Assembly: GCF_002954325.1 (NCBI RefSeq)
Contig: NZ_MQVX01000001.1
Coordinates: forward strand, 873,546 to 937,545
DNA length: 64,000 nucleotides
Reading direction: 5' to 3'
Source: Aureicoccus marinus
Lineage (GTDB): Bacteria; Bacteroidota; Bacteroidia; Flavobacteriales; Flavobacteriaceae
In this document: one piece after another, positions 1 to 64,000 of the stretch
Layout: the number at the start of each line of letters is the position of its first letter
Numbering within the stretch: position 1 is the stretch's first letter
Position numbers and translations under genes: made by a program
Notes under the pieces: generated by a model
Seen by the model: only the letters and a program-made list of their open reading frames with translations
Told to the model about the DNA's origin: nothing
Databases searched by the model: none

Positions 1-185
1 GGATGTCGTTCGAGCTTCTCGATCAGCGGTTGTAATTCTTCGTGTTTGATTCGACGTTTGTCCAGGCTTTTTTCCTGATAGCGTTCGTACTGTTCGAAAC
101 TCTTTTGTGTCAGCTTGGTTTGACCGATCGCAGGGGAAACTAAACAAAGCAAAGCAAATAAGATCAGAGAAAAGCGAAATATCAT
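1..185 (-). CDS. Exported protein, likely M14-family zinc carboxypeptidase (3' part beyond window)
   Basis: The reading frame opens with ATG at 185 and runs off the window at base 1, so only about 61 codons are seen. Residues 1-19 form a signal peptide: a short basic start, a Leu-rich core and a cut near AIG-Q. The mature start (KSFEQYERYQEKSLDKRR, then IKHEELQPLIEKL) resembles the region ahead of the zinc site in flavobacterial M14 peptidases, which often carry a similar IKH..I.PL segment. No zinc ligands lie inside the window, so the family call is an inference. It follows the amidase gene by 5 bases, which suggests one operon for peptidoglycan or peptide turnover in the periplasm. Confidence 0.45.
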   Translation of the reverse strand, partial: MIFRFSLILFALLCLVSPAIGQTKLTQKSFEQYERYQEKSLDKRRIKHEELQPLIEKLERH

Positions 186-190
186 GGGTG

Positions 191-910
191 TTAGTTTTGG
201 TTGGTGTTTTCAATTACAGGCAGGGGCTTAAACCCTAATTTACTGGTGGCCGAACGCACACGCTTCATAAAGTCATCCCCAGGGTCTGTTTTTTGGGTTC
301 GGTAGCCTTTGTCTACTTCGAGCCACAACGGGTGTTCTTCGAAGAGGGTGTATTCGTGGTGTCCGATAACGTAGTCAATGGCATACCTGGATTTTAATTC
401 CTTAACCAGCCATACATTAGCCTTAAGCTGTTCCTTGGTCAGGGGCTGCTCCTCTCCTCCTACGTTTTCGATACCAATAGCACAGTGGTTCAAACCGATC
501 ACGTGCCTGGCCATGGTCGTTTCTGGTAGTAATTGATAGATTTTACCGTCTCGATCTACTAAAAAATGGGCCGAAACATTCAATTGACCTGCTCCTTTGA
601 TCAGACTGCGGTGATTGGGCAGGGTAGACGAGTAAAATGCCTGAAAGGATTTTTCCAGGGTGGGAATAGCCGTCCAATGGAGCACAATCATCCTCGGCTC
701 AATTTGTACACTCTCGGCAGGCAGGTTGTACCGAGTCTTCAAATACTCTTTCGTTAACTCTTTTCGCTTTTGATCAAATACAATCGGTTTTTGTTCCAGA
801 ACGGGTCGATAACCGTCACAGGCAGAAAAAGTCAAAAGGATAAGGAGAAGACCGGAAAGACGAAAAACTCGTCGATAGTTGTTGATACAGAGAAGTTTAC
901 TGATTTTCAT
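191..910 (-). CDS. N-acetylmuramoyl-L-alanine amidase lipoprotein (Amidase_2 fold)
   Basis: This is a predicted peptidoglycan amidase that cuts the MurNAc-L-Ala bond. An in-frame ATG also lies at 922, but ATG at 910 (MKISKLL) gives a cleaner basic N-terminus. A lipobox LTFSAC follows a Leu-rich segment, so it should be a lipoprotein. Counting from the 922 start, the AmpD-like zinc ligands are visible as His82 (VLHWTA), His188 (GHH) and Asp213 (KTDPG). The segment SAHFLVDRDGKIYQL is typical of the Amidase_2/PGRP fold. It is followed after 5 bases by an exported protein that looks like an M14 peptidase. Export plus lipidation suggests a wall-recycling or remodelling role rather than a lytic toxin. 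Confidence 0.85.
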   Translation of the reverse strand: MKISKLLCINNYRRVFRLSGLLLILLTFSACDGYRPVLEQKPIVFDQKRKELTKEYLKTRYNLPAESVQIEPRMIVLHWTAIPTLEKSFQAFYSSTLPNHRSLIKGAGQLNVSAHFLVDRDGKIYQLLPETTMARHVIGLNHCAIGIENVGGEEQPLTKEQLKANVWLVKELKSRYAIDYVIGHHEYTLFEEHPLWLEVDKGYRTQKTDPGDDFMKRVRSATSKLGFKPLPVIENTNQN

Positions 911-1151
911 GGCAGCTGTCAAGGCTTTCTTTTAGGGATAACGACCGGACCAAAGAAAGATTTTACCATTTAAATGTAAAGGAATTATTCGTCACCTGTT
1001 TCGCCGCTATTCTACACCCTTGTGCTTTTATACCACAGCTTTGTCTGGGTTCACAACAATAATTTCGGCTCGGCGGAGTTGGCGTCTACATTTACAATGT
1101 TCTTATTAACCAAGACAGTTAAATTTTTTCATTTTCATATAGTGTTCTCGT

Positions 1152-1183
1152 AAAAGGGCCCTGGAGTAATTCAGGGCTCTTTT
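1152..1183 (-). terminator. Bidirectional intrinsic terminator behind menB
   Basis: A 12-bp stem with one G-T pair pairs 1152-1163 with 1172-1183 around an 8-base loop. T-rich sequence follows on the plus strand, and TTTT closes the stem on the minus strand. It lies 13 bases after the menB stop. Confidence 0.7.
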
Positions 1184-1195
1184 TGATTTTATACC

Positions 1196-2029
1196 CTACG
1201 AGATCCACTTGTTCTCCCCAAAGTCTGGTTTTCTTTTTTCTAAGAAGGCATCTCGCCCTTCTTTGGCTTCATCGGTCATATAAGCCAATCGAGTAGCTTC
1301 TCCAGCGAATACCTGTTGGCCAACCATACCATCGTCTGTCAGGTTCATGGCAAATTTGAGCATCTTGATGCTTGTTGGAGATTTTTCTAAAATTTCTTGG
1401 GCCCACTGAAAAGCCGTGTCTTCTAGTTCGGCATGAGGAACAACGGCATTGACCATTCCCATCTCATAGGCCTCTTGAGCAGAGTAGTTACGCCCCAGGA
1501 AAAATATTTCCCGGGCTTTCTTTTGCCCGACCATTTTAGCGAGGTAGGCTGACCCGTATCCTCCATCAAAACTGGTGACATCTGCATCGGTCTGTTTAAA
1601 AATAGCGTGCTCCTTACTGGCCAGGGTCAAGTCGCATACCACATGTAAACTGTGGCCTCCCCCTACAGCCCAACCGGGAACCACAGCAATGACCACCTTA
1701 GGCATAAAGCGAATAAGGCGCTGTACTTCCAGAATATTCAAACGATGTCTTCCGTCCTGACCTACGTAGCCTTGGTGTCCTCTCGCCTTTTGGTCACCTC
1801 CACTGCAAAAAGAATACACCCCATCTTTTGGTGAAGGTCCTTCGGCAGAGAGAAGCACTACCCCGATGGAGGAATCCTCTTGTACATCGTAAAAGGCTTC
1901 GTATAGTTCTGAGGTGGTATGAGGTCTAAAAGCATTGCGCACCTCGGGCCGATTAAAAGCTATTCGGGCCACTCCGCCACATTTTTTGTAAGTAATATCA
2001 GTGAATTCGCGAACGGTAGTCCATTCCAT
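1196..2029 (-). CDS. menB: 1,4-dihydroxy-2-naphthoyl-CoA synthase
   Basis: MenB closes the naphthalene ring of menaquinone by converting o-succinylbenzoyl-CoA to 1,4-dihydroxy-2-naphthoyl-CoA in the cytoplasm. The 277-residue length is normal for the crotonase-type enzyme. SGGDQ (76-80) and GWAVGGG (119-125) form the oxyanion and CoA region. DADVTSFDGGYGS (148-160) is diagnostic of MenB within the enoyl-CoA hydratase superfamily, and the end DFGENKWIS is also typical. The other men genes are not in this window. It lies 37 bases behind a glycosyltransferase gene and has its own candidate promoter box at 2050-2057, so it may be partly independent of the genes upstream. Confidence 0.96.
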   Translation of the reverse strand: MEWTTVREFTDITYKKCGGVARIAFNRPEVRNAFRPHTTSELYEAFYDVQEDSSIGVVLLSAEGPSPKDGVYSFCSGGDQKARGHQGYVGQDGRHRLNILEVQRLIRFMPKVVIAVVPGWAVGGGHSLHVVCDLTLASKEHAIFKQTDADVTSFDGGYGSAYLAKMVGQKKAREIFFLGRNYSAQEAYEMGMVNAVVPHAELEDTAFQWAQEILEKSPTSIKMLKFAMNLTDDGMVGQQVFAGEATRLAYMTDEAKEGRDAFLEKRKPDFGENKWIS

Positions 2030-2049
2030 GGAAATGATTTTTTAGAATT

Positions 2050-2057
2050 CAAAGATA
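2050..2057 (-). promoter_or_regulatory. Candidate promoter -7 box for menB
   Basis: On the minus strand this reads TATCTTTG, an exact match to the Bacteroidota -7 element TAnnTTTG, about 20 bases before the menB ATG. No TTG at the expected -33 distance is evident, so the assignment rests on one box. Confidence 0.45.
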
Positions 2058-2066
2058 ACGGTTCCC

Positions 2067-3299
2067 CTACGGATTTTTGTTCTTCTCGGCAATGTAGCGG
2101 CTTAAGTACTCGGTACTCCTCAGGCGGTGATGCCAAAGGGTTTGTTGGAGAAGGCGCTTTTTTCTGTGTTGATCTAAATCATGCAATTCTTGCCCTAGTC
2201 TTTGGTCTAAATCGGCATGGCCTTTCGTCGCTGACCAATTGGCGTTAAAGTAGTTTGAAATGAGGCCTTGCTTCTCTTCCCAAATCACTCTTGATTGGTA
2301 GAGCTCTATTGCATTAGCGATAAGCTCTTCCGCTTTATCCCCGCAGAATCCCGGGAACCCCTGAGGTTCCGTAAGCCCCTCTACCCCTTGACTAGTGCTT
2401 ATACTTGGGCATCCCGCTCGCATACCCTCGGCCAGTTTGCCTTTTATTCCCGCCCCATACCGTAAGGGAAGCAGGTTTACACGGTATTTTTGAAGTGATT
2501 CATTCAGGTCAGAGCAGTGGCCTCGAAACGATAAACCTTTGACTTTTTGAAAGGACTGAATGGTATGGCTGGGCCAGTAACTCCCATAGATGTGACATTC
2601 TGCCTGGGGAAGTTCTTTGTGTATGGCCGGCCAGAGATCTTTTGCCAGCCAGTTTACGGCATCCTTATTTGGTTCGTGTTTGCCGTTTCCTATAAAGACG
2701 AAGTGTTCTCTTTCGCTAAAGTCACACCGCCAGCCATTATCAGTGAGCTCCTCATACATAAAAGGAAGCACAAGACTGCTCTGTGCTAAATCGGGAAGCT
2801 CTGCCTTGAGCCATTGCAGTTCAAAATGAGAGACCAGCAAGTTCAGGTCAGACCGCAACAGACACCCGATTTCTCTGTGGGTGATCGTTTGCTGTCTCCA
2901 CAAATCCGGACCAAAGGGGATCTCTTGTTTAAAAGCTAATCTTCGGGTATCCCTTAAGGAATGTAAGTCTTCGGTATTCAGGATCTGGAAAGCCTGGGGA
3001 GCTACTTCCTTTACTCTCCAGCTGAATTGTTCTTCCACCATAAAGCGGTCATAGACGACGACTTCGGGTTGGAGCTCTTTGACCCATTGGTTAAAAAGGT
3101 CAGAATTGAGTTCAATCACCCGGGTTTCAATTCCAAGACTCTTTAAGTCAGCTGAGTGTACGTTTTTTGCAGCGGTTGAAGCAAAGTAAACTTGGGTGGA
3201 ATGCTGAAGGAAAAACTGCAGAAGTTGCATCATACGGACCCCTGCCGCAGTGGATTCGGGTTCCGGCCAGTTCTTTCCTATGACGAGTACCCGATTCAT
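2067..3299 (-). CDS. GT-B fold glycosyltransferase (GT4-like)
   Basis: This is a 410-residue soluble protein with a Rossmann-like start (RVLVIGKNW) and a C-terminal half of the GT4 type. HFVFIGNGKHEPNKDAV (199-215) begins the second Rossmann domain. GAGIKGKLAEGMRAGCPSI (282-300) is the nucleotide-sugar-binding signature seen in Glyco_trans_1_4 proteins. The N-terminal residues PEPESTAAGVRMMQL resemble the acceptor-side loop of the same family. Donor and acceptor sugars cannot be read from the sequence. It sits 7 bases behind the helicase gene and ahead of menB, and neither neighbour tells its substrate. A role in surface glycan synthesis is an inference. Confidence 0.8.
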   Translation of the reverse strand: MNRVLVIGKNWPEPESTAAGVRMMQLLQFFLQHSTQVYFASTAAKNVHSADLKSLGIETRVIELNSDLFNQWVKELQPEVVVYDRFMVEEQFSWRVKEVAPQAFQILNTEDLHSLRDTRRLAFKQEIPFGPDLWRQQTITHREIGCLLRSDLNLLVSHFELQWLKAELPDLAQSSLVLPFMYEELTDNGWRCDFSEREHFVFIGNGKHEPNKDAVNWLAKDLWPAIHKELPQAECHIYGSYWPSHTIQSFQKVKGLSFRGHCSDLNESLQKYRVNLLPLRYGAGIKGKLAEGMRAGCPSISTSQGVEGLTEPQGFPGFCGDKAEELIANAIELYQSRVIWEEKQGLISNYFNANWSATKGHADLDQRLGQELHDLDQHRKKRLLQQTLWHHRLRSTEYLSRYIAEKNKNP

Positions 3300-3306
3300 T
3301 AAAACC

Positions 3307-4818
3307 CTAAAGACGTTCGGCGAATAGTCGAGAAATGTGGGAACGAAGCTTTCGCTCGTAGTCTTCTTCCAACCACTCTTTGTAGTTTTTGGTATTGTTC
3401 ATGATGCAGTAGGAATACTGTCGAACACGGTAAGCGATCTCTTCTTTGAGTTCCTTGGCCAGAATTCTCGCATCAAAAACGTCCTCACTGTTTTCGGCAC
3501 AGATTTGAGCATGTTGCTCAATACTTCTTTCCAAAACGATTTTGGATTTTAGACCCTCAGCAAATACCTTTTTGTATTCGGCTTTGATGTCGAATTCGAT
3601 TTTGGTGGATTTGCTGAACTTGGCACGAAGCTCATCGGGCATTTTGTATTCAAATTCCCGTTCAATTTCTTCATCGTTCTTGATGTTTTCGAGGTAGAAA
3701 TCCGGGAAATGGAAAATTTCTTGCCAATCCAGAGGAGCATCCCATGGGCCAAAACGGGCGATGTTGTTCCCCAAATCGATAACGGAAAACTCTTCTTTTC
3801 CGGGAAGCACACGGGATCCCCTACCAATCATCTGAAAATACAGCGTTAAAGAACGGGTGGCACGATTGAGAATGATAGCTTCCACAGAGGGCTCATCAAA
3901 TCCAGTGGTCAAAATACTGACAGAAGTCAGGATGGCGTCTGGGGTTTTAGAGAACCATTCGAGTATTTCTTGTCGCTCAGCGCTGGAGTTGCGGTTATCC
4001 AAATGACGAATGGGGAGTCCTGCCTTTTTAAAGGTTTCATACACCATATAAGAGGTGTTGATACCATTGTTAAAGATCAGGGTCTTTTTGCCTTTCGCAA
4101 TGTCGTCATATGCACTTTGGAGCTTACCCAACATGCTTTGATTGCCATAAAGCTCATCGGAGGATTTAACGGTGTAATCCCCGTGGATACCCAGTTTTAA
4201 TCCCCGCAGACTGACGTCGTAGCTGTAGAGATTGGCCTTTGCCAGGAATTTTTTATCGATCAGCGATTGAATGGACTCCCCTACAATGAGTTTTTTGTAG
4301 TGGTCCTTCATAGGTAGTTTGATGTTGGAACTCAAGGGGGTTGCCGTTACCCCAAGGATAATCGACTCATCAAAGTATTTGAACAGCTTTCGGAAGGAGT
4401 TGTAGTGGGCCTCATCGATGATGACCAGGCCGATATTACGGATATCTACCTTCTCTTCCTGAAGTCGGTTATTCAGAGTCTCCACCATCGCGACATAGCA
4501 CTGGAAACCTTCTTCATCCTTGACTTCCTTTACATCGCTATTGATGATCTTGTTGTACACCCCAAAATTATCAAGCATTTTGGAAGTCTGTCGACTCAAT
4601 TCTATACGGTGGGTCAAAACGACCACCTTCTTGCCGCTCTGTTCTATGTACCGTCTGGTGATTTCCGAAAACACAACGGTTTTTCCTCCACCAGTAGGAA
4701 GCTGATACAGCAAGTTGGCGTTGCTAGGCAATTCATCCAAACAGGTGAAAATCCGTTGCAGGTCATTTTGCTGATAGTCGTAAAGCTTCTTTCGGTTGAG
4801 TTCTTTTTGTACTTCCAA
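3307..4818 (-). CDS. DEAD/DEAH-box helicase (superfamily 2, SSL2/RadD-like)
   Basis: This is a 503-residue superfamily 2 ATPase. Motif I is PTGGGKT (41-47), motif II is DEAH (135-138), motif III is VTATP (157-161), and motif VI is QMIGRGSR (329-336), the arginine-finger region. The arrangement resembles the stand-alone ResIII/helicase-C proteins common in Flavobacteriia, distantly like RadD or XPB, and no nuclease domain is visible. The C-terminal 130 residues are charged and helical and could be a nucleic-acid or partner-binding region. It is the first gene of a minus-strand run with the glycosyltransferase. No restriction or defence partner lies next to it, so a DNA-repair role is more likely than a restriction role, but this is not proven. 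Confidence 0.85.
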   Translation of the reverse strand: MEVQKELNRKKLYDYQQNDLQRIFTCLDELPSNANLLYQLPTGGGKTVVFSEITRRYIEQSGKKVVVLTHRIELSRQTSKMLDNFGVYNKIINSDVKEVKDEEGFQCYVAMVETLNNRLQEEKVDIRNIGLVIIDEAHYNSFRKLFKYFDESIILGVTATPLSSNIKLPMKDHYKKLIVGESIQSLIDKKFLAKANLYSYDVSLRGLKLGIHGDYTVKSSDELYGNQSMLGKLQSAYDDIAKGKKTLIFNNGINTSYMVYETFKKAGLPIRHLDNRNSSAERQEILEWFSKTPDAILTSVSILTTGFDEPSVEAIILNRATRSLTLYFQMIGRGSRVLPGKEEFSVIDLGNNIARFGPWDAPLDWQEIFHFPDFYLENIKNDEEIEREFEYKMPDELRAKFSKSTKIEFDIKAEYKKVFAEGLKSKIVLERSIEQHAQICAENSEDVFDARILAKELKEEIAYRVRQYSYCIMNNTKNYKEWLEEDYERKLRSHISRLFAERL

Positions 4819-4857
4819 GGATTGTTTACGGTGTTAGTTGTGCATTCGCGATTCTTA

Positions 4858-4865
4858 CAAATCTA
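4858..4865 (-). promoter_or_regulatory. Candidate promoter -7 box for the helicase gene
   Basis: On the minus strand the box reads TAGATTTG, an exact TAnnTTTG match, about 40 bases before the helicase ATG. The -33 region has only a weak TTTCG, so support is partial. Confidence 0.4.
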
Positions 4866-5056
4866 GAAGAAATTTGTTCCCGGGACGAAAGCAGGCCGTT
4901 GAAATCTATTAAAAACCTATTAACAATTAAAGTTCGAAGAAAGACAAAGCGTCTACCTGCTCATAACTTTTTTAATAACATTCATAAAACCCCCTTGGAA
5001 TTGGGCCTTAGAACCTGTAACTATGGCCTTAAATACCCTAAATTCTCGATAGAAGC

Positions 5057-5922
5057 ATGAGGCAGCTCAAAATAATCAAGCAAGTAACCAACCGTGAATC
5101 CAAATCCTTAGACAAGTACCTACAAGACATTAGCAAGATCGAATTGATCACTGCTCAGGAAGAAGTTGTTCTGGCACAGAAGATTAAGCAGGGGGATCAA
5201 GAGGCCTTAGAGAAGCTAACCAATGCCAACCTTCGCTTTGTTGTATCGGTGGCTAAACAGTACCAAAATCAAGGCTTGAAGTTGCCGGATTTGATCAACG
5301 AAGGCAACTTGGGCTTGGTAAAAGCGGCTCAGCGCTTTGATGAAACCAGAGGATTTAAGTTTATTTCTTATGCGGTGTGGTGGATTCGTCAATCCATTTT
5401 ACAAGCATTGGCAGAACAATCTCGGGTCGTGCGTCTTCCTTTGAACAAAATTGGATCGATCAACAAGATCAATAAAACCTTTTCTTATCTAGAGCAAGCG
5501 CATGAGCGTCCTCCTTCAGCGGAAGAAATCGCTAAGGAGCTCGATATGACGGTTACTGAGGTCAAGCAATCCCTCAAACACTCTGGCCGCCATGTTTCTA
5601 TGGACGCCCCTCTGAAAGAAGGGGAAACTTCCAGCCTGTACGACGTGATGAATACAGAGGAGTCTCCTAAGCCAGACAAAGGCTTAATGCACGAGTCTCT
5701 TAATCTTGAAATTAATCGGGCATTGGATACCTTGTCGCCTCGAGAGGCTGATGTAGTTCGTTTGTACTACGGAATCGGCGAACAGCATCCATGACTTTGG
5801 AAGAAATCGGGTCTACATTTGACCTCACCCGAGAGCGGGTTCGACAGATTCGTGAAAAAGCGATTCGAAAACTCAGACACAGTTCAAAAAGTAAAATCCT
5901 AAAAACCTACTTAGGTTCCTAA
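5057..5922 (+). CDS. rpoD: Housekeeping RNA polymerase sigma factor (sigma-70/SigA), frameshifted in this sequence
   Basis: This is the short primary sigma factor typical of Bacteroidota, which lacks region 1.1. Region 1.2 ([15 protein letters not shown]), region 2 ([13 protein letters not shown] through [15 protein letters not shown]), region 3 and region 4.1 are intact. After GIGEQHP the first frame stops at 5792-5794. The next frame, from 5791 to 5922, encodes the missing region 4.2 helix-turn-helix ([19 protein letters not shown]). One extra A after CATCC restores a continuous 288-residue protein of normal family length. The gene is essential, and the -35-binding helix would be lost, so a base-calling deletion is the likely cause. 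A strong terminator follows directly. Confidence 0.95.
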
Positions 5923-5958
5923 AACGAAAAGAGCCCCATCGTCGGGGCTCTTTTCGTT
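5923..5958 (+). terminator. rpoD terminator, usable in both directions
   Basis: A perfect 15-bp stem pairs 5923-5937 with 5944-5958 around a 6-base loop. The GC-rich core is GAGCCCC, and the A/T-rich outer part supplies a U-tract on either strand. It begins immediately after the rpoD stop codon and also lies 15 bases past the minus-strand micro-ORF at 5974. Confidence 0.9.
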
Positions 5959-5973
5959 AAAGACATGAAAATC

Positions 5974-6075
5974 TTAGGAATAACTCAGTTGGTTGATATT
6001 GTAATTCGCGAGGATTTCGTTGAGGTCCTTTATAAAATTCATGTAGGCGGAATTTTCAAGGTTTTGATTTTTCAT
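5974..6075 (-). CDS. Micropeptide, 33 codons, paralogue of the upstream micro-ORF
   Basis: A short ORF starts with ATG at 6075 and stops with TAA at 5974-5976. The product begins MKNQNLENSAYMNFIKDL and ends with NEIL, a polar stretch and NQLSYS. It has no signal peptide or membrane segment. It aligns without gaps to the neighbouring 32-residue ORF at 6094-6192 over the last 23 residues, with 10 identities including Y..F...LNEIL.N....QL. Four of the ten identical residues use different codons, which argues for protein-level selection. It lies between the YaiO-like gene and a terminator, so it is probably the last gene of that transcript. I recognise no family and assign no function. Confidence 0.6.
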   Translation of the reverse strand: MKNQNLENSAYMNFIKDLNEILANYNINQLSYS

Positions 6076-6093
6076 AGTTGAGGCAATTGGGGG

Positions 6094-6192
6094 TTAGAGA
6101 TTGTCTAGCTGTGCGAGCTCGTTATTGCTTAATATTTCGTTGAGTTCTTGTAAAAACAGGAGGTATTCCTCTCCATAAGTGTCGTATAACAT
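6094..6192 (-). CDS. Micropeptide, 32 codons, paralogue of the downstream micro-ORF
   Basis: ATG is at 6192 and TAA at 6094-6096. The product is acidic, starts MLYDTYGEEYLLFLQ, has a central ELNEIL and ends AQLDNL. It is predicted to form one amphipathic helix with no export signal. It shares the Y..F...LNEIL.N....QL pattern with the ORF that follows 18 bases later. The two ORFs sit 154 bases behind the outer-membrane barrel gene at 6347 on the same strand. Tandem duplication with a conserved core and drifted codons is the main evidence that both are translated. The function is unknown; a small regulator, adaptor or antitoxin-like peptide are possibilities only. Confidence 0.6.
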   Translation of the reverse strand: MLYDTYGEEYLLFLQELNEILSNNELAQLDNL

Positions 6193-6346
6193 GTAGGTGC
6201 AGTTTTAGTTTGATTTGGGATCATACTGGATTAAACCTAAATCAGAATAAAAGGGAACCCAATAATTTGTGGTGAAGAGCGAAGAAGTTGTTGTAAAACC
6301 CCTCAAATGCGCAGTGAAGTTGGTCGGTTTTTTTGAGCTTTTTACC

Positions 6347-7471
6347 CTAAAAACCCCATTGATATTGGATGCCCAAGGTTGCTGACCAGGTGTAATTGTC
6401 TGGTAAAAAAGGCAATTCAAGGCGATCTGCTCTCAGATCGATTCTATACCCTGTTTTGCTTTCTTGATTCCATTGGTTATACCCTAAACTCAGGAATTGT
6501 TGTTGAATGTAGAGTTGGGTTTGGGTGGCGATTGCTCCGTTGAGGAATTGTTGTTGAAATTCTGTGTCGTAACCAGCACCGAGCTCCAGGTCCAGGTATT
6601 GGAAGGCCGTTTTGAGGTACTTCCGTGTTTTTATGCTGGCCGAAATACCAGGTCTGCCCTGCTCTTTTGGCACAAAAAAGGCGCGAAGAGAACTGTAGTA
6701 ATTTCCGTAATAGTAACCGGTAGACACGGTATAGATCCCCACATTACCCTCGGCAAAAGAAAGGAATCGAGCGCCCAAGGAGGCTTCCCAGGCATTGGGA
6801 AGGTTGGTGAAGTACTCCAAGCCCGCTCTGTGAGTCGGGAAAAGAGACGTGCCAGAATAGCCATAATTGACGTACAGATAGGCCTTATCCGAAAGCTTGG
6901 GGTACCAATCGGACTCGATTTGAAGGGCATTCTCTTCAAAACGGTAAGCGTAATTCGCTCGTAGTAGAACCGAGCCTTTGTCATATTTACAGCTGACTCC
7001 CAAGCTATTTTGAAACTGAGGAGTATAGTATTCTGTAAATACACGACTTTGCGCTGCGGTATTGATTCTGAATTCTTGTTGGGAAGGCAAATCTTGAAGT
7101 TCCTTGTCTTGAAGACTGGTCCAGGCCTTGCCCCGGTGTAAGGCCTCAGTCAGTCCTTCTCGGTACTGTAAAAGCGCTTGGTGATCCGGATTGAATCGCA
7201 AGGATTTATGAAGAAGTCCCAAGGCGATTTGGGGATTCCCTTCTTGGAGTTCTAGCTCTACAGCCGCGATCCAATAAGGGAGCTTTCCCCGGCTTTTGGA
7301 TGTGATTTGGTTCAGGGTTTGGCGGGTTTCCTCTACCCCATCCTTCTTGTAAGATTCCGTTAGCCAAAGGGTAGCGTCTTCCAGTAGTTGATCAGAGGAA
7401 GCAAGCGCCAAGCCCTTCTGGGCATTGAGGCCACCACAAAACAGCAATAAGATTAGGAGGATCTTTTTCAT
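6347..7471 (-). CDS. YaiO-like outer-membrane beta-barrel protein with TPR-type N-terminal region
   Basis: The start at 7471 (MKKILLILLLFCGGLNAQ) gives a classic signal peptide. An upstream in-frame ATG at 7492 would overlap the glycosyltransferase. Residues 25-130 of the mature protein are helical and TPR-like (WIAAVELELQEGNPQIALGLL). The C-terminal 230 residues alternate aromatic and polar positions as in a beta-barrel and end in a terminal aromatic strand (IQYQWGF). This layout matches the YaiO family. Its place directly after a GT2 polymer synthase (1-base gap) suggests it is the exit pore or surface anchor for the glycan, comparable in role to PgaA. The family assignment is fairly safe; the export role is inferred. 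Confidence 0.82.
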   Translation of the reverse strand: MKKILLILLLFCGGLNAQKGLALASSDQLLEDATLWLTESYKKDGVEETRQTLNQITSKSRGKLPYWIAAVELELQEGNPQIALGLLHKSLRFNPDHQALLQYREGLTEALHRGKAWTSLQDKELQDLPSQQEFRINTAAQSRVFTEYYTPQFQNSLGVSCKYDKGSVLLRANYAYRFEENALQIESDWYPKLSDKAYLYVNYGYSGTSLFPTHRAGLEYFTNLPNAWEASLGARFLSFAEGNVGIYTVSTGYYYGNYYSSLRAFFVPKEQGRPGISASIKTRKYLKTAFQYLDLELGAGYDTEFQQQFLNGAIATQTQLYIQQQFLSLGYNQWNQESKTGYRIDLRADRLELPFLPDNYTWSATLGIQYQWGF

Positions 7472-7472
7472 A

Positions 7473-8900
7473 TTAGGCTTTACTGAATCCACGGCGGGTC
7501 ATGGCGCCCCAGCCGGATTGAATCTTGAACAGTTTCTTGTAGTTCGCTTTAATCGCTGCCCAGACGACCAATGGATGAAACGAGAAAGGCTCGATGAGCG
7601 CGCAGAGGGTCAGTATGAGCAGGTCTTTTGGGCGGGTGTATTGGTTGTACGTGTACACATCCCATAGCAAGGCATAGATCGAAAACATGACCGTAAACAG
7701 GTAAACTGTGGCGGTAATGGCCAAAAAGAACGAACTATTAATCACACCCAAAAAGAAACAGAGAATAATCAGCCCGTAGCCGAGGAATTCCAGTATAGGC
7801 GATAACCATTCGTAAAAAAGCCAATAGGGATAACTGATCATTCCTAAGCGTCCATAGGCCGGATTAAAGAGCATCTTCCTGTGCTTGCTGAGGGTTTCCA
7901 TATTTCCTCTGGCCCAGCGGTCCCTCTGTTTGAGCAAGACTTCTGTGGTTTCGGGAACCTCGGTCCAACAGAGCGGGTCCGGGATGTACTCCACGGTATA
8001 GGGAGCGGAACGGTCGTGCATATAGCGACGCATTTTAAAGACAATTTCCATGTCTTCCCCTACTGTATCTGTATCATAGCCCCCCACGGCTGTTGCAATT
8101 TTCCGATTAAAAAAACCAAAGGCTCCGGAGATAATAAGCAGGCTGTCAATTCTACCCCAGGCCATTCGTCCTAACAAAAATGAACGGGTGTATTCCAGCA
8201 ACTGAAAGCGCGCAAGCCAGTTCTCTGGTAATCGAATTTCTTCAAGCTTTCCGCCGTCAATTTTACAGGAGTTGGCCACGCGAATGACCCCTCCAACAGC
8301 AATCACTTCTTTTTGTGTTCTTTGCGAAAATGCCTTGACCACGTGCAAAAGGGCATCAGGCAACAGCAAGCAGTCTACATCAATACAACCGACATAATCC
8401 TTATCGGAGAGGTACATGCCTGCATTAAGGGCATCGGACTTCCCTCCATTCTCTTTATCAATGACCACCAACTTTGAGAAGGAAGCCCGGGTGGATCGGT
8501 AAACGCCGCGAATAGGTTTGGAACGCTCCATAAGCGGCTTGGTATTCGGATCCAAGACCAGATCATACGCTTCGATTACTTTTTCTAAGGTGTTGTCTTT
8601 GCTTCCGTCATTCACGACCATGACTTCGTAGTTCACGTAGTGAAGAGAAAGCAGAGATCGGATGTTTTCAACGATGGTGGCTCCCTCGTTGTAGGCCGGT
8701 GCGATGATGGTAATTGATGGAGCCAAAGGCGAGGCCATGATACTCTCTAAATTTCCAAAGCTGTTCTTGTGGATGTAGTGCAAGGAATTGCGGGTAGAAA
8801 AATACCCCATCAGCAAAAAGCCAATGACCAGAAAACTGGTAAATACCATAAAGAGTGCATTGATGAAATGCACCACAAAATGTTCTGGATTAAACGCCAT
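7473..8900 (-). CDS. Membrane glycosyltransferase family 2, PgaC/cellulose-synthase-like processive enzyme
   Basis: This 475-residue inner-membrane polymerase has one N-terminal membrane helix (residues 9-33), a cytoplasmic GT2 domain and about four C-terminal membrane helices. The catalytic set is complete: VVNDGS with Asp98, the DxD motif DVD (174-176), GED (281-283) as catalytic base region, and QRDRW (325-329), the QxxRW signature of processive synthases. The tail W..M.RRGF is typical of PgaC-like enzymes. The polymer could be poly-N-acetylglucosamine or another beta-linked glycan; no deacetylase is nearby to decide. It overlaps the HEAT-repeat gene by 11 bases and is followed by a YaiO-like barrel, so synthesis, control and export seem co-expressed. 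Confidence 0.9.
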   Translation of the reverse strand: MAFNPEHFVVHFINALFMVFTSFLVIGFLLMGYFSTRNSLHYIHKNSFGNLESIMASPLAPSITIIAPAYNEGATIVENIRSLLSLHYVNYEVMVVNDGSKDNTLEKVIEAYDLVLDPNTKPLMERSKPIRGVYRSTRASFSKLVVIDKENGGKSDALNAGMYLSDKDYVGCIDVDCLLLPDALLHVVKAFSQRTQKEVIAVGGVIRVANSCKIDGGKLEEIRLPENWLARFQLLEYTRSFLLGRMAWGRIDSLLIISGAFGFFNRKIATAVGGYDTDTVGEDMEIVFKMRRYMHDRSAPYTVEYIPDPLCWTEVPETTEVLLKQRDRWARGNMETLSKHRKMLFNPAYGRLGMISYPYWLFYEWLSPILEFLGYGLIILCFFLGVINSSFFLAITATVYLFTVMFSIYALLWDVYTYNQYTRPKDLLILTLCALIEPFSFHPLVVWAAIKANYKKLFKIQSGWGAMTRRGFSKA

Positions 8901-10785
8901 TCTTGGGGGAAGCTTCGTTGTTTAAGGCAAAATCATTCAGATCAAACTGAAAATCAAAACCAGAAACTTCAAAGTCCTCTTCTGGAGCAGAAATGGCTTG
9001 AGCCTCTTGGGAATATTTGGCCAGTATTTGCAAGCGCCAGGCGTACTCGTCTTCTTCCGATACTTCCAAGAGCCGCGCTTCTATGCGCTCTACGGCCCGA
9101 GAAGCCAATTTAGAAATCAGTTTGTCTTCGTTTGTTAGGAAAGGCTTAAGAAAGGCGATCTCTTTGCGATCTCCAATGGCTCCTGCCTCTTGTATTAGGT
9201 TCTTTTTTAGGTCATTGTCTGGGGTGAATTCGATCAGCTGATAAAAAATACTGTGTTCGGATTCGTGTACTTCCTCTACAACACGTGCCGTTGCAGCCCG
9301 CGTATCGGCTTGAATAGATTTGAGGAGCTGAAAGGCCTGGAACTGGGTTTCGTCGTCCGTTTCAAATTCGACAATATATTCCAGCAATTCCAATTCTCGT
9401 GGATTACCGAGGTAGCTAAAATTCCGGATAAAGTTTCTTCGCTCCTCCAGGTCAAGGCGTTGGTAAAAAAGTTTGTAGTCTTCTTCTTGAGCGGAGCTCT
9501 CTTCCAAAGGTTTGACCGTATGGACAACCCCCAACTGCTCCTCCACTTGGTCTTCTAAATCCCCGTCGAGGAGATTTAGTTCGAAGTTGGGCTCCAAGGG
9601 TTCTTCCGGCTTGGCTTCTTTTGACTTAAGCGGTTTTCTGGTTTTGACAGGGAATTCGACCTCTTCATAAAAGGAAACTTCGGCAACTTCAAAGGACTGA
9701 CGGTCATCGGCCCATTGAGGCATTTCGTTGGCGTAGCTGAGTTTTACGGATTCCAGGTTGACCGAAGGCAATACCCGATCCGGTTCGATTTGGTTGATGG
9801 CCGCTAGGGCTTTTGACGCAATGAGGAAATCCTTGGACTGGGCAGCGCAATTTTCCAAAAATTCAATGTCCTCAGTACTTCCTAGTTGTCCGAAAGTGTC
9901 AAGAATGTCGAGTTTAAGATCAAGATCACACCCCTTGAATAGCTTTTCAAGTAGGGGCAGTGCGTCTTCAAATCCAAAATCGCGTATACATCGCAATGCT
10001 TCGTGACGGACTCGGAAGTCGATGTGTTTACTCAGTTCAATAATCGATTTTTTGCCATCATTCTGCTGAAAGTGCAGAATGAGTCGAAGCGCAAACAAGA
10101 CCGTGTCGGTATGACTCGAGAGGAGCCACTGTTTGAAGGCTGGGGGTTGATAGTCTGTCTTTTGCTCTAGGAGCTCAATCATCTTAAGTTGCTGCCACTG
10201 GCTGATTGCACTACGTGTTGTATTTAAGAAATAGTTGATTCCTTCGGTTTGAAGCTCGACAATAGCTAATTCAGATTGTTTGCGGATAATGCTTCTGCGG
10301 TCGTTTAGAAAACGGGTAATTGGAAAGTAGGCTTCAAGGACTTGCATTTGGGTCAGCTCATGGATTCCCTGCGATATCCTTGGCCAGCGCATGCTTTTGA
10401 GTTTGTCGTAGCAATCGTGATGCAACTGCAGATCTCGAAACAGTTGACGAACTGTATCGGCCGAATGACCTTCCAGGTCTTTGTGAAGGTCCAAGAGCAT
10501 TTCGCTCAAAAGTTTTCTGAAATAAGGACGAGCCAAATCGGCGCGAATCTTCACTTTAAGTCGTAGATAGGCCTTTTGTTCTTCAACAGGGTCCTCGTTG
10601 CTGTGAAATACGATATGGCTTATGGCTTCTGCCCATTCCTTTCGGAAATACGTCATCTCCGCCACTTTCCTCCTATTGATCATGCGCAACACGAAGATGG
10701 ACGTGAAATACGCAAGGCTGATCACTCCAAAAAGAAGAGCAAGGTCCCAGAGAAGGTTGGTATGTATTTGGGGGATAGAGTCCAA
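8890..10785 (-). CDS. Membrane-anchored HEAT-repeat protein
   Basis: One membrane helix near residues 11-34 (LALLFGVISLAYFTSIFVL) is followed by about 590 cytoplasmic residues made of paired helices. Several repeats have the HEAT pattern, for example FRVRHEALRCIRDFGFEDALPLLEK read as two helices with a central Asp/Arg, then LKLDILDTFGQLG. An acidic, low-complexity linker near residues 380-430 divides two repeat arrays. No catalytic motif is seen. Its 3' end overlaps the GT2 start by 11 bases, and a stand-alone receiver lies 9 bases upstream. A scaffold linking the receiver to the synthase is the natural reading, but it is inferred from gene order alone. Confidence 0.8.
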   Translation of the reverse strand: MDSIPQIHTNLLWDLALLFGVISLAYFTSIFVLRMINRRKVAEMTYFRKEWAEAISHIVFHSNEDPVEEQKAYLRLKVKIRADLARPYFRKLLSEMLLDLHKDLEGHSADTVRQLFRDLQLHHDCYDKLKSMRWPRISQGIHELTQMQVLEAYFPITRFLNDRRSIIRKQSELAIVELQTEGINYFLNTTRSAISQWQQLKMIELLEQKTDYQPPAFKQWLLSSHTDTVLFALRLILHFQQNDGKKSIIELSKHIDFRVRHEALRCIRDFGFEDALPLLEKLFKGCDLDLKLDILDTFGQLGSTEDIEFLENCAAQSKDFLIASKALAAINQIEPDRVLPSVNLESVKLSYANEMPQWADDRQSFEVAEVSFYEEVEFPVKTRKPLKSKEAKPEEPLEPNFELNLLDGDLEDQVEEQLGVVHTVKPLEESSAQEEDYKLFYQRLDLEERRNFIRNFSYLGNPRELELLEYIVEFETDDETQFQAFQLLKSIQADTRAATARVVEEVHESEHSIFYQLIEFTPDNDLKKNLIQEAGAIGDRKEIAFLKPFLTNEDKLISKLASRAVERIEARLLEVSEEDEYAWRLQILAKYSQEAQAISAPEEDFEVSGFDFQFDLNDFALNNEASPKNGV

Positions 10786-10794
10786 AAGGGCTGT

Positions 10795-11181
10795 TTAGTT
10801 GATAGCGTCAGGGTTTCTTATTTTTCCCATAACTCGGGCGATCCTCACTTGGAGTTCAGATGGGCTGACCGGTTTAGAAATAAAGTCGTCGGCGCCTAGA
10901 GAAAATGCTTTGAGGATGTTTTCTTCATTCGATGCAGACGAAATCAACAATATGGGAAGATCCGATCGCAGAATGTTGCGGACAAAATCGACCAGTTCCA
11001 TCCCAGAGAAATAGGGCATCATGATGTCGGTAATGATCATGTCGATGCTGTTGTCTGCCAAAGATTTTTTTACCTGTCGGCCGTCTTCTGCCGTACTGAC
11101 CCTGTACCCTGCTTTTTCTAGCTTGTACTTGAGTAATGAGGCCAACATGGGATCGTCTTCTCCGAGTAATAAGTGTTTCAT
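10795..11181 (-). CDS. Single-domain response regulator
   Basis: This is a 128-residue CheY-like receiver with no output domain. The start at 11181 (MKHLLLGEDD) is preferred, because the longer frame overlaps the kinase gene and adds residues outside the domain. The acidic pocket is Glu8-Asp9, the phospho-acceptor is Asp52 (IITDIMMP), the switch Ser lies in LLISSAS, and Lys103 (ISKPVSP) completes the set. It lies between a hybrid kinase that ends in a phosphotransfer domain and a HEAT-repeat protein. It is therefore the likely end point of the phosphorelay, acting by protein contact rather than by binding DNA. Confidence 0.92.
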   Translation of the reverse strand: MKHLLLGEDDPMLASLLKYKLEKAGYRVSTAEDGRQVKKSLADNSIDMIITDIMMPYFSGMELVDFVRNILRSDLPILLISSASNEENILKAFSLGADDFISKPVSPSELQVRIARVMGKIRNPDAIN

Positions 11182-11191
11182 AGGCAGATGG

Positions 11192-12879
11192 TTAATTTGA
11201 TGATTTAAGATGTGCAATTTCCCATTCCAAAGCCCTTTCCGTGGCGGGATAGGCTTCGAGGAAATGGCTGTATAAGGATTCCAAATAGGTCAGCGATTCG
11301 TTCTCTTTTGCACTTTCATCCAATTGATCACATAATGCATGCAGCTCTGCCGCTTGAATCATCAAAAGGCTAGATTTGACCTTGTGTGCCGCAAAGCTTA
11401 CTCCTTGTGCATTGCTCGCTTGCAAGTGAATTCGGCACTGCCCTAGAAATTCAAGAATATTCTGCTTAAAGAGATCGGCAAGTTCATCCAGTAAATCCAA
11501 GTTGCCCTGGCATTCCTGCAGCAGTCCACTGAGGTCCACCAAGCGTTTTTGTGGTGGCTTGGGATCGTTGTTGAGCGCTCTTTGAATGGTTTCCAGAAGT
11601 TCAGTTCCAGCAAAAGGCTTTTCTAGAGTAAATTGTATTCCATGCTGTACCGCTTTTTCTTGAGATTCTTTGGTCCATTGGGCGCTACAAACAATAAATT
11701 GAGGTTGTTCTTGCTGTGGGTAATGCTGGTATCTTGATAGAAATTCCCAGGCGCTAAAATCTGGAAGTTTGCAATCCAGAATTACGAGGTCGTAGTTTTT
11801 ATCTAATAGCGCATCCAATCCTTGTTGCGCCGTATAGGTGGTTTGCGTTATAGCCCCGGTCTCCTTTAGCCGGTGTTGAAGCCAGCGCTGTTGTAAAAAA
11901 TCGTCTTCAATCAGCAGGATATTCTTGCCTTTGAATGAAGTGACCCCAGGCTTCTCTTCCTTCACTGCTGGAGGAGTCAATTCAACCGCAACGGAGGCCT
12001 TCTTGGCGTAAGGCAGTATAACTGAAAAGGTGGACCCCTCTCCTATTTTACTCTCTACAACGAGGCATCCCCCCAATTGTTCTACCAATCTTTTACGATG
12101 GCTAGCCCTAGTCCTTTGCCCTCTTTTTCGTGTAGGCCTCTGGCGTAGGCATCAAAAATGCGTTCCAGCTCTTCGTCTGCAATCCCAATCCCTGTATCGG
12201 CAATCCGAAATTCCAAATAACAGAGCTCGTCTTTATTTTCGGCCACGCGTACATCAAAATGGATACGGCCTTGTTCGACGTATTTAACGGCATTGCCCAA
12301 GATGTTGAGAAGGATTTGTGATAGACTGGAGGAATCTCCCCATAAATAGGTCGGCACACCCGGATCTATACTACATTGAAGTTGGACGTCTTTTTGCATC
12401 AACAGGGTTTTGCATAAAAAGACCTGGTCGTTAATCAAGGCGGGTAAATTAAATTCTATCTTATTTTTTGGGGACTTCTGAGAACCGATGGCACTGAGTT
12501 CAAGAATTTCTCCACTCAGGTTTAATAAACTCTGCGCAGCCTTGTGAATTCCTATGGTCCATTCTTGCTGTTCTTTGGTCAAGGAGGAATCCCGCAGTAG
12601 ATCAGTCATACTAACTATTCCCGCCAGTGGCGTACGAATCTCGTGCCCGACCTCTGCCAGCAACTTCCAGGATTGCTTGAGTTCTGGAGGGTTGGCTGAA
12701 GGGACTTGTTTTTCTGGTTGTTCTCCCCAAAGGTGGTCTTTGAGTTGGTGCCCAAAGGAATGAAATTCTGTTTTCAATTGTTTCGCCTCTTCCGCTGTAA
12801 GGGATTGAAAGGAGAAATGAGAGAGTCCTTTCTCGAGGTCTTGCAATTGTTCCAAAAGCGCCTTGGAGTTGTCGGCCAT
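11192..12879 (-). CDS. Soluble hybrid sensor histidine kinase (HisKA-HATPase-REC-HPt), frameshifted in this sequence
   Basis: The N-terminal 264 codons hold a coiled-coil start, the H-box GHEIRTPLAG with His79, the N-box NILGNAVKY, DTGIGI and GKGLGLAI. The frame then stops at 12082-12084. The next frame continues without loss (RLVEQLGG) through a receiver (Asp369 in LVILDCKLPD, corrected numbering) and an HPt domain (His499 in AAHKVKSS). One more A in the A4 run at 12091-12094 restores a 562-residue protein. No membrane or extracellular sensor domain is present, so input is cytoplasmic or by protein partners. It is first in the polysaccharide operon and probably feeds the adjacent receiver. 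Confidence 0.9.
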
Positions 12880-13187
12880 AATTAGGATTTAACATTTTGT
12901 AGGAATTCTCTTAAAATCCCCAACTTCTTGATTCTACAAGAGTTAAATCTCCTTAATTGACCTTGTTCAGCCAAGTTTTTGTTCCAAGGCCAAGGCACGC
13001 TGTTGTCAATCGCATCTAATTGTAGGTGAAAGAGCAATTTGTGCTTTTAAAGCTCTGCAAGTCTTTCAGATTCGTAATGCTTTGAACGACAGGACTTTTT
13101 AATAGAATACTGGCTTAGCTTGATTTAAAGTATTGCTTTAAGCTATTCCCCTTAGTAATCAGAAATAGATGATCTAATTAGAATGGA
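12880..13187 (-). other. Intergenic region upstream of the kinase operon
   Basis: This 308-base gap between the hybrid kinase start and the thioesterase stop should contain the operon promoter. I find no exact TAnnTTTG box, no conserved small ORF, no hairpin terminator and no RNA gene that I can support. It is AT-rich and otherwise unremarkable. Confidence 0.5.
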
Positions 13188-13598
13188 CTAGGCTTTCTTT
13201 TCTTCCTGTTCCTTCTTTAAACGATCTTTTACGTATTCGACCTTGGACTTTCCGTGAGGCTTGGGTTGCCCCTTTTCGTCTAGGTTCACCACGATGATAT
13301 GATCCACCATGACGATGGTTTCGTGGTTCATTTTGTTCCGAACTTCGCAATTTAAAGTTAAGGAGGTGGTGCCGAATTGAACCACCTCAATTCCGATTTC
13401 AATGATATCACCTTCCAATGCGGAAGACATAAAATTGATCTCAGAAATGTACTTGGTAACCACTCGCTTATTTTCGAGTTGAATGATGCTGTAAAGAATG
13501 GCCTCCTCGTCAATCCAACTAAGCACTTTTCCTCCAAAAAGGGTTCCATTGGCACTGAGGTCTTCGGGCTTTACCCACTTTCTGGTATGGAATCTCAT
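13188..13598 (-). CDS. Acyl-CoA thioesterase, hotdog fold (YciA/BFIT-like)
   Basis: This 136-residue single hotdog-domain protein probably hydrolyses acyl-CoA to free fatty acid and CoA in the cytoplasm. The motif NGTLFGGKVLSWIDEEA contains the Asn and Asp/Glu of the active-site helix. FMSSALEGDIIEIG is the second conserved strand of the acyl-CoA hydrolase family. The basic C-terminal tail (KDRLKKEQEEKKA) is outside the fold. The protein should be active as an oligomer of such domains. It stands alone with no clear pathway partner, so chain-length preference is unknown. Confidence 0.88.
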   Translation of the reverse strand: MRFHTRKWVKPEDLSANGTLFGGKVLSWIDEEAILYSIIQLENKRVVTKYISEINFMSSALEGDIIEIGIEVVQFGTTSLTLNCEVRNKMNHETIVMVDHIIVVNLDEKGQPKPHGKSKVEYVKDRLKKEQEEKKA

Positions 13599-13742
13599 AA
13601 TCGCTTTTTAAAATGTACGTATTAGATAAAGGTTTGGATCAAGGGAGACCCCTCGCCATTGTTTATTATTTCGTTGACAAAATTAGCTCATGTGAACTGC
13701 ATGGGCAGGCTTTCGGCTTAATTTTAAATAAACTCCACAGTT

Positions 13743-14153
13743 ATGAATAGCCGTTCATCTGATTTGATTCGAATTCGTCCCGATATTAAAAGCGCTCAAA
13801 TCAATGATTTAATGAGTGACGAGGAACGTTTTCAAAACGAAACTATTCGGCCGATCTTAAAGATGCAAAACGACTTATTCGTTTTGGTTTTTAAGAATTA
13901 CATCCTCAAGCACAAGAATGTTTTTCTGGATTTGTCTTTTGATCGGAAGTCCACTTATATAGAGAATGCCATTCAAAAAGACATCAAATTCCGGAACTCT
14001 TTAAAAGGGATGGTTATCGGAATGTTCTCCCTAGAAGAGTACCAACGCTATATTCTAAATTCCTCTGCTTTGAATAAGCGGATGATGAATATGCTGATGG
14101 AACGACTTAAAGATCAAATGCAGTTGTTCTCTGAAGAAACTATAGTCTCATAG
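13743..14153 (+). CDS. Conserved Bacteroidota protein of unknown function (often labelled glyoxalase)
   Basis: This is a 136-residue, mostly helical cytoplasmic protein. I recognise the pattern of a family widespread in Flavobacteriia: the start RIRPDIKSAQINDLMSDEE, the middle IENAIQKDIKFRNSLKG and the end NSSALNKRMMNMLMERLK. From memory, homologues are frequently annotated as glyoxalase. I see no metal-binding VOC-fold motif to support that label, so the function should be left open. The gene is divergent from the thioesterase gene and overlaps the DUF2461 gene tail to tail by 6 bases. Confidence 0.8.
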   Translation: MNSRSSDLIRIRPDIKSAQINDLMSDEERFQNETIRPILKMQNDLFVLVFKNYILKHKNVFLDLSFDRKSTYIENAIQKDIKFRNSLKGMVIGMFSLEEYQRYILNSSALNKRMMNMLMERLKDQMQLFSEETIVS

Positions 14154-14819
14154 GAGGGATTCACCATTCAGGTTGGTGGTCAGCACATCGCTCATATAGT
14201 CAAAAAACGGGCGTATGGCTTCGTATGAATCGACTACCTTATCTCCAAAATTGGGCGAAAATACTTCTTTATCCGTGAATTTTCTGGTAAAAATAAATTG
14301 CTTGTACCGTAGGTATTCGATATTCGGGTGATCCCGATCAAATCCCTTGGGAGCCGTTTTAAGCTGTTCCCCCTGAAGAGATCCCCAGGCCTTTTTTAAG
14401 CGGGTATCGCTTAGGATTTCTTCTAACTCGGTGATGTCCATTTCGAATTCCTTGCGGATTCTGAAAATGTCTTCTTTATTGGGGGCCCAAAAACCGACCG
14501 CAATAAAAGATTCTCCTGGCTTAAGGTGTAGGTAATAGCCTCCTCTTCTCTCGGCTCCCATTCGGGTAAAAGAAGCAGCTAAATGACTTTTATAGGGGGT
14601 TTTGTCTTTGGAAAATCGAACATCTCGGTAAATGCGAAACACCTTCGATTTTTCGATCTGATCCTTGTGTTCCATGCCTACTTTCACTTCTTGTACAAGA
14701 GCCTTGAAGTTATCCTGGTGCTCTTTAAACACACTCTTTTGCCCTTCGAACCAGGCTTTGTTGTTGTTCTGTGCCAAGTCCTTCAAAAACTCAAAGCTGG
14801 AGGGCTGTAAAGTCGACAT
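14148..14819 (-). CDS. DUF2461 domain protein
   Basis: This 223-residue cytoplasmic protein of the DUF2461 family has unknown biochemical role. The diagnostic segments are FLKDLAQNNNKAWFEGQK near the N-terminus, VFRIYRDVRFSKDKTPYK (about 61-78), RRGGYYLHLKPGESFIAVG (about 92-110) and the C-terminal FTDKEVFSPNF. Length is typical. It is separated from the downstream alpha/beta hydrolase by 9 bases on the same strand, which suggests shared transcription but not a shared function. Confidence 0.9.
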   Translation of the reverse strand: MSTLQPSSFEFLKDLAQNNNKAWFEGQKSVFKEHQDNFKALVQEVKVGMEHKDQIEKSKVFRIYRDVRFSKDKTPYKSHLAASFTRMGAERRGGYYLHLKPGESFIAVGFWAPNKEDIFRIRKEFEMDITELEEILSDTRLKKAWGSLQGEQLKTAPKGFDRDHPNIEYLRYKQFIFTRKFTDKEVFSPNFGDKVVDSYEAIRPFFDYMSDVLTTNLNGESLL

Positions 14820-14828
14820 ACAAAAAAA

Positions 14829-15607
14829 TTAATAGAGGTATTGACTGATTCCTTTTCCTTCAAGTGTTTCAGCAAGGCCTTCACGGAAACTGTCAAATTC
14901 AATAAGGTTGTTGTGCTTCCCTCCTTCTATGGTATAAAAGCGGGCCGGATTATCACCGATGGCATCGTAGAGTTTTTTACCAGAATCAATAGGCACCACC
15001 TGATCTTCCGTTCCATGGAATATGGTGACAGGGCAATCGACGGATTTGATGAATTGATCAGAAGGGAAACGGTACTTCAGTAGTTTTTGTACTGGTAAAA
15101 AAGGAAAACGGTGTTGGGCGACGTCCGTCAGGTTGTAGAAGGGAGTTTCCAATACCAATTGAGAGGGTTGCTTTTGTGAGGCAACGTAGGTCGCAATAGA
15201 GGCCCCTAAAGAACGCCCATAAACGATTATCTCTTCTTCTTTAAATCCCAAATCACGCGCGTGCTGATAAAAGAGTAGAGCGTCCTGCCGAAGGGTCTGC
15301 TCATTGCGTTTACCCTGGCTTTTCCCATAGCCGCGATAATCCATCACAATGACGGCGTATCCTTGAGGTGGAAAGTAACTGACAATTTTACCCCAACGGT
15401 CCAGATTTCCAGCATTACCATGATAGTACAGGATAAGCCTTTGGCGTTTTCTACCGGAAAATACAGAGCATTGAGCAGGCCACCATCTGGTGCCTTTAAA
15501 TCAAATTCTTCAAATCTTTCCGAAAAGGAGTATTCATGGTCTGCCGCCAATGGACGAGGCAGAAAAATCATTTTTTCTTGAAGAAAGTACAGCATACTGA
15601 AAAGCAC
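14829..15607 (-). CDS. Membrane-anchored alpha/beta hydrolase, frameshifted in this sequence
   Basis: A GTG at 15607 starts a membrane helix (LFSMLYFLQEK) followed by KMIFLPRPL, as in the paralogue upstream. The first frame runs to AKGL, where it leaves register. The continuing frame (LYYHGNAGNLDRWG, then MDYRGYGKSQG) carries the rest of the fold. One extra A in the TTATCC at 15431-15436 joins them into 259 residues. The nucleophile elbow is YGRSLGAS, and the acid and base are likely in HGTEDQVVP and GGKHNN. The family includes ABHD13/ABHD17-like hydrolases with ester or amide substrates. It is a tandem paralogue of the gene at 15619. Confidence 0.85.
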
Positions 15608-15618
15608 CAGAACACCGC

Positions 15619-16497
15619 TTATAAGACTGATGACTCTTTGCCAGCACTTGGGGATTCTTTGCTGGAGTCCTCTGAACTTTGAACGGGTATTGTAAAGGAT
15701 TCGGTTAATATCAAATTTAAAATATGATGATATGCTGCAAAAGTATTGAGATTTTTGTGTCCTCCCCCTAAGATGGTATGTAAAGTCGTACGTTTTGCGT
15801 TCACTTTAGCCAATTGTAGGCTCGTGGAGAAGGGAATCAACTGATCATTGGTCCCATGTATGATGTGAATGGGGCACTCGACTTCTTTTAACCATTGGTA
15901 AGTAGGAATAGGAAATTTGATCAAAAGGGTGACCGGTAAAAGCGGTACAAATTGACGTGCTGTACTGCGCATGCTGTAGTAGGGGGCTTCCAAAATTAAC
16001 ATTTTGGGTTTGAACTTCGATGCCAATTGGGCGGCGAAACCCGAACCCAATGAACGACCGTACAAGATGATGTGCTTTTGATTCACGTGTTTTTGCATCT
16101 GCTGGTAAATGACATCGAGATCCTGTAAAATGGTCTTCTGGGTACGTCTTCCTGTACTCTTTCCAAAGCCGCGATAATCCACCATGAGCACTTCGTAGCC
16201 CAAAGCCACAAAATCACGCGCATACTTACCCCATCCCTTAATGCTTTTAGAATTACCCTTGAGGTAAAAAACGATGCCTTTGGGGTTTTCTACCCGGAAG
16301 CGAAGTCCATTGATCATGGCCCCTTCTGCGGTTTTTAGGTTGTACTCTTCAAAGTCGAGATCCTTGTAGTTGAAGACGAAATCTGCAGGCAGTTTTTCGG
16401 GACGAAAAAGAAAGAAGTCCTGAAAATAATAGATGATCAAAGAGAAGAGTATATACACCCCTATTCCAATAAGCGCTGCTAGCATCCAGTCTTCCAT
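15619..16497 (-). CDS. Membrane-anchored alpha/beta hydrolase
   Basis: This 292-residue protein has an N-terminal membrane helix (residues 5-26) followed by an alpha/beta hydrolase fold. Visible elements are the oxyanion region FYLKGNSKSI, VDYRGFGKSTG, the nucleophile elbow YGRSLGSG, the acid region HGTNDQLIP and the base region GGGHKN. The usual HGN after the first strand is changed to KGN here, so the oxyanion residue differs from its neighbour's. The Ser-rich last 20 residues (SSEDSSKESPSAG) look like an unstructured tail. It shares layout with the downstream gene (11-base gap), which points to a local duplication. The substrate is unknown. Confidence 0.85.
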   Translation of the reverse strand: MEDWMLAALIGIGVYILFSLIIYYFQDFFLFRPEKLPADFVFNYKDLDFEEYNLKTAEGAMINGLRFRVENPKGIVFYLKGNSKSIKGWGKYARDFVALGYEVLMVDYRGFGKSTGRRTQKTILQDLDVIYQQMQKHVNQKHIILYGRSLGSGFAAQLASKFKPKMLILEAPYYSMRSTARQFVPLLPVTLLIKFPIPTYQWLKEVECPIHIIHGTNDQLIPFSTSLQLAKVNAKRTTLHTILGGGHKNLNTFAAYHHILNLILTESFTIPVQSSEDSSKESPSAGKESSVL

Positions 16498-16551
16498 TCT
16501 AATTGGCTGAGCTTAAATTTAGTATTTTCAATTTACCTCAAAAACTTTCCT

Positions 16552-17790
16552 ATGGAGACTTCGACGAATCCACCTGAACTTTCGGTTAAAAAAAGTGACC
16601 GAATCATACTGATTGATGCCCTGAGAGGCTTTGCTCTAGCGGGAATTGTCTTTACCCATATGTTTGAGCATTATATGGCTTCGCCTATTCCAGTCGAAAA
16701 TGCCGAAATGATCAATCCAGGTCTGATCGATGAAATTCTCAGTGGTCTTTGCGATTTTCTGTTGCGAGGTAAGTTTTTTGCTTTATTCTCTTTTTTATTC
16801 GGTTTCTCTTTTTTTATTCAGATGGATAAGGGCTCCCAAAAAGGAGATTACTACGGCCTTACTTTTCTTCGGAGAATATTGATCCTGCTTGGAATAGGTT
16901 TTTTACACAGCTGTCTTTATCGAGGGGACATTCTCTTGATTTATGCACTTTTAGCCATCCCGCTTATCCCTTTTCACAAGGCGAGTTCTCGGTGGGTCTG
17001 GGCCTTTATCCTGTTGATCTTTTTAGGAGTACCTAGGTACCTGGTTTTCTACTTTAACGGAGGTGCACCCTTAATTCTGGACTATATTCTTATGCCGGAC
17101 AGCCCCGCGATTGCGGAATACTTCAAAATTTTGCAGACAGGAGACCCGATGACGGTATTTGTGGCCAATGCTTGGGAAGGAATCCTCTTTAAATTTGAAT
17201 TTCAGTGGGGAGTTATTTCGCGCGGGTACCTCACCTTCGCTTTCTTCCTGTTGGGCCTATGGGCGGGTCGCACCGGTTGGTTTAGGGACTACATCTTTCA
17301 GAAGCCACGCTTTAAAAGAGGATGGATTATTGGTCTTACTCTTATGATTATAAATAGTGTTGCAGCGGGTTTCATTTTTGATTCCGTTGGGGATTTCAAT
17401 GGCTTCAACAGTTGGGTTCTGATGTTGGGCTTGACGGCTTGGGACCTGGCCAATTTGGGTATGACACTCCTCTATATCAGTCTCTTTGTACTTGCATTCG
17501 CTACACCTAAAGGAGAAAGGAGGCTTTCCGTTTTTGTTCCTTACGGTAAAATGGCGCTCACCAACTACCTCCTTCAATCGGCTTTGGGCTCTATGGTCTA
17601 TTACGGCTGGGGCCTTGGTTTTGTAGGAACCTTACCGACACGCTATAGTTTTTTGCTCGCGATAGCCCTCATCGTCTTTCAAATGTGGTTGAGTGCCCTT
17701 TGGCTCAAATACTTCCGCTATGGACCGATTGAGTGGCTCTGGCGAAGTTTGACTCATTTTAAACGTTATCCTCTGCGATTTAACGAGTAA
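16552..17790 (+). CDS. DUF418 family polytopic membrane protein (YeiB-like)
   Basis: This 412-residue inner-membrane protein has roughly ten hydrophobic segments. It opens with a cytoplasmic tail and RIILIDALRGFALAGIVF, the hallmark of the DUF418/YeiB group, related to acyltransferase-3-type membrane proteins. The C-terminal DUF418 segment is seen in PYGKMALTNYLLQSALG and GPIEWLWRSLT. Homologues are thought to move or modify small molecules, but no substrate is established. The gene is followed after 12 bases by another membrane protein on the same strand. Confidence 0.88.
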   Translation: METSTNPPELSVKKSDRIILIDALRGFALAGIVFTHMFEHYMASPIPVENAEMINPGLIDEILSGLCDFLLRGKFFALFSFLFGFSFFIQMDKGSQKGDYYGLTFLRRILILLGIGFLHSCLYRGDILLIYALLAIPLIPFHKASSRWVWAFILLIFLGVPRYLVFYFNGGAPLILDYILMPDSPAIAEYFKILQTGDPMTVFVANAWEGILFKFEFQWGVISRGYLTFAFFLLGLWAGRTGWFRDYIFQKPRFKRGWIIGLTLMIINSVAAGFIFDSVGDFNGFNSWVLMLGLTAWDLANLGMTLLYISLFVLAFATPKGERRLSVFVPYGKMALTNYLLQSALGSMVYYGWGLGFVGTLPTRYSFLLAIALIVFQMWLSALWLKYFRYGPIEWLWRSLTHFKRYPLRFNE

Positions 17791-17802
17791 ACTGGGCTTC
17801 GA

Positions 17803-18375
17803 ATGACTTTTTTGCGTTCTTGGATGTCCCAAATTATAAGAATGTTACTTATGCGTGCAAAGTGGTCTATTTACCTTCTCCTATTTTTTAATGCAACATT
17901 AATGGGACTCATAGTGATCAGTGATTTTTATAGTCTGTTCACGGATGAGTTCTATGTCCTCAAAAAAGAAAACTACCTCACCTTGTTGGTTGCCCTTCCT
18001 TACTGGCTTTATTTGGTCGTGGTGGGATTAAAAATACAGCAGGAAGAAAATACCGATCCTGCGATGCGCAACCTGGAATTCTTGGTGTATTTCGCCTTAG
18101 CTGGTGGTTTGTGGCAGGTGTGGACCGTCTATCGTGATTGGAGCCAGTATGCCGAGTTGCAACAACATTATATCCTGCCAGAAAGTTTTTACCCCATGGG
18201 GATAGCCATTTTAAGTTCTTTCGCTCTGCTTTACCTCTTTAGCCTGTACACCTTCAATGTACGTAAACGACATATTGGGCCCTATCGACGGGATCAATGG
18301 GAAGAAAGCTTTGAAGCCTGGGAAGAATTCAGCCTTGGACAAGAAGGGGAAGTTCCTTTAGATCAGGCCGATTAG
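17803..18375 (+). CDS. Unknown membrane protein with about four helices
   Basis: This 190-residue protein has hydrophobic stretches at about 22-44, 62-80, 94-110 and 135-155, separated by short charged loops. It ends in an acidic cytoplasmic tail rich in Glu and Trp. I do not recognise a family. Three Met codons near the start leave the exact N-terminus open, since ATG at 17827 or 17842 would also keep all helices. It lies 12 bases after the DUF418 gene and is probably co-transcribed with it. Its stop overlaps the stop of the ATPase gene on the other strand by 4 bases. Confidence 0.7.
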   Translation: MTFLRSWMSQIIRMLLMRAKWSIYLLLFFNATLMGLIVISDFYSLFTDEFYVLKKENYLTLLVALPYWLYLVVVGLKIQQEENTDPAMRNLEFLVYFALAGGLWQVWTVYRDWSQYAELQQHYILPESFYPMGIAILSSFALLYLFSLYTFNVRKRHIGPYRRDQWEESFEAWEEFSLGQEGEVPLDQAD

Positions 18376-19835
18376 AGGTCTCTCAAGTAGCCTGAATACA
18401 AGTCGTTGATCTGAATACCTTGTTTGATTTTCTGTTTACTGAGCTTTTTGTGTGCGACTAGGCCCCACAAAACCATTTCTTTTACAAAATAACGGTCATC
18501 TTCTGACAGATCAGGTTGGTGCTCCTTGAGTAATTGATTCAAAGGAGGTATACCATCCAGTGTTTCCCTGTATTCGGCATCGCTGAATTGATCCAGTAAT
18601 TCGAAGCCCTGTTGTTCAAAGAACCAGTGAAGTAATTCATCATAGGCCGTTGGTTCTCCTTTCTTCTCGATCTTTTCAATCTTCGGAAAATACTCCGGAA
18701 AGATGGATTTTATCGCTTCTTCGATCAGCATTTCTGCTACACTTCCGGCTCCTTCCTGCTCGCCTTCGTAGACCAATTCTACCTTACCCGTAATCGCCGG
18801 AATCACCCCTTGAAAATCACTTACCCGTATACTTGTTTTGCTGTCGCCTGATTTCAAAGCCCTGTGTTCTGCCGTACTCAATAAGTTCTCAAAAGCGGTG
18901 ATACTCAAACGGGCACTCACCCCACTCTTGGCATCGACATACTCACTATCGCGGGCTTCAAAACTGATTTGTTCCAGCAGATCTCTCGCAATATCGGGCA
19001 CATAAATGCCTTCATTTTGCCGTGGGTCAGCGGCGGCTTCCTGAGCGGTTATTTTTCTTGCGATCTCCCTGTTTTCAGGATAATGGGTTAGAATCTGGGA
19101 GCCTATACGGTCTTTTAGAGGGGTTACGATGCTTCCCCGGTTCGTATAATCTTCAGGGTTTGCGGTAAATATAAATTGTACATCAAGTGGCAGTCTTACT
19201 TTAAAGCCTCTGATCTGTATATCGCCTTCCTGAAGGATGTTGAAAAGAGAAACCTGAATACGCGCCTGTAAATCGGGAAGCTCATTAATCACAAACAAGC
19301 ACCGATTCGCTCGGGGTATCATGCCGTAATGGATGACCCGGTCATCAGCGTAAGAAAGCTTTAAGGAAGCGGCTTTAATTGGGTCGACATCTCCAATAAG
19401 GTCAGCAACAGTTACATCCGGCGTAGCGAGCTTTTCGTAAAAACGCTCATCGCGGTGTAACCAGGATATGGGAGTATCGTCCCCTTTTTCTTCCATGAGC
19501 TCACGAGCAAAGCGAGATAAGGGGGCTAAAGGGTCATCGTGAATCTCTGAGCCCGCTACAAAAGGAATCCATTCGTCTAGTAAGCCCGTCATCTGTCGTG
19601 CCAGTCGGGTTTTTGCCTGCCCTCTAAGCCCTAATAAGTTGATGTTGTGACGCGATAAAATTGCTCTTTCCAATTCTGGAATAACGCTGTCTTCATAGCC
19701 CCAAATGCCTACAAAAACTTCTTCTCCATCCTTCATTCTCTGCAGAAGGTTATCCCGCAATTCATCTTTAATTTTCTTTGACTGGTACCCCTGCGCTTTG
19801 AGCTGGCCGAGTGTACTTATTGTTGGAGTGCTCAT
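18372..19835 (-). CDS. AAA+ ATPase of the magnesium-chelatase ChlI/MoxR type
   Basis: This 487-residue cytoplasmic AAA+ protein has a Walker A-like LLGLRGQAKTRLAR near residue 68, a Walker B-like CLFVINELPDL, and a sensor-1 region QFIFTANPEDYTNRG. Walker A carries GQAKT in place of GxGKT, and Walker B ends in NE rather than DE. Both changes occur in the chelatase-like subgroup found with VWA partners. Its ATG overlaps the stop of the VWA gene. No porphyrin or bacteriochlorophyll gene is nearby, so a chelatase role in pigment synthesis is unlikely. Chaperone-like remodelling, as in MoxR-VWA pairs, is more plausible. Confidence 0.88.
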   Translation of the reverse strand: MSTPTISTLGQLKAQGYQSKKIKDELRDNLLQRMKDGEEVFVGIWGYEDSVIPELERAILSRHNINLLGLRGQAKTRLARQMTGLLDEWIPFVAGSEIHDDPLAPLSRFARELMEEKGDDTPISWLHRDERFYEKLATPDVTVADLIGDVDPIKAASLKLSYADDRVIHYGMIPRANRCLFVINELPDLQARIQVSLFNILQEGDIQIRGFKVRLPLDVQFIFTANPEDYTNRGSIVTPLKDRIGSQILTHYPENREIARKITAQEAAADPRQNEGIYVPDIARDLLEQISFEARDSEYVDAKSGVSARLSITAFENLLSTAEHRALKSGDSKTSIRVSDFQGVIPAITGKVELVYEGEQEGAGSVAEMLIEEAIKSIFPEYFPKIEKIEKKGEPTAYDELLHWFFEQQGFELLDQFSDAEYRETLDGIPPLNQLLKEHQPDLSEDDRYFVKEMVLWGLVAHKKLSKQKIKQGIQINDLYSGYLRDL

Positions 19836-20992
19836 TAGCCTTTAATTCTTTTTTTTCTGTTTTGTTCATAGTCTTCGAATATCATCTCTCCCAGTCCCTT
19901 CAGGCCTGTATAAAAAGCCTTGCCCCGATTGGCCTCGGTAAAAGCTCTTACAAATTGCATCAGATAAGGATCTTGAGCAATCATGAAGGTGGTGATGGGG
20001 ATGTGAAGTTTTCGTGCTGCCCGCGCCATGGAATAGCAACGCTCGACAATGTGCTCATCCAAACCGACACTGTTTTTATAGTATTCCCCGTTGGGTAAGC
20101 GAATGCAACTCGGCTTCCCGTCAGTGATCATAAAGATTTGTTTGTTGGTATTGCGTTTGCGACGAAGCAAGTCCATAGCCAATTGCAAACCAGCAACGGT
20201 ATTGGTATGATAAGGCCCCACCTTGAGGTAGGGTAATTCTTGAATAGGAATTGGCCAGGCATCGTTTCCGAATACCAAGATATCCAAAGTGTCTTTGGGA
20301 TAGCGGGTGGTGATCAATTCTGCCAGGGCCATGGCTACCTTTTTGGCTGGAGTGATCCGGTCTTCTCCGTACAGGATCATGGAATGGCTGATGTCAATCA
20401 TCAAGACGGTACTCATCTGGGATTTGTGTTCTGTGTCTTCTATGACCAAATCGTCTTCCCGGAGTACGAAATCATCATAGCCTCTTTTGATTTGGGCGTT
20501 CTTGATGCTTTCAGTCATCGAAATTTGCTCTAAGCTATCGCCAAAACGATACTCCCTATAATCTCCGGTATGTTCGTCTCCTTTCCCGCTATGTTTACTT
20601 TTGTGGCTGCCCCGACCACTTTTTTTAATCTTTCCAAAGATCTGATCCAGAGCACGTCTTCGAAGGATGCGTTCCAGTTTAGCGGACATTTCCAGCTGGC
20701 CTCTTCCCGGTCCTTCGTCTCCTTCTTCTCCGTCTCCACCTCCCCCGTCCTCGGGATCGATTTCTTCTCGGAGATAGCCTTTGGCCTTCAAGTCTTCAAT
20801 AAAGTCTTCGAGGGTATAATTCTCGTCGGTGAGTTGGTATTCCTTGTCCAGCTGTTCCAACCAGTCTAGGGCTTCCTCGACATCTCCAGAAGTGTGTGTA
20901 ATCAATTCTTGAAAGATATCGAAAAGCTTCTCAAAGGGGCTGAGATGCGGGTCCTCGTAGGGGGTAAAGCGAAAGCCGGAGAATTTTTTCAT
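19835..20992 (-). CDS. VWA-domain protein, partner of the downstream AAA+ ATPase
   Basis: This 385-residue cytoplasmic protein has a helical N-terminal half, an acidic Gly/Asp/Glu linker near residues 83-97, a basic region, and a C-terminal von Willebrand A domain from about residue 190. The MIDAS motif DISHS and the later Thr/Asp in MITDGKPS indicate an intact metal site. The pairing of a chelatase-type ATPase with a VWA protein, with overlapping stop and start codons, resembles ChlI/ChlD or MoxR/VWA modules. The substrate or client is unknown. Confidence 0.88.
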   Translation of the reverse strand: MKKFSGFRFTPYEDPHLSPFEKLFDIFQELITHTSGDVEEALDWLEQLDKEYQLTDENYTLEDFIEDLKAKGYLREEIDPEDGGGGDGEEGDEGPGRGQLEMSAKLERILRRRALDQIFGKIKKSGRGSHKSKHSGKGDEHTGDYREYRFGDSLEQISMTESIKNAQIKRGYDDFVLREDDLVIEDTEHKSQMSTVLMIDISHSMILYGEDRITPAKKVAMALAELITTRYPKDTLDILVFGNDAWPIPIQELPYLKVGPYHTNTVAGLQLAMDLLRRKRNTNKQIFMITDGKPSCIRLPNGEYYKNSVGLDEHIVERCYSMARAARKLHIPITTFMIAQDPYLMQFVRAFTEANRGKAFYTGLKGLGEMIFEDYEQNRKKRIKG

Positions 20993-21068
20993 AGCGAATA
21001 TTAAAATTACGGCATTTTCATTCGACTGACCTCATTTTAATGAAGTCTTAACGCTCCGGGGGTTCAGA

Positions 21069-21670
21069 CTACTTGGCCCTTCCTTGAAGTACCTCCACAA
21101 CGTCTTGTAATCGGTGGCCCTTTGCCTGTAACAGCATGAGGTAATGAAACAACAAATCAGCGGACTCATTCAAGAACAGTTCTGTATTGTCGTCTTTGGC
21201 TTCAATGACCACTTCGACCGCCTCTTCCCCTACTTTCTGAGCGATCTTGTTTAAGCCTTTGCCGAAAAGACGCTTCACATAACTTTCGTCTCCGCTACTG
21301 GTTCTTCTTTGCTCAATGGTGTCTTCCAGGTGACTGATGAACCCGAAATGACCTTGGTTGTCTTCTCCCCAGCAGGTATCCGTTCCTTTGTGGCAGGTCG
21401 GGCCCACTGGATTGGCTTTGACCAATAGGGCATCGGAGTCGCAATCGACCTTGATCTCTGCGAGTTCCAGAAAGTTTCCACTCTCCTCTCCTTTGGTCCA
21501 CAGGCGTTTTTAGATCGACTGAAAAAAGTCACTTTCTGGCTGGCTAAGGTCTTGTCCAGGGCATCTTGGTTCATATACCCCAGCATCAATACCTGGCGGG
21601 TCTCTTGGTCTTGAACAATGGCCGGTACTAAGGCATCTGGGAATTTCTGAAAGTCTACGTTAAGGCTCAT
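21069..21670 (-). CDS. hisIE: Bifunctional PRA-CH/PRA-PH enzyme, frameshifted in this sequence
   Basis: The N-terminal PRA-cyclohydrolase part begins [12 protein letters not shown] and is intact to FFSRSK. The frame is then lost at the A5 run (21505-21509). One more A gives [17 protein letters not shown], the conserved HisI sequence, and joins the rest ([19 protein letters not shown], with the zinc Cys/His set). The C-terminal HisE pyrophosphohydrolase domain is complete ([21 protein letters not shown]). The corrected length is 200 residues, normal for the fusion. Steps 2 and 3 of histidine synthesis are carried out. It is the last gene of the operon and overlaps hisF by 4 bases. Confidence 0.93.
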
Positions 21671-22443
21671 GAATTTTCTGTTTTATAGGCTTGACGCACT
21701 GGAATATTGTTTTGAAAAAGGGCATTTTTTACTTCCGCCAGAGATACTTCTTTGTAGTGAAATATGCTGGCTGCTAAGGCCGCATCAGCTTTGCCTTGCT
21801 GAAAGGCATCGACAAAGTGTTCTGCAGAGCCGGCACCACCGGAGGCAATGACAGGGATGGGTAAGAGCTCGTTCATTTGGGCTAAGGCTTCCAAGGCAAA
21901 ACCGGCCTTGGTTCCATCGTGGTCCATAGAGGTAAACAGGATTTCGCCTGCTCCTCTTTCACTGGCTTCTTTAGCCCAGCCAAAAAGATCGCGTTCTGTA
22001 GCTTGTTTTCCTCCTACTAAATGCACCTTCCAACCCGCGTCTGTTTGACGAGCATCAATGGCGACGACCACACATTGAGAGCCAAACTTAGAGGCTAATT
22101 CGTCTATGAGTTCGGGCCGTTTAAAGGCGGAAGAGTTAATGGATATCTTATCGGCTCCTTTTTGGAGTAAAATGTCTACATCTTCCACAGAAGAAATACC
22201 TCCTCCCACCGTAAAAGGAATATCGATCCGTTCTCCTACCCGATAGACCAGATCGGCTAAGGTCTTCCGCTTTTCTTCCGTTGCGGTAATATCCAAAAAA
22301 ACCAATTCATCAGCTCCTTGTTCGGAGTAGAGAGCAGCGAGTTCCACCGGGTCTCCCGCATCGCGTAATTCCAGAAAGTTTACACCCTTAACGGTACGAC
22401 CGTCTTTGATATCCAGGCAAGGGATAATTCTCTTTGTCAACAT
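21667..22443 (-). CDS. hisF: Imidazole glycerol phosphate synthase, cyclase subunit
   Basis: This (beta/alpha)8-barrel protein forms the active complex with HisH, using ammonia to turn PRFAR into imidazole glycerol phosphate and AICAR. ATG at 22443 ([16 protein letters not shown]) is chosen, since the longer frame adds 23 unrelated residues that overlap hisA. The catalytic acids are in CLDIKDGR and VVAIDARQ. Phosphate-binding loops are FTVGGGISS and IASGGAGS. It starts 4 bases after the hisA stop and overlaps hisIE. Confidence 0.97.
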
Positions 22444-22447
22444 AGGT

Positions 22448-23163
22448 CTACTGGTTGAGTGCAGCCATTTCTGCAGGAGTAATTTTGTTTTCGTAAAAGG
22501 CCTTGCCGACAATGGCGGATTCGCACCCCATTTTTTTCAAAGCCATCAAATCTTCTTTGTGTCTTACTCCGCCACTAGCAATAAGGTGAATTGAAAATTG
22601 CTCTAACAGTTCGCGATACAGCTCAAATGAAGGCCCTGCCATCATCCCGTCTTTCTGAATATCAGTACACAAAATGTAAGGTGTTCCGAATGTCTGGTAG
22701 GATTTTAAAAAGTCTTCCAAACTCAATTCACTGAGTTTTTGCCAGCCCGCCACCGCAATTTTTCTTTGGTTGGTATCGGCGCCAATAACCCATCTCTCTA
22801 GGCCATAGTCTCGAATCCATCGGCTGACCAATTCTGGATTTTTTACGGCCAGACTGCCTAATACCAGCTGGTTAGCACCCAAATCAAAGCACTTTTTTAC
22901 CTCTTCTTCGGTTTTTATTCCACCCCCAAAGTCAACCTTCAGGTCTGTGTTTTTCGTGATGCTTTCTAAAACCGCGTAATTGACTACCTGCCTTTTTTGG
23001 CTCCATCCAGATCCACCAGATGCAAGTGTGTTAGGCCCGCCTCCTGAAATTCAAGGGCGACCTCTAAAGGGTTTTCGCGGTAGGTGTTTTTTTGGCTGTA
23101 GTCCCCTTGGGTAAGGCGTACACATTGGCCACCGATTATATCAATTGCCGGAATAACTCTCAT
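22448..23163 (-). CDS. hisA: Phosphoribosyl-formimino-AICAR-phosphate isomerase, frameshifted in this sequence
   Basis: ATG at 23163 overlaps the hisH stop as ATGA. The N-terminal half ([16 protein letters not shown] with the catalytic Asp, then [13 protein letters not shown]) ends at a stop codon at 22984-22986. Adding one G to the GG in GGCAGGTAG restores GRVVNYAV and a 238-residue barrel of normal size. The second catalytic Asp is in LCTDIQKDG, and a phosphate loop is in IASGGV. The enzyme opens the ProFAR ribose ring in step 4 of histidine synthesis. The gene is embedded in an otherwise intact operon, so decay is unlikely. Confidence 0.93.
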
Positions 23164-23750
23164 TCTGCTGTACTTTGTTCAATAAAGTTTTTCAAAATTC
23201 TTTGCCCGTAAGGACCGCTCTTTTCCGGGTGAAATTGACAGCCGTAAAAATTGTCTTTCTCCAAAGAGGCACTGTAAAGAATCCCGTAAGTGGTGGTCGC
23301 TGCGGTGTACTCGCTCAAGGCTGCGTAGTAGCTGTGAACCAGGTAAACATAGTCCTCGTCCAACCCATCGAACAAGGGAGATTTCAGTTGCTCAACTTTG
23401 TTCCAACCAATTTGTGGCACCTTGAGTTCGGAAGAAAAGCGCTTGACTTCAAGCGGGAATATTCCAAGGCCGGGGGTATCACCTTCTTCCGTGTGTTGAC
23501 ACATGAGCTGCATCCCAAGACAAATGCCTAAAACGGGTTGCTTTAATTCAGGAATGAGTTCCTGAAGACCGGATTCATTTAGCTTTTGCCAGGCCGCTTG
23601 CGCCTGCCCCACTCCAGGAAAAATAACCCGATCGGCGGCTTGTATTTGTTTTGGATCTCGACTAAGCATCCCTTCAACCCCTAGTCGCTTCAATGCGAAC
23701 TGTAGGCTTTGGATGTTGCCTGCTCCGTAATCGATGATAACTAGATTCAT
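23160..23750 (-). CDS. hisH: Imidazole glycerol phosphate synthase, glutaminase subunit
   Basis: This 196-residue class I glutamine amidotransferase supplies ammonia to HisF. The nucleophile Cys77 is in [10 protein letters not shown]. The His/Glu pair is in QFHPEKSG near the C-terminus. PGVGQA contains the oxyanion region loop. It starts 1 base after the hisB stop and overlaps the hisA start. Confidence 0.96.
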
Positions 23751-23751
23751 T

Positions 23752-24888
23752 TTATAGCGTTCCTTTGGTACTGGGAAGGATCATACGATCGGGATCCCGC
23801 TTAATCGCCATTTTGATGGCTTTCGCCCAGGCTTTAAACACAGATTCAATTTTGTGGTGTTCATTCTCTCCTTCCACTTCAATGTTCAGATTGGCTTTTG
23901 CCCCATCACAGAAGGACTTGAAGAAATGCGAGAACATTTCGGTGGGCATTTGCCCGATGTATTCCCGTTTAAAATCAGCTTTCCAGACCAGTTGAGCACG
24001 TCCGCCAAAATCGAGACTAACTTTGGCTTCCGATTCATCCATAGGCAACAAAAAGCCATAGCGTTCGACGCCCAATTTATTCCCAAGAGCTAAGCGGAAA
24101 GCCTCTCCCAGGGCAATTCCAGTGTCTTCAATGGTGTGGTGTTCATCCACTTCTAGGTCTCCGTCAACTTTTAAATCTAAATCGATCAGGCCGTGTCGAG
24201 CCAACTGATCCAGCATATGATCAAAAAAGGCCAAACCGGTATCGATCGTGCTCTGCCCAGTACCGTCCAGGTTCAAGCTTAGTTTGATTTTGGTTTCTCG
24301 GGTATTGCGCTCCCATTCCGTCTGGCGAGTAGGAAGGGCTAAATGCCGGTAAATCGCTTCCCAGTCCATGGTTCTCAGAGCAATGCTACTTTCGAGTTCC
24401 GCCTGACTTCCTTGGAGTTCTTCCGCAGCCAATTGCCCAGCATTACCGATCAGAATACCTTTTGCGCCCAAGTTTTTGGCCAGCTCCATATCCGTTAACC
24501 GATCGCCAATCACATAGGAGTTTTCCAGATCGTATTCCTCCGAGAAATAATCCGTCAGCATCCCGGTGGCCGGCTTGCGGTTGGGAGACTTTTCTTCCGG
24601 AAAACTTCGGTCGATAAAGACCCGATCAAATCGAATGCCCTCTCCCTCCAAACTTTTCATCACCAGGTTGTGGATCGGCCAAAAGATTTCTTCCGGATAC
24701 CCCTCTCCTCCTAATCCATCCTGGTTGGTCACCATAACCAACTCAAAATTCATCTCTCTCACGATTCGCCCCAGGTAAGTAAATACACCCGGGTAAAAGG
24801 AAAGCTTTTCTATGGTGTCGATTTGATAATCAGCCGGTTCATGGATCAGGGTTCCGTCCCGGTCAATAAAGAGAACTTTCTTTTTCAT
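23752..24888 (-). CDS. hisB: Bifunctional histidinol-phosphatase / imidazoleglycerol-phosphate dehydratase
   Basis: ATG at 24888 ([14 protein letters not shown]) overlaps the hisC stop as ATGA, so the longer upstream frame is rejected. Residues 1-165 are a HAD-type phosphatase with nucleophile Asp9 and Asp11. The C-terminal 200 residues are the manganese-dependent dehydratase, with [23 protein letters not shown] and FFKSFCDGA plus EHHKIE. The fusion is common in Bacteroidota and Enterobacteria. It catalyses two non-adjacent steps, the dehydration of IGP and the dephosphorylation of histidinol phosphate. Confidence 0.97.
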
Positions 24889-25949
24889 GTGCTTTGCATT
24901 TGATTTAGCATGTCCAGCAATTGTTTGTTTTCTGATGGAGTACCCACCGTGATGCGAAGACAGTTCTCGCACCCGTGTTCTTTACTTCGGTTGCGCACAA
25001 CCACTCCCCGAGCCAACAGCTCATCGTAGCGTCTTTGGGCGTCGTCAACCCGAATGAGCAAAAAATTAGCGTCGGTCGGAAATACCTCTTCCACAAAACT
25101 GAATTGGGCCAAGGCCTGAGCCAATACGCTACGTTCTTGCAGTACTTCTGACACTTGGCGTTGTATTTCGTCCCAGGATTCTAATTGTTCTGAGCCTTGT
25201 AACTGGCTCAGGCTGTCAATATTATAAGGAGGTTTAATCCTTTTTAATAGGCTAATGATTTCGGGGTGTGCATAGGCAATTCCTAAACGCAAGCCAGCCA
25301 TTCCCCAAGCCTTCGAAAAGGTTTGGGTCACCACCAGGCGAGGGAATTCACTCAGGCGTTCTAGCCAGGAAGCCTGGGAAGAGAAATCGATATAGGCTTC
25401 ATCAATGACCACCAAACCAGGAAAAACTTCTAAGATCTTCTCAATTTCTTTCGCTGGAAAACTGTGTCCGGTCGGATTATTGGGTGAGCAGAACAAAAGC
25501 ATCTTCAAACCCTTGGGATCTTCTTCAACAGCACGAGTGATCTCCTGCATTGGCAATCGAAAGCCTGCTTGCAATGGCAATTCTTTGGCCTTAACGTTGT
25601 TGATTCCCGCCAGTACTTTGTACATCCCATAAGTGGGAGGCATGTAAACCACGGAGTCTTTCCCCGGTTCACAGAACGCCCGATACAGTAGATCAAGAAT
25701 CTCGTCACTTCCATTTCCGATCAGAATCTGTTCAGTAGCTACCTTTCTGATTGAGCTCAACTGATCTAATAGCTGTGGTGGCTGTGGTTGCGGATAGCGG
25801 TTAAAACCATTCGCGTAGGGGCTTTCATTGGCATCTAAGAATACATGATCCTGGATTCCCTTAAATTCATCCCGCGCACTGGAATAAGGAGACAACCTTT
25901 TGACATTTTCCCGGGCCAAGGCCTGAATTTCATTGACGGAAACACTCAT
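24885..25949 (-). CDS. hisC: Histidinol-phosphate aminotransferase
   Basis: This 354-residue fold-type I PLP enzyme converts imidazole acetol phosphate and glutamate to histidinol phosphate. The PLP lysine is in [25 protein letters not shown] and VIDEAYIDF are the cofactor-binding segments. The C-terminal substrate-binding arginine lies in NCLRITVGT. It overlaps hisD by 4 bases upstream and hisB downstream, in line with translational coupling along the operon. Confidence 0.96.
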
Positions 25950-27235
25950 GATTTACTTTTTAGGTAGTTGAGACGAACCCGTACGGCTTGCTGGTGCCCT
26001 TGTAGGCCTTCAGCCAGTGCCATTTCTTCAACTGCCGGGCCCAGGTTTTGAATTCCCTCTTCACTTAATTTCTGAAAAGTGATGGCTTTGGTAAAACTGT
26101 TCAGATGAACCCCGCTATACTGTTTGGCATAGCCATTGGTCGGTAAGGTGTGGTTGGTGCCACTGGCATAATCCCCTGCACTTTCAGGACTAAAAGTTCC
26201 CACAAAGACGGAACCTGCATTGTAGCAGTGATCGACAAAATAGTCTTCGTCTTCACTCATGATAATATAGTGCTCAGGAGCGTAGTCGTTGATAAATTCA
26301 TTGGCTACTTCTCGGTCTTCAAAGACGACGGCAAGGCTGTTTTGTAAAGCTTTACGGGCGATTTCAGAACGAGGCAACACCGCCAGTTGCTCCGCCAGCG
26401 CCTCTTGAACCCGTGGAAGAATTTCTTCGCTCTGAGCGACCAAGACCACCTGGCTGTCGGGACCGTGTTCTGCCTGACTCAATAGATCGGCTGCGATAAA
26501 GGAAGCCGGAACGCTTTGGTCAGCAACGACCAATACTTCACTAGGGCCTGCCGGCATATCAATGGCAACCCGATAGCGCGTGGCATACTGCTTAGCAGCG
26601 GTGACATACTGATTGCCGGGTCCAAAGAGTTTGTAGACCGCCGGAACACTTTCGGTTCCGAGGGTTAGAGCTGCTATAGCCTGTATACCTCCAAGGGTAG
26701 CAATCTTATCTACTCCACAAAGTTGAGCGGTATACAGAATAGCCGGGTGAATACCTTCACGTGATGGCGGGGTGCACAGGACAATTTCTTTACACCCAGC
26801 AATCTTTGCCGGAATGGCCAGCATGAGTAGAGTACTGAACAAAGGGGCACTGCCCCCTGGAATGTAGAGCCCGACCTTTTCTATGGGTCTTTGCTCTTGC
26901 CAACAGCGAACCCCAGTTTGGGTTTCAACCTCTGTACGACCACTTATTTGGGCTTCATGAAAGGCCTTTATATTGCGGTAAGCTTGTTGAATGGCTTGCT
27001 TGAGGCTCTCGTTCAAAAGTCCTTCAGCCCGCTTGATTTCGTTGGCTGGAAGGAGTAGTTCTTTGGGGCGTACCCCATCAAAGCGTTCACAGTAGTCCCG
27101 AAGCGCCTCATCCCCATTTTGGGCCACGGCATCAAAGACTTCTTTTACGGTGGATTGCAGCGTCTCGTAATCAGCTTGTGGCCTTTCCATTAAGGCTTCC
27201 CAATCCTTTTTTTCTGGTGAAATCAGGGTTTTCAT
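25946..27235 (-). CDS. hisD: Histidinol dehydrogenase
   Basis: This 429-residue zinc enzyme makes histidine from histidinol through two NAD-dependent oxidations. The family signatures GLYIPGGSAPLFSTLLM, DMPAGPSEVLVVAD, LLSQAEHGPDSQ and the catalytic Glu-His pair in APEHYIIM are visible. The zinc-binding ASGTNHTLPTNG is present. It starts with an ATG that overlaps the hisG stop by one base. Confidence 0.97.
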   Translation of the reverse strand: MKTLISPEKKDWEALMERPQADYETLQSTVKEVFDAVAQNGDEALRDYCERFDGVRPKELLLPANEIKRAEGLLNESLKQAIQQAYRNIKAFHEAQISGRTEVETQTGVRCWQEQRPIEKVGLYIPGGSAPLFSTLLMLAIPAKIAGCKEIVLCTPPSREGIHPAILYTAQLCGVDKIATLGGIQAIAALTLGTESVPAVYKLFGPGNQYVTAAKQYATRYRVAIDMPAGPSEVLVVADQSVPASFIAADLLSQAEHGPDSQVVLVAQSEEILPRVQEALAEQLAVLPRSEIARKALQNSLAVVFEDREVANEFINDYAPEHYIIMSEDEDYFVDHCYNAGSVFVGTFSPESAGDYASGTNHTLPTNGYAKQYSGVHLNSFTKAITFQKLSEEGIQNLGPAVEEMALAEGLQGHQQAVRVRLNYLKSKS

Positions 27236-28092
27236 CAGGCGAGCATTTTTTCAATAGGACAAACCAAAATTCCTTCCGCACCGGCAGTTTTAAGTTGATC
27301 GATCACTTCCCAAAAAGCCTTTTCAGAGATAACCGTGTGGACTGAGTGCCAGCCGCTTTCCGCAAGCGGTAATACGGTAGGGCTGCGCATTCCCGGCAAA
27401 AGAGCAATGACTTCTTTGAGGCTTTCTTCCGGCACGTTCATCAAAACGTACTTGTTCTGGCGGGCAGTTAGAACCGATTGAAGTCGAAACTGCAATTGTT
27501 TTAGCAGGGCCGCTCGTTCTTCATCAATACTCGGAGAAACAGCCAGAACAGCCTCACTTTTCAGCAAAACTTCCACTTCTTTCAGGTTGTTCTTAAAAAG
27601 GGTACTCCCACTGGAAACGATGTCCACAATAGCGTCCGCCAAACCAATATTGGGCGCGATTTCAACCGAACCACTAATCTTGTGGATATCGGCTTTAATT
27701 TCATTCTTTTCTAAAAATTGACGCACCGTTTCGGGGTAAGAACTGGCTATCTTTTTGCCGTTCAGGTCCTCGATACCGCTGTATTCCGTGGTTTTAGGGA
27801 CCGCTAAGGAAACCCGGCATTTTGAAAACCCAAGCTTTTCGACAGACTCAATGCCCTGCCCTTTTTCGACCAGAAGGTTCTCCCCGATAATAGCACAGTC
27901 AATAACACCGTCCTTGAGATATTGCGGAATATCTCCGTTACGCAGGTAAAACACCTCGAGCGGAAAATTACGGGAGGAGGCCTTGAGTTGGTCTTTTCCG
28001 TTGTCAATTGAAATACCGCACTCCTTCAGGATTTTCAGGGAATCCTCATTGAGTCGGCCACTTTTTTGAATAGCAATTCTGATCTTTTTCAT
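27235..28092 (-). CDS. hisG: ATP phosphoribosyltransferase, long form
   Basis: HisG condenses ATP with PRPP, the first step of the pathway and the point of feedback control. The 285-residue length and the C-terminal ACT-like regulatory domain (about 215-285) show the long form, which needs no HisZ partner. IAIQKSGRLNEDS is the N-terminal signature. IVDIVSSGSTLFKNNL contains the PRPP loop. It is the first structural gene after the leader peptide and attenuator hairpin. A histidine-sensitive attenuation plus allosteric inhibition by histidine is therefore expected. Confidence 0.97.
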   Translation of the reverse strand: MKKIRIAIQKSGRLNEDSLKILKECGISIDNGKDQLKASSRNFPLEVFYLRNGDIPQYLKDGVIDCAIIGENLLVEKGQGIESVEKLGFSKCRVSLAVPKTTEYSGIEDLNGKKIASSYPETVRQFLEKNEIKADIHKISGSVEIAPNIGLADAIVDIVSSGSTLFKNNLKEVEVLLKSEAVLAVSPSIDEERAALLKQLQFRLQSVLTARQNKYVLMNVPEESLKEVIALLPGMRSPTVLPLAESGWHSVHTVISEKAFWEVIDQLKTAGAEGILVCPIEKMLA

Positions 28093-28111
28093 GCACTTTT
28101 TAAAAATGAAA

Positions 28112-28137
28112 AACCCGTTTGACGCATCAAACGGGTT
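28112..28137 (-). terminator. his operon attenuator terminator
   Basis: A perfect 11-bp stem pairs 28112-28122 with 28127-28137 around a 4-base loop. On the minus strand it is followed by a run containing TTTTTCATTTTT. It lies between the leader ORF stop and the hisG ATG, in the position of an attenuator. Confidence 0.85.
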
Positions 28138-28168
28138 TCAACTTATTTTGATAAACACAAAAACATCG

Positions 28169-28222
28169 CTACCTCGCTTGATTGCAAGTAGTAGGGTGAT
28201 GATGTGTGTAGCTCTGTTTCAC
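28169..28222 (-). CDS. his operon leader peptide (17 codons, three consecutive His)
   Basis: On the minus strand a GTG start at 28222 opens an ORF that ends with TAG at 28169-28171. The product reads VKQSYTHHHPTTCNQAR with His codons at 28196-28204. The triple His placed ahead of an intrinsic terminator and hisG is the arrangement of a ribosome-stalling attenuator. The GTG lies very close to the predicted transcription start, so translation may be almost leaderless. The coding call rests on position and His content, since the peptide is too short for other tests. Confidence 0.72.
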   Translation of the reverse strand: MKQSYTHHHPTTCNQAR

Positions 28223-28226
28223 AATG

Positions 28227-28258
28227 CAAAAATAAGGCTAATCTTAGTTATTTCCCAA
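28227..28258 (-). promoter_or_regulatory. Candidate his operon promoter
   Basis: On the minus strand TATTTTTG at 28227-28234 matches the -7 element TAnnTTTG, and TTG at 28256-28258 lies 21 bases upstream, within the known spacing of Bacteroidota promoters. The -33 part falls in the last codons of the prohibitin-like gene. Confidence 0.55.
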
Positions 28259-29059
28259 AATTAAAGGCAGCCCACTTTCACCGGACCCGACAACAACCAC
28301 TTTGGCATTGGGGGACTCTGCCAACTTCATAGTCGCGTCAATCCCTTTATCTTGAAGGATTTTGTCTGTTAATGAGGCACTTAAAATACGGTTTGCATCG
28401 GCCTTACCCTTTGCTTCAATTCTCTGTTTTTGTGCCTCTTTTTCGGCGGTAACCAATCTAAATTCGTACTCCAAAGCGGTTTGTTCTTGCTTGAGTTTAC
28501 GCTCGATAGCCTCGCGAATGGTTGGAGGAAGGGTTACATCACGTACCAGAATTTCATTTAATTGAATATACTGGTCATCAACGATGTTTTTGGTTTCCAC
28601 GTAGATTTCGTTTTGAATAGCATCCCGTTTGGTGGAGTACAATTGTTCCGGGGTGTATCGACCAACAACGCTACGTGCGGCAGAACGAATAGCAGGCAAA
28701 AGAATACGCTCTACGTATTTTTCACTTTTTTCCTGGTGAAGTTTTCCGAGAACATCGTATTTAGGCTGAAACCAGGCTGAAGCATCAATTTGAATTTCAA
28801 GTCCATTAGACGAGAGAACCTTCATTTGTTCAAAACGTTCTTGTTGTCTTACTTCGTAGACATAGACCTTATTCCAGGGCGCCACAAGGTGAAACCCTTC
28901 ACTCATTGGTGGCTTATCCGTTACAACCCCACCAGCAAAGGTGCGATAAAGAACTCCGGCCTCACCAGAACCAATGGTAATAGCGGATTTAGAAACAATA
29001 ATGACACCGGCGATAAATAAGAAAATCACAGGTAAAGCAATTTTGGGCAATCTTTCCAT
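28244..29059 (-). CDS. SPFH/prohibitin-family membrane protein
   Basis: This 271-residue protein has an N-terminal membrane anchor (ALPVIFLFIAGVIIVS) and a band 7 domain from about residue 30. The domain includes FHLVAPWNKVYVYEVR and ARSVVGRYTPEQLYSTKR. A long charged helix (about 185-225) and a C-terminal VVVVGSGESGLPLILG tail complete the prohibitin pattern. Members form large membrane-bound rings and often modulate FtsH-type proteases or membrane microdomains. No protease gene is adjacent. It shares strand with the VWA membrane gene upstream and precedes the his operon. Confidence 0.9.
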   Translation of the reverse strand: MERLPKIALPVIFLFIAGVIIVSKSAITIGSGEAGVLYRTFAGGVVTDKPPMSEGFHLVAPWNKVYVYEVRQQERFEQMKVLSSNGLEIQIDASAWFQPKYDVLGKLHQEKSEKYVERILLPAIRSAARSVVGRYTPEQLYSTKRDAIQNEIYVETKNIVDDQYIQLNEILVRDVTLPPTIREAIERKLKQEQTALEYEFRLVTAEKEAQKQRIEAKGKADANRILSASLTDKILQDKGIDATMKLAESPNAKVVVVGSGESGLPLILGNN

Positions 29060-29096
29060 AGTAGTGAATTGAATAAAAAAAATAGTGGAATTGTAT

Positions 29097-31127
29097 TTAC
29101 ATCCAGCCTCTGTACTTGCGGATAAACCACTCGCATGCGAGCGCGAGCACCCACAAGAAAAGAAGTGTTTTTAGTTGTATTAAAGGTACGACAATTTCCC
29201 TGCTTCTCTCTCGCGGGGTAAAGCGAGAATCTTCTAGCAGAGCGGATTTAAAAGCTTCCCATTGGTCGGGGTAAAAAACGCGGCCTCCAGTTTTGATCGC
29301 CAGGTCTTCTAATTGGTCTTTCTGACTGAAGAGAGCCAGTTGTTCAAAATTGAACTCCAGTATTTCAAAACTCCCCGACACGGATCTCTTCCTGTTCGTT
29401 TCGATAATGGAATAGTTGTAATTGCCTGCTTCCAGGGTGCTCAGATCCACTTCGTAGCGATTGGCTCGGAGGGCAAAAGGTATCTCCTGGTTCTTCTCTT
29501 CTGTTTCTGTAGTCAAACGGAGTACAAGCGATGCACTGGGGTCGAAGACGAAGGTGGGATCAAAATAGCGGGCCGTGATCCGGGACCTCTCCCCTTTTCG
29601 GTAACTCGATTCTACTTCGGCGACCAGACGGTTCTTCTTTTGAGAGGCCGAGAGATAACGGATGACGAGCGAGACCGCTTGGTCAAACTCCTCAAAGTTT
29701 TGAGAAGTTCTGTAGCTGTGCATCCGCCAACGCCACAAGCCTTCAGCGCCTAGGACCGCCCGTCTTGTGTCTCCATCGTCCAGAAAAAACAACAGGGGCT
29801 GTCTTAGTTCTACTCCTCTAATGCTCTGATTAAACAGAATGTTTGCCGCTTGCAGCAAGTCAAACTCTCCCAAGGTCATGTGTAAAGGGGGATAATCCGA
29901 AGGATCAAAACCGGTCCAATCAAAGAGTTGAAAATTATCGGCAGGATTCGCCTGTACATCTTCTTCCTGCCCAAGAGAACGAAATTGATAGGCTGTTTCT
30001 CGGCTGTTCACAAAACTCCAGGCCGTCTGGGTACCCCCAATTAACCAATACGGCGTGCCAGAGGATTCGATATAATCCCAAACCGCACGAAATGAATTTT
30101 GAGGCTGGTAGAGAACCAAGACCGAATACTCCGTCCAGCGGTCCGGAGAGCTGTTGGGTTTAAGAAACTCTACTTCACGTTGGCCATTGTTTTCAAGGGC
30201 TTCTTTCAATACACCGAGATCGGGATGAGCAATGGCACTGACCAGGCCGACCTTCACAGATTCGTCAAGTACTTCTAGCCTTTTGACTTCCGAGTTGTTC
30301 GGGGTATTGCGTTCTTGGGATAAGGGAGTTATACGGGCTTCTACCCGTTGAATGCCCGTTTGGGAAGCGGGGAGGTAAAAACGCTCTTTCCCTCCAGTAT
30401 TTTCTATGGAATACCTCAGAGCTCTCTGGGCTAATTTACGTCCATTGACCCAAATCTCTAAGGTAGCTGAGCCCGTGCTATTTCCTGCAAATATCCAAGA
30501 GACTTCCAACGGGTAATCGTTTCCGAGAAAAGCGTATTTGTTGAGGACCATTTGTCGGACCCGGATATCCTCGTACTGAGTAGTGTCCCCAACAACTACA
30601 GGGAAGACGGTGAAAGCTTCGTCCCACTGTCCAAAACCGTAGCTCACACCGGTATTTTGATTACCATCACTGAGCAGGGCTAAAGCGGTTGGTTCTCCTT
30701 TGGAGAGCTCATTCAGTTGGCTAATCGCCTTACCGAGGTCGGTTTGAACCCCATTAAAGGTCAAGCTGTCCTTGGGACGTAATAAAGAGTTGAATGAGAA
30801 AGTCTGTAATCGAAAACTATTCTGAAGATCAGCGTCTGTCTCGATTCTTTTTTCCCAATCGAGGACTTCTTCTTGACCGCCTAATGCCCTCACCGATTGG
30901 CTGTTGTCATAAGCCACAAGAAGTGCCGGCTTGATCACTTCGGATTCAATGCGACTGATCTTGGGGTTAATCAATAGAAGGCCCAGCAAGAAGAGGGCTG
31001 TAGCTCTTAAAAGAGCAAGTCCAATTCGGGTGTTGGTACGTTCTTTGCAAAACAAGTAAACCCAATACCCCAATAGCAGGGATACTACCAAAGAAAGTAG
31101 GAGTAGTAAAAGGGTTCCAGCTTGCAT
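29097..31127 (-). CDS. Membrane protein with VWA-like periplasmic region
   Basis: This 676-residue protein has two N-terminal membrane helices (about 5-25 and 37-58) and one near the C-terminus (VPLIQLKTLLFLWVLALAC). The large middle part faces the periplasm. It starts with VAYDNSQSVRAL, a DxSxS MIDAS-like motif, and continues as a von Willebrand A fold (TALALLSDGNQNTG). The architecture is a known but uncharacterised Bacteroidota family related to BatA-type proteins. No MoxR partner is adjacent, so its function is unassigned. It follows fabG by 9 bases. Confidence 0.8.
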   Translation of the reverse strand: MQAGTLLLLLLSLVVSLLLGYWVYLFCKERTNTRIGLALLRATALFLLGLLLINPKISRIESEVIKPALLVAYDNSQSVRALGGQEEVLDWEKRIETDADLQNSFRLQTFSFNSLLRPKDSLTFNGVQTDLGKAISQLNELSKGEPTALALLSDGNQNTGVSYGFGQWDEAFTVFPVVVGDTTQYEDIRVRQMVLNKYAFLGNDYPLEVSWIFAGNSTGSATLEIWVNGRKLAQRALRYSIENTGGKERFYLPASQTGIQRVEARITPLSQERNTPNNSEVKRLEVLDESVKVGLVSAIAHPDLGVLKEALENNGQREVEFLKPNSSPDRWTEYSVLVLYQPQNSFRAVWDYIESSGTPYWLIGGTQTAWSFVNSRETAYQFRSLGQEEDVQANPADNFQLFDWTGFDPSDYPPLHMTLGEFDLLQAANILFNQSIRGVELRQPLLFFLDDGDTRRAVLGAEGLWRWRMHSYRTSQNFEEFDQAVSLVIRYLSASQKKNRLVAEVESSYRKGERSRITARYFDPTFVFDPSASLVLRLTTETEEKNQEIPFALRANRYEVDLSTLEAGNYNYSIIETNRKRSVSGSFEILEFNFEQLALFSQKDQLEDLAIKTGGRVFYPDQWEAFKSALLEDSRFTPRERSREIVVPLIQLKTLLFLWVLALACEWFIRKYRGWM

Positions 31128-31136
31128 ACAGGAGGC

Positions 31137-31883
31137 TTAAGTCAGCATCCCTCCGTCAACCTGCAATACTTGACCTGTGATATAGGAAGACAAATCAGAT
31201 CCCAAGAATAAGCAGGCCTGGGCAACATCCTCAGGCGTACCTCCGCGTTTTAATGGAATAGCATCGCGCCATCCTTGTACCACTTTTTCGTCCAGTTGAC
31301 CCGTCATCTCGGTTTCGATAAAGCCTGGTGCGATCACGTTGCAGCGAATGTTACGAGATCCCAATTCCAAGGCTACAGATTTACTAAAACCTATAATTCC
31401 GGCTTTTGAAGCGGCGTAATTGGTTTGACCAGCGTTTCCTTTGACTCCAACAACGCTACTCATATTGATAATGGATCCCTGGCGTTGTTTCAAAAGGGTA
31501 CGCTGTACCGCCTTGGTCATGTTAAAGATGGATTTGAGATTGACTTCGATGACCTTATCAAAATCATCCTCCCCCATTCGCATCAAGAGATTATCTCGGG
31601 TGATACCTGCATTGTTGATCAGGATATCCAAACCACCAAAATCGTTCAATACGTCAGCAACAAGTTGTTCGCACTCTTCAAATACAGCCGCATTGCTTTG
31701 GTACGCTTTGGCTTTGACTCCACTGGCGGTCAACTCCTTTTCAAGCTCCAAAGCCGGAGCTGCACTAGAACTGTAAGTAAAAGCTACTTGCGCTCCTTCA
31801 GCGGCAAAAAGTTGAGCAATTCCGCGTCCGATTCCTCGGCTTGCACCCGTGATTAGTGCTATTTTTCCCTCTAGTAATCCCAT
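31137..31883 (-). CDS. fabG: 3-oxoacyl-[acyl-carrier-protein] reductase
   Basis: This 248-residue short-chain dehydrogenase carries out the NADPH-dependent reduction step of fatty acid elongation. The cofactor motif is GASRGIGRGIA, and the catalytic set is Asn (NNAG), Ser in NMSSVVG, and Tyr/Lys in YAASK. The C-terminal YITGQVLQVDGGM is typical of true FabG. Paralogous SDR enzymes can look similar, but length and motifs favour FabG. It lies between sucD and the VWA membrane gene. Confidence 0.93.
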   Translation of the reverse strand: MGLLEGKIALITGASRGIGRGIAQLFAAEGAQVAFTYSSSAAPALELEKELTASGVKAKAYQSNAAVFEECEQLVADVLNDFGGLDILINNAGITRDNLLMRMGEDDFDKVIEVNLKSIFNMTKAVQRTLLKQRQGSIINMSSVVGVKGNAGQTNYAASKAGIIGFSKSVALELGSRNIRCNVIAPGFIETEMTGQLDEKVVQGWRDAIPLKRGGTPEDVAQACLFLGSDLSSYITGQVLQVDGGMLT

Positions 31884-31898
31884 ATTGGTTAGAATGAG

Positions 31899-31922
31899 AG
31901 AAAGGGGCCTAAACCCCTTTCT
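31899..31922 (-). terminator. Hairpin between sucD and fabG
   Basis: A perfect 9-bp stem pairs 31899-31907 with 31914-31922 around a 6-base loop, 24 bases past the sucD stop. The U-tract is poor on both strands, so it may be a weak terminator or an RNA-stabilising hairpin. Confidence 0.45.
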
Positions 31923-31945
31923 GAGTTATTATTTAATCCTGGGCT

Positions 31946-32818
31946 TTACCCAAGTACTTCTTTGACTTTTACACCAATTTCAGCGGGTGAATCCACTACG
32001 TGAATTCCACACTCGCCCATGATGCGCTTTTTAGCCTGAGCCGTATCGTCACTACCTCCAACGATTGCTCCGGCATGCCCCATGGTACGTCCGGCAGGTG
32101 CAGTTTCCCCAGCGATAAATCCAACGATTGGTTTTGTACTACCGCTTTCTTGGTACCATTTGGCCGCATCCGCTTCCAATTGTCCTCCGATCTCACCAAT
32201 CATGACAACACACTCGGTTTCTGGATCTTCAACCAACATCTGAACGGCTTCTTTGGTCGTGGTTCCGATAATAGGATCCCCTCCAATACCAATCGCCGTG
32301 GTGATACCGAGACCTTGACGTACAACCTGATCTGCTGCTTCGTAGGTCAATGTACCGGATTTAGAAACAATTCCAACATTCCCCTTTTTGAATACGAAGC
32401 CTGGCATGATACCTACTTTCGCTTCTTCAGGAGTGATCACTCCAGGACAGTTGGGTCCAACAAGCGTACAATCACGCTCATCGATATAGGCTTGAACCTT
32501 CACCATATCCGCAACTGGGATTCCTTCGGTGATGGTGATAATCACTTTAATTCCAGCATCAGCAGCCTCCATAATGGCATCTGCAGCAAAAGCTGGGGGA
32601 ACAAAGATGATGGTGGTGTCCGCACCCACTTGCTCGACAGCATCCTTTACGGTGTTAAAAACAGGTCTGTTTAAGTGGGTTTGTCCACCTTTACCGGGAG
32701 TCACTCCACCGACGACCTGTGTCCCATATTCAATCATTTGTTCTGCGTGGAAGGTCCCTTCTGTTCCAGTGAAACCTTGCACGATGATTTTAGAATCTTT
32801 ATTAACTAAGACGCTCAT
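31946..32818 (-). CDS. sucD: Succinyl-CoA synthetase (ligase) alpha subunit
   Basis: This is the 290-residue CoA-binding subunit of the TCA cycle enzyme that converts succinyl-CoA to succinate with nucleoside triphosphate formation. The signatures are IVQGFTGTEGTFHAEQM near the start, GPNCPGVITPEEAKVGIMPG, and the active-site phosphohistidine in RTMGHAGAIVGG. sucC is not adjacent, as is usual in Flavobacteriia. It has its own candidate promoter box, which fits its place after the lipid A genes. Confidence 0.97.
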   Translation of the reverse strand: MSVLVNKDSKIIVQGFTGTEGTFHAEQMIEYGTQVVGGVTPGKGGQTHLNRPVFNTVKDAVEQVGADTTIIFVPPAFAADAIMEAADAGIKVIITITEGIPVADMVKVQAYIDERDCTLVGPNCPGVITPEEAKVGIMPGFVFKKGNVGIVSKSGTLTYEAADQVVRQGLGITTAIGIGGDPIIGTTTKEAVQMLVEDPETECVVMIGEIGGQLEADAAKWYQESGSTKPIVGFIAGETAPAGRTMGHAGAIVGGSDDTAQAKKRIMGECGIHVVDSPAEIGVKVKEVLG

Positions 32819-32835
32819 TGCTAAATTTTAGATTA

Positions 32836-32843
32836 CAAAAATA
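32836..32843 (-). promoter_or_regulatory. Candidate promoter -7 box for sucD
   Basis: On the minus strand the box reads TATTTTTG, an exact TAnnTTTG match, about 18 bases before the sucD ATG. The best TTG upstream is 25 bases away, slightly beyond the usual spacing. Confidence 0.45.
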
Positions 32844-32871
32844 GGAGTATACCGCAAATTGAGAAACCCAA

Positions 32872-33816
32872 TTATCCATTCTTTTTAAACTCTTCAAAAA
32901 GTCGAGGTAGCCGTTTTAAATAGGCCAGTTGTTTCAGCATACTTCTGGATTCCTCCGCAGGACTTCCAAAATAGGTTACTCCACCTTTTAAACTCTTACT
33001 CACACCGGCCTGAGCCAAAAGAACAGCCTTGGACCCAATGGTAATTCCACTGGTAATCCCGACCTGTCCCCAAATAACCACTTCATCTTCAACAATGACA
33101 CATCCTGCGATACCACACTGGGCTGCAATCTGGCACTTCTTCCCTATTTGGGTGTCGTGACCAATCTGGATTTGGTTGTCGAGTATACTTCCAGCACCAA
33201 TAATGGTGTCTCCACTGACGCCACGGTCAATTGTACATCCTGCACCGATTTCGACCTTGTCTTCAATGACTACGCGGCCACCTGAACGGAGGCGGTCAAA
33301 ACCTTCGGGGCGCTTTTTGTAATAAAACGCATCTGACCCAATAACGGTTCCTGCCTGAATGATCACATCATCTCCAATCACCGTATGATCGTGAAGTACG
33401 ACATTCGGTTGAATCAGGCAGTTCTTCCCTATAATCACATTTTTGCCTACAAAGGCACCGGGTTGAATAAGGGACCCTTCCCCTATTTGAGCTTGGGACG
33501 ACTGCAACTCTTCCCCCTTTTGAAAAGGCTTAAAGTGCAGTGTTAAACGATTAAAATCGCGAAAGGGATCATCCGAAATCAGAAGGGATTTGCCCTCAGG
33601 GCAGTCCACCTCCTTATTGATTAGAACGGTGGTGGCAGCCGACTGTAAGGCTTTGTCGTAGTACTTGGGATGGTCAACAAAGACGATGTCGCCCGGCTCT
33701 ACCACATGGATTTCATTAATCCCGGTGATTTTGAATTTAGGATCCCCAACAAAACTGCACGAAAGCAGGTCTGCGATTTGCTTAAGGGAATGAGGTTGCG
33801 GGAATTTCATGCTCAA
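32872..33816 (-). CDS. LpxD-like UDP-3-O-acylglucosamine N-acyltransferase paralogue
   Basis: This 314-residue left-handed beta-helix acyltransferase has an N-terminal uridine-binding domain followed by hexapeptide repeats (VIGKNCLIQPNVVLHDH and so on). The catalytic His equivalent is in NQIQIGHDTQIG. It shares overall layout with the true lpxD at 36595 but is diverged, and a second LpxD-like protein near efp is a recurrent feature of Flavobacteriia in my experience. It may use a different acyl chain, or act on another amino-sugar nucleotide. It lies 3 bases behind efp. Confidence 0.85.
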   Translation of the reverse strand: MSMKFPQPHSLKQIADLLSCSFVGDPKFKITGINEIHVVEPGDIVFVDHPKYYDKALQSAATTVLINKEVDCPEGKSLLISDDPFRDFNRLTLHFKPFQKGEELQSSQAQIGEGSLIQPGAFVGKNVIIGKNCLIQPNVVLHDHTVIGDDVIIQAGTVIGSDAFYYKKRPEGFDRLRSGGRVVIEDKVEIGAGCTIDRGVSGDTIIGAGSILDNQIQIGHDTQIGKKCQIAAQCGIAGCVIVEDEVVIWGQVGITSGITIGSKAVLLAQAGVSKSLKGGVTYFGSPAEESRSMLKQLAYLKRLPRLFEEFKKNG

Positions 33817-33819
33817 CGC

Positions 33820-34386
33820 TTATTCCTTAGCGCGCTCCATATAAGCACCCTTCTCTGTATCGATTTTGATCTTGTCTCCTTCGTTGATAAAAAGAGGAAC
33901 GTTGATTCTGGCACCGGTTTCCACCGTAGCTGGTTTGGTGGCGTTGGTGGCGGTATTACCTTTTACTCCTGGTTCTGTGTGGGTCACTTCGAGTATAACA
34001 CTGGCTGGCATTTCTACCGAAAGAGGCATTTGATCTTCCGCATTAAAAATGATGGTTACGATTTCCCCTTCTTTAAGAAGATCCGGAGTGTCCAAAGAGT
34101 CTTTTTGTAGGGCAATTTGGTTGTAGTCATCCGTATTCATAAAATGAAAGGTGTCTCCTTCTGGATACAGAAACTGATAAGAACGCGTCTCCACACGTAC
34201 ATCTTCAATTTTGTGACCGGCAGAAAAGGTATTGTCAATCACTTTGCCAGAAGTCACACTCTTCAACTTTGTCCGCACAAAGGCTGGGCCTTTTCCGGGT
34301 TTTACATGAAGAAACTCAATGATTTTATAAATGTCGTTGTTGTAACGGATACACAATCCTTTGCGGATATCAGAGGTGCTAGCCAT
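33820..34386 (-). CDS. efp: Translation elongation factor P
   Basis: This 188-residue protein has three beta-barrel domains. It relieves ribosome stalling at polyproline stretches. The KOW-like domain I carries the tip loop KPGKGPAFVRTKLK, in which Lys32 is at the position normally modified. Domain II begins near VETRSYQFLY. The C-terminal domain III ends GARINVPLFINEGDKI. No epmA or epmB gene lies here. It sits between lpxA and the second lpxD-like gene. Confidence 0.97.
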   Translation of the reverse strand: MASTSDIRKGLCIRYNNDIYKIIEFLHVKPGKGPAFVRTKLKSVTSGKVIDNTFSAGHKIEDVRVETRSYQFLYPEGDTFHFMNTDDYNQIALQKDSLDTPDLLKEGEIVTIIFNAEDQMPLSVEMPASVILEVTHTEPGVKGNTATNATKPATVETGARINVPLFINEGDKIKIDTEKGAYMERAKE

Positions 34387-34418
34387 GGGTGTTGTTTTTT
34401 GGGTAAATCAGATATTTT

Positions 34419-35204
34419 CTAACTGGTGCTAAAGTATCCCTTCATAATACCGCGCTGTGAATCACGTGTAAACTGAAGGATTTCATCTCGCTCTGGGGTG
34501 GCTTCCATTTCGGCTTCGATAATGGCCACCGCCTGGGAGTTGTTGTAATTCTTTTGGTAAAGGATGCGGTAGATGTTTTGAATTTCCCGGATCTTGTCTG
34601 AATCAAAGCCTCGACGTCTTAATCCGATGGAATTGATTCCTACATAGGAAAGCGGTTCACGAGCGGCCTTGACGAAAGGCGGTACATCTTTACGAACCAG
34701 GGAACCTCCGGTGACAAAAGCATGCCCTCCTACCGAGACAAACTGATGAACAGCCACCATACCGGCCAAAACTACGTTTTCTCCTATGGTAACGTGCCCA
34801 GCCAAGGTAGAGTTGTTGCTGAAAATACAGCCATCCCCTATGATACAGTCGTGAGCGACGTGGCAATAGGCCATGATCAGGCAATTGTTCCCAATCACGG
34901 TTTTCATGCGGTCGACCGTTCCTTTGTTGATGGTTGCACACTCGCGGATGGTCGTGTTATCTCCAATGTGAACGGTTGTTTCTTCTCCTTTGTACTTGAG
35001 ATCTTGAGGGGTCGCAGAAATGACCGCACCCGGAAAAATACTGCAGTTTTTTCCGATTCGAGCTCCTTCCATGATGGTCACGTTCGACCCAATCCAAGTT
35101 CCTTCCCCAATAACCACATTGTTGTGTATGGTTGTAAAAGGCTCGATGACCACATTTTTGGCAATCTTGGCACCTGGATGAACGTAGGCTAGCGGTTGAT
35201 TCAT
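34419..35204 (-). CDS. lpxA: UDP-N-acetylglucosamine acyltransferase
   Basis: LpxA adds the first 3-hydroxyacyl chain to UDP-GlcNAc in lipid A synthesis. ATG at 35204 (MNQPLAYVHPGAKI) overlaps the lpxC-fabZ stop as ATGA, so the longer frame is rejected. The 261-residue length is normal. Hexapeptide repeats run from residue 8 to about 185, with the catalytic His in CHVAHDCIIG. The C-terminal helical part has GINSIGLRRRGFDSDKIREI, a strong LpxA signature. Confidence 0.96.
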   Translation of the reverse strand: MNQPLAYVHPGAKIAKNVVIEPFTTIHNNVVIGEGTWIGSNVTIMEGARIGKNCSIFPGAVISATPQDLKYKGEETTVHIGDNTTIRECATINKGTVDRMKTVIGNNCLIMAYCHVAHDCIIGDGCIFSNNSTLAGHVTIGENVVLAGMVAVHQFVSVGGHAFVTGGSLVRKDVPPFVKAAREPLSYVGINSIGLRRRGFDSDKIREIQNIYRILYQKNYNNSQAVAIIEAEMEATPERDEILQFTRDSQRGIMKGYFSTS

Positions 35205-36598
35205 TCCTCTTTTCCTTTTGTTTTTACGATTTGCGCCATCATTTCGGCCTCTGAAACCAACTTCCCATTCGCGTAGGCGTAAGCCTGCATATGGCAAATA
35301 CCGCGTCGAATAGGCGAAATCAGGTCGCATTTAAAAATAAGTGTATCTCCCGGAACCACTTGTTGTTTAAACTTGACGTTGTCCATCTTCATGAAAAAGG
35401 TCAGGTAATTTTCTGGATCCGGAACCGTACTCAAAACCAAAATTCCTCCGGTCTGAGCCATGGCTTCTACTTGAAGAACACCAGGCATCACCGGGGCGCC
35501 AGGAAAGTGTCCGACAAAGAAAGGCTCGTTCATCGTGACATTTTTCACACCGACTACATGAGAATCAGATAGCTCCAGAATTTTATCGACCAGCAAGAAA
35601 GGCGGACGGTGAGGCAGCATATTCATGATCTTCTTCACGTCCATCAAAGGTTCTTGATGCAAATCGTATACAGGAACCTTGCTCCGTTTTTCTGCACGGA
35701 TGAGTTTGGCTATTTTTTTGGCAAATTGTGTGTTGACAAAATGCCCGGGTTTATTGGCGATCACCTTCCCTTGAATACGCATGCCGATCAAAGCGAGGTC
35801 ACCGATTACGTCCAGCAACTTGTGCCGGGCGGCTTCGTTTGGTTGATGCAGGGTGAGGTTGTCCAGAATCCCATTGGGTTTAACCGAAAGAGATGCTTTA
35901 TTGAATGCCTTCTCCAGCTTTTTCATGGTGTCTGGAGAAATTTCCTTGTCGACATAGACAATGGCGTTATTCAGATCTCCCCCTTTGATCAATCCGTGCT
36001 CCAATAGCATTTCGAGTTCGTGCAAAAAGCTGAAGGTACGAGCGGCTGCAATTTCGGTTTTGAAGTCCGACATCTTCTCGAGCGTGGCGTTTTGTGTACC
36101 CAAGACCATGGTGCCGAAATCCACCATCGTGGTCACCTGGTAGGAATCCGCCGGAATGACGGTTATTTCACTCCCTGTTGCCTCATCGCGGTAGCTGATG
36201 ACATCTTTGATGACATAAATTTCTCTTTCCGCTTCTTGCTCCACAATTCCTGCCTCTTCCAAGGCCTGGACAAAGTATTTAGAGGAGCCATCCATAATAG
36301 GAGGTTCAGGAGCGTTAAGCGTGATCAATACGTTATCAATGTCCAAACCGACCAAGGCCGCTAAAACGTGCTCTGAGGTTTGAATCTTGACTCCGTTCTT
36401 CTCTAGGTTGGTACCTCTTTGGGTATTCACAACATAGTTCGCATCAGCCTCAATAATGGGCTCCCCCTCCAGGTCAACTCGCTTAAATGCAAAGCCGTGA
36501 TTGGGCGGCGCAGGGCTGAAGGTCATATGTACTTCCAAGCCGGTGTGCAAACCGACCCCTGTCAGGCTTACCTCATTGGCGATGGTTTTCTGCTTCAC
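35201..36598 (-). CDS. lpxC-fabZ: Bifunctional UDP-3-O-acyl-GlcNAc deacetylase / 3-hydroxyacyl-ACP dehydratase
   Basis: This 465-residue fusion is characteristic of Bacteroidota. The N-terminal 310 residues are the zinc deacetylase LpxC (EVSLTGVGLHTG at the start, zinc-site His in TSEHVLAAL, and HKLLDVIGDLALIG). The C-terminal 150 residues are FabZ, with LPHRPPFLLVDK and GHFPGAPVMPGVLQVEAMAQ holding the catalytic His and Glu. Fusing the committed lipid A step with fatty-acid dehydration may help balance LPS and phospholipid synthesis. It overlaps both lpxD and lpxA by 4 bases. Confidence 0.97.
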   Translation of the reverse strand: MKQKTIANEVSLTGVGLHTGLEVHMTFSPAPPNHGFAFKRVDLEGEPIIEADANYVVNTQRGTNLEKNGVKIQTSEHVLAALVGLDIDNVLITLNAPEPPIMDGSSKYFVQALEEAGIVEQEAEREIYVIKDVISYRDEATGSEITVIPADSYQVTTMVDFGTMVLGTQNATLEKMSDFKTEIAAARTFSFLHELEMLLEHGLIKGGDLNNAIVYVDKEISPDTMKKLEKAFNKASLSVKPNGILDNLTLHQPNEAARHKLLDVIGDLALIGMRIQGKVIANKPGHFVNTQFAKKIAKLIRAEKRSKVPVYDLHQEPLMDVKKIMNMLPHRPPFLLVDKILELSDSHVVGVKNVTMNEPFFVGHFPGAPVMPGVLQVEAMAQTGGILVLSTVPDPENYLTFFMKMDNVKFKQQVVPGDTLIFKCDLISPIRRGICHMQAYAYANGKLVSEAEMMAQIVKTKGKEE

Positions 36599-37632
36599 TG
36601 GGATTCGTTTTTACTTTGAATTGATGATTCTACTGAAAATAGTCGTTTGACGAGTTTGGGTAAGTTCTTGAAGTGAACATAAGACTTGTTGTAGTCTGCG
36701 TAAGGTAAGGCTGGTGAGCCTTGTAGGACTTCGTCGTCCTTCACATTACGCCCAATTCCTGATTGTGCTTGTATTTTGACCCGATCACCAATAGTGATAT
36801 GGCCGACTATTCCGACCTGACCACCGATCAGGCAGTGTTTTCCAATTTTGGTTGAACCCGCAACCCCGGTTTGGGCCGCAATAGCTGTGTGTTCACCAAT
36901 TTCAACATTATGAGCAATCTGAATTTGATTGTCCAGTTTTACACCTTGTCGAAGTATGGTTGCCCCTAAAGTCGCTCGATCAATGGTAGTTCCTGCTCCA
37001 ATATCAACATGATCCTCCAGGATGACGTTCCCCGTTTGGGGGACCTTGCTGTATTCTCCAGATTCATTAGGTGCAAATCCAAAACCATCGGCTCCCAGGA
37101 CTGCTCCACTGTGGATGGTGCAATGGTCTCCAATAACGGTTTCAGAATAGACCTTTGCTCCTGCAAAAAGAGTGACCTGGTTACCAATAACCACATTGTC
37201 ACCAATGAAGACATTGGGGTAAATTTTGACCTGGTCTCCTATTTTTACGTTCTCTCCTATATAAGAAAAGGCTCCTACGTAGGCGCCTTCTCCCATGGTG
37301 GATGATTCCGAAATATGCACCGGTTCTTCAATACCGATCTTGTTGTTTTTGACTTGGTTGTAGTACTCCAACAACTTTGAAAACGCCTTATAGGCGTCAT
37401 CTACTTTGATTAAGGTCGTGCTGATTGCCTGCTCTGGCTCGAAGTCTTTATTAACAATCGTAATGGATGCCTGCGTGGAATAAATAAATGAGGTGTATTT
37501 GGGATTGGCCAAGAAAGTTAAAGAACCCTCTACTCCTTCTTCAATTTTCGCCAATTTATCGACGGTAATTTCAGGATTCCCATCAATCTCTCCTCCTAAA
37601 ATGCCTGCAATTTGACTGGCCGTAAATCTCAT
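36595..37632 (-). CDS. lpxD: UDP-3-O-acylglucosamine N-acyltransferase
   Basis: This 345-residue trimeric acyltransferase carries out the third step of lipid A synthesis. The N-terminal part (FTASQIAGILGGEIDGN, then GSLTFLANPKY) is the uridine-binding domain. Hexapeptide repeats extend from about 105 to 300, and the catalytic His is in NQIQIAHNVEIG. It heads the lpxD-lpxC/fabZ-lpxA-efp-lpxD2 run. A promoter-like box overlaps the start region, so its transcript may be almost leaderless. Confidence 0.96.
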   Translation of the reverse strand: MRFTASQIAGILGGEIDGNPEITVDKLAKIEEGVEGSLTFLANPKYTSFIYSTQASITIVNKDFEPEQAISTTLIKVDDAYKAFSKLLEYYNQVKNNKIGIEEPVHISESSTMGEGAYVGAFSYIGENVKIGDQVKIYPNVFIGDNVVIGNQVTLFAGAKVYSETVIGDHCTIHSGAVLGADGFGFAPNESGEYSKVPQTGNVILEDHVDIGAGTTIDRATLGATILRQGVKLDNQIQIAHNVEIGEHTAIAAQTGVAGSTKIGKHCLIGGQVGIVGHITIGDRVKIQAQSGIGRNVKDDEVLQGSPALPYADYNKSYVHFKNLPKLVKRLFSVESSIQSKNESQ

Positions 37633-37637
37633 GAGCG

Positions 37638-37645
37638 CAAAAGTA
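37638..37645 (-). promoter_or_regulatory. Candidate promoter -7 box for lpxD
   Basis: On the minus strand TACTTTTG, an exact TAnnTTTG match, ends 5 bases before the lpxD ATG. If used, transcription would begin within a few bases of the start codon. No clear -33 TTG is seen. Confidence 0.35.
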
Positions 37646-37655
37646 AGAAAATTTG

Positions 37656-38882
37656 TTAAACGCCTTTTTTGGGATAGGCTACATAGTACTGGGACTGCGG
37701 AACGAGCAGTTCTTTTGATCCAAAGAAACGACTCAGTTCATGCAGATCTTTTACCTCTTCTGTTTTAGTCAAAATACGAATTTGTGATGTATTGAGACTG
37801 TAGGCCTGATTACTGACTTCTCCTGTGAAGATAAAATACGCTATCTGAGAAGGATCCAAAGACCATTGAGATGAAAGTTTGGTTTTCTTTTCTTCCCATT
37901 TCTCCTCTTTCATCGGTTTATCCTTAAACCGTATAAAGGGGAGTTTACGGTGAAGAATCATTTGACTCATTTTAGAGAGCACGAAATCCGAGTGATGCTG
38001 CCACTCTTTTAACGACATGATTATATCGTTGTCATCTAGTTCCGCATAGGTGTCTAAGAATAGTGTTGGATCGATGGCTTCTTGTGAACTATTGAGAAAG
38101 CGCAATAAAACAGCGGAACCGGACAAGGATACTCCGGCACTCAATAATTCACGGGCTCTTTCCAGGATTCTTTTGAGCAAGAGTTCCGCGACCAGGCTCG
38201 TTTTATGGAGGTAAACCTGCCAATACATAAACCTTCTGGCCATCAAGAATTTCTCTACAGAATACAAACCTTTTTCCTCAACGACCAATTGTCCATCGGC
38301 TACGTTGAGCATGCTGATCAAGCGCTCTGAATTGATATTTCCCTCGGCAACACCCGAATAAAAGCTGTCTCTTTTAAGGTAATCCAAGCGGTCCATATCC
38401 AGTTGACTAGACACCAATTGATTCAAAAAGGATTTGTGGTATTCCCCTTTAAAGATCGCAATCGCCAGATCCAAGCGGCCGTTATACACTTCATTGAGTT
38501 TTTCCATAAACTCCAGCGAAATACTTTCGTGTGTACGCTGTCCGACCAAGCTGAATTCTAAGGCATGTGAAAAGGGCCCATGACCAATATCGTGTAGTAA
38601 AATTGCAATCATCAGGGCTTCCTCCTCCTCTGCCGTAATCTCGGTTCCTTTAAAGCGCAAAATTCCGATGGCCTTTTGCATCAGGTGCAAACAGCCCAGA
38701 GCATGATGAAATCGGGTGTGGTGAGCTCCTGGATAAACCAGGTAAGAAAGCCCCATCTGGGATATTCTTCGGAGGCGCTGAAAATAGGGATGATCGACCA
38801 ATTCAAAAAAGAAGGAACTAGGCACTCCAATAAATCCGTAGATCGGGTCGTTGAATATTTTGAGCTTACTGGAATTCCCCAA
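37656..38882 (-). CDS. HD-domain phosphohydrolase
   Basis: This protein of about 408 residues is of the HD/dNTPase-like type. The metal-binding motifs are HHTRFHHALG (first His) and the HD signature ILLHDIGHGPFSHALE. A downstream helical domain follows. The conserved family start is near KLKIFNDPIYGFI. The best start I can offer is TTG at 38882, since no ATG is in frame close to it. The frame stays open to 38996, but that would run into porX on the other strand. Substrates may be deoxynucleotides or other phosphoesters. It is divergent from porX. Confidence 0.88.
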   Translation of the reverse strand: MGNSSKLKIFNDPIYGFIGVPSSFFFELVDHPYFQRLRRISQMGLSYLVYPGAHHTRFHHALGCLHLMQKAIGILRFKGTEITAEEEEALMIAILLHDIGHGPFSHALEFSLVGQRTHESISLEFMEKLNEVYNGRLDLAIAIFKGEYHKSFLNQLVSSQLDMDRLDYLKRDSFYSGVAEGNINSERLISMLNVADGQLVVEEKGLYSVEKFLMARRFMYWQVYLHKTSLVAELLLKRILERARELLSAGVSLSGSAVLLRFLNSSQEAIDPTLFLDTYAELDDNDIIMSLKEWQHHSDFVLSKMSQMILHRKLPFIRFKDKPMKEEKWEEKKTKLSSQWSLDPSQIAYFIFTGEVSNQAYSLNTSQIRILTKTEEVKDLHELSRFFGSKELLVPQSQYYVAYPKKGV

Positions 38883-38919
38883 GGCCGTTGTATCTTCAGG
38901 GGGTAAATATAGGCGATTG

Positions 38920-40464
38920 ATGAAGAAAATCACGATTCTTTGGGTAGATGACGAAATAGACCTGCTCAAACCCCATTTGATGTTTTTGGAAAGCAAAGGC
39001 TACCATGTGCAGACCTGCCAAAGTGGACAGGACGCTTTGGAAGAAATTGGGCAGCATTTCTTTGATATTGTTTTTCTGGACGAAAATATGCCTGGTTTAT
39101 CGGGTCTCGAAACCTTGACCGAGATCAAAAAGCTGGAGTCCAATCTACCGGTGGTTATGATTACCAAAAGTGAAGAAGAGTACATCATGGAAGAGGCCAT
39201 TGGAAGTAAGATTGCTGATTACCTTATTAAACCGGTCAATCCCAATCAGATTCTTCTTTCTCTAAAAAAGAACCTGGATCACTCGCGCTTGGTTTCTGAG
39301 CGCACGACAGCCAACTACCAACAAGAATTTAGAAACATCGCCATGGATTTGTCTATGGTAAACAACTACCAGGAATGGGTGGAGCTCTACAAAAAGCTCA
39401 TTTTCTGGGAACTGCAACTCGAAAATATTGAAGACTCCGGGGTGTTTGAAATTCTTGAATCCCAAAAGACAGAAGCCAACACCCAGTTTAGCAAATTCGT
39501 CGATAAGCAGTACAGAAGCTGGTTTGAAGATGGGCAGGGCCCGGTGATGTCGCATACCTTGTTTAAAGAGTGGGTCTTACCTGAATTGGATTCCGGACCC
39601 GCCCTTTGGGTTGTTATTGATAATTTGCGTTACGACCAATGGTTGGCTTTTGAAGAAGTCCTTGCTCCTTTTTACCGAAAGAAATCGGAACAAGGCTACT
39701 ACAGTATTCTACCAACGGCAACCCAATACGCCCGTAATGCTATTTTCTCGGGCTTGATGCCGGCTGATATGGAGAAGAGACATCCGGAATGGTGGAAGAA
39801 CGATACGGATCAGGGAGGAAAGAACCTCCACGAAGCCGATTTCTTGGGAGCTCAGCTCAAGCGATTGGGCTATGAAGGTCAATGGGAATACCACAAGATC
39901 AGCTCCTTAAAACAAGGGAAACACCTGGCTCAGAACTTTAGAAGTCAAAAAGACAATGCCTTAACCGTTGTGGTCTACAATTTTGTGGATATGCTTTCTC
40001 ACGCCAAGACCGAAATGGAAGTAATTAAGGAATTGGCAGGCAATGACAAAGCTTATCGCTCCTTGACCCTGAGTTGGTTTAAGAACTCTCCTCTACTTGA
40101 CATTATCGTCCAGGCACAGGAAATGGGAATGAAACTCATTCTCACGACGGACCACGGAACGATTAATGTAAAGCAACCATCTAAGGTTATCGGAGATCGA
40201 GAAACTTCTTTAAATTTACGCTACAAAACAGGTCGTAGCTTAACCTATAATGAAAAGGAAGTGCTGGCGGCCAAAGAACCTTCCAAAGTTCATCTACCTG
40301 CCATCCACATGAGCAGCTCTTTTATTTTTGCCAAGAACGATCTATTCTTTGCCTATCCCAATAACTATAACCACTATGTGAGTTATTACCGGAACACTTA
40401 CCAACACGGTGGGGTTTCCTTGGAAGAAATGATCATACCTTTTGTAGTTTTGGAGGCCAAATAG
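38920..40464 (+). CDS. porX: Type IX secretion response regulator with PglZ domain
   Basis: PorX couples a receiver to an alkaline-phosphatase-superfamily PglZ domain and controls type IX secretion and gliding genes in Bacteroidota. ATG at 38920 (MKKITILWVDDE) places the acidic pocket at Asp10-Asp11-Glu12, the phospho-acceptor at Asp54 (VFLDENMPG) and the Lys in YLIKPVNP. The effector half contains VVIDNLRYDQW, PTATQYARNAIFSG, NFVDMLSH and TTDHGTINVK, matching the metal-binding residues of the superfamily. Its kinase PorY is not in the window. It is followed after 7 bases by tsaE. Confidence 0.95.
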   Translation: MKKITILWVDDEIDLLKPHLMFLESKGYHVQTCQSGQDALEEIGQHFFDIVFLDENMPGLSGLETLTEIKKLESNLPVVMITKSEEEYIMEEAIGSKIADYLIKPVNPNQILLSLKKNLDHSRLVSERTTANYQQEFRNIAMDLSMVNNYQEWVELYKKLIFWELQLENIEDSGVFEILESQKTEANTQFSKFVDKQYRSWFEDGQGPVMSHTLFKEWVLPELDSGPALWVVIDNLRYDQWLAFEEVLAPFYRKKSEQGYYSILPTATQYARNAIFSGLMPADMEKRHPEWWKNDTDQGGKNLHEADFLGAQLKRLGYEGQWEYHKISSLKQGKHLAQNFRSQKDNALTVVVYNFVDMLSHAKTEMEVIKELAGNDKAYRSLTLSWFKNSPLLDIIVQAQEMGMKLILTTDHGTINVKQPSKVIGDRETSLNLRYKTGRSLTYNEKEVLAAKEPSKVHLPAIHMSSSFIFAKNDLFFAYPNNYNHYVSYYRNTYQHGGVSLEEMIIPFVVLEAK

Positions 40465-40471
40465 GCTTCCT

Positions 40472-40891
40472 ATGTCCATTACTTATAAGAAAACCTTTGG
40501 CCTGGAGGAGTTGTCTTCCATAGCCAAGGACTTGCTTGAACAAGTTACTTCCTCGATTATTTTACTGGATGGGCCCGTCGGTGCAGGAAAGACAACCCTG
40601 GTCAAGGAGCTGATTAGTCTCTTAGGTGCTGAAGATCAAGGCCACAGTCCGACCTTTGGACTTTTAAACGAATACGCCACGCCAGAAGGAGAGATCGTCG
40701 CTTATCATTTGGATGCTTACCGACTTCGATCAGAAGAAGAGGCTTTTGATCTCGGATTAGAAGAATTCTGGTTTATAAACACCCTTTTTATTATAGAATG
40801 GCCTAATAAACTGGGTTCCTTGGTCCCATCTGATGCCTTTTTCGTAAAGATTGACTACGCTGAGGGGGGTAAACGGCAGATTCATTGGTGA
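40472..40891 (+). CDS. tsaE: tRNA threonylcarbamoyladenosine biosynthesis ATPase
   Basis: TsaE is a 139-residue P-loop ATPase that regulates the TsaBD complex making t6A37 in ANN-decoding tRNAs. The Walker A motif is DGPVGAGKTTLVKEL near residue 31. HSPTFGLLNEY is the conserved switch region. VAYHLDAYRL and FIIEWPNKLG are family signatures. It is downstream of porX in the same direction, a neighbourhood often seen in Flavobacteriia. Confidence 0.95.
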   Translation: MSITYKKTFGLEELSSIAKDLLEQVTSSIILLDGPVGAGKTTLVKELISLLGAEDQGHSPTFGLLNEYATPEGEIVAYHLDAYRLRSEEEAFDLGLEEFWFINTLFIIEWPNKLGSLVPSDAFFVKIDYAEGGKRQIHW

Positions 40892-40979
40892 TTTCTTACA
40901 GAATCCGAAGAAACAGCTTATTTCTCCGGTGAACTGCATGAAAAATAGGTTAAAATGCAAAAATATTCGACGAACTACA

Positions 40980-41008
40980 TTGCCACCTCGTAGGAATCAC
41001 TACATTTG
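40980..41008 (+). promoter_or_regulatory. Promoter of the 44-residue secreted peptide gene
   Basis: TTG at 40980-40982 and TACATTTG at 41001-41008 match both Bacteroidota promoter elements, with an 18-base spacer. The predicted start of transcription is near 41012, which leaves an untranslated leader of about 37 bases before the ATG at 41049. This is the best-formed promoter in the window. Confidence 0.75.
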
Positions 41009-41048
41009 TCCGAAGTGAATTCATTTATTAACCAAAAATTTAGTTACG

Positions 41049-41183
41049 ATGAACACTAGAAGACTAGTTTTTGGATTCTTGGCAATGGTCACTTTGGTAG
41101 CGTCTGCTTTCAGCACGACTATTACCATTGATTCAGACCAAGAACCAGGTCTCAAAAGAAGTAAAATCACTCAAAAGAGATAA
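41049..41183 (+). CDS. 44-residue secreted peptide of unknown function
   Basis: ATG at 41049 opens a 45-codon ORF ending in TAA at 41181-41183. Residues 1-23 form a clear signal peptide (MNTRRLVFGFLAMVTLVAS, then AFS). There is no lipobox Cys. The mature part is about 20 residues, with an acidic half (DSDQEPG) and a basic end (LKRSKITQKR). The ORF has an excellent promoter 40 bases upstream and an intrinsic terminator 20 bases after the stop, so it is a complete monocistronic unit. I do not recognise the family. A periplasmic or secreted peptide, perhaps envelope-related, is the most that can be said. Confidence 0.72.
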   Translation: MNTRRLVFGFLAMVTLVASAFSTTITIDSDQEPGLKRSKITQKR

Positions 41184-41202
41184 TTTTACTTTAGACTAAT
41201 TG

Positions 41203-41230
41203 AAAAGGGCGATACTATTATCGTCCTTTT
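41203..41230 (+). terminator. Terminator of the secreted peptide gene
   Basis: A 12-bp stem with one G-T pair joins 41203-41214 to 41219-41230 around a 4-base loop. A run of six T at 41227-41232 closes it. Confidence 0.85.
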
Positions 41231-41259
41231 TTCGTTGCTATAAATTCTAGGATGGTATA

Positions 41260-42213
41260 ATGAATAGCAACCAAAATAAAAGCAAGAATATACAAGCGCG
41301 AAAGAGGATTTTGATTGAATCCTTTTTGGCTTTACTTATTCTGCTCTCCCCCTTTATTATCAAGCTGCACGAATACGTCCCGGAGACGGAAGATCCCTAC
41401 GGCTTAATTTTCTTTTCTATAGGACCCAATGGTTTTCAGGATACCTCCCTTCATGTGTGGTTTTTACTGACCAAATTGGTTCCCTTTTACCTCTGTATGA
41501 TCTGGTTCTTTACTTGTAAGCACTGGTGGTACCACATTATTTTGATTCCCCTGACTATGTACGCTTTTCAAATTGCCGAGTTGTACATTGACCCCGAAGA
41601 TATCGACAGTAACAGTATTATGTGGCTCCTGCCGGTCTGTATGGTAGTTATTCCTTTGGTTTACTTCATTCGTATCAAGTTGTATGACAAGCACGTGCAC
41701 GGAATTGATTTAAAGGCCATGAACGAAGAGCTCACTGTTTTACGTGAAAAAGAGGAACTGCGAATCGAAAAGGAGAAACTCGAAAAAAGAAAAGAGCGCC
41801 TAAAAAACATGGGAGGTGTAGGTCTTGAGACTTTTGACGCCGATGAACAAGGACCTGCAGGCTCTACAGAAGAACCAGATGCCTTACCTGTTCCCTCAGG
41901 AAACTACGACCTCTCTGCCGACCTGCCAGAGCCAATCAAAGAAGCCTTGGAAACAACCAAAGAGGTCCAAATGAAAACCTCTTTAAAGCCTCCGGTAACC
42001 ACGACTGAGTCTGATTCCAATGAAGAGGAAGAAAAATCTTCCGCCAATGTTGTGATCACTTCTTCGCCCAAAACACTACGCGAATCTCGAAAGGAGCGAC
42101 GCCAACGACTGGCCCGTGAACGGGAAGAGTCTCAAAACCAGGATACAACTTCCAGTGAAAACGACTTAGACGAAAAGTCAGAAAAGGCTCACCCCCTTCC
42201 GAAAAAAATGTAA
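41260..42213 (+). CDS. Membrane protein with charged coiled-coil tail, unknown
   Basis: This 317-residue protein has about four membrane helices in its first 140 residues: near 17-36, 65-85, 87-105 and 122-138. A highly charged helix follows (about 150-180, rich in EKEELRIEKEKLEKRK), then an acidic, low-complexity tail with many Glu, Ser and Thr, and a basic RKERRQRLARERE block near the end. Two tryptophans in HWWYHIILIP may lie at the membrane interface. I recognise the pattern as a flavobacterial family without a function. It is upstream of the alanine dehydrogenase gene and may be co-transcribed with it. Confidence 0.75.
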   Translation: MNSNQNKSKNIQARKRILIESFLALLILLSPFIIKLHEYVPETEDPYGLIFFSIGPNGFQDTSLHVWFLLTKLVPFYLCMIWFFTCKHWWYHIILIPLTMYAFQIAELYIDPEDIDSNSIMWLLPVCMVVIPLVYFIRIKLYDKHVHGIDLKAMNEELTVLREKEELRIEKEKLEKRKERLKNMGGVGLETFDADEQGPAGSTEEPDALPVPSGNYDLSADLPEPIKEALETTKEVQMKTSLKPPVTTTESDSNEEEEKSSANVVITSSPKTLRESRKERRQRLAREREESQNQDTTSSENDLDEKSEKAHPLPKKM

Positions 42214-42218
42214 ATTTG
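42211..42218 (+). promoter_or_regulatory. Possible promoter -7 box for ald
   Basis: TAAATTTG matches TAnnTTTG and overlaps the stop codon of the upstream gene, about 38 bases before the ald ATG. No clear -33 TTG is present, so read-through transcription is equally possible. Confidence 0.3.
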
Positions 42219-42255
42219 AGTTGGGACGAATATCGTCTCATCCAGATTACATTCT

Positions 42256-43454
42256 ATGAACCAGCCTTCTTCTCCTTTCAGTAAACAGGAATTACTGCCC
42301 CAGGAGGAAACTCTAGAAGTCCTCAAACAAAAAGGTGAATTATTTATTGGGTTACCCAAAGAAAAACAATACCAGGAAAAGCGAATATGCCTTACTCCCG
42401 ACGCTGTTAATGCCTTGGTGATGCACGGGCACCGTGTTCTGATCGAATCTGGAGCGGGTGAAGGAGCCAATTATTCGGATTTAGATTATACCGAAGCCGG
42501 GGCAGAGGTCAGTAAGGATACCAAGAAGGTGTTTTCTTGCCCTCTTTTGCTCAAAGTAGAGCCCCCTACCCTACAGGAGATCAAAATGATCAATCCTCAG
42601 AGTATAATCATCTCGGCTCTTCAAATCAAAACCCAGTCGAAAAAATACTTCGAAGAGCTCGCAAAAAAGCGGCTAACGGCTATTGCCTTTGAGTATATTC
42701 AGGATGAAGATGGTACTTATCCTGCTGTTCGCTCCCTCAGTGAAATTGCCGGGACCTCTTCTGTCCTTATCGCTTCGGAGCTGATGTCCACCTCTGGAAT
42801 GGGTAATGGCTTGATGTTTGGCAATATCAGTGGTGTGCCTCCCGTAGAGGTGGTTATCATCGGAGCCGGCACCGTTGGTGAATTTGCGGCACGTTCAGCC
42901 TTGGGTCTTGGTGCCAACGTCAAGATTTTCGACAATTCGATTACAAAACTACGCAATATACAGACCCACCTACAGCAGACGGTATATACCTCCACTATGC
43001 AACCTAAAAATCTCATCAAAGCACTGAAGCGTTGTGATGTAGCCATTGGAGCTACCCGTGGTAAAGACCGCGCGCCGGTCGTGGTCAATGATGCCATGGT
43101 CGAAAAGATGAAGCAGGGAGCTATTATTATCGATGTCAGTATCGATATGGGGGGATGTTTCGAAACTTCAGAAGTCACGGATCACGATAAGCTACAGTAG
43201 AAAAGCACGGGGTTATTCACTATGGAGTTCCTAATATTCCTTCTCGCTACCCCAGAACCTCTAGTATTTCAATAAGCAATATCTTTACGCCTTATTTGCT
43301 AAAAATAGGCGAAGACGGTGGTCTGGAACACTCCCTGAGATTTGATCGGGGATTGCGAAATGGTCTCTATGTCTATCACGGCATATTGACCAAAAAATCG
43401 GTTGGAGATTGGTTTGGTCTTACCTACAGTGATATTAACTTCTTGATTTTCTGA
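42256..43454 (+). CDS. ald: Alanine dehydrogenase, frameshifted in this sequence
   Basis: This enzyme carries out NAD-dependent conversion of alanine to pyruvate and ammonium. The N-terminal domain has FIGLPKEKQYQEKRICLTP and, after it, the substrate Lys in LLLKVEPP. The NAD fold is seen in VVIIGAGTVGEFAARSALG. The frame stops at 43198-43200 after TDHDKLQ. If one C is added to the GCT at 43191-43193, the product reads HDKPTVEKHGVIHYGVPNIPSR and continues to TGA at 43452. This gives 399 residues, normal for the family. The next ORF starts on that stop as TGATG. A sequencing deletion is likelier than decay. Confidence 0.92.
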
Positions 43455-43810
43455 TGGTTTTAGGACGTCGTATTCTTTTTTATCTTTTCGGTGTTGGTTT
43501 AGGTTGTGTATTGGTGGTATTTATCCTTAAGCAGAAAAACGGTGGTAAGGCCGTGAAATACTGTTATCTTCCTAATTGTCGAGTCTTAAAGGACCTGAGA
43601 AGTAAACCACTCGTTCTCAACGAGAATATACAATCCAAAGACACCTCTGGAATTTCTGAAGCTCTCCTGGACGGAGATATACTGTTCAGCGAAAGCGACA
43701 CCCGAAAAGAACCTTGTGGTGAATACAGGATTGAATGGGAACAGTATCAGTTGCATGTTGCCAATTGTTCTACCGAAGTGAAAGTGCTCAATTGGAAAGC
43801 ACTACCCTAA
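43454..43810 (+). CDS. DUF4258-like membrane-anchored protein
   Basis: This 118-residue protein starts at ATG 43454, overlapping the ald stop by one base. An N-terminal membrane helix (LFYLFGVGLGCVLVVFIL) anchors a small outside domain. That domain has paired Cys (YCYLPNCRVL, EPCGEYRIEW and VANCSTEV) that could form disulphides. The pattern matches the DUF4258-containing protein that I recall next to ald in other Flavobacteriia. The function is unknown. Translational coupling with ald suggests linked expression. Confidence 0.78.
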   Translation: MVLGRRILFYLFGVGLGCVLVVFILKQKNGGKAVKYCYLPNCRVLKDLRSKPLVLNENIQSKDTSGISEALLDGDILFSESDTRKEPCGEYRIEWEQYQLHVANCSTEVKVLNWKALP

Positions 43811-44968
43811 TTTTCTTCTTTTGCGCTCTTTTTTGATGAGCTCCAATTCCCGGTTGGTCTGACCGGCTACGGAAGTGTTTTCTTCTGCGCGTCGAATCAA
43901 ATAGGGCATGACATCTCTAACCGGGCCATACGGCAGGTATTTAGCCACATTGTATCCAGCTTTGGCCAGATTGAATGAGATATGATCGCTCATGCCATAG
44001 AGTTGCCCAAACCACACCCGGCTGTCGTTGTTTTCGAGGCCTTTGGCCTGCATTTGTTCGGTTAGTTTAAGCGAACTCTGCTCGTTATGCGAACCGCAGA
44101 AGATGGTGAACACATCCAGGTTTTCCATCATAAATTGAATACCGGCATCAAAGTTCTCGTCCGTTGTCGTTTTACTCGAGCAAATTGGACTTTGAACTCC
44201 CTTCTCCGCTGCCCGCTCGTTTTCCTTCTCCATATAAGCGCCCCGAACAGCCTTGATCCCTATTTTAAATTCTTCATTACGCGCCGTTTCACAGATTCTT
44301 TTTAAATAAGGCAAGCGGTCGTGGCGGTAAAACTGTATGGTATTGTAGATATAAGTACCTGTCGTGTTGTACTTTCTCATTAACTGTAAGACCAGATCGT
44401 CAGCCGCGTCTTGCATCCAACTTTCTTCTGCATCAATAAGAAGAGCGACTTCCTTACTCGCCGCTTTTTCAGCCGCTTGATGGAAGCGAGAAATGACCCG
44501 GGCGTATTCGCTATTTTCTTCTGGGCTTAAAGGGTGAGCTCCCACCTTTTCATAAAGAGCGATACGTCCGAAAGCCGTTGGTTTAAAAACAGCAAAAGGG
44601 ATGGCTTGTAGTTCCTCCACAAAATCCAGCACCCGAAGAGTTTTCTGCAGAGCGAAATCAAACTGCTCTTCTTCCTCTTTCCCTTCTACCGAGTAATCCA
44701 AGATTGAAGAAACCCCGTAATTGTGCATCTGCTTTATGATCGGCATACAATCTTTTTCATCGGTGCCGCCGCAAAAATGGTCAAATACGGTTGCTCGAAT
44801 TAATCCTTCTACCGGCAATTGTGCATCCAGGGCAAAATTGGTCACGGCAGTTCCAATACGCACTAAAGGTTGATTTGCGATTAAACGAAACAAAAAATAG
44901 GCACGCTCGAGATCGGCATCTGATTTTAATGCAAAGGCTGTTGCGGTATCCTCAAAATTCAGGCTCAT
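43802..44968 (-). CDS. Proline dehydrogenase
   Basis: This 388-residue flavoenzyme oxidises proline to pyrroline-5-carboxylate. ATG at 44968 (MSLNFEDTATAFALKS) is chosen, since 37 residues of the longer frame lie in the divergent promoter region and look non-coding. Family motifs include LIDAEESWMQ, YNTIQFYRHDRLPYL, KAVRGAYMEKE and FGQLYGMSDHISF, which surround FAD and substrate in the TIM barrel. The gene lies tail to tail with the DUF4258-like gene. With ald and an AsnC-type regulator nearby, the region looks oriented to amino acid catabolism. Confidence 0.93.
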   Translation of the reverse strand: MSLNFEDTATAFALKSDADLERAYFLFRLIANQPLVRIGTAVTNFALDAQLPVEGLIRATVFDHFCGGTDEKDCMPIIKQMHNYGVSSILDYSVEGKEEEEQFDFALQKTLRVLDFVEELQAIPFAVFKPTAFGRIALYEKVGAHPLSPEENSEYARVISRFHQAAEKAASKEVALLIDAEESWMQDAADDLVLQLMRKYNTTGTYIYNTIQFYRHDRLPYLKRICETARNEEFKIGIKAVRGAYMEKENERAAEKGVQSPICSSKTTTDENFDAGIQFMMENLDVFTIFCGSHNEQSSLKLTEQMQAKGLENNDSRVWFGQLYGMSDHISFNLAKAGYNVAKYLPYGPVRDVMPYLIRRAEENTSVAGQTNRELELIKKERKRRKLG

Positions 44969-44990
44969 TATTATCAATTTGGCAGGACAA

Positions 44991-44998
44991 CAAAGATA
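44991..44998 (-). promoter_or_regulatory. Candidate promoter -7 box for proline dehydrogenase
   Basis: On the minus strand TATCTTTG matches TAnnTTTG, 22 bases before the chosen ATG. It supports the 44968 start over the longer frame. The -33 region is not a clear TTG. Confidence 0.5.
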
Positions 44999-45040
44999 AG
45001 CAGCCTTTCTGTTGAAACATATGCAGGAAATCACTTTAAT

Positions 45041-46113
45041 TTGTCTATTAATTCCTTTGTTTTGAACGAGCAGTTTCAAGCCGATATACTTACTCCTCCT
45101 CTGGCCCAGGCCTTTCTCTCGCAGAAATTGGCCGCTGGACAGTACAGTTCTGTTTTTGTGTTATGCGATGACCAAACTCAATTCCACTGTTGGCCTGCTC
45201 TACAAAAATGGGTGCCGGAAGTTGCGGATGCGCACTTATTGGTTATGAAGTCCGGCGAAATCAACAAGACAATTGAAACCTGCACCAGCCTTTGGAAGGA
45301 ACTTTCTGTGGGCGGGGCAGATCGAAATAGTTTACTCGTTAACCTCGGAGGAGGCGTGGTGACAGACTTGGGCGGCTTTGTGGCATGCACCTACAAAAGA
45401 GGAATTGATTTTATCAATATACCCACTTCCCTATTGTCCATGGTCGATGCATCCGTTGGTGGTAAAACAGGTGTTGATTTAGGGATACTGAAGAACCAAG
45501 TGGGGATTATCCAAGAACCTATTGCTGTATTAGTTCTACCGAATTTTTTAAATACCCTGCCGGAGCGGCAGATGCATAATGGAATGGTGGAGATGCTAAA
45601 ACACGGATTGATCGTGGACAAAGGGCATTGGGATGTGCTAACTGTTGAGAACTGCAGTCAATTAGAGCTCATACAACATTCGATAGAGATAAAAAAAGAA
45701 GTCGTTCGACAAGATCCCACAGAGAAAGGCCTTCGGAAGATCCTGAATTTTGGGCATACGCTAGGGCATGCGATTGAATCATTTCTTTTAAATCATTCCG
45801 AGCGTTCCCCTCTTCTACACGGAGAAGCTATAGCGATTGGTATGATTCTAGAAGCCTATCTCTCTCACAAGGTATGTGGGTTGTCCCTTTTGGATGCCGA
45901 ATTGATCAAAAAAAGATTGATAGCATTTTTAAGAAGGAGACCTTTACTTCGGATGAAATTGAGGCTATTAGCAGTTTGATGCAGCACGATAAAAAAAATG
46001 TATCGGGAAATCTGCGCTTTTCTCTCCTTAAAGAGATCGGTCAAGGGGTCTATGACCAAGAAATTCAACTCGAAGATATCGCCGCAGCATTTGACTACTA
46101 CAAATCTGCTTAG
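45041..46113 (+). CDS. aroB: 3-dehydroquinate synthase, frameshifted in this sequence
   Basis: AroB closes the carbocyclic ring in the second step of the shikimate pathway. The NAD-binding part has NLGGGVVTDLGGFVA, followed by NIPTSLLSMVDASVGGKTG. Metal and substrate ligands lie in MVEMLKHGLI, LNFGHTLGHAIE and LLHGEAIAIGM. The frame breaks at the A7 run 45908-45914. With eight A the product reads LIKKKIDSIFKKETF and continues to TAA at 46111-46113, giving a normal 357 residues. Only TTG codons (45041 or 45062) are available as starts, so the N-terminus is uncertain. Confidence 0.92.
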
Positions 46114-46206
46114 GTTCACTACATAATTCTCCAGCTTCGCAACTATTTAAAAAGGGGGTAGGGTATTAATTTCTAGATTAGGAAAGACAAACCCTTACAG
46201 CCTACA

Positions 46207-46518
46207 ATGAAACGAGTTTTAATCGATTACAAAAAACTTGACCGCGATGTGGCGGCCCTGTTGATTGACCTTTATCCGCACGGATACGGAGACGAGGACA
46301 TTATCGTACTCAAAAAGCCAAACGGTGAAATTATTGAAGCCGTAGAAGTGAAAACAGCAGATACCCTCTTCTTGGTCAAGATCAGCAAAAGTCTTTCGAA
46401 CTTCATTGCCAATTTTGACGAGACTATTGAAAAAGAATTGGAATCCAACCCTTCAGCCGAAGCGGTAGACATACGTCTTAACGAAGAAGAAGAAGATCCG
46501 CGAACGGAACAGAACTAA
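46207..46518 (+). CDS. Conserved small acidic protein, unknown
   Basis: This 103-residue cytoplasmic protein has the start MKRVLIDYKKLDRDVAALL and the segment VEVKTADTLFLVKISKSLS, followed by an acidic tail. I recognise the pattern from flavobacterial genomes, where it commonly lies next to proline dehydrogenase and aroB genes, but no function is known to me. There are no membrane segments or metal motifs. It is convergent with the AsnC-type regulator gene and their stop codons overlap by 4 bases. Confidence 0.78.
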   Translation: MKRVLIDYKKLDRDVAALLIDLYPHGYGDEDIIVLKKPNGEIIEAVEVKTADTLFLVKISKSLSNFIANFDETIEKELESNPSAEAVDIRLNEEEEDPRTEQN

Positions 46519-46997
46519 CCCAGTTCGTTGAAGATAGTGTGCATCAAACGCTTCTTGTCATTGATACTCTCTTCTAACGAAATCATCGTTTCTGTACGGC
46601 TGATCCCTTCAATATCATCGATTTTAAAGATGATGTTCTTTGCATGAGTTGTATCCTGCGCACGAATTTTACAGAATATATTGAATTTACCGGTGGTAAT
46701 ATGAGCAACGGTAACGTATGGAATTTGCTGTAGGCGTTCCAACACAAATTTGGTTTGGTGTGTCTTCTCCAAAAAGATACCGACGTAAGCAATAAATGCG
46801 TACCCCAATTTCACATAATCCAAGGTTAAGGAAGATCCTTTGATAATCCCTGCCTCTTCCATCTTCTTCACACGAACGTGCACGGTCCCTGCAGAAATCA
46901 AGAGTTTCTTCGCGATGTCTGTAAAGGGAGTTCGTGTATTGTCGATCAACATATCGAGTATTTGGTGATCGATTTCGTCCAGTTTAACCTTACTCAT
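46515..46997 (-). CDS. Lrp/AsnC-family transcriptional regulator
   Basis: This is a 160-residue feast-famine regulator. ATG at 46997 (MSKVKLDEIDHQIL) is chosen, because the longer frame adds 17 residues that are not part of the family and would span the promoter. The N-terminal winged helix-turn-helix is residues 6-60 (LDMLIDNTRTPFTDIAKKL), and the C-terminal RAM ligand-binding domain covers 70-155. It should form octamers and respond to an amino acid. The nearby ald and proline dehydrogenase genes are plausible targets, though no operator is identified. Confidence 0.93.
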   Translation of the reverse strand: MSKVKLDEIDHQILDMLIDNTRTPFTDIAKKLLISAGTVHVRVKKMEEAGIIKGSSLTLDYVKLGYAFIAYVGIFLEKTHQTKFVLERLQQIPYVTVAHITTGKFNIFCKIRAQDTTHAKNIIFKIDDIEGISRTETMISLEESINDKKRLMHTIFNELG

Positions 46998-47014
46998 TTT
47001 AATAAACTTTGCAA

Positions 47015-47048
47015 CAAAAGTAGCTAAAGGAGGTAAAAAAAACAGCAA
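47015..47048 (-). promoter_or_regulatory. Promoter of the Lrp/AsnC regulator gene
   Basis: On the minus strand TACTTTTG (47015-47022) matches TAnnTTTG and TTG (47046-47048) lies 23 bases upstream, at the edge of accepted spacing. The start of transcription would fall about 14 bases before the ATG at 46997. Confidence 0.55.
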
Positions 47049-47117
47049 AGTCCGGTTTTTTTTGCATAAACCATAATGTCTTTTATCAAGGATCTGAAAC
47101 TGAAGCCCTTATTCAGG

Positions 47118-48080
47118 CTATTTTTTTAATTGGGTCAGTACTTCTTCGATGGCTTTCTGATCCTCTGGGCGATTCGTGTTAAGTTCTCGGTGAAAAAAAG
47201 GAGCTGCGCAGTCGGCAGCTACTTTTTCAGGAATAAAATGAAGTTGGCCATTAAAAACCTCCTCCCGGTATTGAAAGCCCATGCGTTCCGTACCGTCTAC
47301 GATAACCCCATCCATAAAGTTTTTCTCATTTTCAGGAATGAGATCGTAGGACGCTGGCCAGTCTAAATCTGGAGATAGCTTTTGAATGTGATCTAGGCAA
47401 TGGACAAGACTGTAGGCGATTAAACCGCGGCATTCTTCCCTTTGGTAATCCTCTCCCGCATGACCAGCTTCAAATAAAATGGTAGGAACTCCCTTGGATT
47501 GAAAATAATCCCCTACACAGTTTCCATTGAACTGGTCGTCATAACGACCTACCTGATTTCCGATTACCGTATACAAGGCATCTCGCATCGCTACAATTAA
47601 ATGGGCCGAGACTGTTCGACTCGGTGTTTTTACTTTATCGGGGTCTGCCGCTGGAGCTAGAAAGGAAACCTGAGCGGGTTCTCCGCTGGTACCGGCTCCA
47701 AAAATGCTGCGTTGGTCATGAAGATTAAAGCAATAGTCGGGTTCAAATTCTTCAAAACAAGTCCGAAGCACTCTGCTTTCTTTTTGGCTTTGCTCTATAG
47801 CGTCTCGATTCAGATCGACCTGATTGGCGTTGACTCTGGTGAATCGTTCGGCTCCATCCGGGTTAAGTTGAGGAAGAAGTAAGAAACTGAATTGCTCGAA
47901 CCAATGGTGATTCGATCCCGCGCTTTCTAGGTTTTGGATAAGGTCGGCCAAGGCTCGGGTAGTAGTGGATTCGTTACCGTGCATTTGAGACCACATCATG
48001 ACTTTGGTCGAACCCCTACCCCATTTTAAGGCATAGATCGCTCGGTTTTCTTCTGAAAGGCCCATGACTTTCCAGTCCAA
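47118..48080 (-). CDS. M14-family zinc carboxypeptidase, 5' end probably longer
   Basis: The catalytic domain is complete. The first zinc ligands are His and Glu in WSQMHGNEST, the third is His in FNLHDQRS, and the catalytic Glu is in ILFEAGHAG. LLPQLNPDGAERFTR is the substrate-binding segment. The first in-frame start at 48080 lacks the usual N-terminal piece. That piece (HYSRYIRPEHIAQW) is encoded just upstream without a stop up to 48143, where a missing C in the C4 run at 48137-48140 would extend the frame to about 48185. No good start codon is seen there. No signal peptide is evident, so location is uncertain. Confidence 0.85.
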   Translation of the reverse strand: MDWKVMGLSEENRAIYALKWGRGSTKVMMWSQMHGNESTTTRALADLIQNLESAGSNHHWFEQFSFLLLPQLNPDGAERFTRVNANQVDLNRDAIEQSQKESRVLRTCFEEFEPDYCFNLHDQRSIFGAGTSGEPAQVSFLAPAADPDKVKTPSRTVSAHLIVAMRDALYTVIGNQVGRYDDQFNGNCVGDYFQSKGVPTILFEAGHAGEDYQREECRGLIAYSLVHCLDHIQKLSPDLDWPASYDLIPENEKNFMDGVIVDGTERMGFQYREEVFNGQLHFIPEKVAADCAAPFFHRELNTNRPEDQKAIEEVLTQLKK

Positions 48081-48233
48081 TGAGGAAACACTGATCCATT
48101 GCGCAATATGCTCTGGACGGATATATCGACTGTAGTGGGGCCTTCAGTTTTAGACTGGGATGGGATGGAATCAAGGGTGTCTATGTTTTTGGAAGCAGTA
48201 AGAAATACTTAATTTTCCACAAAATTAGAGGAA

Positions 48234-48617
48234 GTGATTAGAAGCGCAAGCGTTCTTTTGGTCCTGTTGGTATGTTTGAGTTCTTGTGTTGAGCAACCAC
48301 AGCGAAATTGTAAAGACCACCATACTGGAGACTATTGGGTGATTATTGAGCAAAATGGGAAAAAGGACTCCACCTTAATCTCCAGAACTGAGGAACTTCA
48401 AATTGAAGAATACCAGCAACGCCGAGACACCTCCTACCTGCGTTGGCTTAACGATTGTGAATTTGTATTGCGCATGGCCAATCCAAAAAATAAACAAGAA
48501 GAGAAACCCCTTCGATTTAAGATAGTATCTTCGGATGAGACAAGTTACGCCTTTGAGTACAGCTTGGTCAAAGACAAAGGGAATCCATTAAAAGGTGTGG
48601 CCATTAAAAAACGCTAA
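48234..48617 (+). CDS. Small lipoprotein of the group often mislabelled DNA topoisomerase IV
   Basis: GTG at 48234 begins a 127-residue protein with a lipoprotein signal (LLVLLVCLSSC). The mature part has CKDHHTGDYWVIIEQ, QIEEYQQRRDTSYLRWLNDCEF and EKPLRFKIVSSDETSYAFEYS. I recognise this family from Flavobacteriia, where databases often name it DNA topoisomerase IV, presumably from its place near parE/parC. A lipidated envelope protein cannot be a topoisomerase, so the label should not be copied. It is co-directional with terC and starts 2 bases before it. Confidence 0.75.
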   Translation: MIRSASVLLVLLVCLSSCVEQPQRNCKDHHTGDYWVIIEQNGKKDSTLISRTEELQIEEYQQRRDTSYLRWLNDCEFVLRMANPKNKQEEKPLRFKIVSSDETSYAFEYSLVKDKGNPLKGVAIKKR

Positions 48618-48619
48618 TC

Positions 48620-49438
48620 ATGTTTGATATATTAACCAGCCCGGATGCCTGGATGGCACTCCTCACCTTGACCTTTCTAGAAATTGTTCTGGGGATAGAC
48701 AACATCATCTTTATTTCGATTGCTGCCGGTAAGTTAGAAAAAGGCAAGCGCCGAAGTGCTACCAATATTGGACTGGTTTTGGCCATGGCCATGCGTATTG
48801 TGCTCCTTTTTGGAATTACTTGGTTGACTGCGCTCAAAAAACCCTTTTGGGTCTTAGAACAAGATTGGATTCATGGGGCCATCAGCTGGCAAGCGCTTAT
48901 ACTCTTTGCGGGTGGTTTGTTCTTGCTCTATAAGAGTACCAAAGAAATTCACGAGAAGGTAGAAGACCGTGGGCATGACGAAAGAGAAGTCAAAAAAACA
49001 CGCTCCACCTCCTGGAGCAAGGCGATTGTTCAAATTACCATCATCAATATTGTATTCTCTTTTGATTCCATCCTAACCGCGATAGGAATGACCAACGGAA
49101 TTTCTCCGGACCCCAATGATGCCTTGATCCTCATGATCATTGCTGTTGTGATTTCGGTACTGATCATGATGTTATTCGCCAATCCAGTGGGGGATTTCGT
49201 CAACAGACACCCTTCTATTCAGGTTCTGGGGCTTTCTTTTTTGATCTTGATTGGATTTATGCTCATCGCAGAAGCTGCCCACCTCTCGCATTTGGTGGTA
49301 TTTGATCAAGAAGTAGGGAGCATTCCTAAAGGCTATCTCTATTTCGCTATTGCATTCTCTCTAATGGTGGAGTTCCTGGATATGCGAATGAAAAGAAATA
49401 AAGCGCCGCAACAGCTAGAAGAAAAGGATTCAGAATAA
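48620..49438 (+). CDS. TerC-family integral membrane protein
   Basis: This 272-residue protein has about seven membrane helices and the TerC hallmark acidic motifs FLEIVLGIDNIIFIS in the first helix and IINIVFSFDSILTAIGM in the later half. Work on homologues (Alx, YceF, MeeF/MeeY) indicates Mn2+ efflux, partly to metallate exported proteins, and resistance to alkali or tellurite. The C-terminus ends in a charged tail. It is convergent with parC, with stop codons overlapping by 9 bases. Confidence 0.93.
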   Translation: MFDILTSPDAWMALLTLTFLEIVLGIDNIIFISIAAGKLEKGKRRSATNIGLVLAMAMRIVLLFGITWLTALKKPFWVLEQDWIHGAISWQALILFAGGLFLLYKSTKEIHEKVEDRGHDEREVKKTRSTSWSKAIVQITIINIVFSFDSILTAIGMTNGISPDPNDALILMIIAVVISVLIMMLFANPVGDFVNRHPSIQVLGLSFLILIGFMLIAEAAHLSHLVVFDQEVGSIPKGYLYFAIAFSLMVEFLDMRMKRNKAPQQLEEKDSE

Positions 49439-52000
49439 GCTTCCCTGTTCTTCTTTTCCATCTACAGACTCTTCGTCTACCACTTCAATTTGTTCTGCTG
49501 GAGCCTCGGCTTCTTCTTCGTAAGGAAGAGATTCCAGTGAATTGATCTTTTTGATCTTCTCAGAAGAGAGTTGGTTTCCGAGCGCTTTTAAGCCTTTTAG
49601 GGCAATAAACTCTTCTACATTCACCTCTAGAGGAGCTTTTGGGTCTTTCCCTTTGGGTTTAGGAAAGTCTATGGAGATCATGGGGCGCCAATCGGTCGAT
49701 ACCCATTCCAGTTTGGAACCGGGGTGTTCTGATAGGACCAATTCTTCTTTTTCGCCTTGTTCAATGAGGAATCGCTTGAGGTAGTATTTCTGCCGCTCTC
49801 CTTCGTAATAGACTACAGAAATCGGTTTTTGTGGATTCCATTTTTCCAGGACTAAAAAGTCGCTGTCAAAACGCAAATTCATATCAGGTTGCTGCGTCTT
49901 GACCACTCCATTGGGCTGAATGTGCAGCAAGAGGTCTTCCCCTTTGAATGCGCCCAACAGCTCACCACGTCCTTCAGTGTTCAATCGCCCAACCACAGAA
50001 TCAAACCAGATATTGCGCGGTTTGAGCGTAGAAACCCCGGCCTCTTTGAATTCAATGCGTTTGACCGGATATTTGGAGACCAGGTTTCCTTTAGAAGCAC
50101 GTCCTTTGATCAGGACATCCGCAAAATCCAGATCCCACTTTAGTTTTTTAATGCTTCCGGATTGCCGGAGTAAGACCGAGATGATTTCGGCCTCTCCGTT
50201 CGGGTTCGCACTAAAGTAGAGCACTTCGGCACTGGGCTTGTCACCGGTTAGGGCGTATGCCTTGTCCCGGGTAACCCCCGTAACGCTAAAACGTTTGATA
50301 TAGGTAGGGCCACCCTTCATGGAACGGTAGATCATATTGTAAACCGTTCGGCTGTCTTTTTTCTTGAAGACTCCGGCATGAATGATGTTCTTGCCAATAA
50401 AGGTTTTGGAATCGACCCGTGTCACCATCATTTGTCCATTCTTGGTGAATACGATGATGTCATCAATATCACTGCAGTCGGTGACATACTCGTCTTTCCG
50501 CAAAGAGGTCCCGATGAAGCCCTCTTCCCTATTCATATAGAGTTTGGTATTGCGAATAACCACTTTGGTCGCTTCGATATCATCGAAAACGCGAATTTCG
50601 GATTTACGCTCTCGGCCTTCCCCGTATCGTTTTTTCAAGGACTTGAAGTAGTCTACCGTATAGTCCACCAGGTTGTCCAGGTGATGAAGGGTTTCTTTGA
50701 TCTTTTCGTCCAGGCTCTCAATCAATTGCTGGGCCTTGTCCAAATCGAATTTAGAGATCCGTTTGATCCGTATTTCGGTAAGGCGAATAATGTCGTCCCG
50801 CGTGACTTCGCGGCGTAAATTACCGATATGAGGATGCAGACCTTTTTCTATAGCCGAGATTACGCCTTCCCAGGTTTCTTCCTCTTCAATATCTCGATAA
50901 ATGCGGTTTTCAATGAAGATGCGCTCGAGGTTAGCGAAGTGCCACTGCTCTTCTAGCTCATCCAACTGAATCTCTAATTCCCGTTTGAGCAAGCCCAGTG
51001 TTCTGTCCGCAGAATCCTTGAGCATGCTGTGGACGTCCGTAAACACCGGCTTGTTGTCTTGAATAACACAAGCCAAGGGAGAAATAGAGCTTTCGCAGGA
51101 AGTAAAGGCGTATAAGGCATCGATTGTTTTGTCTGGCGAGATACCGGAAGGGAGGTACACCAGAATTTCTACATCGGCGGCCGTATTGTCTTCAATCTTC
51201 TTGATCTTGATCTTTCCCTTTTCATTGGCCTTTAATATGGAATCCTTTAGGGAAGAGGTGTTGGTGCCAAAGGGAATTTCTTTGATCACCAAGAGGTTCT
51301 TTTCTTTTTGTTCGATGCGTGCCCGTACCCGGATCTTTCCTCCCCTAGAGCCTTTGTTGTACTGGCTAACATCGATGATCCCTGCCGTTGGGAAATCGGG
51401 ATACAAAGTGAAAGATCTCCCTTTGAGGTAACTGATACTGGCATCGATCAGTTCATTGAAGTTGTGCGGTAAGAGTTTGGTGGATAGACCCACCGCAATC
51501 CCTTCCGCTCCTTGAGCGAGTAAAAGTGGAAACTTAACCGGTAAGTGAACGGGTTCCTTTTTACGGCCGTCGTAAGAGAGCTGCCATTCGGTAATCTTTG
51601 GACTAAAGACTACTTCCAGGGCGAATTTGGACAAACGGGCTTCAATGTATCGTGCCGCTGCCGCCCCATCACCGGTTAGGATGTTTCCCCAGTTCCCTTG
51701 GGTGTCAATGAGCAAATCTTTTTGACCGATTTGCACCATGGCGTCATAAATACTGGCGTCACCGTGTGGGTGAAACTGCATGGTGTGACCGACGACATTG
51801 GCAACCTTGTTGTAGCGACCATCGTCTAATTCACGCAAAGCGTGCATGATCCGGCGCTGAACAGGCTTAAAACCGTCCTCCAAAGCGGGAACGGCCCGTT
51901 CCAAGATTACATAGGAGGCGTAATCCAAGAACCAATCCTTATACATGCCAGTGACCCTGGTCAGGCTACCTTCTTCTGAAGTCATTTTGTTCTCACTCAT
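49430..52000 (-). CDS. parC: DNA topoisomerase IV subunit A
   Basis: This 856-residue type IIA topoisomerase subunit cuts and rejoins DNA for decatenation. The winged-helix domain has [12 protein letters not shown] and [15 protein letters not shown], and the active-site Tyr118 is in ARYIEARLS. The coiled coil and a shorter C-terminal beta-pinwheel domain follow. I see no GyrA box, so ParC rather than GyrA is favoured. It overlaps parE by 8 bases, and the order parE-parC is typical. The last 40 residues are very acidic. Confidence 0.95.
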
Positions 52001-53846
52001 TTTCTTCCACCAAATCCAACTCCACTTTCAGGTTGTCTATGATAAACTCCTGACGGTCGGGCGTGTTTTTGCCCATGTAAAATTTCAGTAATTCTTCTAT
52101 GCTCAAGGCTTTATCCAACATCACCGGTTCAAGACGAATGTCTTCCCCGATAAACATCTTGAATTCGTTTGGTGAAATCTCCCCCAATCCTTTGAAGCGG
52201 GTGATCTCCGGGTTGCCTCGAAGCTCTGCAATAGCTTTTGCCTTCTCCTCATCCGAATAACAGTAAAAGGTTTTTGTTTTGTTGCGTACCCGGAACAAAG
52301 GGGTCTGCAAAATGTACAAATGGTTTTCCTTGATCAGTTCAGGGAAAAATTGCAGGAAAAAGGTGATCAACAACAGGCGGATGTGCATTCCATCCACATC
52401 GGCATCCGTGGCAATCACAATATTGTTGTAGCGCAAGTCTTCCATGGAATCCTCGATATTGAGGGCCGCTTGTAAGAGATTGAATTCTTCGTTTTCGTAG
52501 ACAATCTTCTTGCTCATTCCATAGGAATTTAAGGGCTTACCGCGCAAGCTGAATACCGCTTGGGTATTCACATCTCGACTCTTGGTAATGGAACCCGAAG
52601 CGGAATCCCCCTCCGTAATAAACAGAGTGGTTTCGAGACGACGGTCGTTCTTTAAGTTCGTCAAATGTACCCGGCAATCCCGAAGTTTTTTGTTGTGGAG
52701 ACTGGCCTTTTTCGCGCGTTCTCTCGCTAGCTTTCTAATGCCCGAAAGCTCTTTCCGTTCTCGTTCTGCCTGGATGATCTTCCGCTGAATCGCCTCCGCC
52801 GTCTCACTGTTTTTGTGTAAAAAGTTGTCGAGGTGGTGGCCGACAAAGTCATTGATATAGGTACGCACGGTTGGTAAGCCCCCTCCCATTTCAGTTGAAC
52901 CCAATTTGGTCTTGGTCTGGCTTTCAAAGACCGGTTCCATGACTTTGATGGAAATCGCAGAAATGATGGACTTTCGAATATCGGAGGCCTCGTAGTTTTT
53001 GCCGTAGAATTCCCGAATCGTTTTAACGATAGCCTCCCGAAACGCCGCCTGGTGGGTTCCCCCTTGGGTGGTGTGCTGTCCGTTGACAAAGGAATGGTAC
53101 TCTTCGTTGTACTGGGTTCGGCTATGGGTCATGGCCAATTCAATATCATCCCCTTTGAGGTGAATGACCGGATAGAGAAAATCTTCAATGGAGTTGTTGT
53201 CGTGCAACAAATCCTTTAAACCATCCTTGGACACATATTTTTCGCCATTAAAAACAATAGTCAGCCCGGGGTTCAGGTAGACATAGTTCTTGAGCATGCG
53301 CTCCACATACTCCGCGCGATATCGAAAATTCTTAAAGATGGTGGAGTCAGGGCTAAAGCTGACCAAGGTACCGCGGCGTTTGGTCGATTCCTTCTGTTCC
53401 TCCGAAGTAAGTTCACCGGTTGAGAACTCCGCCGTCTTGGTTTGCCCATCTCGTGTGGACTCGACCTTGAAATGACTGGAAAGTGCATTGACAGCCTTGG
53501 TACCAACACCATTCAGACCAACGGACTTTTTGAACGCCCGGGAGTCATACTTCCCTCCGGTGTTCATTTTTGATACAACATCCACGACCTTCCCCAAGGG
53601 AATACCACGACCATAATCGCGCACGTTGACTTTATCGGCATCGATTTTGATCTCGATGGTTTTTCCGGCACCCATGACAAATTCATCGATGCAGTTATCG
53701 ATGACCTCTTTAAGGAGGATATAAATTCCGTCGTCGGCTGAAGACCCATCCCCTAGTTTCCCGATGTACATTCCCGGGCGCATACGGATGTGTTCCCGCC
53801 AGTCGAGGGAGCGTATATTATCTTCGGTATACTGTGTTTGAGACAT
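51993..53846 (-). CDS. parE: DNA topoisomerase IV subunit B
   Basis: This 617-residue GHKL ATPase subunit starts [29 protein letters not shown] when read in two pieces, as is usual for ParE. ATP-site motifs are [20 protein letters not shown] and [12 protein letters not shown]. The TOPRIM domain carries TEGDSASGS and [10 protein letters not shown] for Mg2+. The C-terminal GLGEIS part contacts the A subunit. It is the first gene of a two-gene operon with parC. Confidence 0.96.
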
Positions 53847-53965
53847 TATAGCGAATATAAGCGGAAGTCCCTAAACAGAGAAGGTTCTCAAGGGAAAGTA
53901 ATCAACAAGAAAAGCCCACCATTGTTGATATTCTGGCGGATCATTTGCAATTAAAACCGGGAGTC

Positions 53966-55060
53966 TTAAACATTAAAACGGAAGTGCATTACATCTCCAT
54001 CTTTGACGGTGTATTCCTTGCCTTCTACGCGCATTTTTCCCGCTTCCTTGACCTTGGCTTCACTTCCCAGGCTTACATAATCACTAAAGGCAATCACTTC
54101 AGCTCGGATAAAGCCTTTTTCAAAGTCGGTATGAATCACTCCTGCAGCCTCGGGAGCCGTCGCTCCAGCGGGAATAGTCCAAGCACGAACCTCCTTGGGC
54201 CCGGCGGTAAAATAGGTTTCGCGATCGAGCAAAGCATAAGCAGAGCGGATCAACTTGGAAGCTCCGGCTTCCTCTAAACCGAGGTCTTCTAGGAACATTT
54301 GGCGTTCCTCGTAGCTCTCTAATTCGGTGATGTCGGCTTCAGTTCCCACGGCCAATACAAGTACTTCGGCCTGTTCATTCGCAACAGCAGCCTTCACTCG
54401 CTCTACATAAGAATTTCCGCTAACTGCGGATCCTTCATCAACATTGCAGACATACATCACCGGTTTATCGGTAATGAGTTGAAGGGGTTGGATGAATTCG
54501 GCCTTGTCTTCTTCTGAGATTTCGAAGGAACGAACCGAATTTCCAGCGAGAAGGTGCTCTTGAAGACCTTTGAGAATATCGGCTTCTTTTTGTGCTTCCT
54601 TGTTCCCTGTTCTAGCCGCACGACCCACTTTTTCCAGCTTTTTCTCGACACTTTCCAGGTCTTTGAGCTGTAGTTCCATGTCGATGGTTTCTTTGTCCCG
54701 GATAGGATCGACCGAGCCATCTACGTGAACGATATTGTCGTTATCAAAACAGCGCAGTACATGAAGTATGGCGTCTGTTTCGCGAATGTTACCCAGGAAT
54801 TGATTCCCAAGTCCTTCCCCCTTGCTCGCTCCCTTGACCAGTCCAGCAATGTCTACAATTTCAACAGTAGCCGGAATGACCTTTTCTGGTTGGACCAGTT
54901 CTTCTAATTTTTCAAGACGGGTATCAGGTACTTGTACAACACCAATATTGGGTTCAATGGTGCAGAACGGAAAATTAGCGCTTTGCGCCTTTGCGTTGGA
55001 TAAACAATTGAACAAGGTAGACTTCCCTACGTTGGGTAAACCAACAATTCCTGCTTTCAT
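53966..55060 (-). CDS. ychF: Ribosome-binding ATPase YchF (Obg/OLA1 family)
   Basis: This is a 364-residue conserved P-loop ATPase. The G1 motif is GLPNVGKSTLFN, and DIAGLVKGASKGEGLGN is the G3 and switch region. A helical insertion (about 130-165) and the C-terminal TGS-like domain (AWTIPAGATAPEAAGVIHTDFEKGFIRAEVI in two pieces) complete the family layout. It acts near the ribosome and in oxidative-stress control. Its promoter-like box lies 19 bases upstream of the ATG. Confidence 0.97.
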   Translation of the reverse strand: MKAGIVGLPNVGKSTLFNCLSNAKAQSANFPFCTIEPNIGVVQVPDTRLEKLEELVQPEKVIPATVEIVDIAGLVKGASKGEGLGNQFLGNIRETDAILHVLRCFDNDNIVHVDGSVDPIRDKETIDMELQLKDLESVEKKLEKVGRAARTGNKEAQKEADILKGLQEHLLAGNSVRSFEISEEDKAEFIQPLQLITDKPVMYVCNVDEGSAVSGNSYVERVKAAVANEQAEVLVLAVGTEADITELESYEERQMFLEDLGLEEAGASKLIRSAYALLDRETYFTAGPKEVRAWTIPAGATAPEAAGVIHTDFEKGFIRAEVIAFSDYVSLGSEAKVKEAGKMRVEGKEYTVKDGDVMHFRFNV

Positions 55061-55078
55061 GGGTTCATTTTAAGACCG

Positions 55079-55086
55079 CAAATATA
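55079..55086 (-). promoter_or_regulatory. Candidate promoter -7 box for ychF
   Basis: On the minus strand TATATTTG matches TAnnTTTG exactly, just after the ferredoxin gene. No clear -33 TTG is seen. Confidence 0.45.
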
Positions 55087-55101
55087 GCAGTTGAAGACGA
55101 C

Positions 55102-55455
55102 TTAATCGTCCGGGTGCATCAAGCTTTGTTTGGCCAATAATTCCTCTACGGTTTCCACACGATCTTCATCGGGAACGCAACAATCGACAGGGCATACGGC
55201 GGCGCACTGCGGTTCTTCGTGAAACCCTTGACATTCGGTACACTTATCAGGGGCGATGTAGTAGATTTCGTCACTGATGGGTGTTTGTATAGCATCGGCG
55301 TCCACTTGATGACCGGCCGGAAAAACGACCTGTCCTTTCAGGGAAGTTCCATCGCTGTAGCGCCATTCATCAGCACCCTCATAGATTGCCGTATTGGGGC
55401 ACTCGGGCTCGCAAGCTCCGCAATTAATGCATTCGTCCGTTATAATGATTGCCAT
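55102..55455 (-). CDS. 2[4Fe-4S] ferredoxin
   Basis: This 117-residue electron carrier has two cluster motifs: [12 protein letters not shown] near residue 9, and [22 protein letters not shown] (in two pieces) near 72. The insert between the clusters and the acidic C-terminal tail are typical of the aerobic-type ferredoxin seen in Bacteroidota. Redox partners are not adjacent. It is divergent from the acyl-CoA reductase gene across a short gap that contains a 16-bp palindrome. Confidence 0.93.
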
Positions 55456-55474
55456 AATATCTCTTTTTCGGCCC

Positions 55475-55490
55475 TATTTTGTACAAAATA
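55475..55490. promoter_or_regulatory. Perfect 16-bp palindrome between divergent genes
   Basis: TATTTTGTACAAAATA reads identically on both strands. It lies 20 bases before the ferredoxin start and 35 before the acyl-CoA reductase start. A dimeric regulator site is possible; no factor can be named. Confidence 0.35.
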
Positions 55491-55524
55491 CAGGAGAGAA
55501 CTGTAGTCTACAAATTCAGAAGTA

Positions 55525-56553
55525 GTGCAAAAACAGCCAATTACCGTCTTACACGATTGGGGTCGCCTCATTCATCAGTCTTTAAAGGAAGAAAAACCAG
55601 CCTTTCTGGAGCTACTGGCCAGAACCAAGGCAGAGAATCCCTGGTTTACAGAGGTTTTTCAGAAGCAAGCTCTTACTTATTGGGCGGAGCATTTACACGC
55701 TGACCATTTGGAATCCTGGTTAAAGGACAGGGTGACTACTTCTTCTCCAAAGAAAATCGCACTGATTCTAGCCGGAAATATTCCCCTTGTGGGGATGCAT
55801 GACTTGGTCTCTTGCTTGGCCACAGGGAACCGTGTATTGGTAAAACTCTCTAGTCAAGACCGCCGACTGCTGCCCTATTTAGTGGAATTGCTTGGGAAAG
55901 TAGATGCGGAGTGGTCAGGGCGTGTTCAATTTACCACTGAGCGTCTGGGAGATTTTGATGCGGTCATCGCAACCGGAAGCAACAACACCAGCCGATACTT
56001 CGAATATTACTTTAAGGATAAACCCAATATAATAAGAAAGAACCGCAGTTCGGTGGCCGTTCTCTCGGGTGAGGAAACCGATGAGCAGTTGGAAGGTCTG
56101 TGCAGGGATATGTTGGACTATTTTGGACTGGGGTGCCGTAGCGTTTCTAAACTTTGGGTCCCTAAAGGGTTTGATTTCGGCCGTTTGGGTGATATTCTGG
56201 AGCAACAGAAGAGCTTAACGGACCACAATAAATTCGGTAACAACTTTCACTACCACCGTACCGTCTTGTTGATGAACCAAATCCCTTTTACCGAGATCGG
56301 CCCCTTACTCTTCTTAGAGAAGGAAGACAATGCCTCTGCCCTTTCGACCATTCATTATTCTTACTACTCGGAACTCGAAATGGTGGCGGAGAAACTCAAA
56401 CGGGAAGAAGAAAACCTGCAGTGCGTCGTGGCTGATCAGGCTTACCAAGAGGACCTCCGTTGGGCAACCATCCCCTTTGGAACGACCCAAAACCCGGCCC
56501 TTAACACCTATGCCGATGGTAAGAACACCATCGATTTCTTATCGTCCCTTTGA
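55525..56553 (+). CDS. LuxC-like acyl-CoA reductase
   Basis: This 342-residue protein is of the acyl-CoA reductase (LuxC) family in the aldehyde dehydrogenase superfamily. GTG at 55525 is the start. KIALILAGNIPLVGMHDLV is the nucleotide-binding region, CRDMLDYFGLGCRSVSKLWVP holds the catalytic Cys (FGLGCRSV), and the C-terminal DFLSSL is typical of the Bacteroidota subgroup. It probably reduces activated acyl groups to aldehydes. No luciferase is present, so the bioluminescence association is not relevant. It lies upstream of serC in the same direction. Confidence 0.9.
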   Translation: MQKQPITVLHDWGRLIHQSLKEEKPAFLELLARTKAENPWFTEVFQKQALTYWAEHLHADHLESWLKDRVTTSSPKKIALILAGNIPLVGMHDLVSCLATGNRVLVKLSSQDRRLLPYLVELLGKVDAEWSGRVQFTTERLGDFDAVIATGSNNTSRYFEYYFKDKPNIIRKNRSSVAVLSGEETDEQLEGLCRDMLDYFGLGCRSVSKLWVPKGFDFGRLGDILEQQKSLTDHNKFGNNFHYHRTVLLMNQIPFTEIGPLLFLEKEDNASALSTIHYSYYSELEMVAEKLKREEENLQCVVADQAYQEDLRWATIPFGTTQNPALNTYADGKNTIDFLSSL

Positions 56554-56607
56554 GTTCGGACTTTTCTATCTTCTGGCAAATGCTGAACTTTACAGCAAAA
56601 CAGAACC

Positions 56608-57672
56608 ATGAAAAAACACAACTTTAGCGCAGGTCCCTGTATCTTGCCAAAGTCAGTCCTTTTACAAGCGGCAGAGGCCGTGCAAGATTTGGATGGCAGT
56701 GGACTTTCGCTAATTGAAATCTCTCATAGAAGTCCGGCTTTTGTATCTATAATGGAAGAAGCCAGGAGCCTTGCCTTGGAGATGTTAGGACTAGAAGGTA
56801 AAGGCTACCAAGCCCTCTTCTTACAAGGCGGTGCGAGCACTCAATTCCTGATGGTCGCCTATAATTTTTTGAATACCCGAGGCGGTTATGTAAATACCGG
56901 TACCTGGAGTAGCAAGGCGATGAAGGAGGCGGGGTTTTTTGGAGAGGTCCTTGAATTGGCCTCTTCCAAAGACAAAAATTTTGCCTACATCCCAAAAGGA
57001 TACACTATTCCTGAAGGTTTGGATTATGTACACTTGACATCCAACAACACCATTTTTGGAACCCAGTTCAAGGAATTCCCAAAGACCAACTCCCCTTTAA
57101 TTTGCGATATGAGTTCTGATATCTTTTCTCGGGAACTCGCCTTTAGTCAATTTGATTTGATCTACGCCGGAGCACAAAAGAATATGGGGCCTGCCGGGGC
57201 TACCTTGGTCGTGGTTAAAGAGGAACTGCTCGATAAAATGGCTCGGGAAGTTCCGAGCATGCTCAATTACAAGACCCATGTGTCCAAGGACAGTATGTTC
57301 AATACACCTCCTGTCTTTCCGGTTTATACCTCTCTGTTGACCTTGCGTTGGCTTAAAGAACAAGGAGGAATCGCCGCGATTGAAGAAGTAAATGAGCGGA
57401 AAGCGAATCTCTTCTATTCGGAATTGGATCTCAATCCTGTTTTTACTGGTTTTGCCGAAAAGGAAGATCGTTCTGTTATGAATGCGACCTTCGATATTAC
57501 GGTTGACGAGTTGAAACCGGTATTTGAGAAGGCTTGTGAATCGGCTGGAATCAACGGGATCAAAGGTCACCGGTCTGTAGGAGGTTACCGTGCCTCTATG
57601 TACAATGCTTTAGGGATGGACAGTGTCGGTGTTCTGGTCGATATCATGAGTGAATTAGAAAGAAAAGGCTAA
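56608..57672 (+). CDS. serC: Phosphoserine aminotransferase
   Basis: This 354-residue PLP enzyme converts 3-phosphohydroxypyruvate and glutamate to phosphoserine. HNFSAGPCILPKSVL is the family start, LFLQGGASTQF the cofactor loop, and the PLP lysine is in YAGAQKNMGPAGATL. The C-terminal GGYRASMYNA carries the substrate-binding Arg. It overlaps the next gene by one base (TAATG), forming a serine-synthesis pair. Confidence 0.96.
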   Translation: MKKHNFSAGPCILPKSVLLQAAEAVQDLDGSGLSLIEISHRSPAFVSIMEEARSLALEMLGLEGKGYQALFLQGGASTQFLMVAYNFLNTRGGYVNTGTWSSKAMKEAGFFGEVLELASSKDKNFAYIPKGYTIPEGLDYVHLTSNNTIFGTQFKEFPKTNSPLICDMSSDIFSRELAFSQFDLIYAGAQKNMGPAGATLVVVKEELLDKMAREVPSMLNYKTHVSKDSMFNTPPVFPVYTSLLTLRWLKEQGGIAAIEEVNERKANLFYSELDLNPVFTGFAEKEDRSVMNATFDITVDELKPVFEKACESAGINGIKGHRSVGGYRASMYNALGMDSVGVLVDIMSELERKG

Positions 57673-58631
57673 TGCAGAAACTTAAAATACTGGCCAACGA
57701 TGGTTTGGCAGAATCCGCTCAATCCTCACTAAAAGAAGCCGGTTTTGAGGTCTTGGATATCAAGGTGGCACAAGAGCAACTGCTGTTCTTCCTCAACCGA
57801 GAAAAAGTCGACGTACTTATTGTTCGAAGTGCGACCCAAGTGAACAAGGAGATTTTAGAGGGGGCCGAAAGTCTTCGGTTGGTTATTCGTGCCGGTGTGG
57901 GCTTAGATAATATTGATCGGGTTGCCGCGAAGGAGAACGACATTTTGGTACAAAATACTCCGGGAGCATCAGCCAATGCTGTAGCGGAGTTGGTGATGGC
58001 TCACCTGCTCACAGGTTACAGAATGCTACATCAATCCAATCGGGATATGCCCTTGGAAGGAGATCAGCATTTTAAAGCCTTGAAAAAGCGCTTTGCTAAA
58101 GGCCGTGAATTAAGCGGAAGAACCATGGGAATTATTGGTTTTGGAAGAATAGGTCAGTGCCTTGCTCAAAAAGCCTTTGGGATGGGCATGCGGGTGATTT
58201 ACTTTGACCGCTCTTCAGAAACAAAAAAAATGGAGCTGGAGTTTGCGGATGGGCAAAAGATTTCCTTTGAGGTCGAATACCGTCCACTAAATGAATTGCT
58301 TGCCGAGTCCGACTGTGTCAGTTTGCATACGCCCAAGCAAGCCGATTATTTGATTGGACGTAAAGAGTTGGATCAAATGAAGCAGGGTGCGGTGTTGATC
58401 AATGCGGCTCGGGGAGGATTGATTGATGAGCTGGCCTTGGCCGAAAAACTGGAAGCCGGTAATATTTCTTTTGCTGCTTTGGATGTCTTTGAACAAGAGC
58501 CTCAACCCAGTATTGCGCTATTAATGCAGCCCAATATGTCCTTGAGTCCCCACATTGGAGGTTCGACTATCGAATCCCAAAACCGGATTGGGGAAAAAAT
58601 TGTCGCTCAGATCAAGGCCTTTGCGGAATAA
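57672..58631 (+). CDS. serA: D-3-phosphoglycerate dehydrogenase-like D-2-hydroxyacid dehydrogenase
   Basis: This 319-residue NAD-dependent enzyme probably makes 3-phosphohydroxypyruvate from 3-phosphoglycerate, feeding SerC. The cofactor fold is GIIGFGRIGQCLAQKAFG, and the catalytic Arg, Glu and His are in NAARGGLID, EQEP and SPHIGGST. It lacks the C-terminal ACT domain of longer SerA, so serine feedback may be absent or different. Pairing with serC by a one-base overlap makes the serine role likely, though the family is broad. Confidence 0.88.
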   Translation: MQKLKILANDGLAESAQSSLKEAGFEVLDIKVAQEQLLFFLNREKVDVLIVRSATQVNKEILEGAESLRLVIRAGVGLDNIDRVAAKENDILVQNTPGASANAVAELVMAHLLTGYRMLHQSNRDMPLEGDQHFKALKKRFAKGRELSGRTMGIIGFGRIGQCLAQKAFGMGMRVIYFDRSSETKKMELEFADGQKISFEVEYRPLNELLAESDCVSLHTPKQADYLIGRKELDQMKQGAVLINAARGGLIDELALAEKLEAGNISFAALDVFEQEPQPSIALLMQPNMSLSPHIGGSTIESQNRIGEKIVAQIKAFAE

Positions 58632-58706
58632 GGAGAGCATTCTCTGTTTTCGGAATGGTTTTTGTACCTTTTAAAAAACACAAACATTACCTATATAGAA
58701 AACACT

Positions 58707-59348
58707 ATGTCAGGAATTTTAGACCTACTCAACAGCAGCGCAGGAAAGCAAATCATCCAAGGTGTTGCTGGACAAACAAATCAGTCCGAAAATAAAACGG
58801 CTGAGATTTTAACGATGGCTTTGCCCATTTTAACTGGGGCCATGAAGCGCAACGCCTCGTCTTCAGAAGGAGCGAGCGGGTTGCTAGGGGCCTTAAATGG
58901 GAAACACGACGGAAGTATACTTGATGATTTGGGAGGTCTCTTTGGAGGCGGAGTTGACCAGTCGGTGATGGATGATGGAGCGGGTATTCTCGGTCATATT
59001 TTAGGAAACCGTCAACCTCGAGTTGAACAGGCGCTCAGTCAGAAGTCAGGAATGGACGCTGGGAGTATTTCACAGATTTTAAAAATTGCTGCTCCTATCC
59101 TTCTAGGATATTTGGGTAAGCAACAACGCAGTCAACAAGTCAGCGAACAAAATGGTTTAGGGGATATGCTCGGAGGCCTTCTTGGCGGAGGGGCTCAAGC
59201 CAACCAAAACCAAAGTCTTATCGAATCCTTATTGGATGCCGATAACGATGGCAGCATGATCGATGATATTGCTGGAATGTTATTAAAAGGAGACAAAGGA
59301 AATTCAGGAGGTCTTGGCGGAATGCTTGGAGGTCTTTTTGGAAAATAA
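58707..59348 (+). CDS. DUF937 domain protein
   Basis: ATG at 58707 (MSGILDLLNSSAGKQ) is chosen, since the longer frame adds 15 unrelated residues. The 213-residue product is rich in Gly, Leu and Asp, with two repeats of the form LG.LLGGG and a pattern of about two DUF937 units. DADNDGSMIDDIAGMLL resembles a calcium-type loop by eye, but the match is not certain. It has no signal peptide or membrane helix. The function of DUF937 is unknown. Confidence 0.85.
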   Translation: MSGILDLLNSSAGKQIIQGVAGQTNQSENKTAEILTMALPILTGAMKRNASSSEGASGLLGALNGKHDGSILDDLGGLFGGGVDQSVMDDGAGILGHILGNRQPRVEQALSQKSGMDAGSISQILKIAAPILLGYLGKQQRSQQVSEQNGLGDMLGGLLGGGAQANQNQSLIESLLDADNDGSMIDDIAGMLLKGDKGNSGGLGGMLGGLFGK

Positions 59349-59356
59349 AACAGCTT

Positions 59357-59842
59357 ATGAAAAGGGTTAACAATATTTGGAGTGTGATTGTAGTGCTTGT
59401 ACTTTTTAGTGCATGCTCATCGAGTAAACAAGTGAATCAAACAGAGGAGTTGAACGAAAGCACCCCTTTATCTATAAGCCAAGCCGAAGAACAGGCTTTT
59501 AACGCAACAGGTGAAGGAGAAGTTCGGATCGGAGATGAAGAGAGTGAATACGAAATCATCATCATTGATCCGGGCTTCTACACCTGGTTAAAGTCGATCG
59601 CCCGTCCTGAAGGCTATTACGACCAAGCTTTTTTAGAAAGCCGCAATCAGCTCTATGTATTAAATTGGAATCAACGGGCTTTGGGTCTCTACAATGCCGA
59701 CCCCAACTTGTATCTCATGCAAATCAATTACGAACCGGGAATTGATTACGGTTATGAAGTTAATTACAAGCTTTACAATTACTTTATTTATTTCCAGCGC
59801 AAATACAAACAGCGTTTAGGGCCTTTCGTTCCTCGAATATAA
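59357..59842 (+). CDS. DUF6146-like small lipoprotein
   Basis: This 161-residue protein begins with a lipoprotein signal (VIVVLVLFSACSSS). The mature part has an acidic linker, the conserved EYEIIIIDPGFYTWLKS, YDQAFLESRNQLYVLNWN, and YEVNYKLYNYFIYFQRKYKQRLG. I recall this as the DUF6146 family of Flavobacteriia, unknown in function and usually placed ahead of a TonB receptor locus. It starts 8 bases after the DUF937 gene. Confidence 0.8.
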   Translation: MKRVNNIWSVIVVLVLFSACSSSKQVNQTEELNESTPLSISQAEEQAFNATGEGEVRIGDEESEYEIIIIDPGFYTWLKSIARPEGYYDQAFLESRNQLYVLNWNQRALGLYNADPNLYLMQINYEPGIDYGYEVNYKLYNYFIYFQRKYKQRLGPFVPRI

Positions 59843-59873
59843 TTCCCTAGTTTTGCAGCTGTTTTAGCGAAGA

Positions 59874-60179
59874 ATGGAGAAGTTAAAAGAGCGTTGGGGA
59901 ATATCCTCTAATTTTCAAGTTGTTGTCATCCTGGTTGTCTTTGCAGTCACCGGAAGTTCTGCTGCAAAATTAGCTGCGCCACTCACCTCCTTACTCGGAC
60001 TGCGTCCTGAAAATGTCTCCGGATGGATTTATTGGCCGGTGCGGGTATTACTCATCTTCCCGATCTACCAGGTACTGTTGGTGGCTTTTGGTTGGTTATT
60101 CGGCCAATTCCGCTTTTTCTGGAATTTTGAAAAAAAAATGTTAAAAAGATTAGGCTTGGGCTTTCTATTCCCTGAATAA
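59874..60179 (+). CDS. DUF6787-like small membrane protein
   Basis: This 101-residue protein has two membrane helices (about 15-37 and 50-78). The start MEKLKERWGISSNFQ and the end FFWNFEKKMLKRLGLGF match the family I recall as DUF6787, sometimes mislabelled as prolipoprotein diacylglyceryl transferase. It has no enzymatic motif. The position between the lipoprotein and the exported Cys-rich protein is conserved in my memory of related genomes, suggesting a functional link. Confidence 0.78.
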   Translation: MEKLKERWGISSNFQVVVILVVFAVTGSSAAKLAAPLTSLLGLRPENVSGWIYWPVRVLLIFPIYQVLLVAFGWLFGQFRFFWNFEKKMLKRLGLGFLFPE

Positions 60180-60196
60180 AGCTAATTTTAAGGCTT

Positions 60197-60496
60197 ATGC
60201 ATTGGATAAAGAAGTCTTTATTGGTTTGTCTTTTTTATCTCCCCATGGTCCTCACTTTGATCAATGGGCATGAAATTACGCATCTCTTTGACGGTGACGA
60301 TTCCTGTGATGAAATTTGCTTGGTTTGTCAGGTGCAGGAAAACCAACAAGAGGAGGCTTTCCTACTCCCTTCTCAGGATCAAGTAAAAGAGCCTCTTCGC
60401 ACGCTGGTTCACTTGGAGCCTGCCGTACTACTTTTAACACAGACCGCTTCCTCCTTCAAGGAGCGGCCCAACAGCCGTCCTCCTCCTTTCCTTTAG
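60197..60496 (+). CDS. Small exported His/Cys-containing protein upstream of a TonB receptor
   Basis: This 99-residue protein has an N-terminal hydrophobic segment (LLVCLFYLPMVLTLI) and then GHEITHLFDGDDSCDEICLVCQ, which places two His, three Cys and several Asp/Glu together. Similar short exported proteins with a His-rich region and a final Cys pair occur ahead of TonB-dependent receptors in Flavobacteriia. Metal binding is suggested by these residues but not shown. It lies 36 bases before the receptor gene and 17 after the DUF6787-like gene. Confidence 0.68.
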   Translation: MHWIKKSLLVCLFYLPMVLTLINGHEITHLFDGDDSCDEICLVCQVQENQQEEAFLLPSQDQVKEPLRTLVHLEPAVLLLTQTASSFKERPNSRPPPFL

Positions 60497-60532
60497 ATTC
60501 CCTTCGTCCAAAAGAATCTAAAGTAAAAAAGC

Positions 60533-62950
60533 ATGCAGTTATTTCAGTTGCTCACTGCAGTTATATTGCTGTGGGCACCTCCGGTTCAGGATTCACCCTG
60601 TACCCTTCAATTTAGCGGAAAAGTTGTGGATTTTCACAGCCAACTCCATTTGAGTAAGGCCGTGCTGGAACTCTATCGTCCCGGCTCACAAGAGCTCCTG
60701 CAATCGGTTTCGACTACCGACGGGGGTGCATTCTTGCTGTCTGAGCTCTGCCCTGGAAAGTATACCGTCGTGGTCAGTCATCCTGAATGCCGTCCGATCA
60801 CTCAAGAAATAGTGATCAGGAAGAATCTTTCTCAAACATTTGTTCTGGAACATCATTTCGAAGAGTTAAAGGAGGTTGAAGTTTTTGGAAGCAAACAAAA
60901 AGAAGAAACCCGATCTGCCTTAGAAAGAAAATTGAACGAAGGAATATTGGAGCAGTACAGCTCCGGGACCTTAGGAGAAGCATTAAAAGAAATAACGGGT
61001 GTTAACACCTTAAATACAGGAGCGCAGATTTCTAAACCCAGTATTCATGGACTCACGGGAAGTCGGGTACTTATTTTAAATAACGGTGTGCGCATGCAGG
61101 ATATGGAATGGGGAGACGAACACGCTCCCAATGTCGATATCAATGCTGTGTCGAATGTAACTGTTGTCAAAGGAGCAGCCAGTTTGCGGTATGGTGGTGA
61201 CGCCCTAGGGGGTATTATTCTCCTGCAACCAGACCAATTGAAGATTGATTCTCCAGGGCTTAGCGGTAAGGCCTTAATCTCCATGCAATCCAATGGACGA
61301 GGTGGAACAGTGAGCAATAGGATCACCCAGGTCTTTGAGAAAAATTGGTTTGCTCAAGTTCAGGGTAGTTATAAGATCCTGGGAGATATGGAGGCCCCTG
61401 ACTATGTTTTGAGCAATACCGGTATCCGTCAAGGAGCAGCGGCCTTGCGGATTGGCAAGCAAGAAATTCAACAAGGAATCACTTTCGATTACAAGTACTT
61501 TGCAAGTTCTATCGGTATTCTGCGAGCATCGCATATTGGTAATGTTGACGACTTGATTCGCAGTATAAACAGTGGGCAGCCAGAAGTAATCCATCCTTTT
61601 ACCTACGAGATAAATACCCCTAGGCAAAGAGTGACTCACCACTTGGGACGTATCGTCTATTACAAGCGTTTTGAGCGTGTTGGGCGAATGGATTTAAGTT
61701 ATGATTTTCAATCCAACAGGAGATTTGAGTTCGATATTCGCGTAGGTGACGATCGCAATAAGCCAGCCATAGACCTGGAGTTGACCACCCACACTATTCA
61801 AGCAGATTTCAAAAAAGATTCTAATCCCAACAAGCTTTGGGAGGCTGGAATTCTTGGGCGATACCAAGAGAATTTTCCGAATCCGGAGACGGGGGTGCGG
61901 CGTCTAATTCCCGATTATCAACGGGTTGAAGCGGGGGCCTATTTAACTCATGTCTATCGTTGGAAAGACAAGCACAGTATAGATCTCGGGGTCCGCTACG
62001 ATTACAGTCAGATCGACGCAAAAAAGTTTTACATCACCTCCCGTTGGGAAGAAAGAGGTTATCAGGAAGAGTTCGGGGATCGGATCATCGAGGATTTGGG
62101 AACCCAACTCTTGGTTAATCCCGTATTGGATTACCACAACTACAGCTGGAGTGCAGGATATCAGTTTAAACCTGACAATGACCGCGAATTCCGATTGAAC
62201 TTTACATGTGCACAAAGAGCCCCCAACCCCAGTGAATTGTTTAGCGATGGTCTGCACCACTCTGCTGCTCGAATAGAATTGGGGGACCTGAGAATTCAAA
62301 GTGAACAATCCAAAAAGCTAACGGCGAGTTGGCAACAGTCTTCAAGTTCTTGGAGTTGGATCATTGAACCTTATATAAACTATGTAAATGATTTTATACT
62401 ACTCGAACCTACTGGTGTAGAATTTACTATTAGAGGAGCATTCCCCGTTTGGAGCTACCGTCAAACCGATGCCCTCTTGGCCGGTCTGGATCTGCAAATT
62501 GAAAAACAATGGCATCCTCATTGGACGTCAATTCACCAATTCAGCTACCTCTATGGACAAGATCAGAGCCAAGATATTCCTTTGATCAATATGCCTCCAA
62601 TCAATACCAATCACCGCTTGCAATTCGATCTTCCACAATGGCATTCTTTCAAGTTCGAAGTGCAAGGGGAATACGTATTCCAGCAAACAAGAACACCTGC
62701 CAATATTGAGGTGTTGTCACCGAATATACAATCCAATGTACTACTCAGGATCAATGATGCTCCTGACGCTTATGTCTTGTTGAGTGCGCAGGCCAGTTGG
62801 CAGTGGCCCTTGGCAAAGGGCAGTGTTCAATTGAGTTTGGCCGGAACAAACTTGTTAAATACCCAATTCAGAAATTACCTGAATCGTCAGCGATTCTTTG
62901 CGGACGATTTGGGCCGAAATATTCAATTACAATTAAAATTCAATTATTAA
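60533..62950 (+). CDS. TonB-dependent outer-membrane receptor with carboxypeptidase-like N-terminal domain
   Basis: This 805-residue protein has a short signal peptide, a CarboxypepD-reg-like beta domain (about 24-105, with GKYTVVVSHPECRP) and a plug domain (EALKEITGVNTLNTG, then KPSIHGLTGSRVLILNNG). A 22-strand-type barrel ends in IQLQLKFNY. An extracellular segment SELFSDGLHHSAA has two His followed by acidic residues and is reminiscent of zinc receptors of the ZnuD type. The substrate is uncertain; zinc or another metal is a hypothesis supported also by the small His/Cys protein upstream. There is no SusD partner. Confidence 0.92.
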   Translation: MQLFQLLTAVILLWAPPVQDSPCTLQFSGKVVDFHSQLHLSKAVLELYRPGSQELLQSVSTTDGGAFLLSELCPGKYTVVVSHPECRPITQEIVIRKNLSQTFVLEHHFEELKEVEVFGSKQKEETRSALERKLNEGILEQYSSGTLGEALKEITGVNTLNTGAQISKPSIHGLTGSRVLILNNGVRMQDMEWGDEHAPNVDINAVSNVTVVKGAASLRYGGDALGGIILLQPDQLKIDSPGLSGKALISMQSNGRGGTVSNRITQVFEKNWFAQVQGSYKILGDMEAPDYVLSNTGIRQGAAALRIGKQEIQQGITFDYKYFASSIGILRASHIGNVDDLIRSINSGQPEVIHPFTYEINTPRQRVTHHLGRIVYYKRFERVGRMDLSYDFQSNRRFEFDIRVGDDRNKPAIDLELTTHTIQADFKKDSNPNKLWEAGILGRYQENFPNPETGVRRLIPDYQRVEAGAYLTHVYRWKDKHSIDLGVRYDYSQIDAKKFYITSRWEERGYQEEFGDRIIEDLGTQLLVNPVLDYHNYSWSAGYQFKPDNDREFRLNFTCAQRAPNPSELFSDGLHHSAARIELGDLRIQSEQSKKLTASWQQSSSSWSWIIEPYINYVNDFILLEPTGVEFTIRGAFPVWSYRQTDALLAGLDLQIEKQWHPHWTSIHQFSYLYGQDQSQDIPLINMPPINTNHRLQFDLPQWHSFKFEVQGEYVFQQTRTPANIEVLSPNIQSNVLLRINDAPDAYVLLSAQASWQWPLAKGSVQLSLAGTNLLNTQFRNYLNRQRFFADDLGRNIQLQLKFNY

Positions 62951-62960
62951 TTCCTTAACT

Positions 62961-63536
62961 ATGAAAACCATTTCAAATTCCTTTTCAATGAAAAAAGTGG
63001 GTGTAGCCTTGTCTATGGCGGCTGCTCTTGTTTTTGCTTCTTGTGATAACGATGATACTCCGGATCCAGTAAATGAAGAAGAAGTAATCACTACCCTTAT
63101 TGCAACTCTTACTCCAGCCGGTGGTGGAACAACAGTTACTTTGACCTATACGGATCTTGATGCTGATGGACCAAATCCTCCGGTTGCAGAAGTTTCTGGT
63201 AACCTGATGGGTAACACCACGTACAACGGTGTAATTCAGGTTTTGAATGAAACTGAAACTCCAGCGGAAAACATCACCCTAGAGGTATTGGAAGAAGCAG
63301 ACGAGCACCAGTTCTTTTTTGAGTTCACTGGATCTATTGCGGGAGCAACAGCTACCGATACTGACAGTATGGGAAATCCCCTTGGTGTAACTTTTGACTT
63401 AACAACGAATACCGCAGGAGCTGCTACTTTGAGCATTGTTTTGCGTCACGAGCCAACAAAGCCGAACAACGGTTTGGCTACGGCAGGTGGTGAAACCGAT
63501 ATTCAGGCTGATTTCAACAACATCATCATTCAGTAA
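62961..63536 (+). CDS. Lipoprotein of the group named type 1 periplasmic binding fold superfamily protein
   Basis: This 191-residue protein has a signal ending in a lipobox (VFASC) followed by an acidic DNDDTPDPVNEEE linker. The body is beta-rich with many Thr and Gly (TTLIATLTPAGGGTTVTL, then DLDADGPNPPVAEVSG). I recall the same sequence type next to a TonB receptor in many Flavobacteriia under that database name. It has no SusD features. It starts 10 bases after the receptor gene and likely acts as its surface partner. Confidence 0.82.
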   Translation: MKTISNSFSMKKVGVALSMAAALVFASCDNDDTPDPVNEEEVITTLIATLTPAGGGTTVTLTYTDLDADGPNPPVAEVSGNLMGNTTYNGVIQVLNETETPAENITLEVLEEADEHQFFFEFTGSIAGATATDTDSMGNPLGVTFDLTTNTAGAATLSIVLRHEPTKPNNGLATAGGETDIQADFNNIIIQ

Positions 63537-63595
63537 TCTTTTGATTACGAATTAGGTACTACCTAAACCAGAAGTGAGTTCACTTCAAATCAAAA

Positions 63596-63623
63596 AAAAG
63601 AGCTGTCCATCGACAGCTCTTTT
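63596..63623. terminator. Bidirectional terminator of the TonB locus
   Basis: A 12-bp stem joins 63596-63607 to 63612-63623 around a 4-base loop. T-runs flank both sides, so it can serve the plus-strand TonB locus and the convergent minus-strand gene at 63643. Confidence 0.88.
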
Positions 63624-63642
63624 TATTTGGTGAATATTTTAA

Positions 63643-63945
63643 CTAGACTTCTACAGTCTTTTTGTCTTTCCCTTTATCGCTAACCACGAAGGTGTAGATC
63701 CACATCAAGGTGAAGGTTGGAATGATATCCATTCCAGGAATCAACTCTTCCACCGTAGCGAAAATACCAGCGGCTTTTCCGGCATTTCCTTTGTACATCT
63801 TGGTCATTAACCAACCTGCGGTGGGTGCCCAGATCACGTCGATTACCTCTCCAACGCCCGGAATGATGTAAGAGATCATGCCTATGCCATCGAACAAAAG
63901 ACTTAAAAGAAGATAATTGATCTTGTTTTTCTTGAACTGTACCAT
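63643..63945 (-). CDS. Small conserved membrane protein
   Basis: ATG at 63945 (MVQFKKNKINYLLL) is chosen over a longer frame that adds seven hydrophobic residues. The 100-residue product has about three hydrophobic segments: LLLSLLFDGIGMISYIIP, VIDVIWAPTAGWLMTK, and IIPTFTLMWIYTFVV. GVGEVIDVIWAP and PGMDIIPTFTLMW are conserved-looking motifs. A charged tail (DKGKDKKTVEV) follows. I recognise it as a flavobacterial family without a known role. Confidence 0.75.
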   Translation of the reverse strand: MVQFKKNKINYLLLSLLFDGIGMISYIIPGVGEVIDVIWAPTAGWLMTKMYKGNAGKAAGIFATVEELIPGMDIIPTFTLMWIYTFVVSDKGKDKKTVEV

Positions 63946-64000
63946 AAAGGAAAAGTAGAAAAACAATTCGACATTTAAAAAAAACGCCTTTTATTTTTGG

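Follow-up and report, generated by a model that had tools for sequence, protein, structure and literature searches.

Two very short genes on the minus strand, here called A and B, were identified in a window of 64,000 nucleotides of the Aureicoccus marinus genome, next to a cassette of kinase, glycosyltransferase and outer-membrane genes (Table 1). The usual order at such loci is hybrid kinase, response regulator, HEAT-repeat protein, GT2 glycosyltransferase, LTA-synthase/sulfatase-like protein, YaiO, A, B and a convergent rpoD. The LTA-synthase/sulfatase-like membrane protein lies between GT2 and YaiO in most relatives (e.g., L041:12498-14885), and the window is without it. Both rpoD and the kinase gene are frameshifted in the assembly; since rpoD is expected to be essential, sequencing indels are the likely cause of these frameshifts.

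Table 1. Features at the A-B locus, in window coordinates
Feature	Positions	Strand	Basis
rpoD-type sigma factor, convergent, frameshifted near 5780-5794 in the assembly	5057..5922	+	
Bidirectional intrinsic terminator, 15-bp stem, between B and rpoD	5923..5958	.	
Peptide B gene, 33 aa, MKNQNLENSAYMNFIKDLNEILANYNINQLSYS, paralogue of A	5974..6075	-	ORF, hhalign to A, pN/pS 0.28
Peptide A gene, 32 aa, MLYDTYGEEYLLFLQELNEILSNNELAQLDNL	6094..6192	-	ORF, orthologues, pN/pS 0.09
Conserved CCCAAATC element, -7 box to A start codon	6212..6219	-	
Promoter-like TTG-N20-TAGGTTTA, sigma-A type of Flavobacteriia	6232..6262	-	Conserved geometry; -7 consensus from PMC9723704
Direct repeat TTTTACAACA-N-TTCACCACA with a half-site spacing of 21 bp, a putative site for a regulator	6268..6298	-	
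YaiO outer-membrane beta-barrel protein	6347..7492	-	Pfam YaiO E 6e-46
GT2 glycosyltransferase, lost in several A/B-positive relatives	7473..8900	-	
Membrane-anchored HEAT-repeat protein	8890..10785	-	
Single-domain response regulator	10795..11217	-	
Hybrid histidine kinase, soluble, split into two ORFs by a frameshift at ~12082-12088	11192..12879	-	

Paralogy, selection and predicted transcription of A and B

A preliminary description of this DNA had presented the two ORFs as a tandem pair of paralogues, and its observations were reproduced: they lie in the same frame, 18 nt apart, and share a gap-free core of 23 residues with 10 identities, four of which (I, L, Q, L) use differing codons. 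The ungapped A/B score of 54 is the highest among 352 pairs of neighbouring same-strand small ORFs in the window (the runner-up scores 33) and was attained by 0/5000 shuffles. Furthermore, the profile-profile comparison (hhalign) gave a probability of 96% and an E value of 3e-9 over 24 columns. Judged by their sequences, A and B are genuine paralogous micropeptide genes. Both peptides are acidic (net charge −7 for A and −1 for B), a hydrophobic membrane segment is absent from both, and they look soluble.

The codon differences had been read as a sign of selection on the protein, and the comparison of 128 A genes and 113 B genes agrees with this: pN/pS is 0.09 for A and 0.28 for B, values of strong purifying selection, and synonymous differences are saturated. 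All of these genes start with ATG, and the reading frames are conserved in relatives rather than broken by stops or frameshifts, which was the test proposed in the preliminary description. Differences at the three codon positions amount to 0.17/0.04/0.50 for A and 0.31/0.21/0.54 for B, and the A-B intergenic spacer varies between 10 and 60 nt among loci. The excess at third positions, the pN/pS of A, the invariant ATG and the variable spacer all argue against the idea that this DNA works as RNA (a small RNA or a 3′ regulatory element) with incidental ORFs. Nothing specific speaks for that idea besides the conserved non-coding elements upstream of A, and we consider it very improbable.

The preliminary description had also placed the pair behind a YaiO gene and before a strong terminator. 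Both are present; the terminator, missed by a consensus scan, has a predicted fold of −29.4 kcal/mol (z −7.3) and faces both ways. The further proposal that A and B are the last genes of the kinase/GT2 transcript is not supported, as the pair has its own conserved promoter element, which persists in loci that have lost the operon or in which the module has been relocated. Upstream of A, an ACAACA-N15-ACCACA direct repeat is followed by TTG-N20-TAnGTTTA. The spacing of the half-sites is 21 bp in 67 of the 73 scored sites, and the distance from ACCACA to TAnGTTTA is 34 nt in 35/38. In 55/128 loci the repeat was left unscored for lack of a fit to the stringent half-site pattern; many of these do show the element on visual inspection, with a single base altered. 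A CCTAACCTA tract is also conserved, alongside CCCAAATC, in the stretch that separates the −7 box from the start codon of A.

The flavobacterial sigma-A −7 consensus is TAnnTTTG (PMC9723704), and the region upstream of A has the TTG and a −7 box of this type, with A instead of G as its final base. Across 40 A-positive genomes the exact promoter motif has 38 matches, of which no fewer than 28 lie at A, compared with 8 for the reversed control pattern. We read A-B as a regulated bicistronic unit of its own, with a predicted promoter and its own terminator.

A wider regulon of this motif was considered and rejected, since the extra sites inspected looked like chance, except for one in genome G131. 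There, on the minus strand from position 3095 of locus L211, the ACAACA-N15-ACCACA repeat occurs a second time, together with an A-like leader, ahead of a gene for a 269-aa protein whose start resembles a signal peptide.

Distribution of the pair and its independence from the polysaccharide genes

A search with the DNA of the yaiO-A-B stretch matched four other genera in the peptide region only, not in yaiO, and each of these four encodes both peptides. With the A profile, 48/299 sampled genomes of the same family were positive (E<1e-15), and B lies directly behind A in 47 of the 48, the exception being G080 (locus L084), with A only. More distant A-like relatives occur in G100 and G310 (E near 1e-13) and in G021 and G272 (near 1e-4 to 1e-3). 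Seeming losses of B in several Muricauda loci are a filter artefact where inspected: manual reading of five of them showed a B in which LNEIL is replaced by LKDML or LKDIL. A GTDB scan found 242 loci encoding A; the 80 listed include Maribacter, Allomuricauda/Flagellimonas/Muricauda, Croceivirga, Croceitalea, Zeaxanthinibacter and other genera. Phylum- and order-wide profile searches, in samples dominated by a few genera, gave no convincing match to A beyond the family.

A tree built from the adjacent DEAD-box helicase recovers the AB-positive rows as monophyletic (44 rows, support 100/99), and among the sampled rows G080 and the A-like-bearing G100 and G310 adjoin this clade. Ranking by helicase identity is a check less biased than the tree sampling. 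At identities of at least 76%, 43/43 sampled genomes are A-positive; as these are the closest genomes by an independent marker, no loss is seen inside the sampled clade. At 68-73% most genomes are A-negative, and the positives (G080, G100) indicate a patchy presence of A in the outgroup, with isolated A-only copies in lineages near the clade.

This constancy bears on whether the two tiny genes, side by side as they are, could be a small toxin or a toxin-antitoxin pair. Mobile toxin-antitoxin loci differ from a pair lost in 0/43 sampled clade genomes, and the acidic peptides have no hydrophobic membrane segment, in contrast to type I toxins, which are hydrophobic membrane peptides. The chance of a toxin function appears to be minimal.

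Several solitary copies were noted. Those at L087:9154-9252 and L088:9022-9120 are divergent A-like ORFs with neither kinase nor B; they lie just beyond the thioesterase/DUF2461 block by which the A/B cassette of clade members is flanked, and the solitary A-like gene of G021 and G272 has this position too. Those at L085:9866-9964 and L086:9534-9632 adjoin an 830-aa and a 170-aa (MSKRxLxKYL...) protein; a relative of the latter adjoins rpoD in many A/B loci.

Retention of A and B behind GT2 and YaiO, for which the preliminary description had suggested looking, is common but not universal. All 42 genomes with a GT2 orthologue carry A, and six A-positive genomes are without GT2. One is G080, an outgroup with a different kinase and without B; the other five (G073, G225, G234, G247 and G251; no GT2 match at E<=1e-80) are clade members in which GT2 and YaiO are gone from the locus and A and B are kept. 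These represent at least three separate losses, since the helicase tree places G073, G225 and G251 next to GT2-positive groups or within them. Moreover, three cassettes of other Flavobacteriaceae (L250, L251 and L253; GT2 identity 50-51%) have the same Hpt-RR-HEAT-GT2-sulfatase-YaiO order as the cassette beside A/B, but they differ in having a separate small Hpt-like protein, and an A/B-like ORF was not found in them. In a fourth locus (L254, GT2 identity 53%) YaiO stands apart from the rest of the cassette, and A/B are again absent.

As the peptides are kept without GT2 and are absent from related GT2 cassettes, they are not tied to the polysaccharide. This weighs on the proposal that A and B are co-transcribed cofactors or regulators of the GT2 synthase or the YaiO exporter, for which the carriage of A by every sampled GT2-orthologue genome and its position right behind YaiO in most loci can be cited. 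A synthase subunit would co-occur with the synthase and be lost with it; the five GT2-less clade members, the A/B-less cassettes of other genera and the promoter-like element of A-B all tell against this, and we reject such a role as improbable. Of the roles first suggested, a small regulator remains the best class and a membrane-synthase cofactor is disfavoured.

Kept intact, with their own promoter-like element, and outliving the neighbouring polysaccharide genes, A and B are real core genes of one branch of marine Flavobacteriaceae. Searches for A and B gave 0 matches in Pfam (E<=1) and in NCBIfam (E<=0.1), the A profile gave 0 matches in the PDB (E<=10), and a full-text literature search with the peptide string found no paper. 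A protein of 32 residues, strongly conserved across about 48 sampled genomes that mostly belong to different genera, and unmatched in the family databases consulted, illustrates how large a part of the core small proteome of marine Flavobacteriaceae may be missing from the catalogues.

The neighbouring kinase as a candidate partner

The domains of the hybrid kinase were read from an intact homologue (L049). Its N-terminal module of 50 residues occurs in 44/299 genomes, all 44 of them A-positive, and this module and the Hpt-like end are the kinase parts most often kept beside A/B. An Hpt-like domain was detected in nearly every 19-kb locus in which the kinase region is covered. GT2-less loci show decay of the kinase: L045 is without the H-box, and L063 and L068 are without a detectable kinase domain.

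The Muricauda group has a protein of 255-270 aa made of the N-terminal module and the Hpt-like part, with 51-71% identity to that of L068. In this Muricauda/Flagellimonas remnant (L068, L102-L180; e.g., L068:8457-9236) the phospho-His is replaced by Gln, with an invariant Cys-Gln; G251 is one of many species with such a remnant beside A/B. The predicted fold of the Hpt part has a pLDDT of ~90, and its top PDB matches are Hpt proteins, with weak E values (best 0.027) and a probability of 1.0. We interpret this protein as a phospho-dead, conserved remnant. Homology between A/B and the kinase N-terminus was considered as well; none was found, and the idea was rejected.

AlphaFold models A as one helix (residues 2-31) and places the B helix at residues 43-63 of an A-B fusion, built from the read-through fusions of in-frame loci; the pTM of the fusion is 0.29, so no contact between A and B is supported. 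The two peptides would be translated into soluble, acidic, mostly helical molecules, and these may modulate a conserved protein of the cytoplasm by binding to it, much as small-protein regulators do with sensor kinases. The likeliest partner would be the clade-specific soluble hybrid kinase, through its N-terminal module and/or Hpt-like domain, phospho-dead remnants included. Synthesis of the peptides is probably controlled by a regulator that binds the direct repeat, with LytTR-like spacing.

We put forward tentatively, at somewhat under an even chance, that A and B are acidic, helical micropeptides whose role is to bind and modulate a partner in the cytoplasm, for which the neighbouring kinase/Hpt protein is the most plausible candidate. 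Co-localisation, clade restriction and co-retention with A/B favour this partner. In most loci, the relocated one of L063 included, the pair adjoins the kinase, and it co-occurs with it, as would be expected of a kinase regulator; common descent within one clade accounts for part of this co-occurrence, and beyond the clade there are A-like copies that stand alone.

These copies are the main argument that A and B could instead be clade-core micropeptides acting on a different, more general conserved target (e.g., RNA polymerase, a sigma factor, the ribosome or a protease), the adjacency to the kinase being inherited gene order. In the four genomes with A-like peptides (G100, G310, G021 and G272) A persists with no such kinase found within 9 kb, and in two of them (G021, G272) it sits just past the block that flanks the cassette. 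Their Hpt-profile matches elsewhere are weak and non-specific, no better than those of some A-negative genomes. In addition, three A-positive genomes without the N-terminal module (G103, G311 and G152) keep A/B with an Hpt-like remnant alone. However, the kinase remnant, A and B have stayed together in L063 despite relocation: its 19-kb region contains no rpoD, helicase, GT2 or thioesterase block. No alternative partner gene travelling with A/B was found, and rpoD is likewise missing near A in L084 and at the solo copies. A different target is a serious alternative, and we give it and the kinase/Hpt partner about equal weight.

A bolder extension of the kinase/Hpt-partner reading, which we consider rather unlikely, is that A and B found a micropeptide family acting via a (pseudo)hybrid kinase, in which catalysis, phosphotransfer and polysaccharide output have decayed and the peptides and a phospho-dead Hpt scaffold are kept as a non-catalytic signalling module. 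The predicted dedicated promoter and the conserved Hpt protein beside A/B in Muricauda, putatively phospho-dead, make a compact, testable module.

Comparison with known systems

LytTR-type promoters have paired 9-bp direct repeats with 10-13 bp spacing (PMC11347149), and the element upstream of A is, like them, a direct repeat with a 21-bp period next to the −33 box. Unlike theirs, its half-sites are ACAACA and ACCACA; the match is one of spacing, and we do not claim membership.

A sequence relation of A/B to the small-protein kinase regulators MgrB, SafA and the DUF1127 proteins was not found. MgrB, SafA and the DUF1127 proteins that act on PhoR (PMC12501420) are short proteins that tune a sensor kinase by binding it; A and B are likewise short, and they lie beside a kinase gene. 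MgrB, described in PMC8404706 as a membrane protein of 47 aa, differs from A and B, which look soluble and acidic, form a paired duplicate and are putative binders of their kinase.

What the first reader, a model, noticed from the sequence alone, without database searches (positions are those of the whole stretch)
40980..41232. Monocistronic gene for a 44-residue secreted peptide with near-ideal promoter and terminator
A TTG-N18-TACATTTG promoter, a 37-base leader, a 45-codon ORF with a clear signal peptide, and a strong terminator form a self-contained unit. The predicted mature peptide is only about 20 residues, with acidic and basic halves. The gene is next to porX and tsaE, so a link to envelope or secretion control is possible but not shown.
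Basis: partly seen in the sequence, partly recalled or inferred. Interest (0 to 1): 0.7.

Follow-up and report, generated by a model that had tools for sequence, protein, structure and literature searches.

The report
Exchangeable secreted peptide and membrane-protein pair
The tiny gene is real and is one half of an unnamed two-gene locus, common in marine flavobacteria, in which a short secreted peptide and a matching membrane protein have been swapped together between lineages, as in known bacterial peptide-signal or peptide-immunity pairs.

Summary
In detail: 41049-41183 encodes a 44-residue peptide with a signal sequence, a TACATTTG -7 box and a 13-bp terminator hairpin. The gene is conserved. 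In about 90 other Flavobacteriaceae loci a small secreted or lipid-anchored peptide gene sits in the same slot (tsaE - peptide - membrane protein - ald). Its true partner is the downstream ~200-residue, 4-helix membrane protein (window 41260-42213), which no searched library names, not PorX. In two pairs of close relatives the flanking DNA is 93-100% identical, but the peptide C-terminus plus the membrane domain falls to 35-88%. Strains sharing a peptide type share the membrane allele, even across lineages. Peptide C-termini are repeated 2-6 times in some precursors, and whole peptide genes up to six times. The promoter carries a conserved array of 20-21-bp-spaced repeats, LytTR-like in geometry only, that recurs before uvrC and genes of secreted products. 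Best reading: a polymorphic peptide signal with its cognate membrane partner (0.55); main rival: peptide toxin with immunity protein (0.2). Function is inferred from anatomy and population pattern; nothing was tested at the bench.

The parts
40900..40978 (+). four direct-repeat units (40900, 40921, 40942, 40962; 17 nt each; spacing 21, 21, 20), presumed activator sites abutting the promoter
   Evidence: sequence model R1 finds it as the best hit in the own genome, E 2.6e-6
40980..40982 (+).
   Evidence: present in 7 of 41 relatives
41001..41008 (+). TACATTTG, Bacteroidota -7 box (TAnnTTTG)
   Evidence: TAnnTTTG consensus in PMC9723704
41049..41183 (+). 44-aa secreted peptide precursor; signal peptide about residues 1-20 (ASA/F), no lipobox Cys; variable C-terminal unit about residues 33-44
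41202..41233 (+). intrinsic terminator, 13-bp stem with T run
   Evidence: terminator-like hairpins at the same place in L003, L004, L005
41260..42213 (+). partner: 4-TM membrane protein (TM domain about residues 15-145, low-complexity cytosolic tail in this genome)
   Evidence: no Pfam, NCBIfam or PDB family
40472..40891 (+). tsaE, conserved flank
   Evidence: PF02367; synteny
42256..43200 (+). ald (alanine dehydrogenase), conserved flank; reading frame broken near 43200

Best explanation
The peptide gene and the downstream membrane-protein gene form one polymorphic recognition locus. SHOWN by sequence: the conserved slot; a conserved signal sequence with a variable 10-13-residue C-terminal unit; repetition of that unit or of the whole gene; exchange of the peptide C-terminus together with the TM1-loop-TM2 half of the membrane protein between conserved flanks; a conserved 20-21-bp repeat array before the promoter. 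INFERRED: the precursor is exported by Sec (as a lipoprotein in most species, as a free peptide in the window's genome); its C-terminal unit, probably released by proteolysis, is recognised by the outer-facing part (TM1, periplasmic loop, TM2) of the membrane protein of the same allele; recognition is passed on by the conserved TM3-TM4 and cytosolic tail, and distinguishes own type from others, as a pheromone-receptor pair does. The terminator between the two genes in this clade would give much peptide and little partner. An unidentified activator of LytTR-like site geometry drives the locus together with a wider regulon.
For: Synteny and pairing in about 90 loci. Cassette pattern: L038 vs L040, nearly all 60-bp windows of the flanks 95-100%, cassette 35-80%; L187 vs L188, flanks mostly 92-100%, cassette 60-88%, while L188 vs L189 share peptide IDKKHLRPE and a 99% identical membrane N-half; L190, tsaE only 76% identical to L188, has 83% N-half identity and peptide IDKKH..., against 69% for L187 whose tsaE is 98% identical. 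Reverse case L043/L044: membrane gene 95%, flanks about 82%. Partial Mantel peptide ~ N-half given tsaE, ald and signal peptide r 0.31 (500 permutations, max 0.089); with the C-half 0.13. Repeated units (13 of 99 precursors by the script; 6-fold in L039 and L119) and up to six peptide genes with one C-terminus (L131), four in L138. Array score median 39.9 bits vs shuffle maximum 15.2.
Against: No processing, secretion, binding or phenotype has been shown. The membrane protein lacks any known signalling domain. Most relatives are predicted lipoproteins, which would tether the peptide. Divergent paralogues of the membrane protein without peptides also suit an immunity-type role. The AlphaFold model is too poor (pLDDT 59) to test docking. 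Exchange cases are few (two clear, one reverse) and at species level only. The array score was computed on sequences used to train it.
Confidence: 0.55

Rival explanations
1. Peptide toxin and immunity protein: the secreted or lipid-anchored peptide harms neighbours of another type and the 4-TM protein protects the producer.
For: Matched pairs exchanged as cassettes, tandem pairs (three in L124, two in L148 and L155), clusters of divergent membrane-protein paralogues without peptide genes near the locus.
Against: The C-terminal units are short, highly charged and hydrophilic, unlike membrane-active bacteriocins; the paralogues are old (24-33% identity), not captured recent alleles; no dedicated exporter nearby; the cytosolic tail of the partner is conserved among close relatives.
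Confidence: 0.2
2. Small envelope lipoprotein and inner-membrane partner that interact structurally, diversified by phage or protist pressure rather than by signalling.
For: About two thirds of precursors carry a lipobox Cys (67 of 99) with acidic residues after it; cassette exchange is also typical of surface proteins under attack.
Against: The repeated unit is the short C-terminal segment, and whole peptide genes are amplified with an unchanged C-terminus; the partner is a predicted inner-membrane protein not exposed outside; several clades lack the lipid anchor.
Confidence: 0.12
3. Leader ORF or attenuator: the small ORF and terminator mainly regulate expression of the membrane protein.
For: Terminator between the genes in one clade; in 42 of 99 loci the second gene starts inside the first.
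Against: The amino-acid sequence (signal peptide, C-terminal unit, repeats) is conserved or co-varies with the partner protein; up to six copies upstream of one membrane gene (L131).
Confidence: 0.05
4. Ordinary conserved hypothetical lipoprotein without recognition function, its variability being relaxed constraint near a recombination-prone spot.
For: Short disordered tails diverge fast in general (general knowledge).
Against: Relaxed constraint does not explain co-segregation with one half of the neighbour or homogenised repeats.
Confidence: 0.08

Closest known systems
Gram-positive peptide pheromone-receptor loci with pherotypes (ComC/ComD of streptococci, AgrD/AgrC of staphylococci)
   Same: Short secreted peptide next to a membrane partner; specificity in the peptide end and the membrane half; exchange as a cassette between conserved flanks (Com and Agr description from general knowledge; pneumococcal pherotypes PMC2751782; ComD membrane domain as peptide sensor PMC4873836)
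   Different: Bacteroidota; precursor often a lipoprotein; partner is a ~200-aa 4-TM protein with no kinase domain; no sequence relationship found; no exporter or response regulator gene between tsaE and ald
LytTR Regulatory Systems (HdrRM, BrsRM; PMC6193735)
   Same: Small membrane protein without enzymatic domain; direct repeats about 21 bp apart just upstream of the promoter (9 bp + 12 bp spacer in LRS)
   Different: No LytTR gene in the locus; repeats are 2-4 units in an array; a peptide gene is present; identity of the regulator unknown
Class II bacteriocin-immunity clusters (blp, pln; from general knowledge)
   Same: Small peptide plus small membrane protein, tandem and orphan partner genes, LytTR-regulated
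   Different: No GG leader, Sec-type or lipoprotein signal instead; peptide hydrophilic; no ABC exporter seen nearby
PG1828 family lipoprotein (NF050142)
   Same: Short Bacteroidota lipoprotein; weak hit over the N-terminus (best E 1.8e-4)
   Different: Score below the curated cut-off (20.1 vs 50); match mainly signal peptide

Membership tests
Peptide pheromone-receptor pair (ComCD/Agr type) | secreted peptide precursor with variable C-terminal specificity region | tested here: met
   (variability shown; specificity itself inferred)
Peptide pheromone-receptor pair (ComCD/Agr type) | peptide and partner alleles co-vary and are exchanged together | tested here: met
Peptide pheromone-receptor pair (ComCD/Agr type) | receptor is a histidine kinase with adjacent response regulator | tested here: not met
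   partner has no kinase domain and no Pfam family; neighbours are tsaE and ald; PorX, a response regulator, lies beyond tsaE but does not vary with the peptide as far as examined
Peptide pheromone-receptor pair (ComCD/Agr type) | mature peptide triggers allele-specific response | not testable with these tools
   needs synthetic peptide and reporter
LytTR Regulatory System | LytTR regulator gene next to the membrane inhibitor gene | tested here: not met
   no such gene between tsaE and ald
LytTR Regulatory System | two 9-11 nt repeats with 11-13 nt spacer just upstream of the promoter | tested here: met
   20-21-bp period; reference geometry PMC4847170, PMC6193735; geometry only, sequence not diagnostic
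Bacteriocin-immunity | peptide inhibits non-self strains and partner protects | not testable with these tools
   needs co-culture
Bacteriocin-immunity | double-glycine leader or adjacent dedicated exporter | tested here: not met
   Sec or lipoprotein-type signal; no transporter gene between tsaE and ald
PG1828 family lipoprotein | score above the NCBIfam cut-off | tested here: not met
   20.1 vs 50 bits; window peptide has no hit

The most novel reading that the evidence does not exclude
A family-wide Sec-exported peptide pheromone or kin-recognition system of the Bacteroidota: peptides with type-specific C-terminal units, sometimes multi-copy precursors, sensed by a new class of kinase-less 4-TM membrane protein, exchanged as allele cassettes and wired into a regulon that includes secreted proteins and uvrC.
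Probability: 0.4. Interest if true: 0.93.

Novelty: new variant of a known kind. Interest (0 to 1): 0.8.

Why it matters
[quoted passage not shown] The membrane partner is in 168 of 236 genera searched, and the locus has a fixed genomic address (between tsaE and ald), synthesizable 10-13-residue candidate peptides and natural allele pairs in one genus, so self/non-self recognition becomes directly testable.

Tried and rejected
Rfam: nothing in the window. RNA-element reading: the low folding energy is mostly the terminator. Pfam, NCBIfam, PADLOC, PHROGs, PDB sequences: no convincing family for peptide or partner. A hunt for small ORFs between the divergent paralogues gave none convincing. The class-wide search found no convincing partner outside the family. 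PorX link: rejected as unsupported; the neighbourhood is conserved but the co-varying gene is the membrane protein. My first motif training mixed clades and was poor; the clade-restricted one was used. Paper searches for a prior description: none found.

Full report
What is there. The window encodes, between tsaE (40472-40891) and a membrane-protein gene (41260-42213) followed by ald, a 44-codon gene at 41049-41183. The -7 box TACATTTG (41001-41008) fits the TAnnTTTG consensus known for Flavobacterium (PMC9723704), and a 13-bp hairpin with a T run ends the unit (41202-41233). The signal peptide is followed by a probable signal peptidase I site (ASA/F, by eye), leaving 24 residues.

Is it real. 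A search of 60 relatives gave weak but syntenic hits: KRLVFGLLACVTLLAVSCESNTAEDDQLYEDGVDKTLITKSNKRK and others lie in the same slot. A profile of 14 members (A1) and the downstream protein were each searched in 299 family genomes. The membrane protein is in 211 of 299 genomes and 168 of 236 genera. In about 90 loci examined, a small secreted ORF lies just upstream of it, almost always between tsaE and ald where the fetched stretch reaches that far. The two membrane-protein loci without an upstream small ORF are L145, which has one downstream, and L156. In Cellulophaga both genes are absent from the slot. Outside the family the class search found no convincing membrane protein.

Anatomy. The N-terminal signal sequence is similar throughout; the C-terminal 10-13 residues vary strongly around a pattern [VI][DE][KR]xx[IL], often ending P-x-x-G. 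67 of 99 precursors carry a lipobox Cys; the window's does not. In 13 of 99 the C-terminal unit is tandemly repeated (e.g. SVDRTKIRTSNRQ six times in L039), in L119 IDKFQKPPKHGFAF occurs six times, and in L131 and L138 six and four whole peptide genes with one C-terminal sequence precede one membrane gene. L124 has three peptide-membrane pairs in tandem, L148 and L155 two. In 42 of 99 pairs the membrane-protein reading frame begins inside the peptide gene, typically 59 nt before its stop; in the window's clade a terminator separates the two.

The partner. Four predicted TM helices with a cytosolic tail (topology by the positive-inside rule); invariant WF.T(C)..WW and P...Y.IR.K motifs; no convincing Pfam, NCBIfam, PADLOC or PDB relative. 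Distant paralogues (24-33% identity), often two domains in one 400-residue protein and often beside a small helix-turn-helix gene, sit near tsaE in several genomes without peptide ORFs.

Cassette exchange. L038 and L040 (named Maribacter genomes) are 95-100% identical per 60 bp on both sides in nearly all windows, but from the middle of the signal peptide to the end of the membrane domain identity is mostly 35-80%. In the same genus, L187 and L188 have flanks mostly 92-100% identical (a few windows lower), cassette 60-88%, peptides ..GIEKKKLDRRI and ..GIDKKHLRPE; L189, at 95% flank identity, has the same peptide end as L188 and a 99% identical N-half. L190 is remote in tsaE (76%) but its N-half is 83% identical to L188 and its peptide is ..GIDKKHAKPVNH; L187, 98% identical in tsaE, is only 69% identical in the N-half. 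Differences concentrate in TM1, the periplasmic loop and TM2; TM4 and the start of the tail are nearly invariant between L187 and L188. Conversely L043/L044 have a membrane gene 95% identical in 82% flanks. Over 70 loci peptide distance correlates with N-half distance after removing tsaE, ald and signal peptide (r 0.31, permutation maximum 0.089), much less with the C-half (0.13).

Control. Upstream of the window-clade promoters lies an array of 2-4 units of about TTTTTtCGATgAAATG at 20-21-bp spacing (in the window 40900, 40921, 40942, 40962). Its score exceeds every shuffle in 96% of loci (trained on these sequences). A sequence model of it finds this locus as the best hit in most of 20 genomes, and further two-site arrays at orthologous promoters: uvrC (seven genomes, own genome included), an S8-type protease gene (three), superoxide dismutase/purF region (three), PorP/SprF-type genes and others (functions named from sequence by eye). 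Spacing and position fit LytTR sites (PMC4847170, PMC6193735), but the regulator is not identified. Other clades use a different element (TTTACGG-AAACCG at -128).

Interpretation. Exchange of a secreted peptide's variable end together with the outer half of a membrane protein, with co-segregation of types and amplification of the peptide unit, is what recognition pairs show. I judge a signal-partner pair most likely (0.55), toxin-immunity next (0.2). What it works like is separate from membership: it fails the defining features of ComCD/Agr (no kinase), of LRS (no LytTR gene in the locus) and of class II bacteriocins (no GG leader or exporter), so it is filed in none of them.

Limits. All evidence is sequence-based. 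Exchange was seen in two clear close pairs plus one reverse case, at species level. Assembly chimerism at exactly this locus in several independent genomes is unlikely but was not excluded by reads. Prior descriptions were sought only in an open-licence paper library.

Noticed in passing
window 43160-43460: ald is broken: the first 314 residues end at 43200 and the missing C-terminus continues in another frame; relatives have an intact 399-residue protein. Probably a sequencing or assembly indel.
   Followed up: partly
window 45041-46113: aroB is likewise split into two overlapping frames (45041-45979 and 45874-46113), a second frameshift close by, which favours sequencing error.
   Followed up: partly
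own genome G000:C1:2605779-2605817 (L223) and L225, L243, L245, L246, L255, L266: The same 20-21-bp repeat element lies between the 5-formyltetrahydrofolate cyclo-ligase-like gene and uvrC in seven genomes, so a conserved regulon exists beyond the peptide locus.
   Followed up: partly
L219, L220, L227; L217, L224, L249, L265: The element also precedes a subtilisin-like protease gene next to an endonuclease/exonuclease/phosphatase gene, and genes near PorP/SprF-type secretion proteins.
   Followed up: partly
L169-L173, L175: Clusters of divergent paralogues of the membrane protein, often double-domain, beside a small HTH gene (SARQFDxSIGASNGYTLRM).
   Followed up: partly
L042-L045, L142-L167 upstream of the peptide gene: In much of the overlapping-gene clade the repeat array is replaced by a single inverted repeat, TTTACGG-AAACCG, at about -128.
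   Followed up: no
L006 / L091: The peptide precursor holds four near-identical VDKTKIPSQAKKQSF units, and L086 and L088 share the same PSQ unit.
   Followed up: no
window 41260-42213: The window's membrane protein has a long low-complexity cytosolic tail (317 aa, against about 175-220 in the relatives aligned).
   Followed up: no
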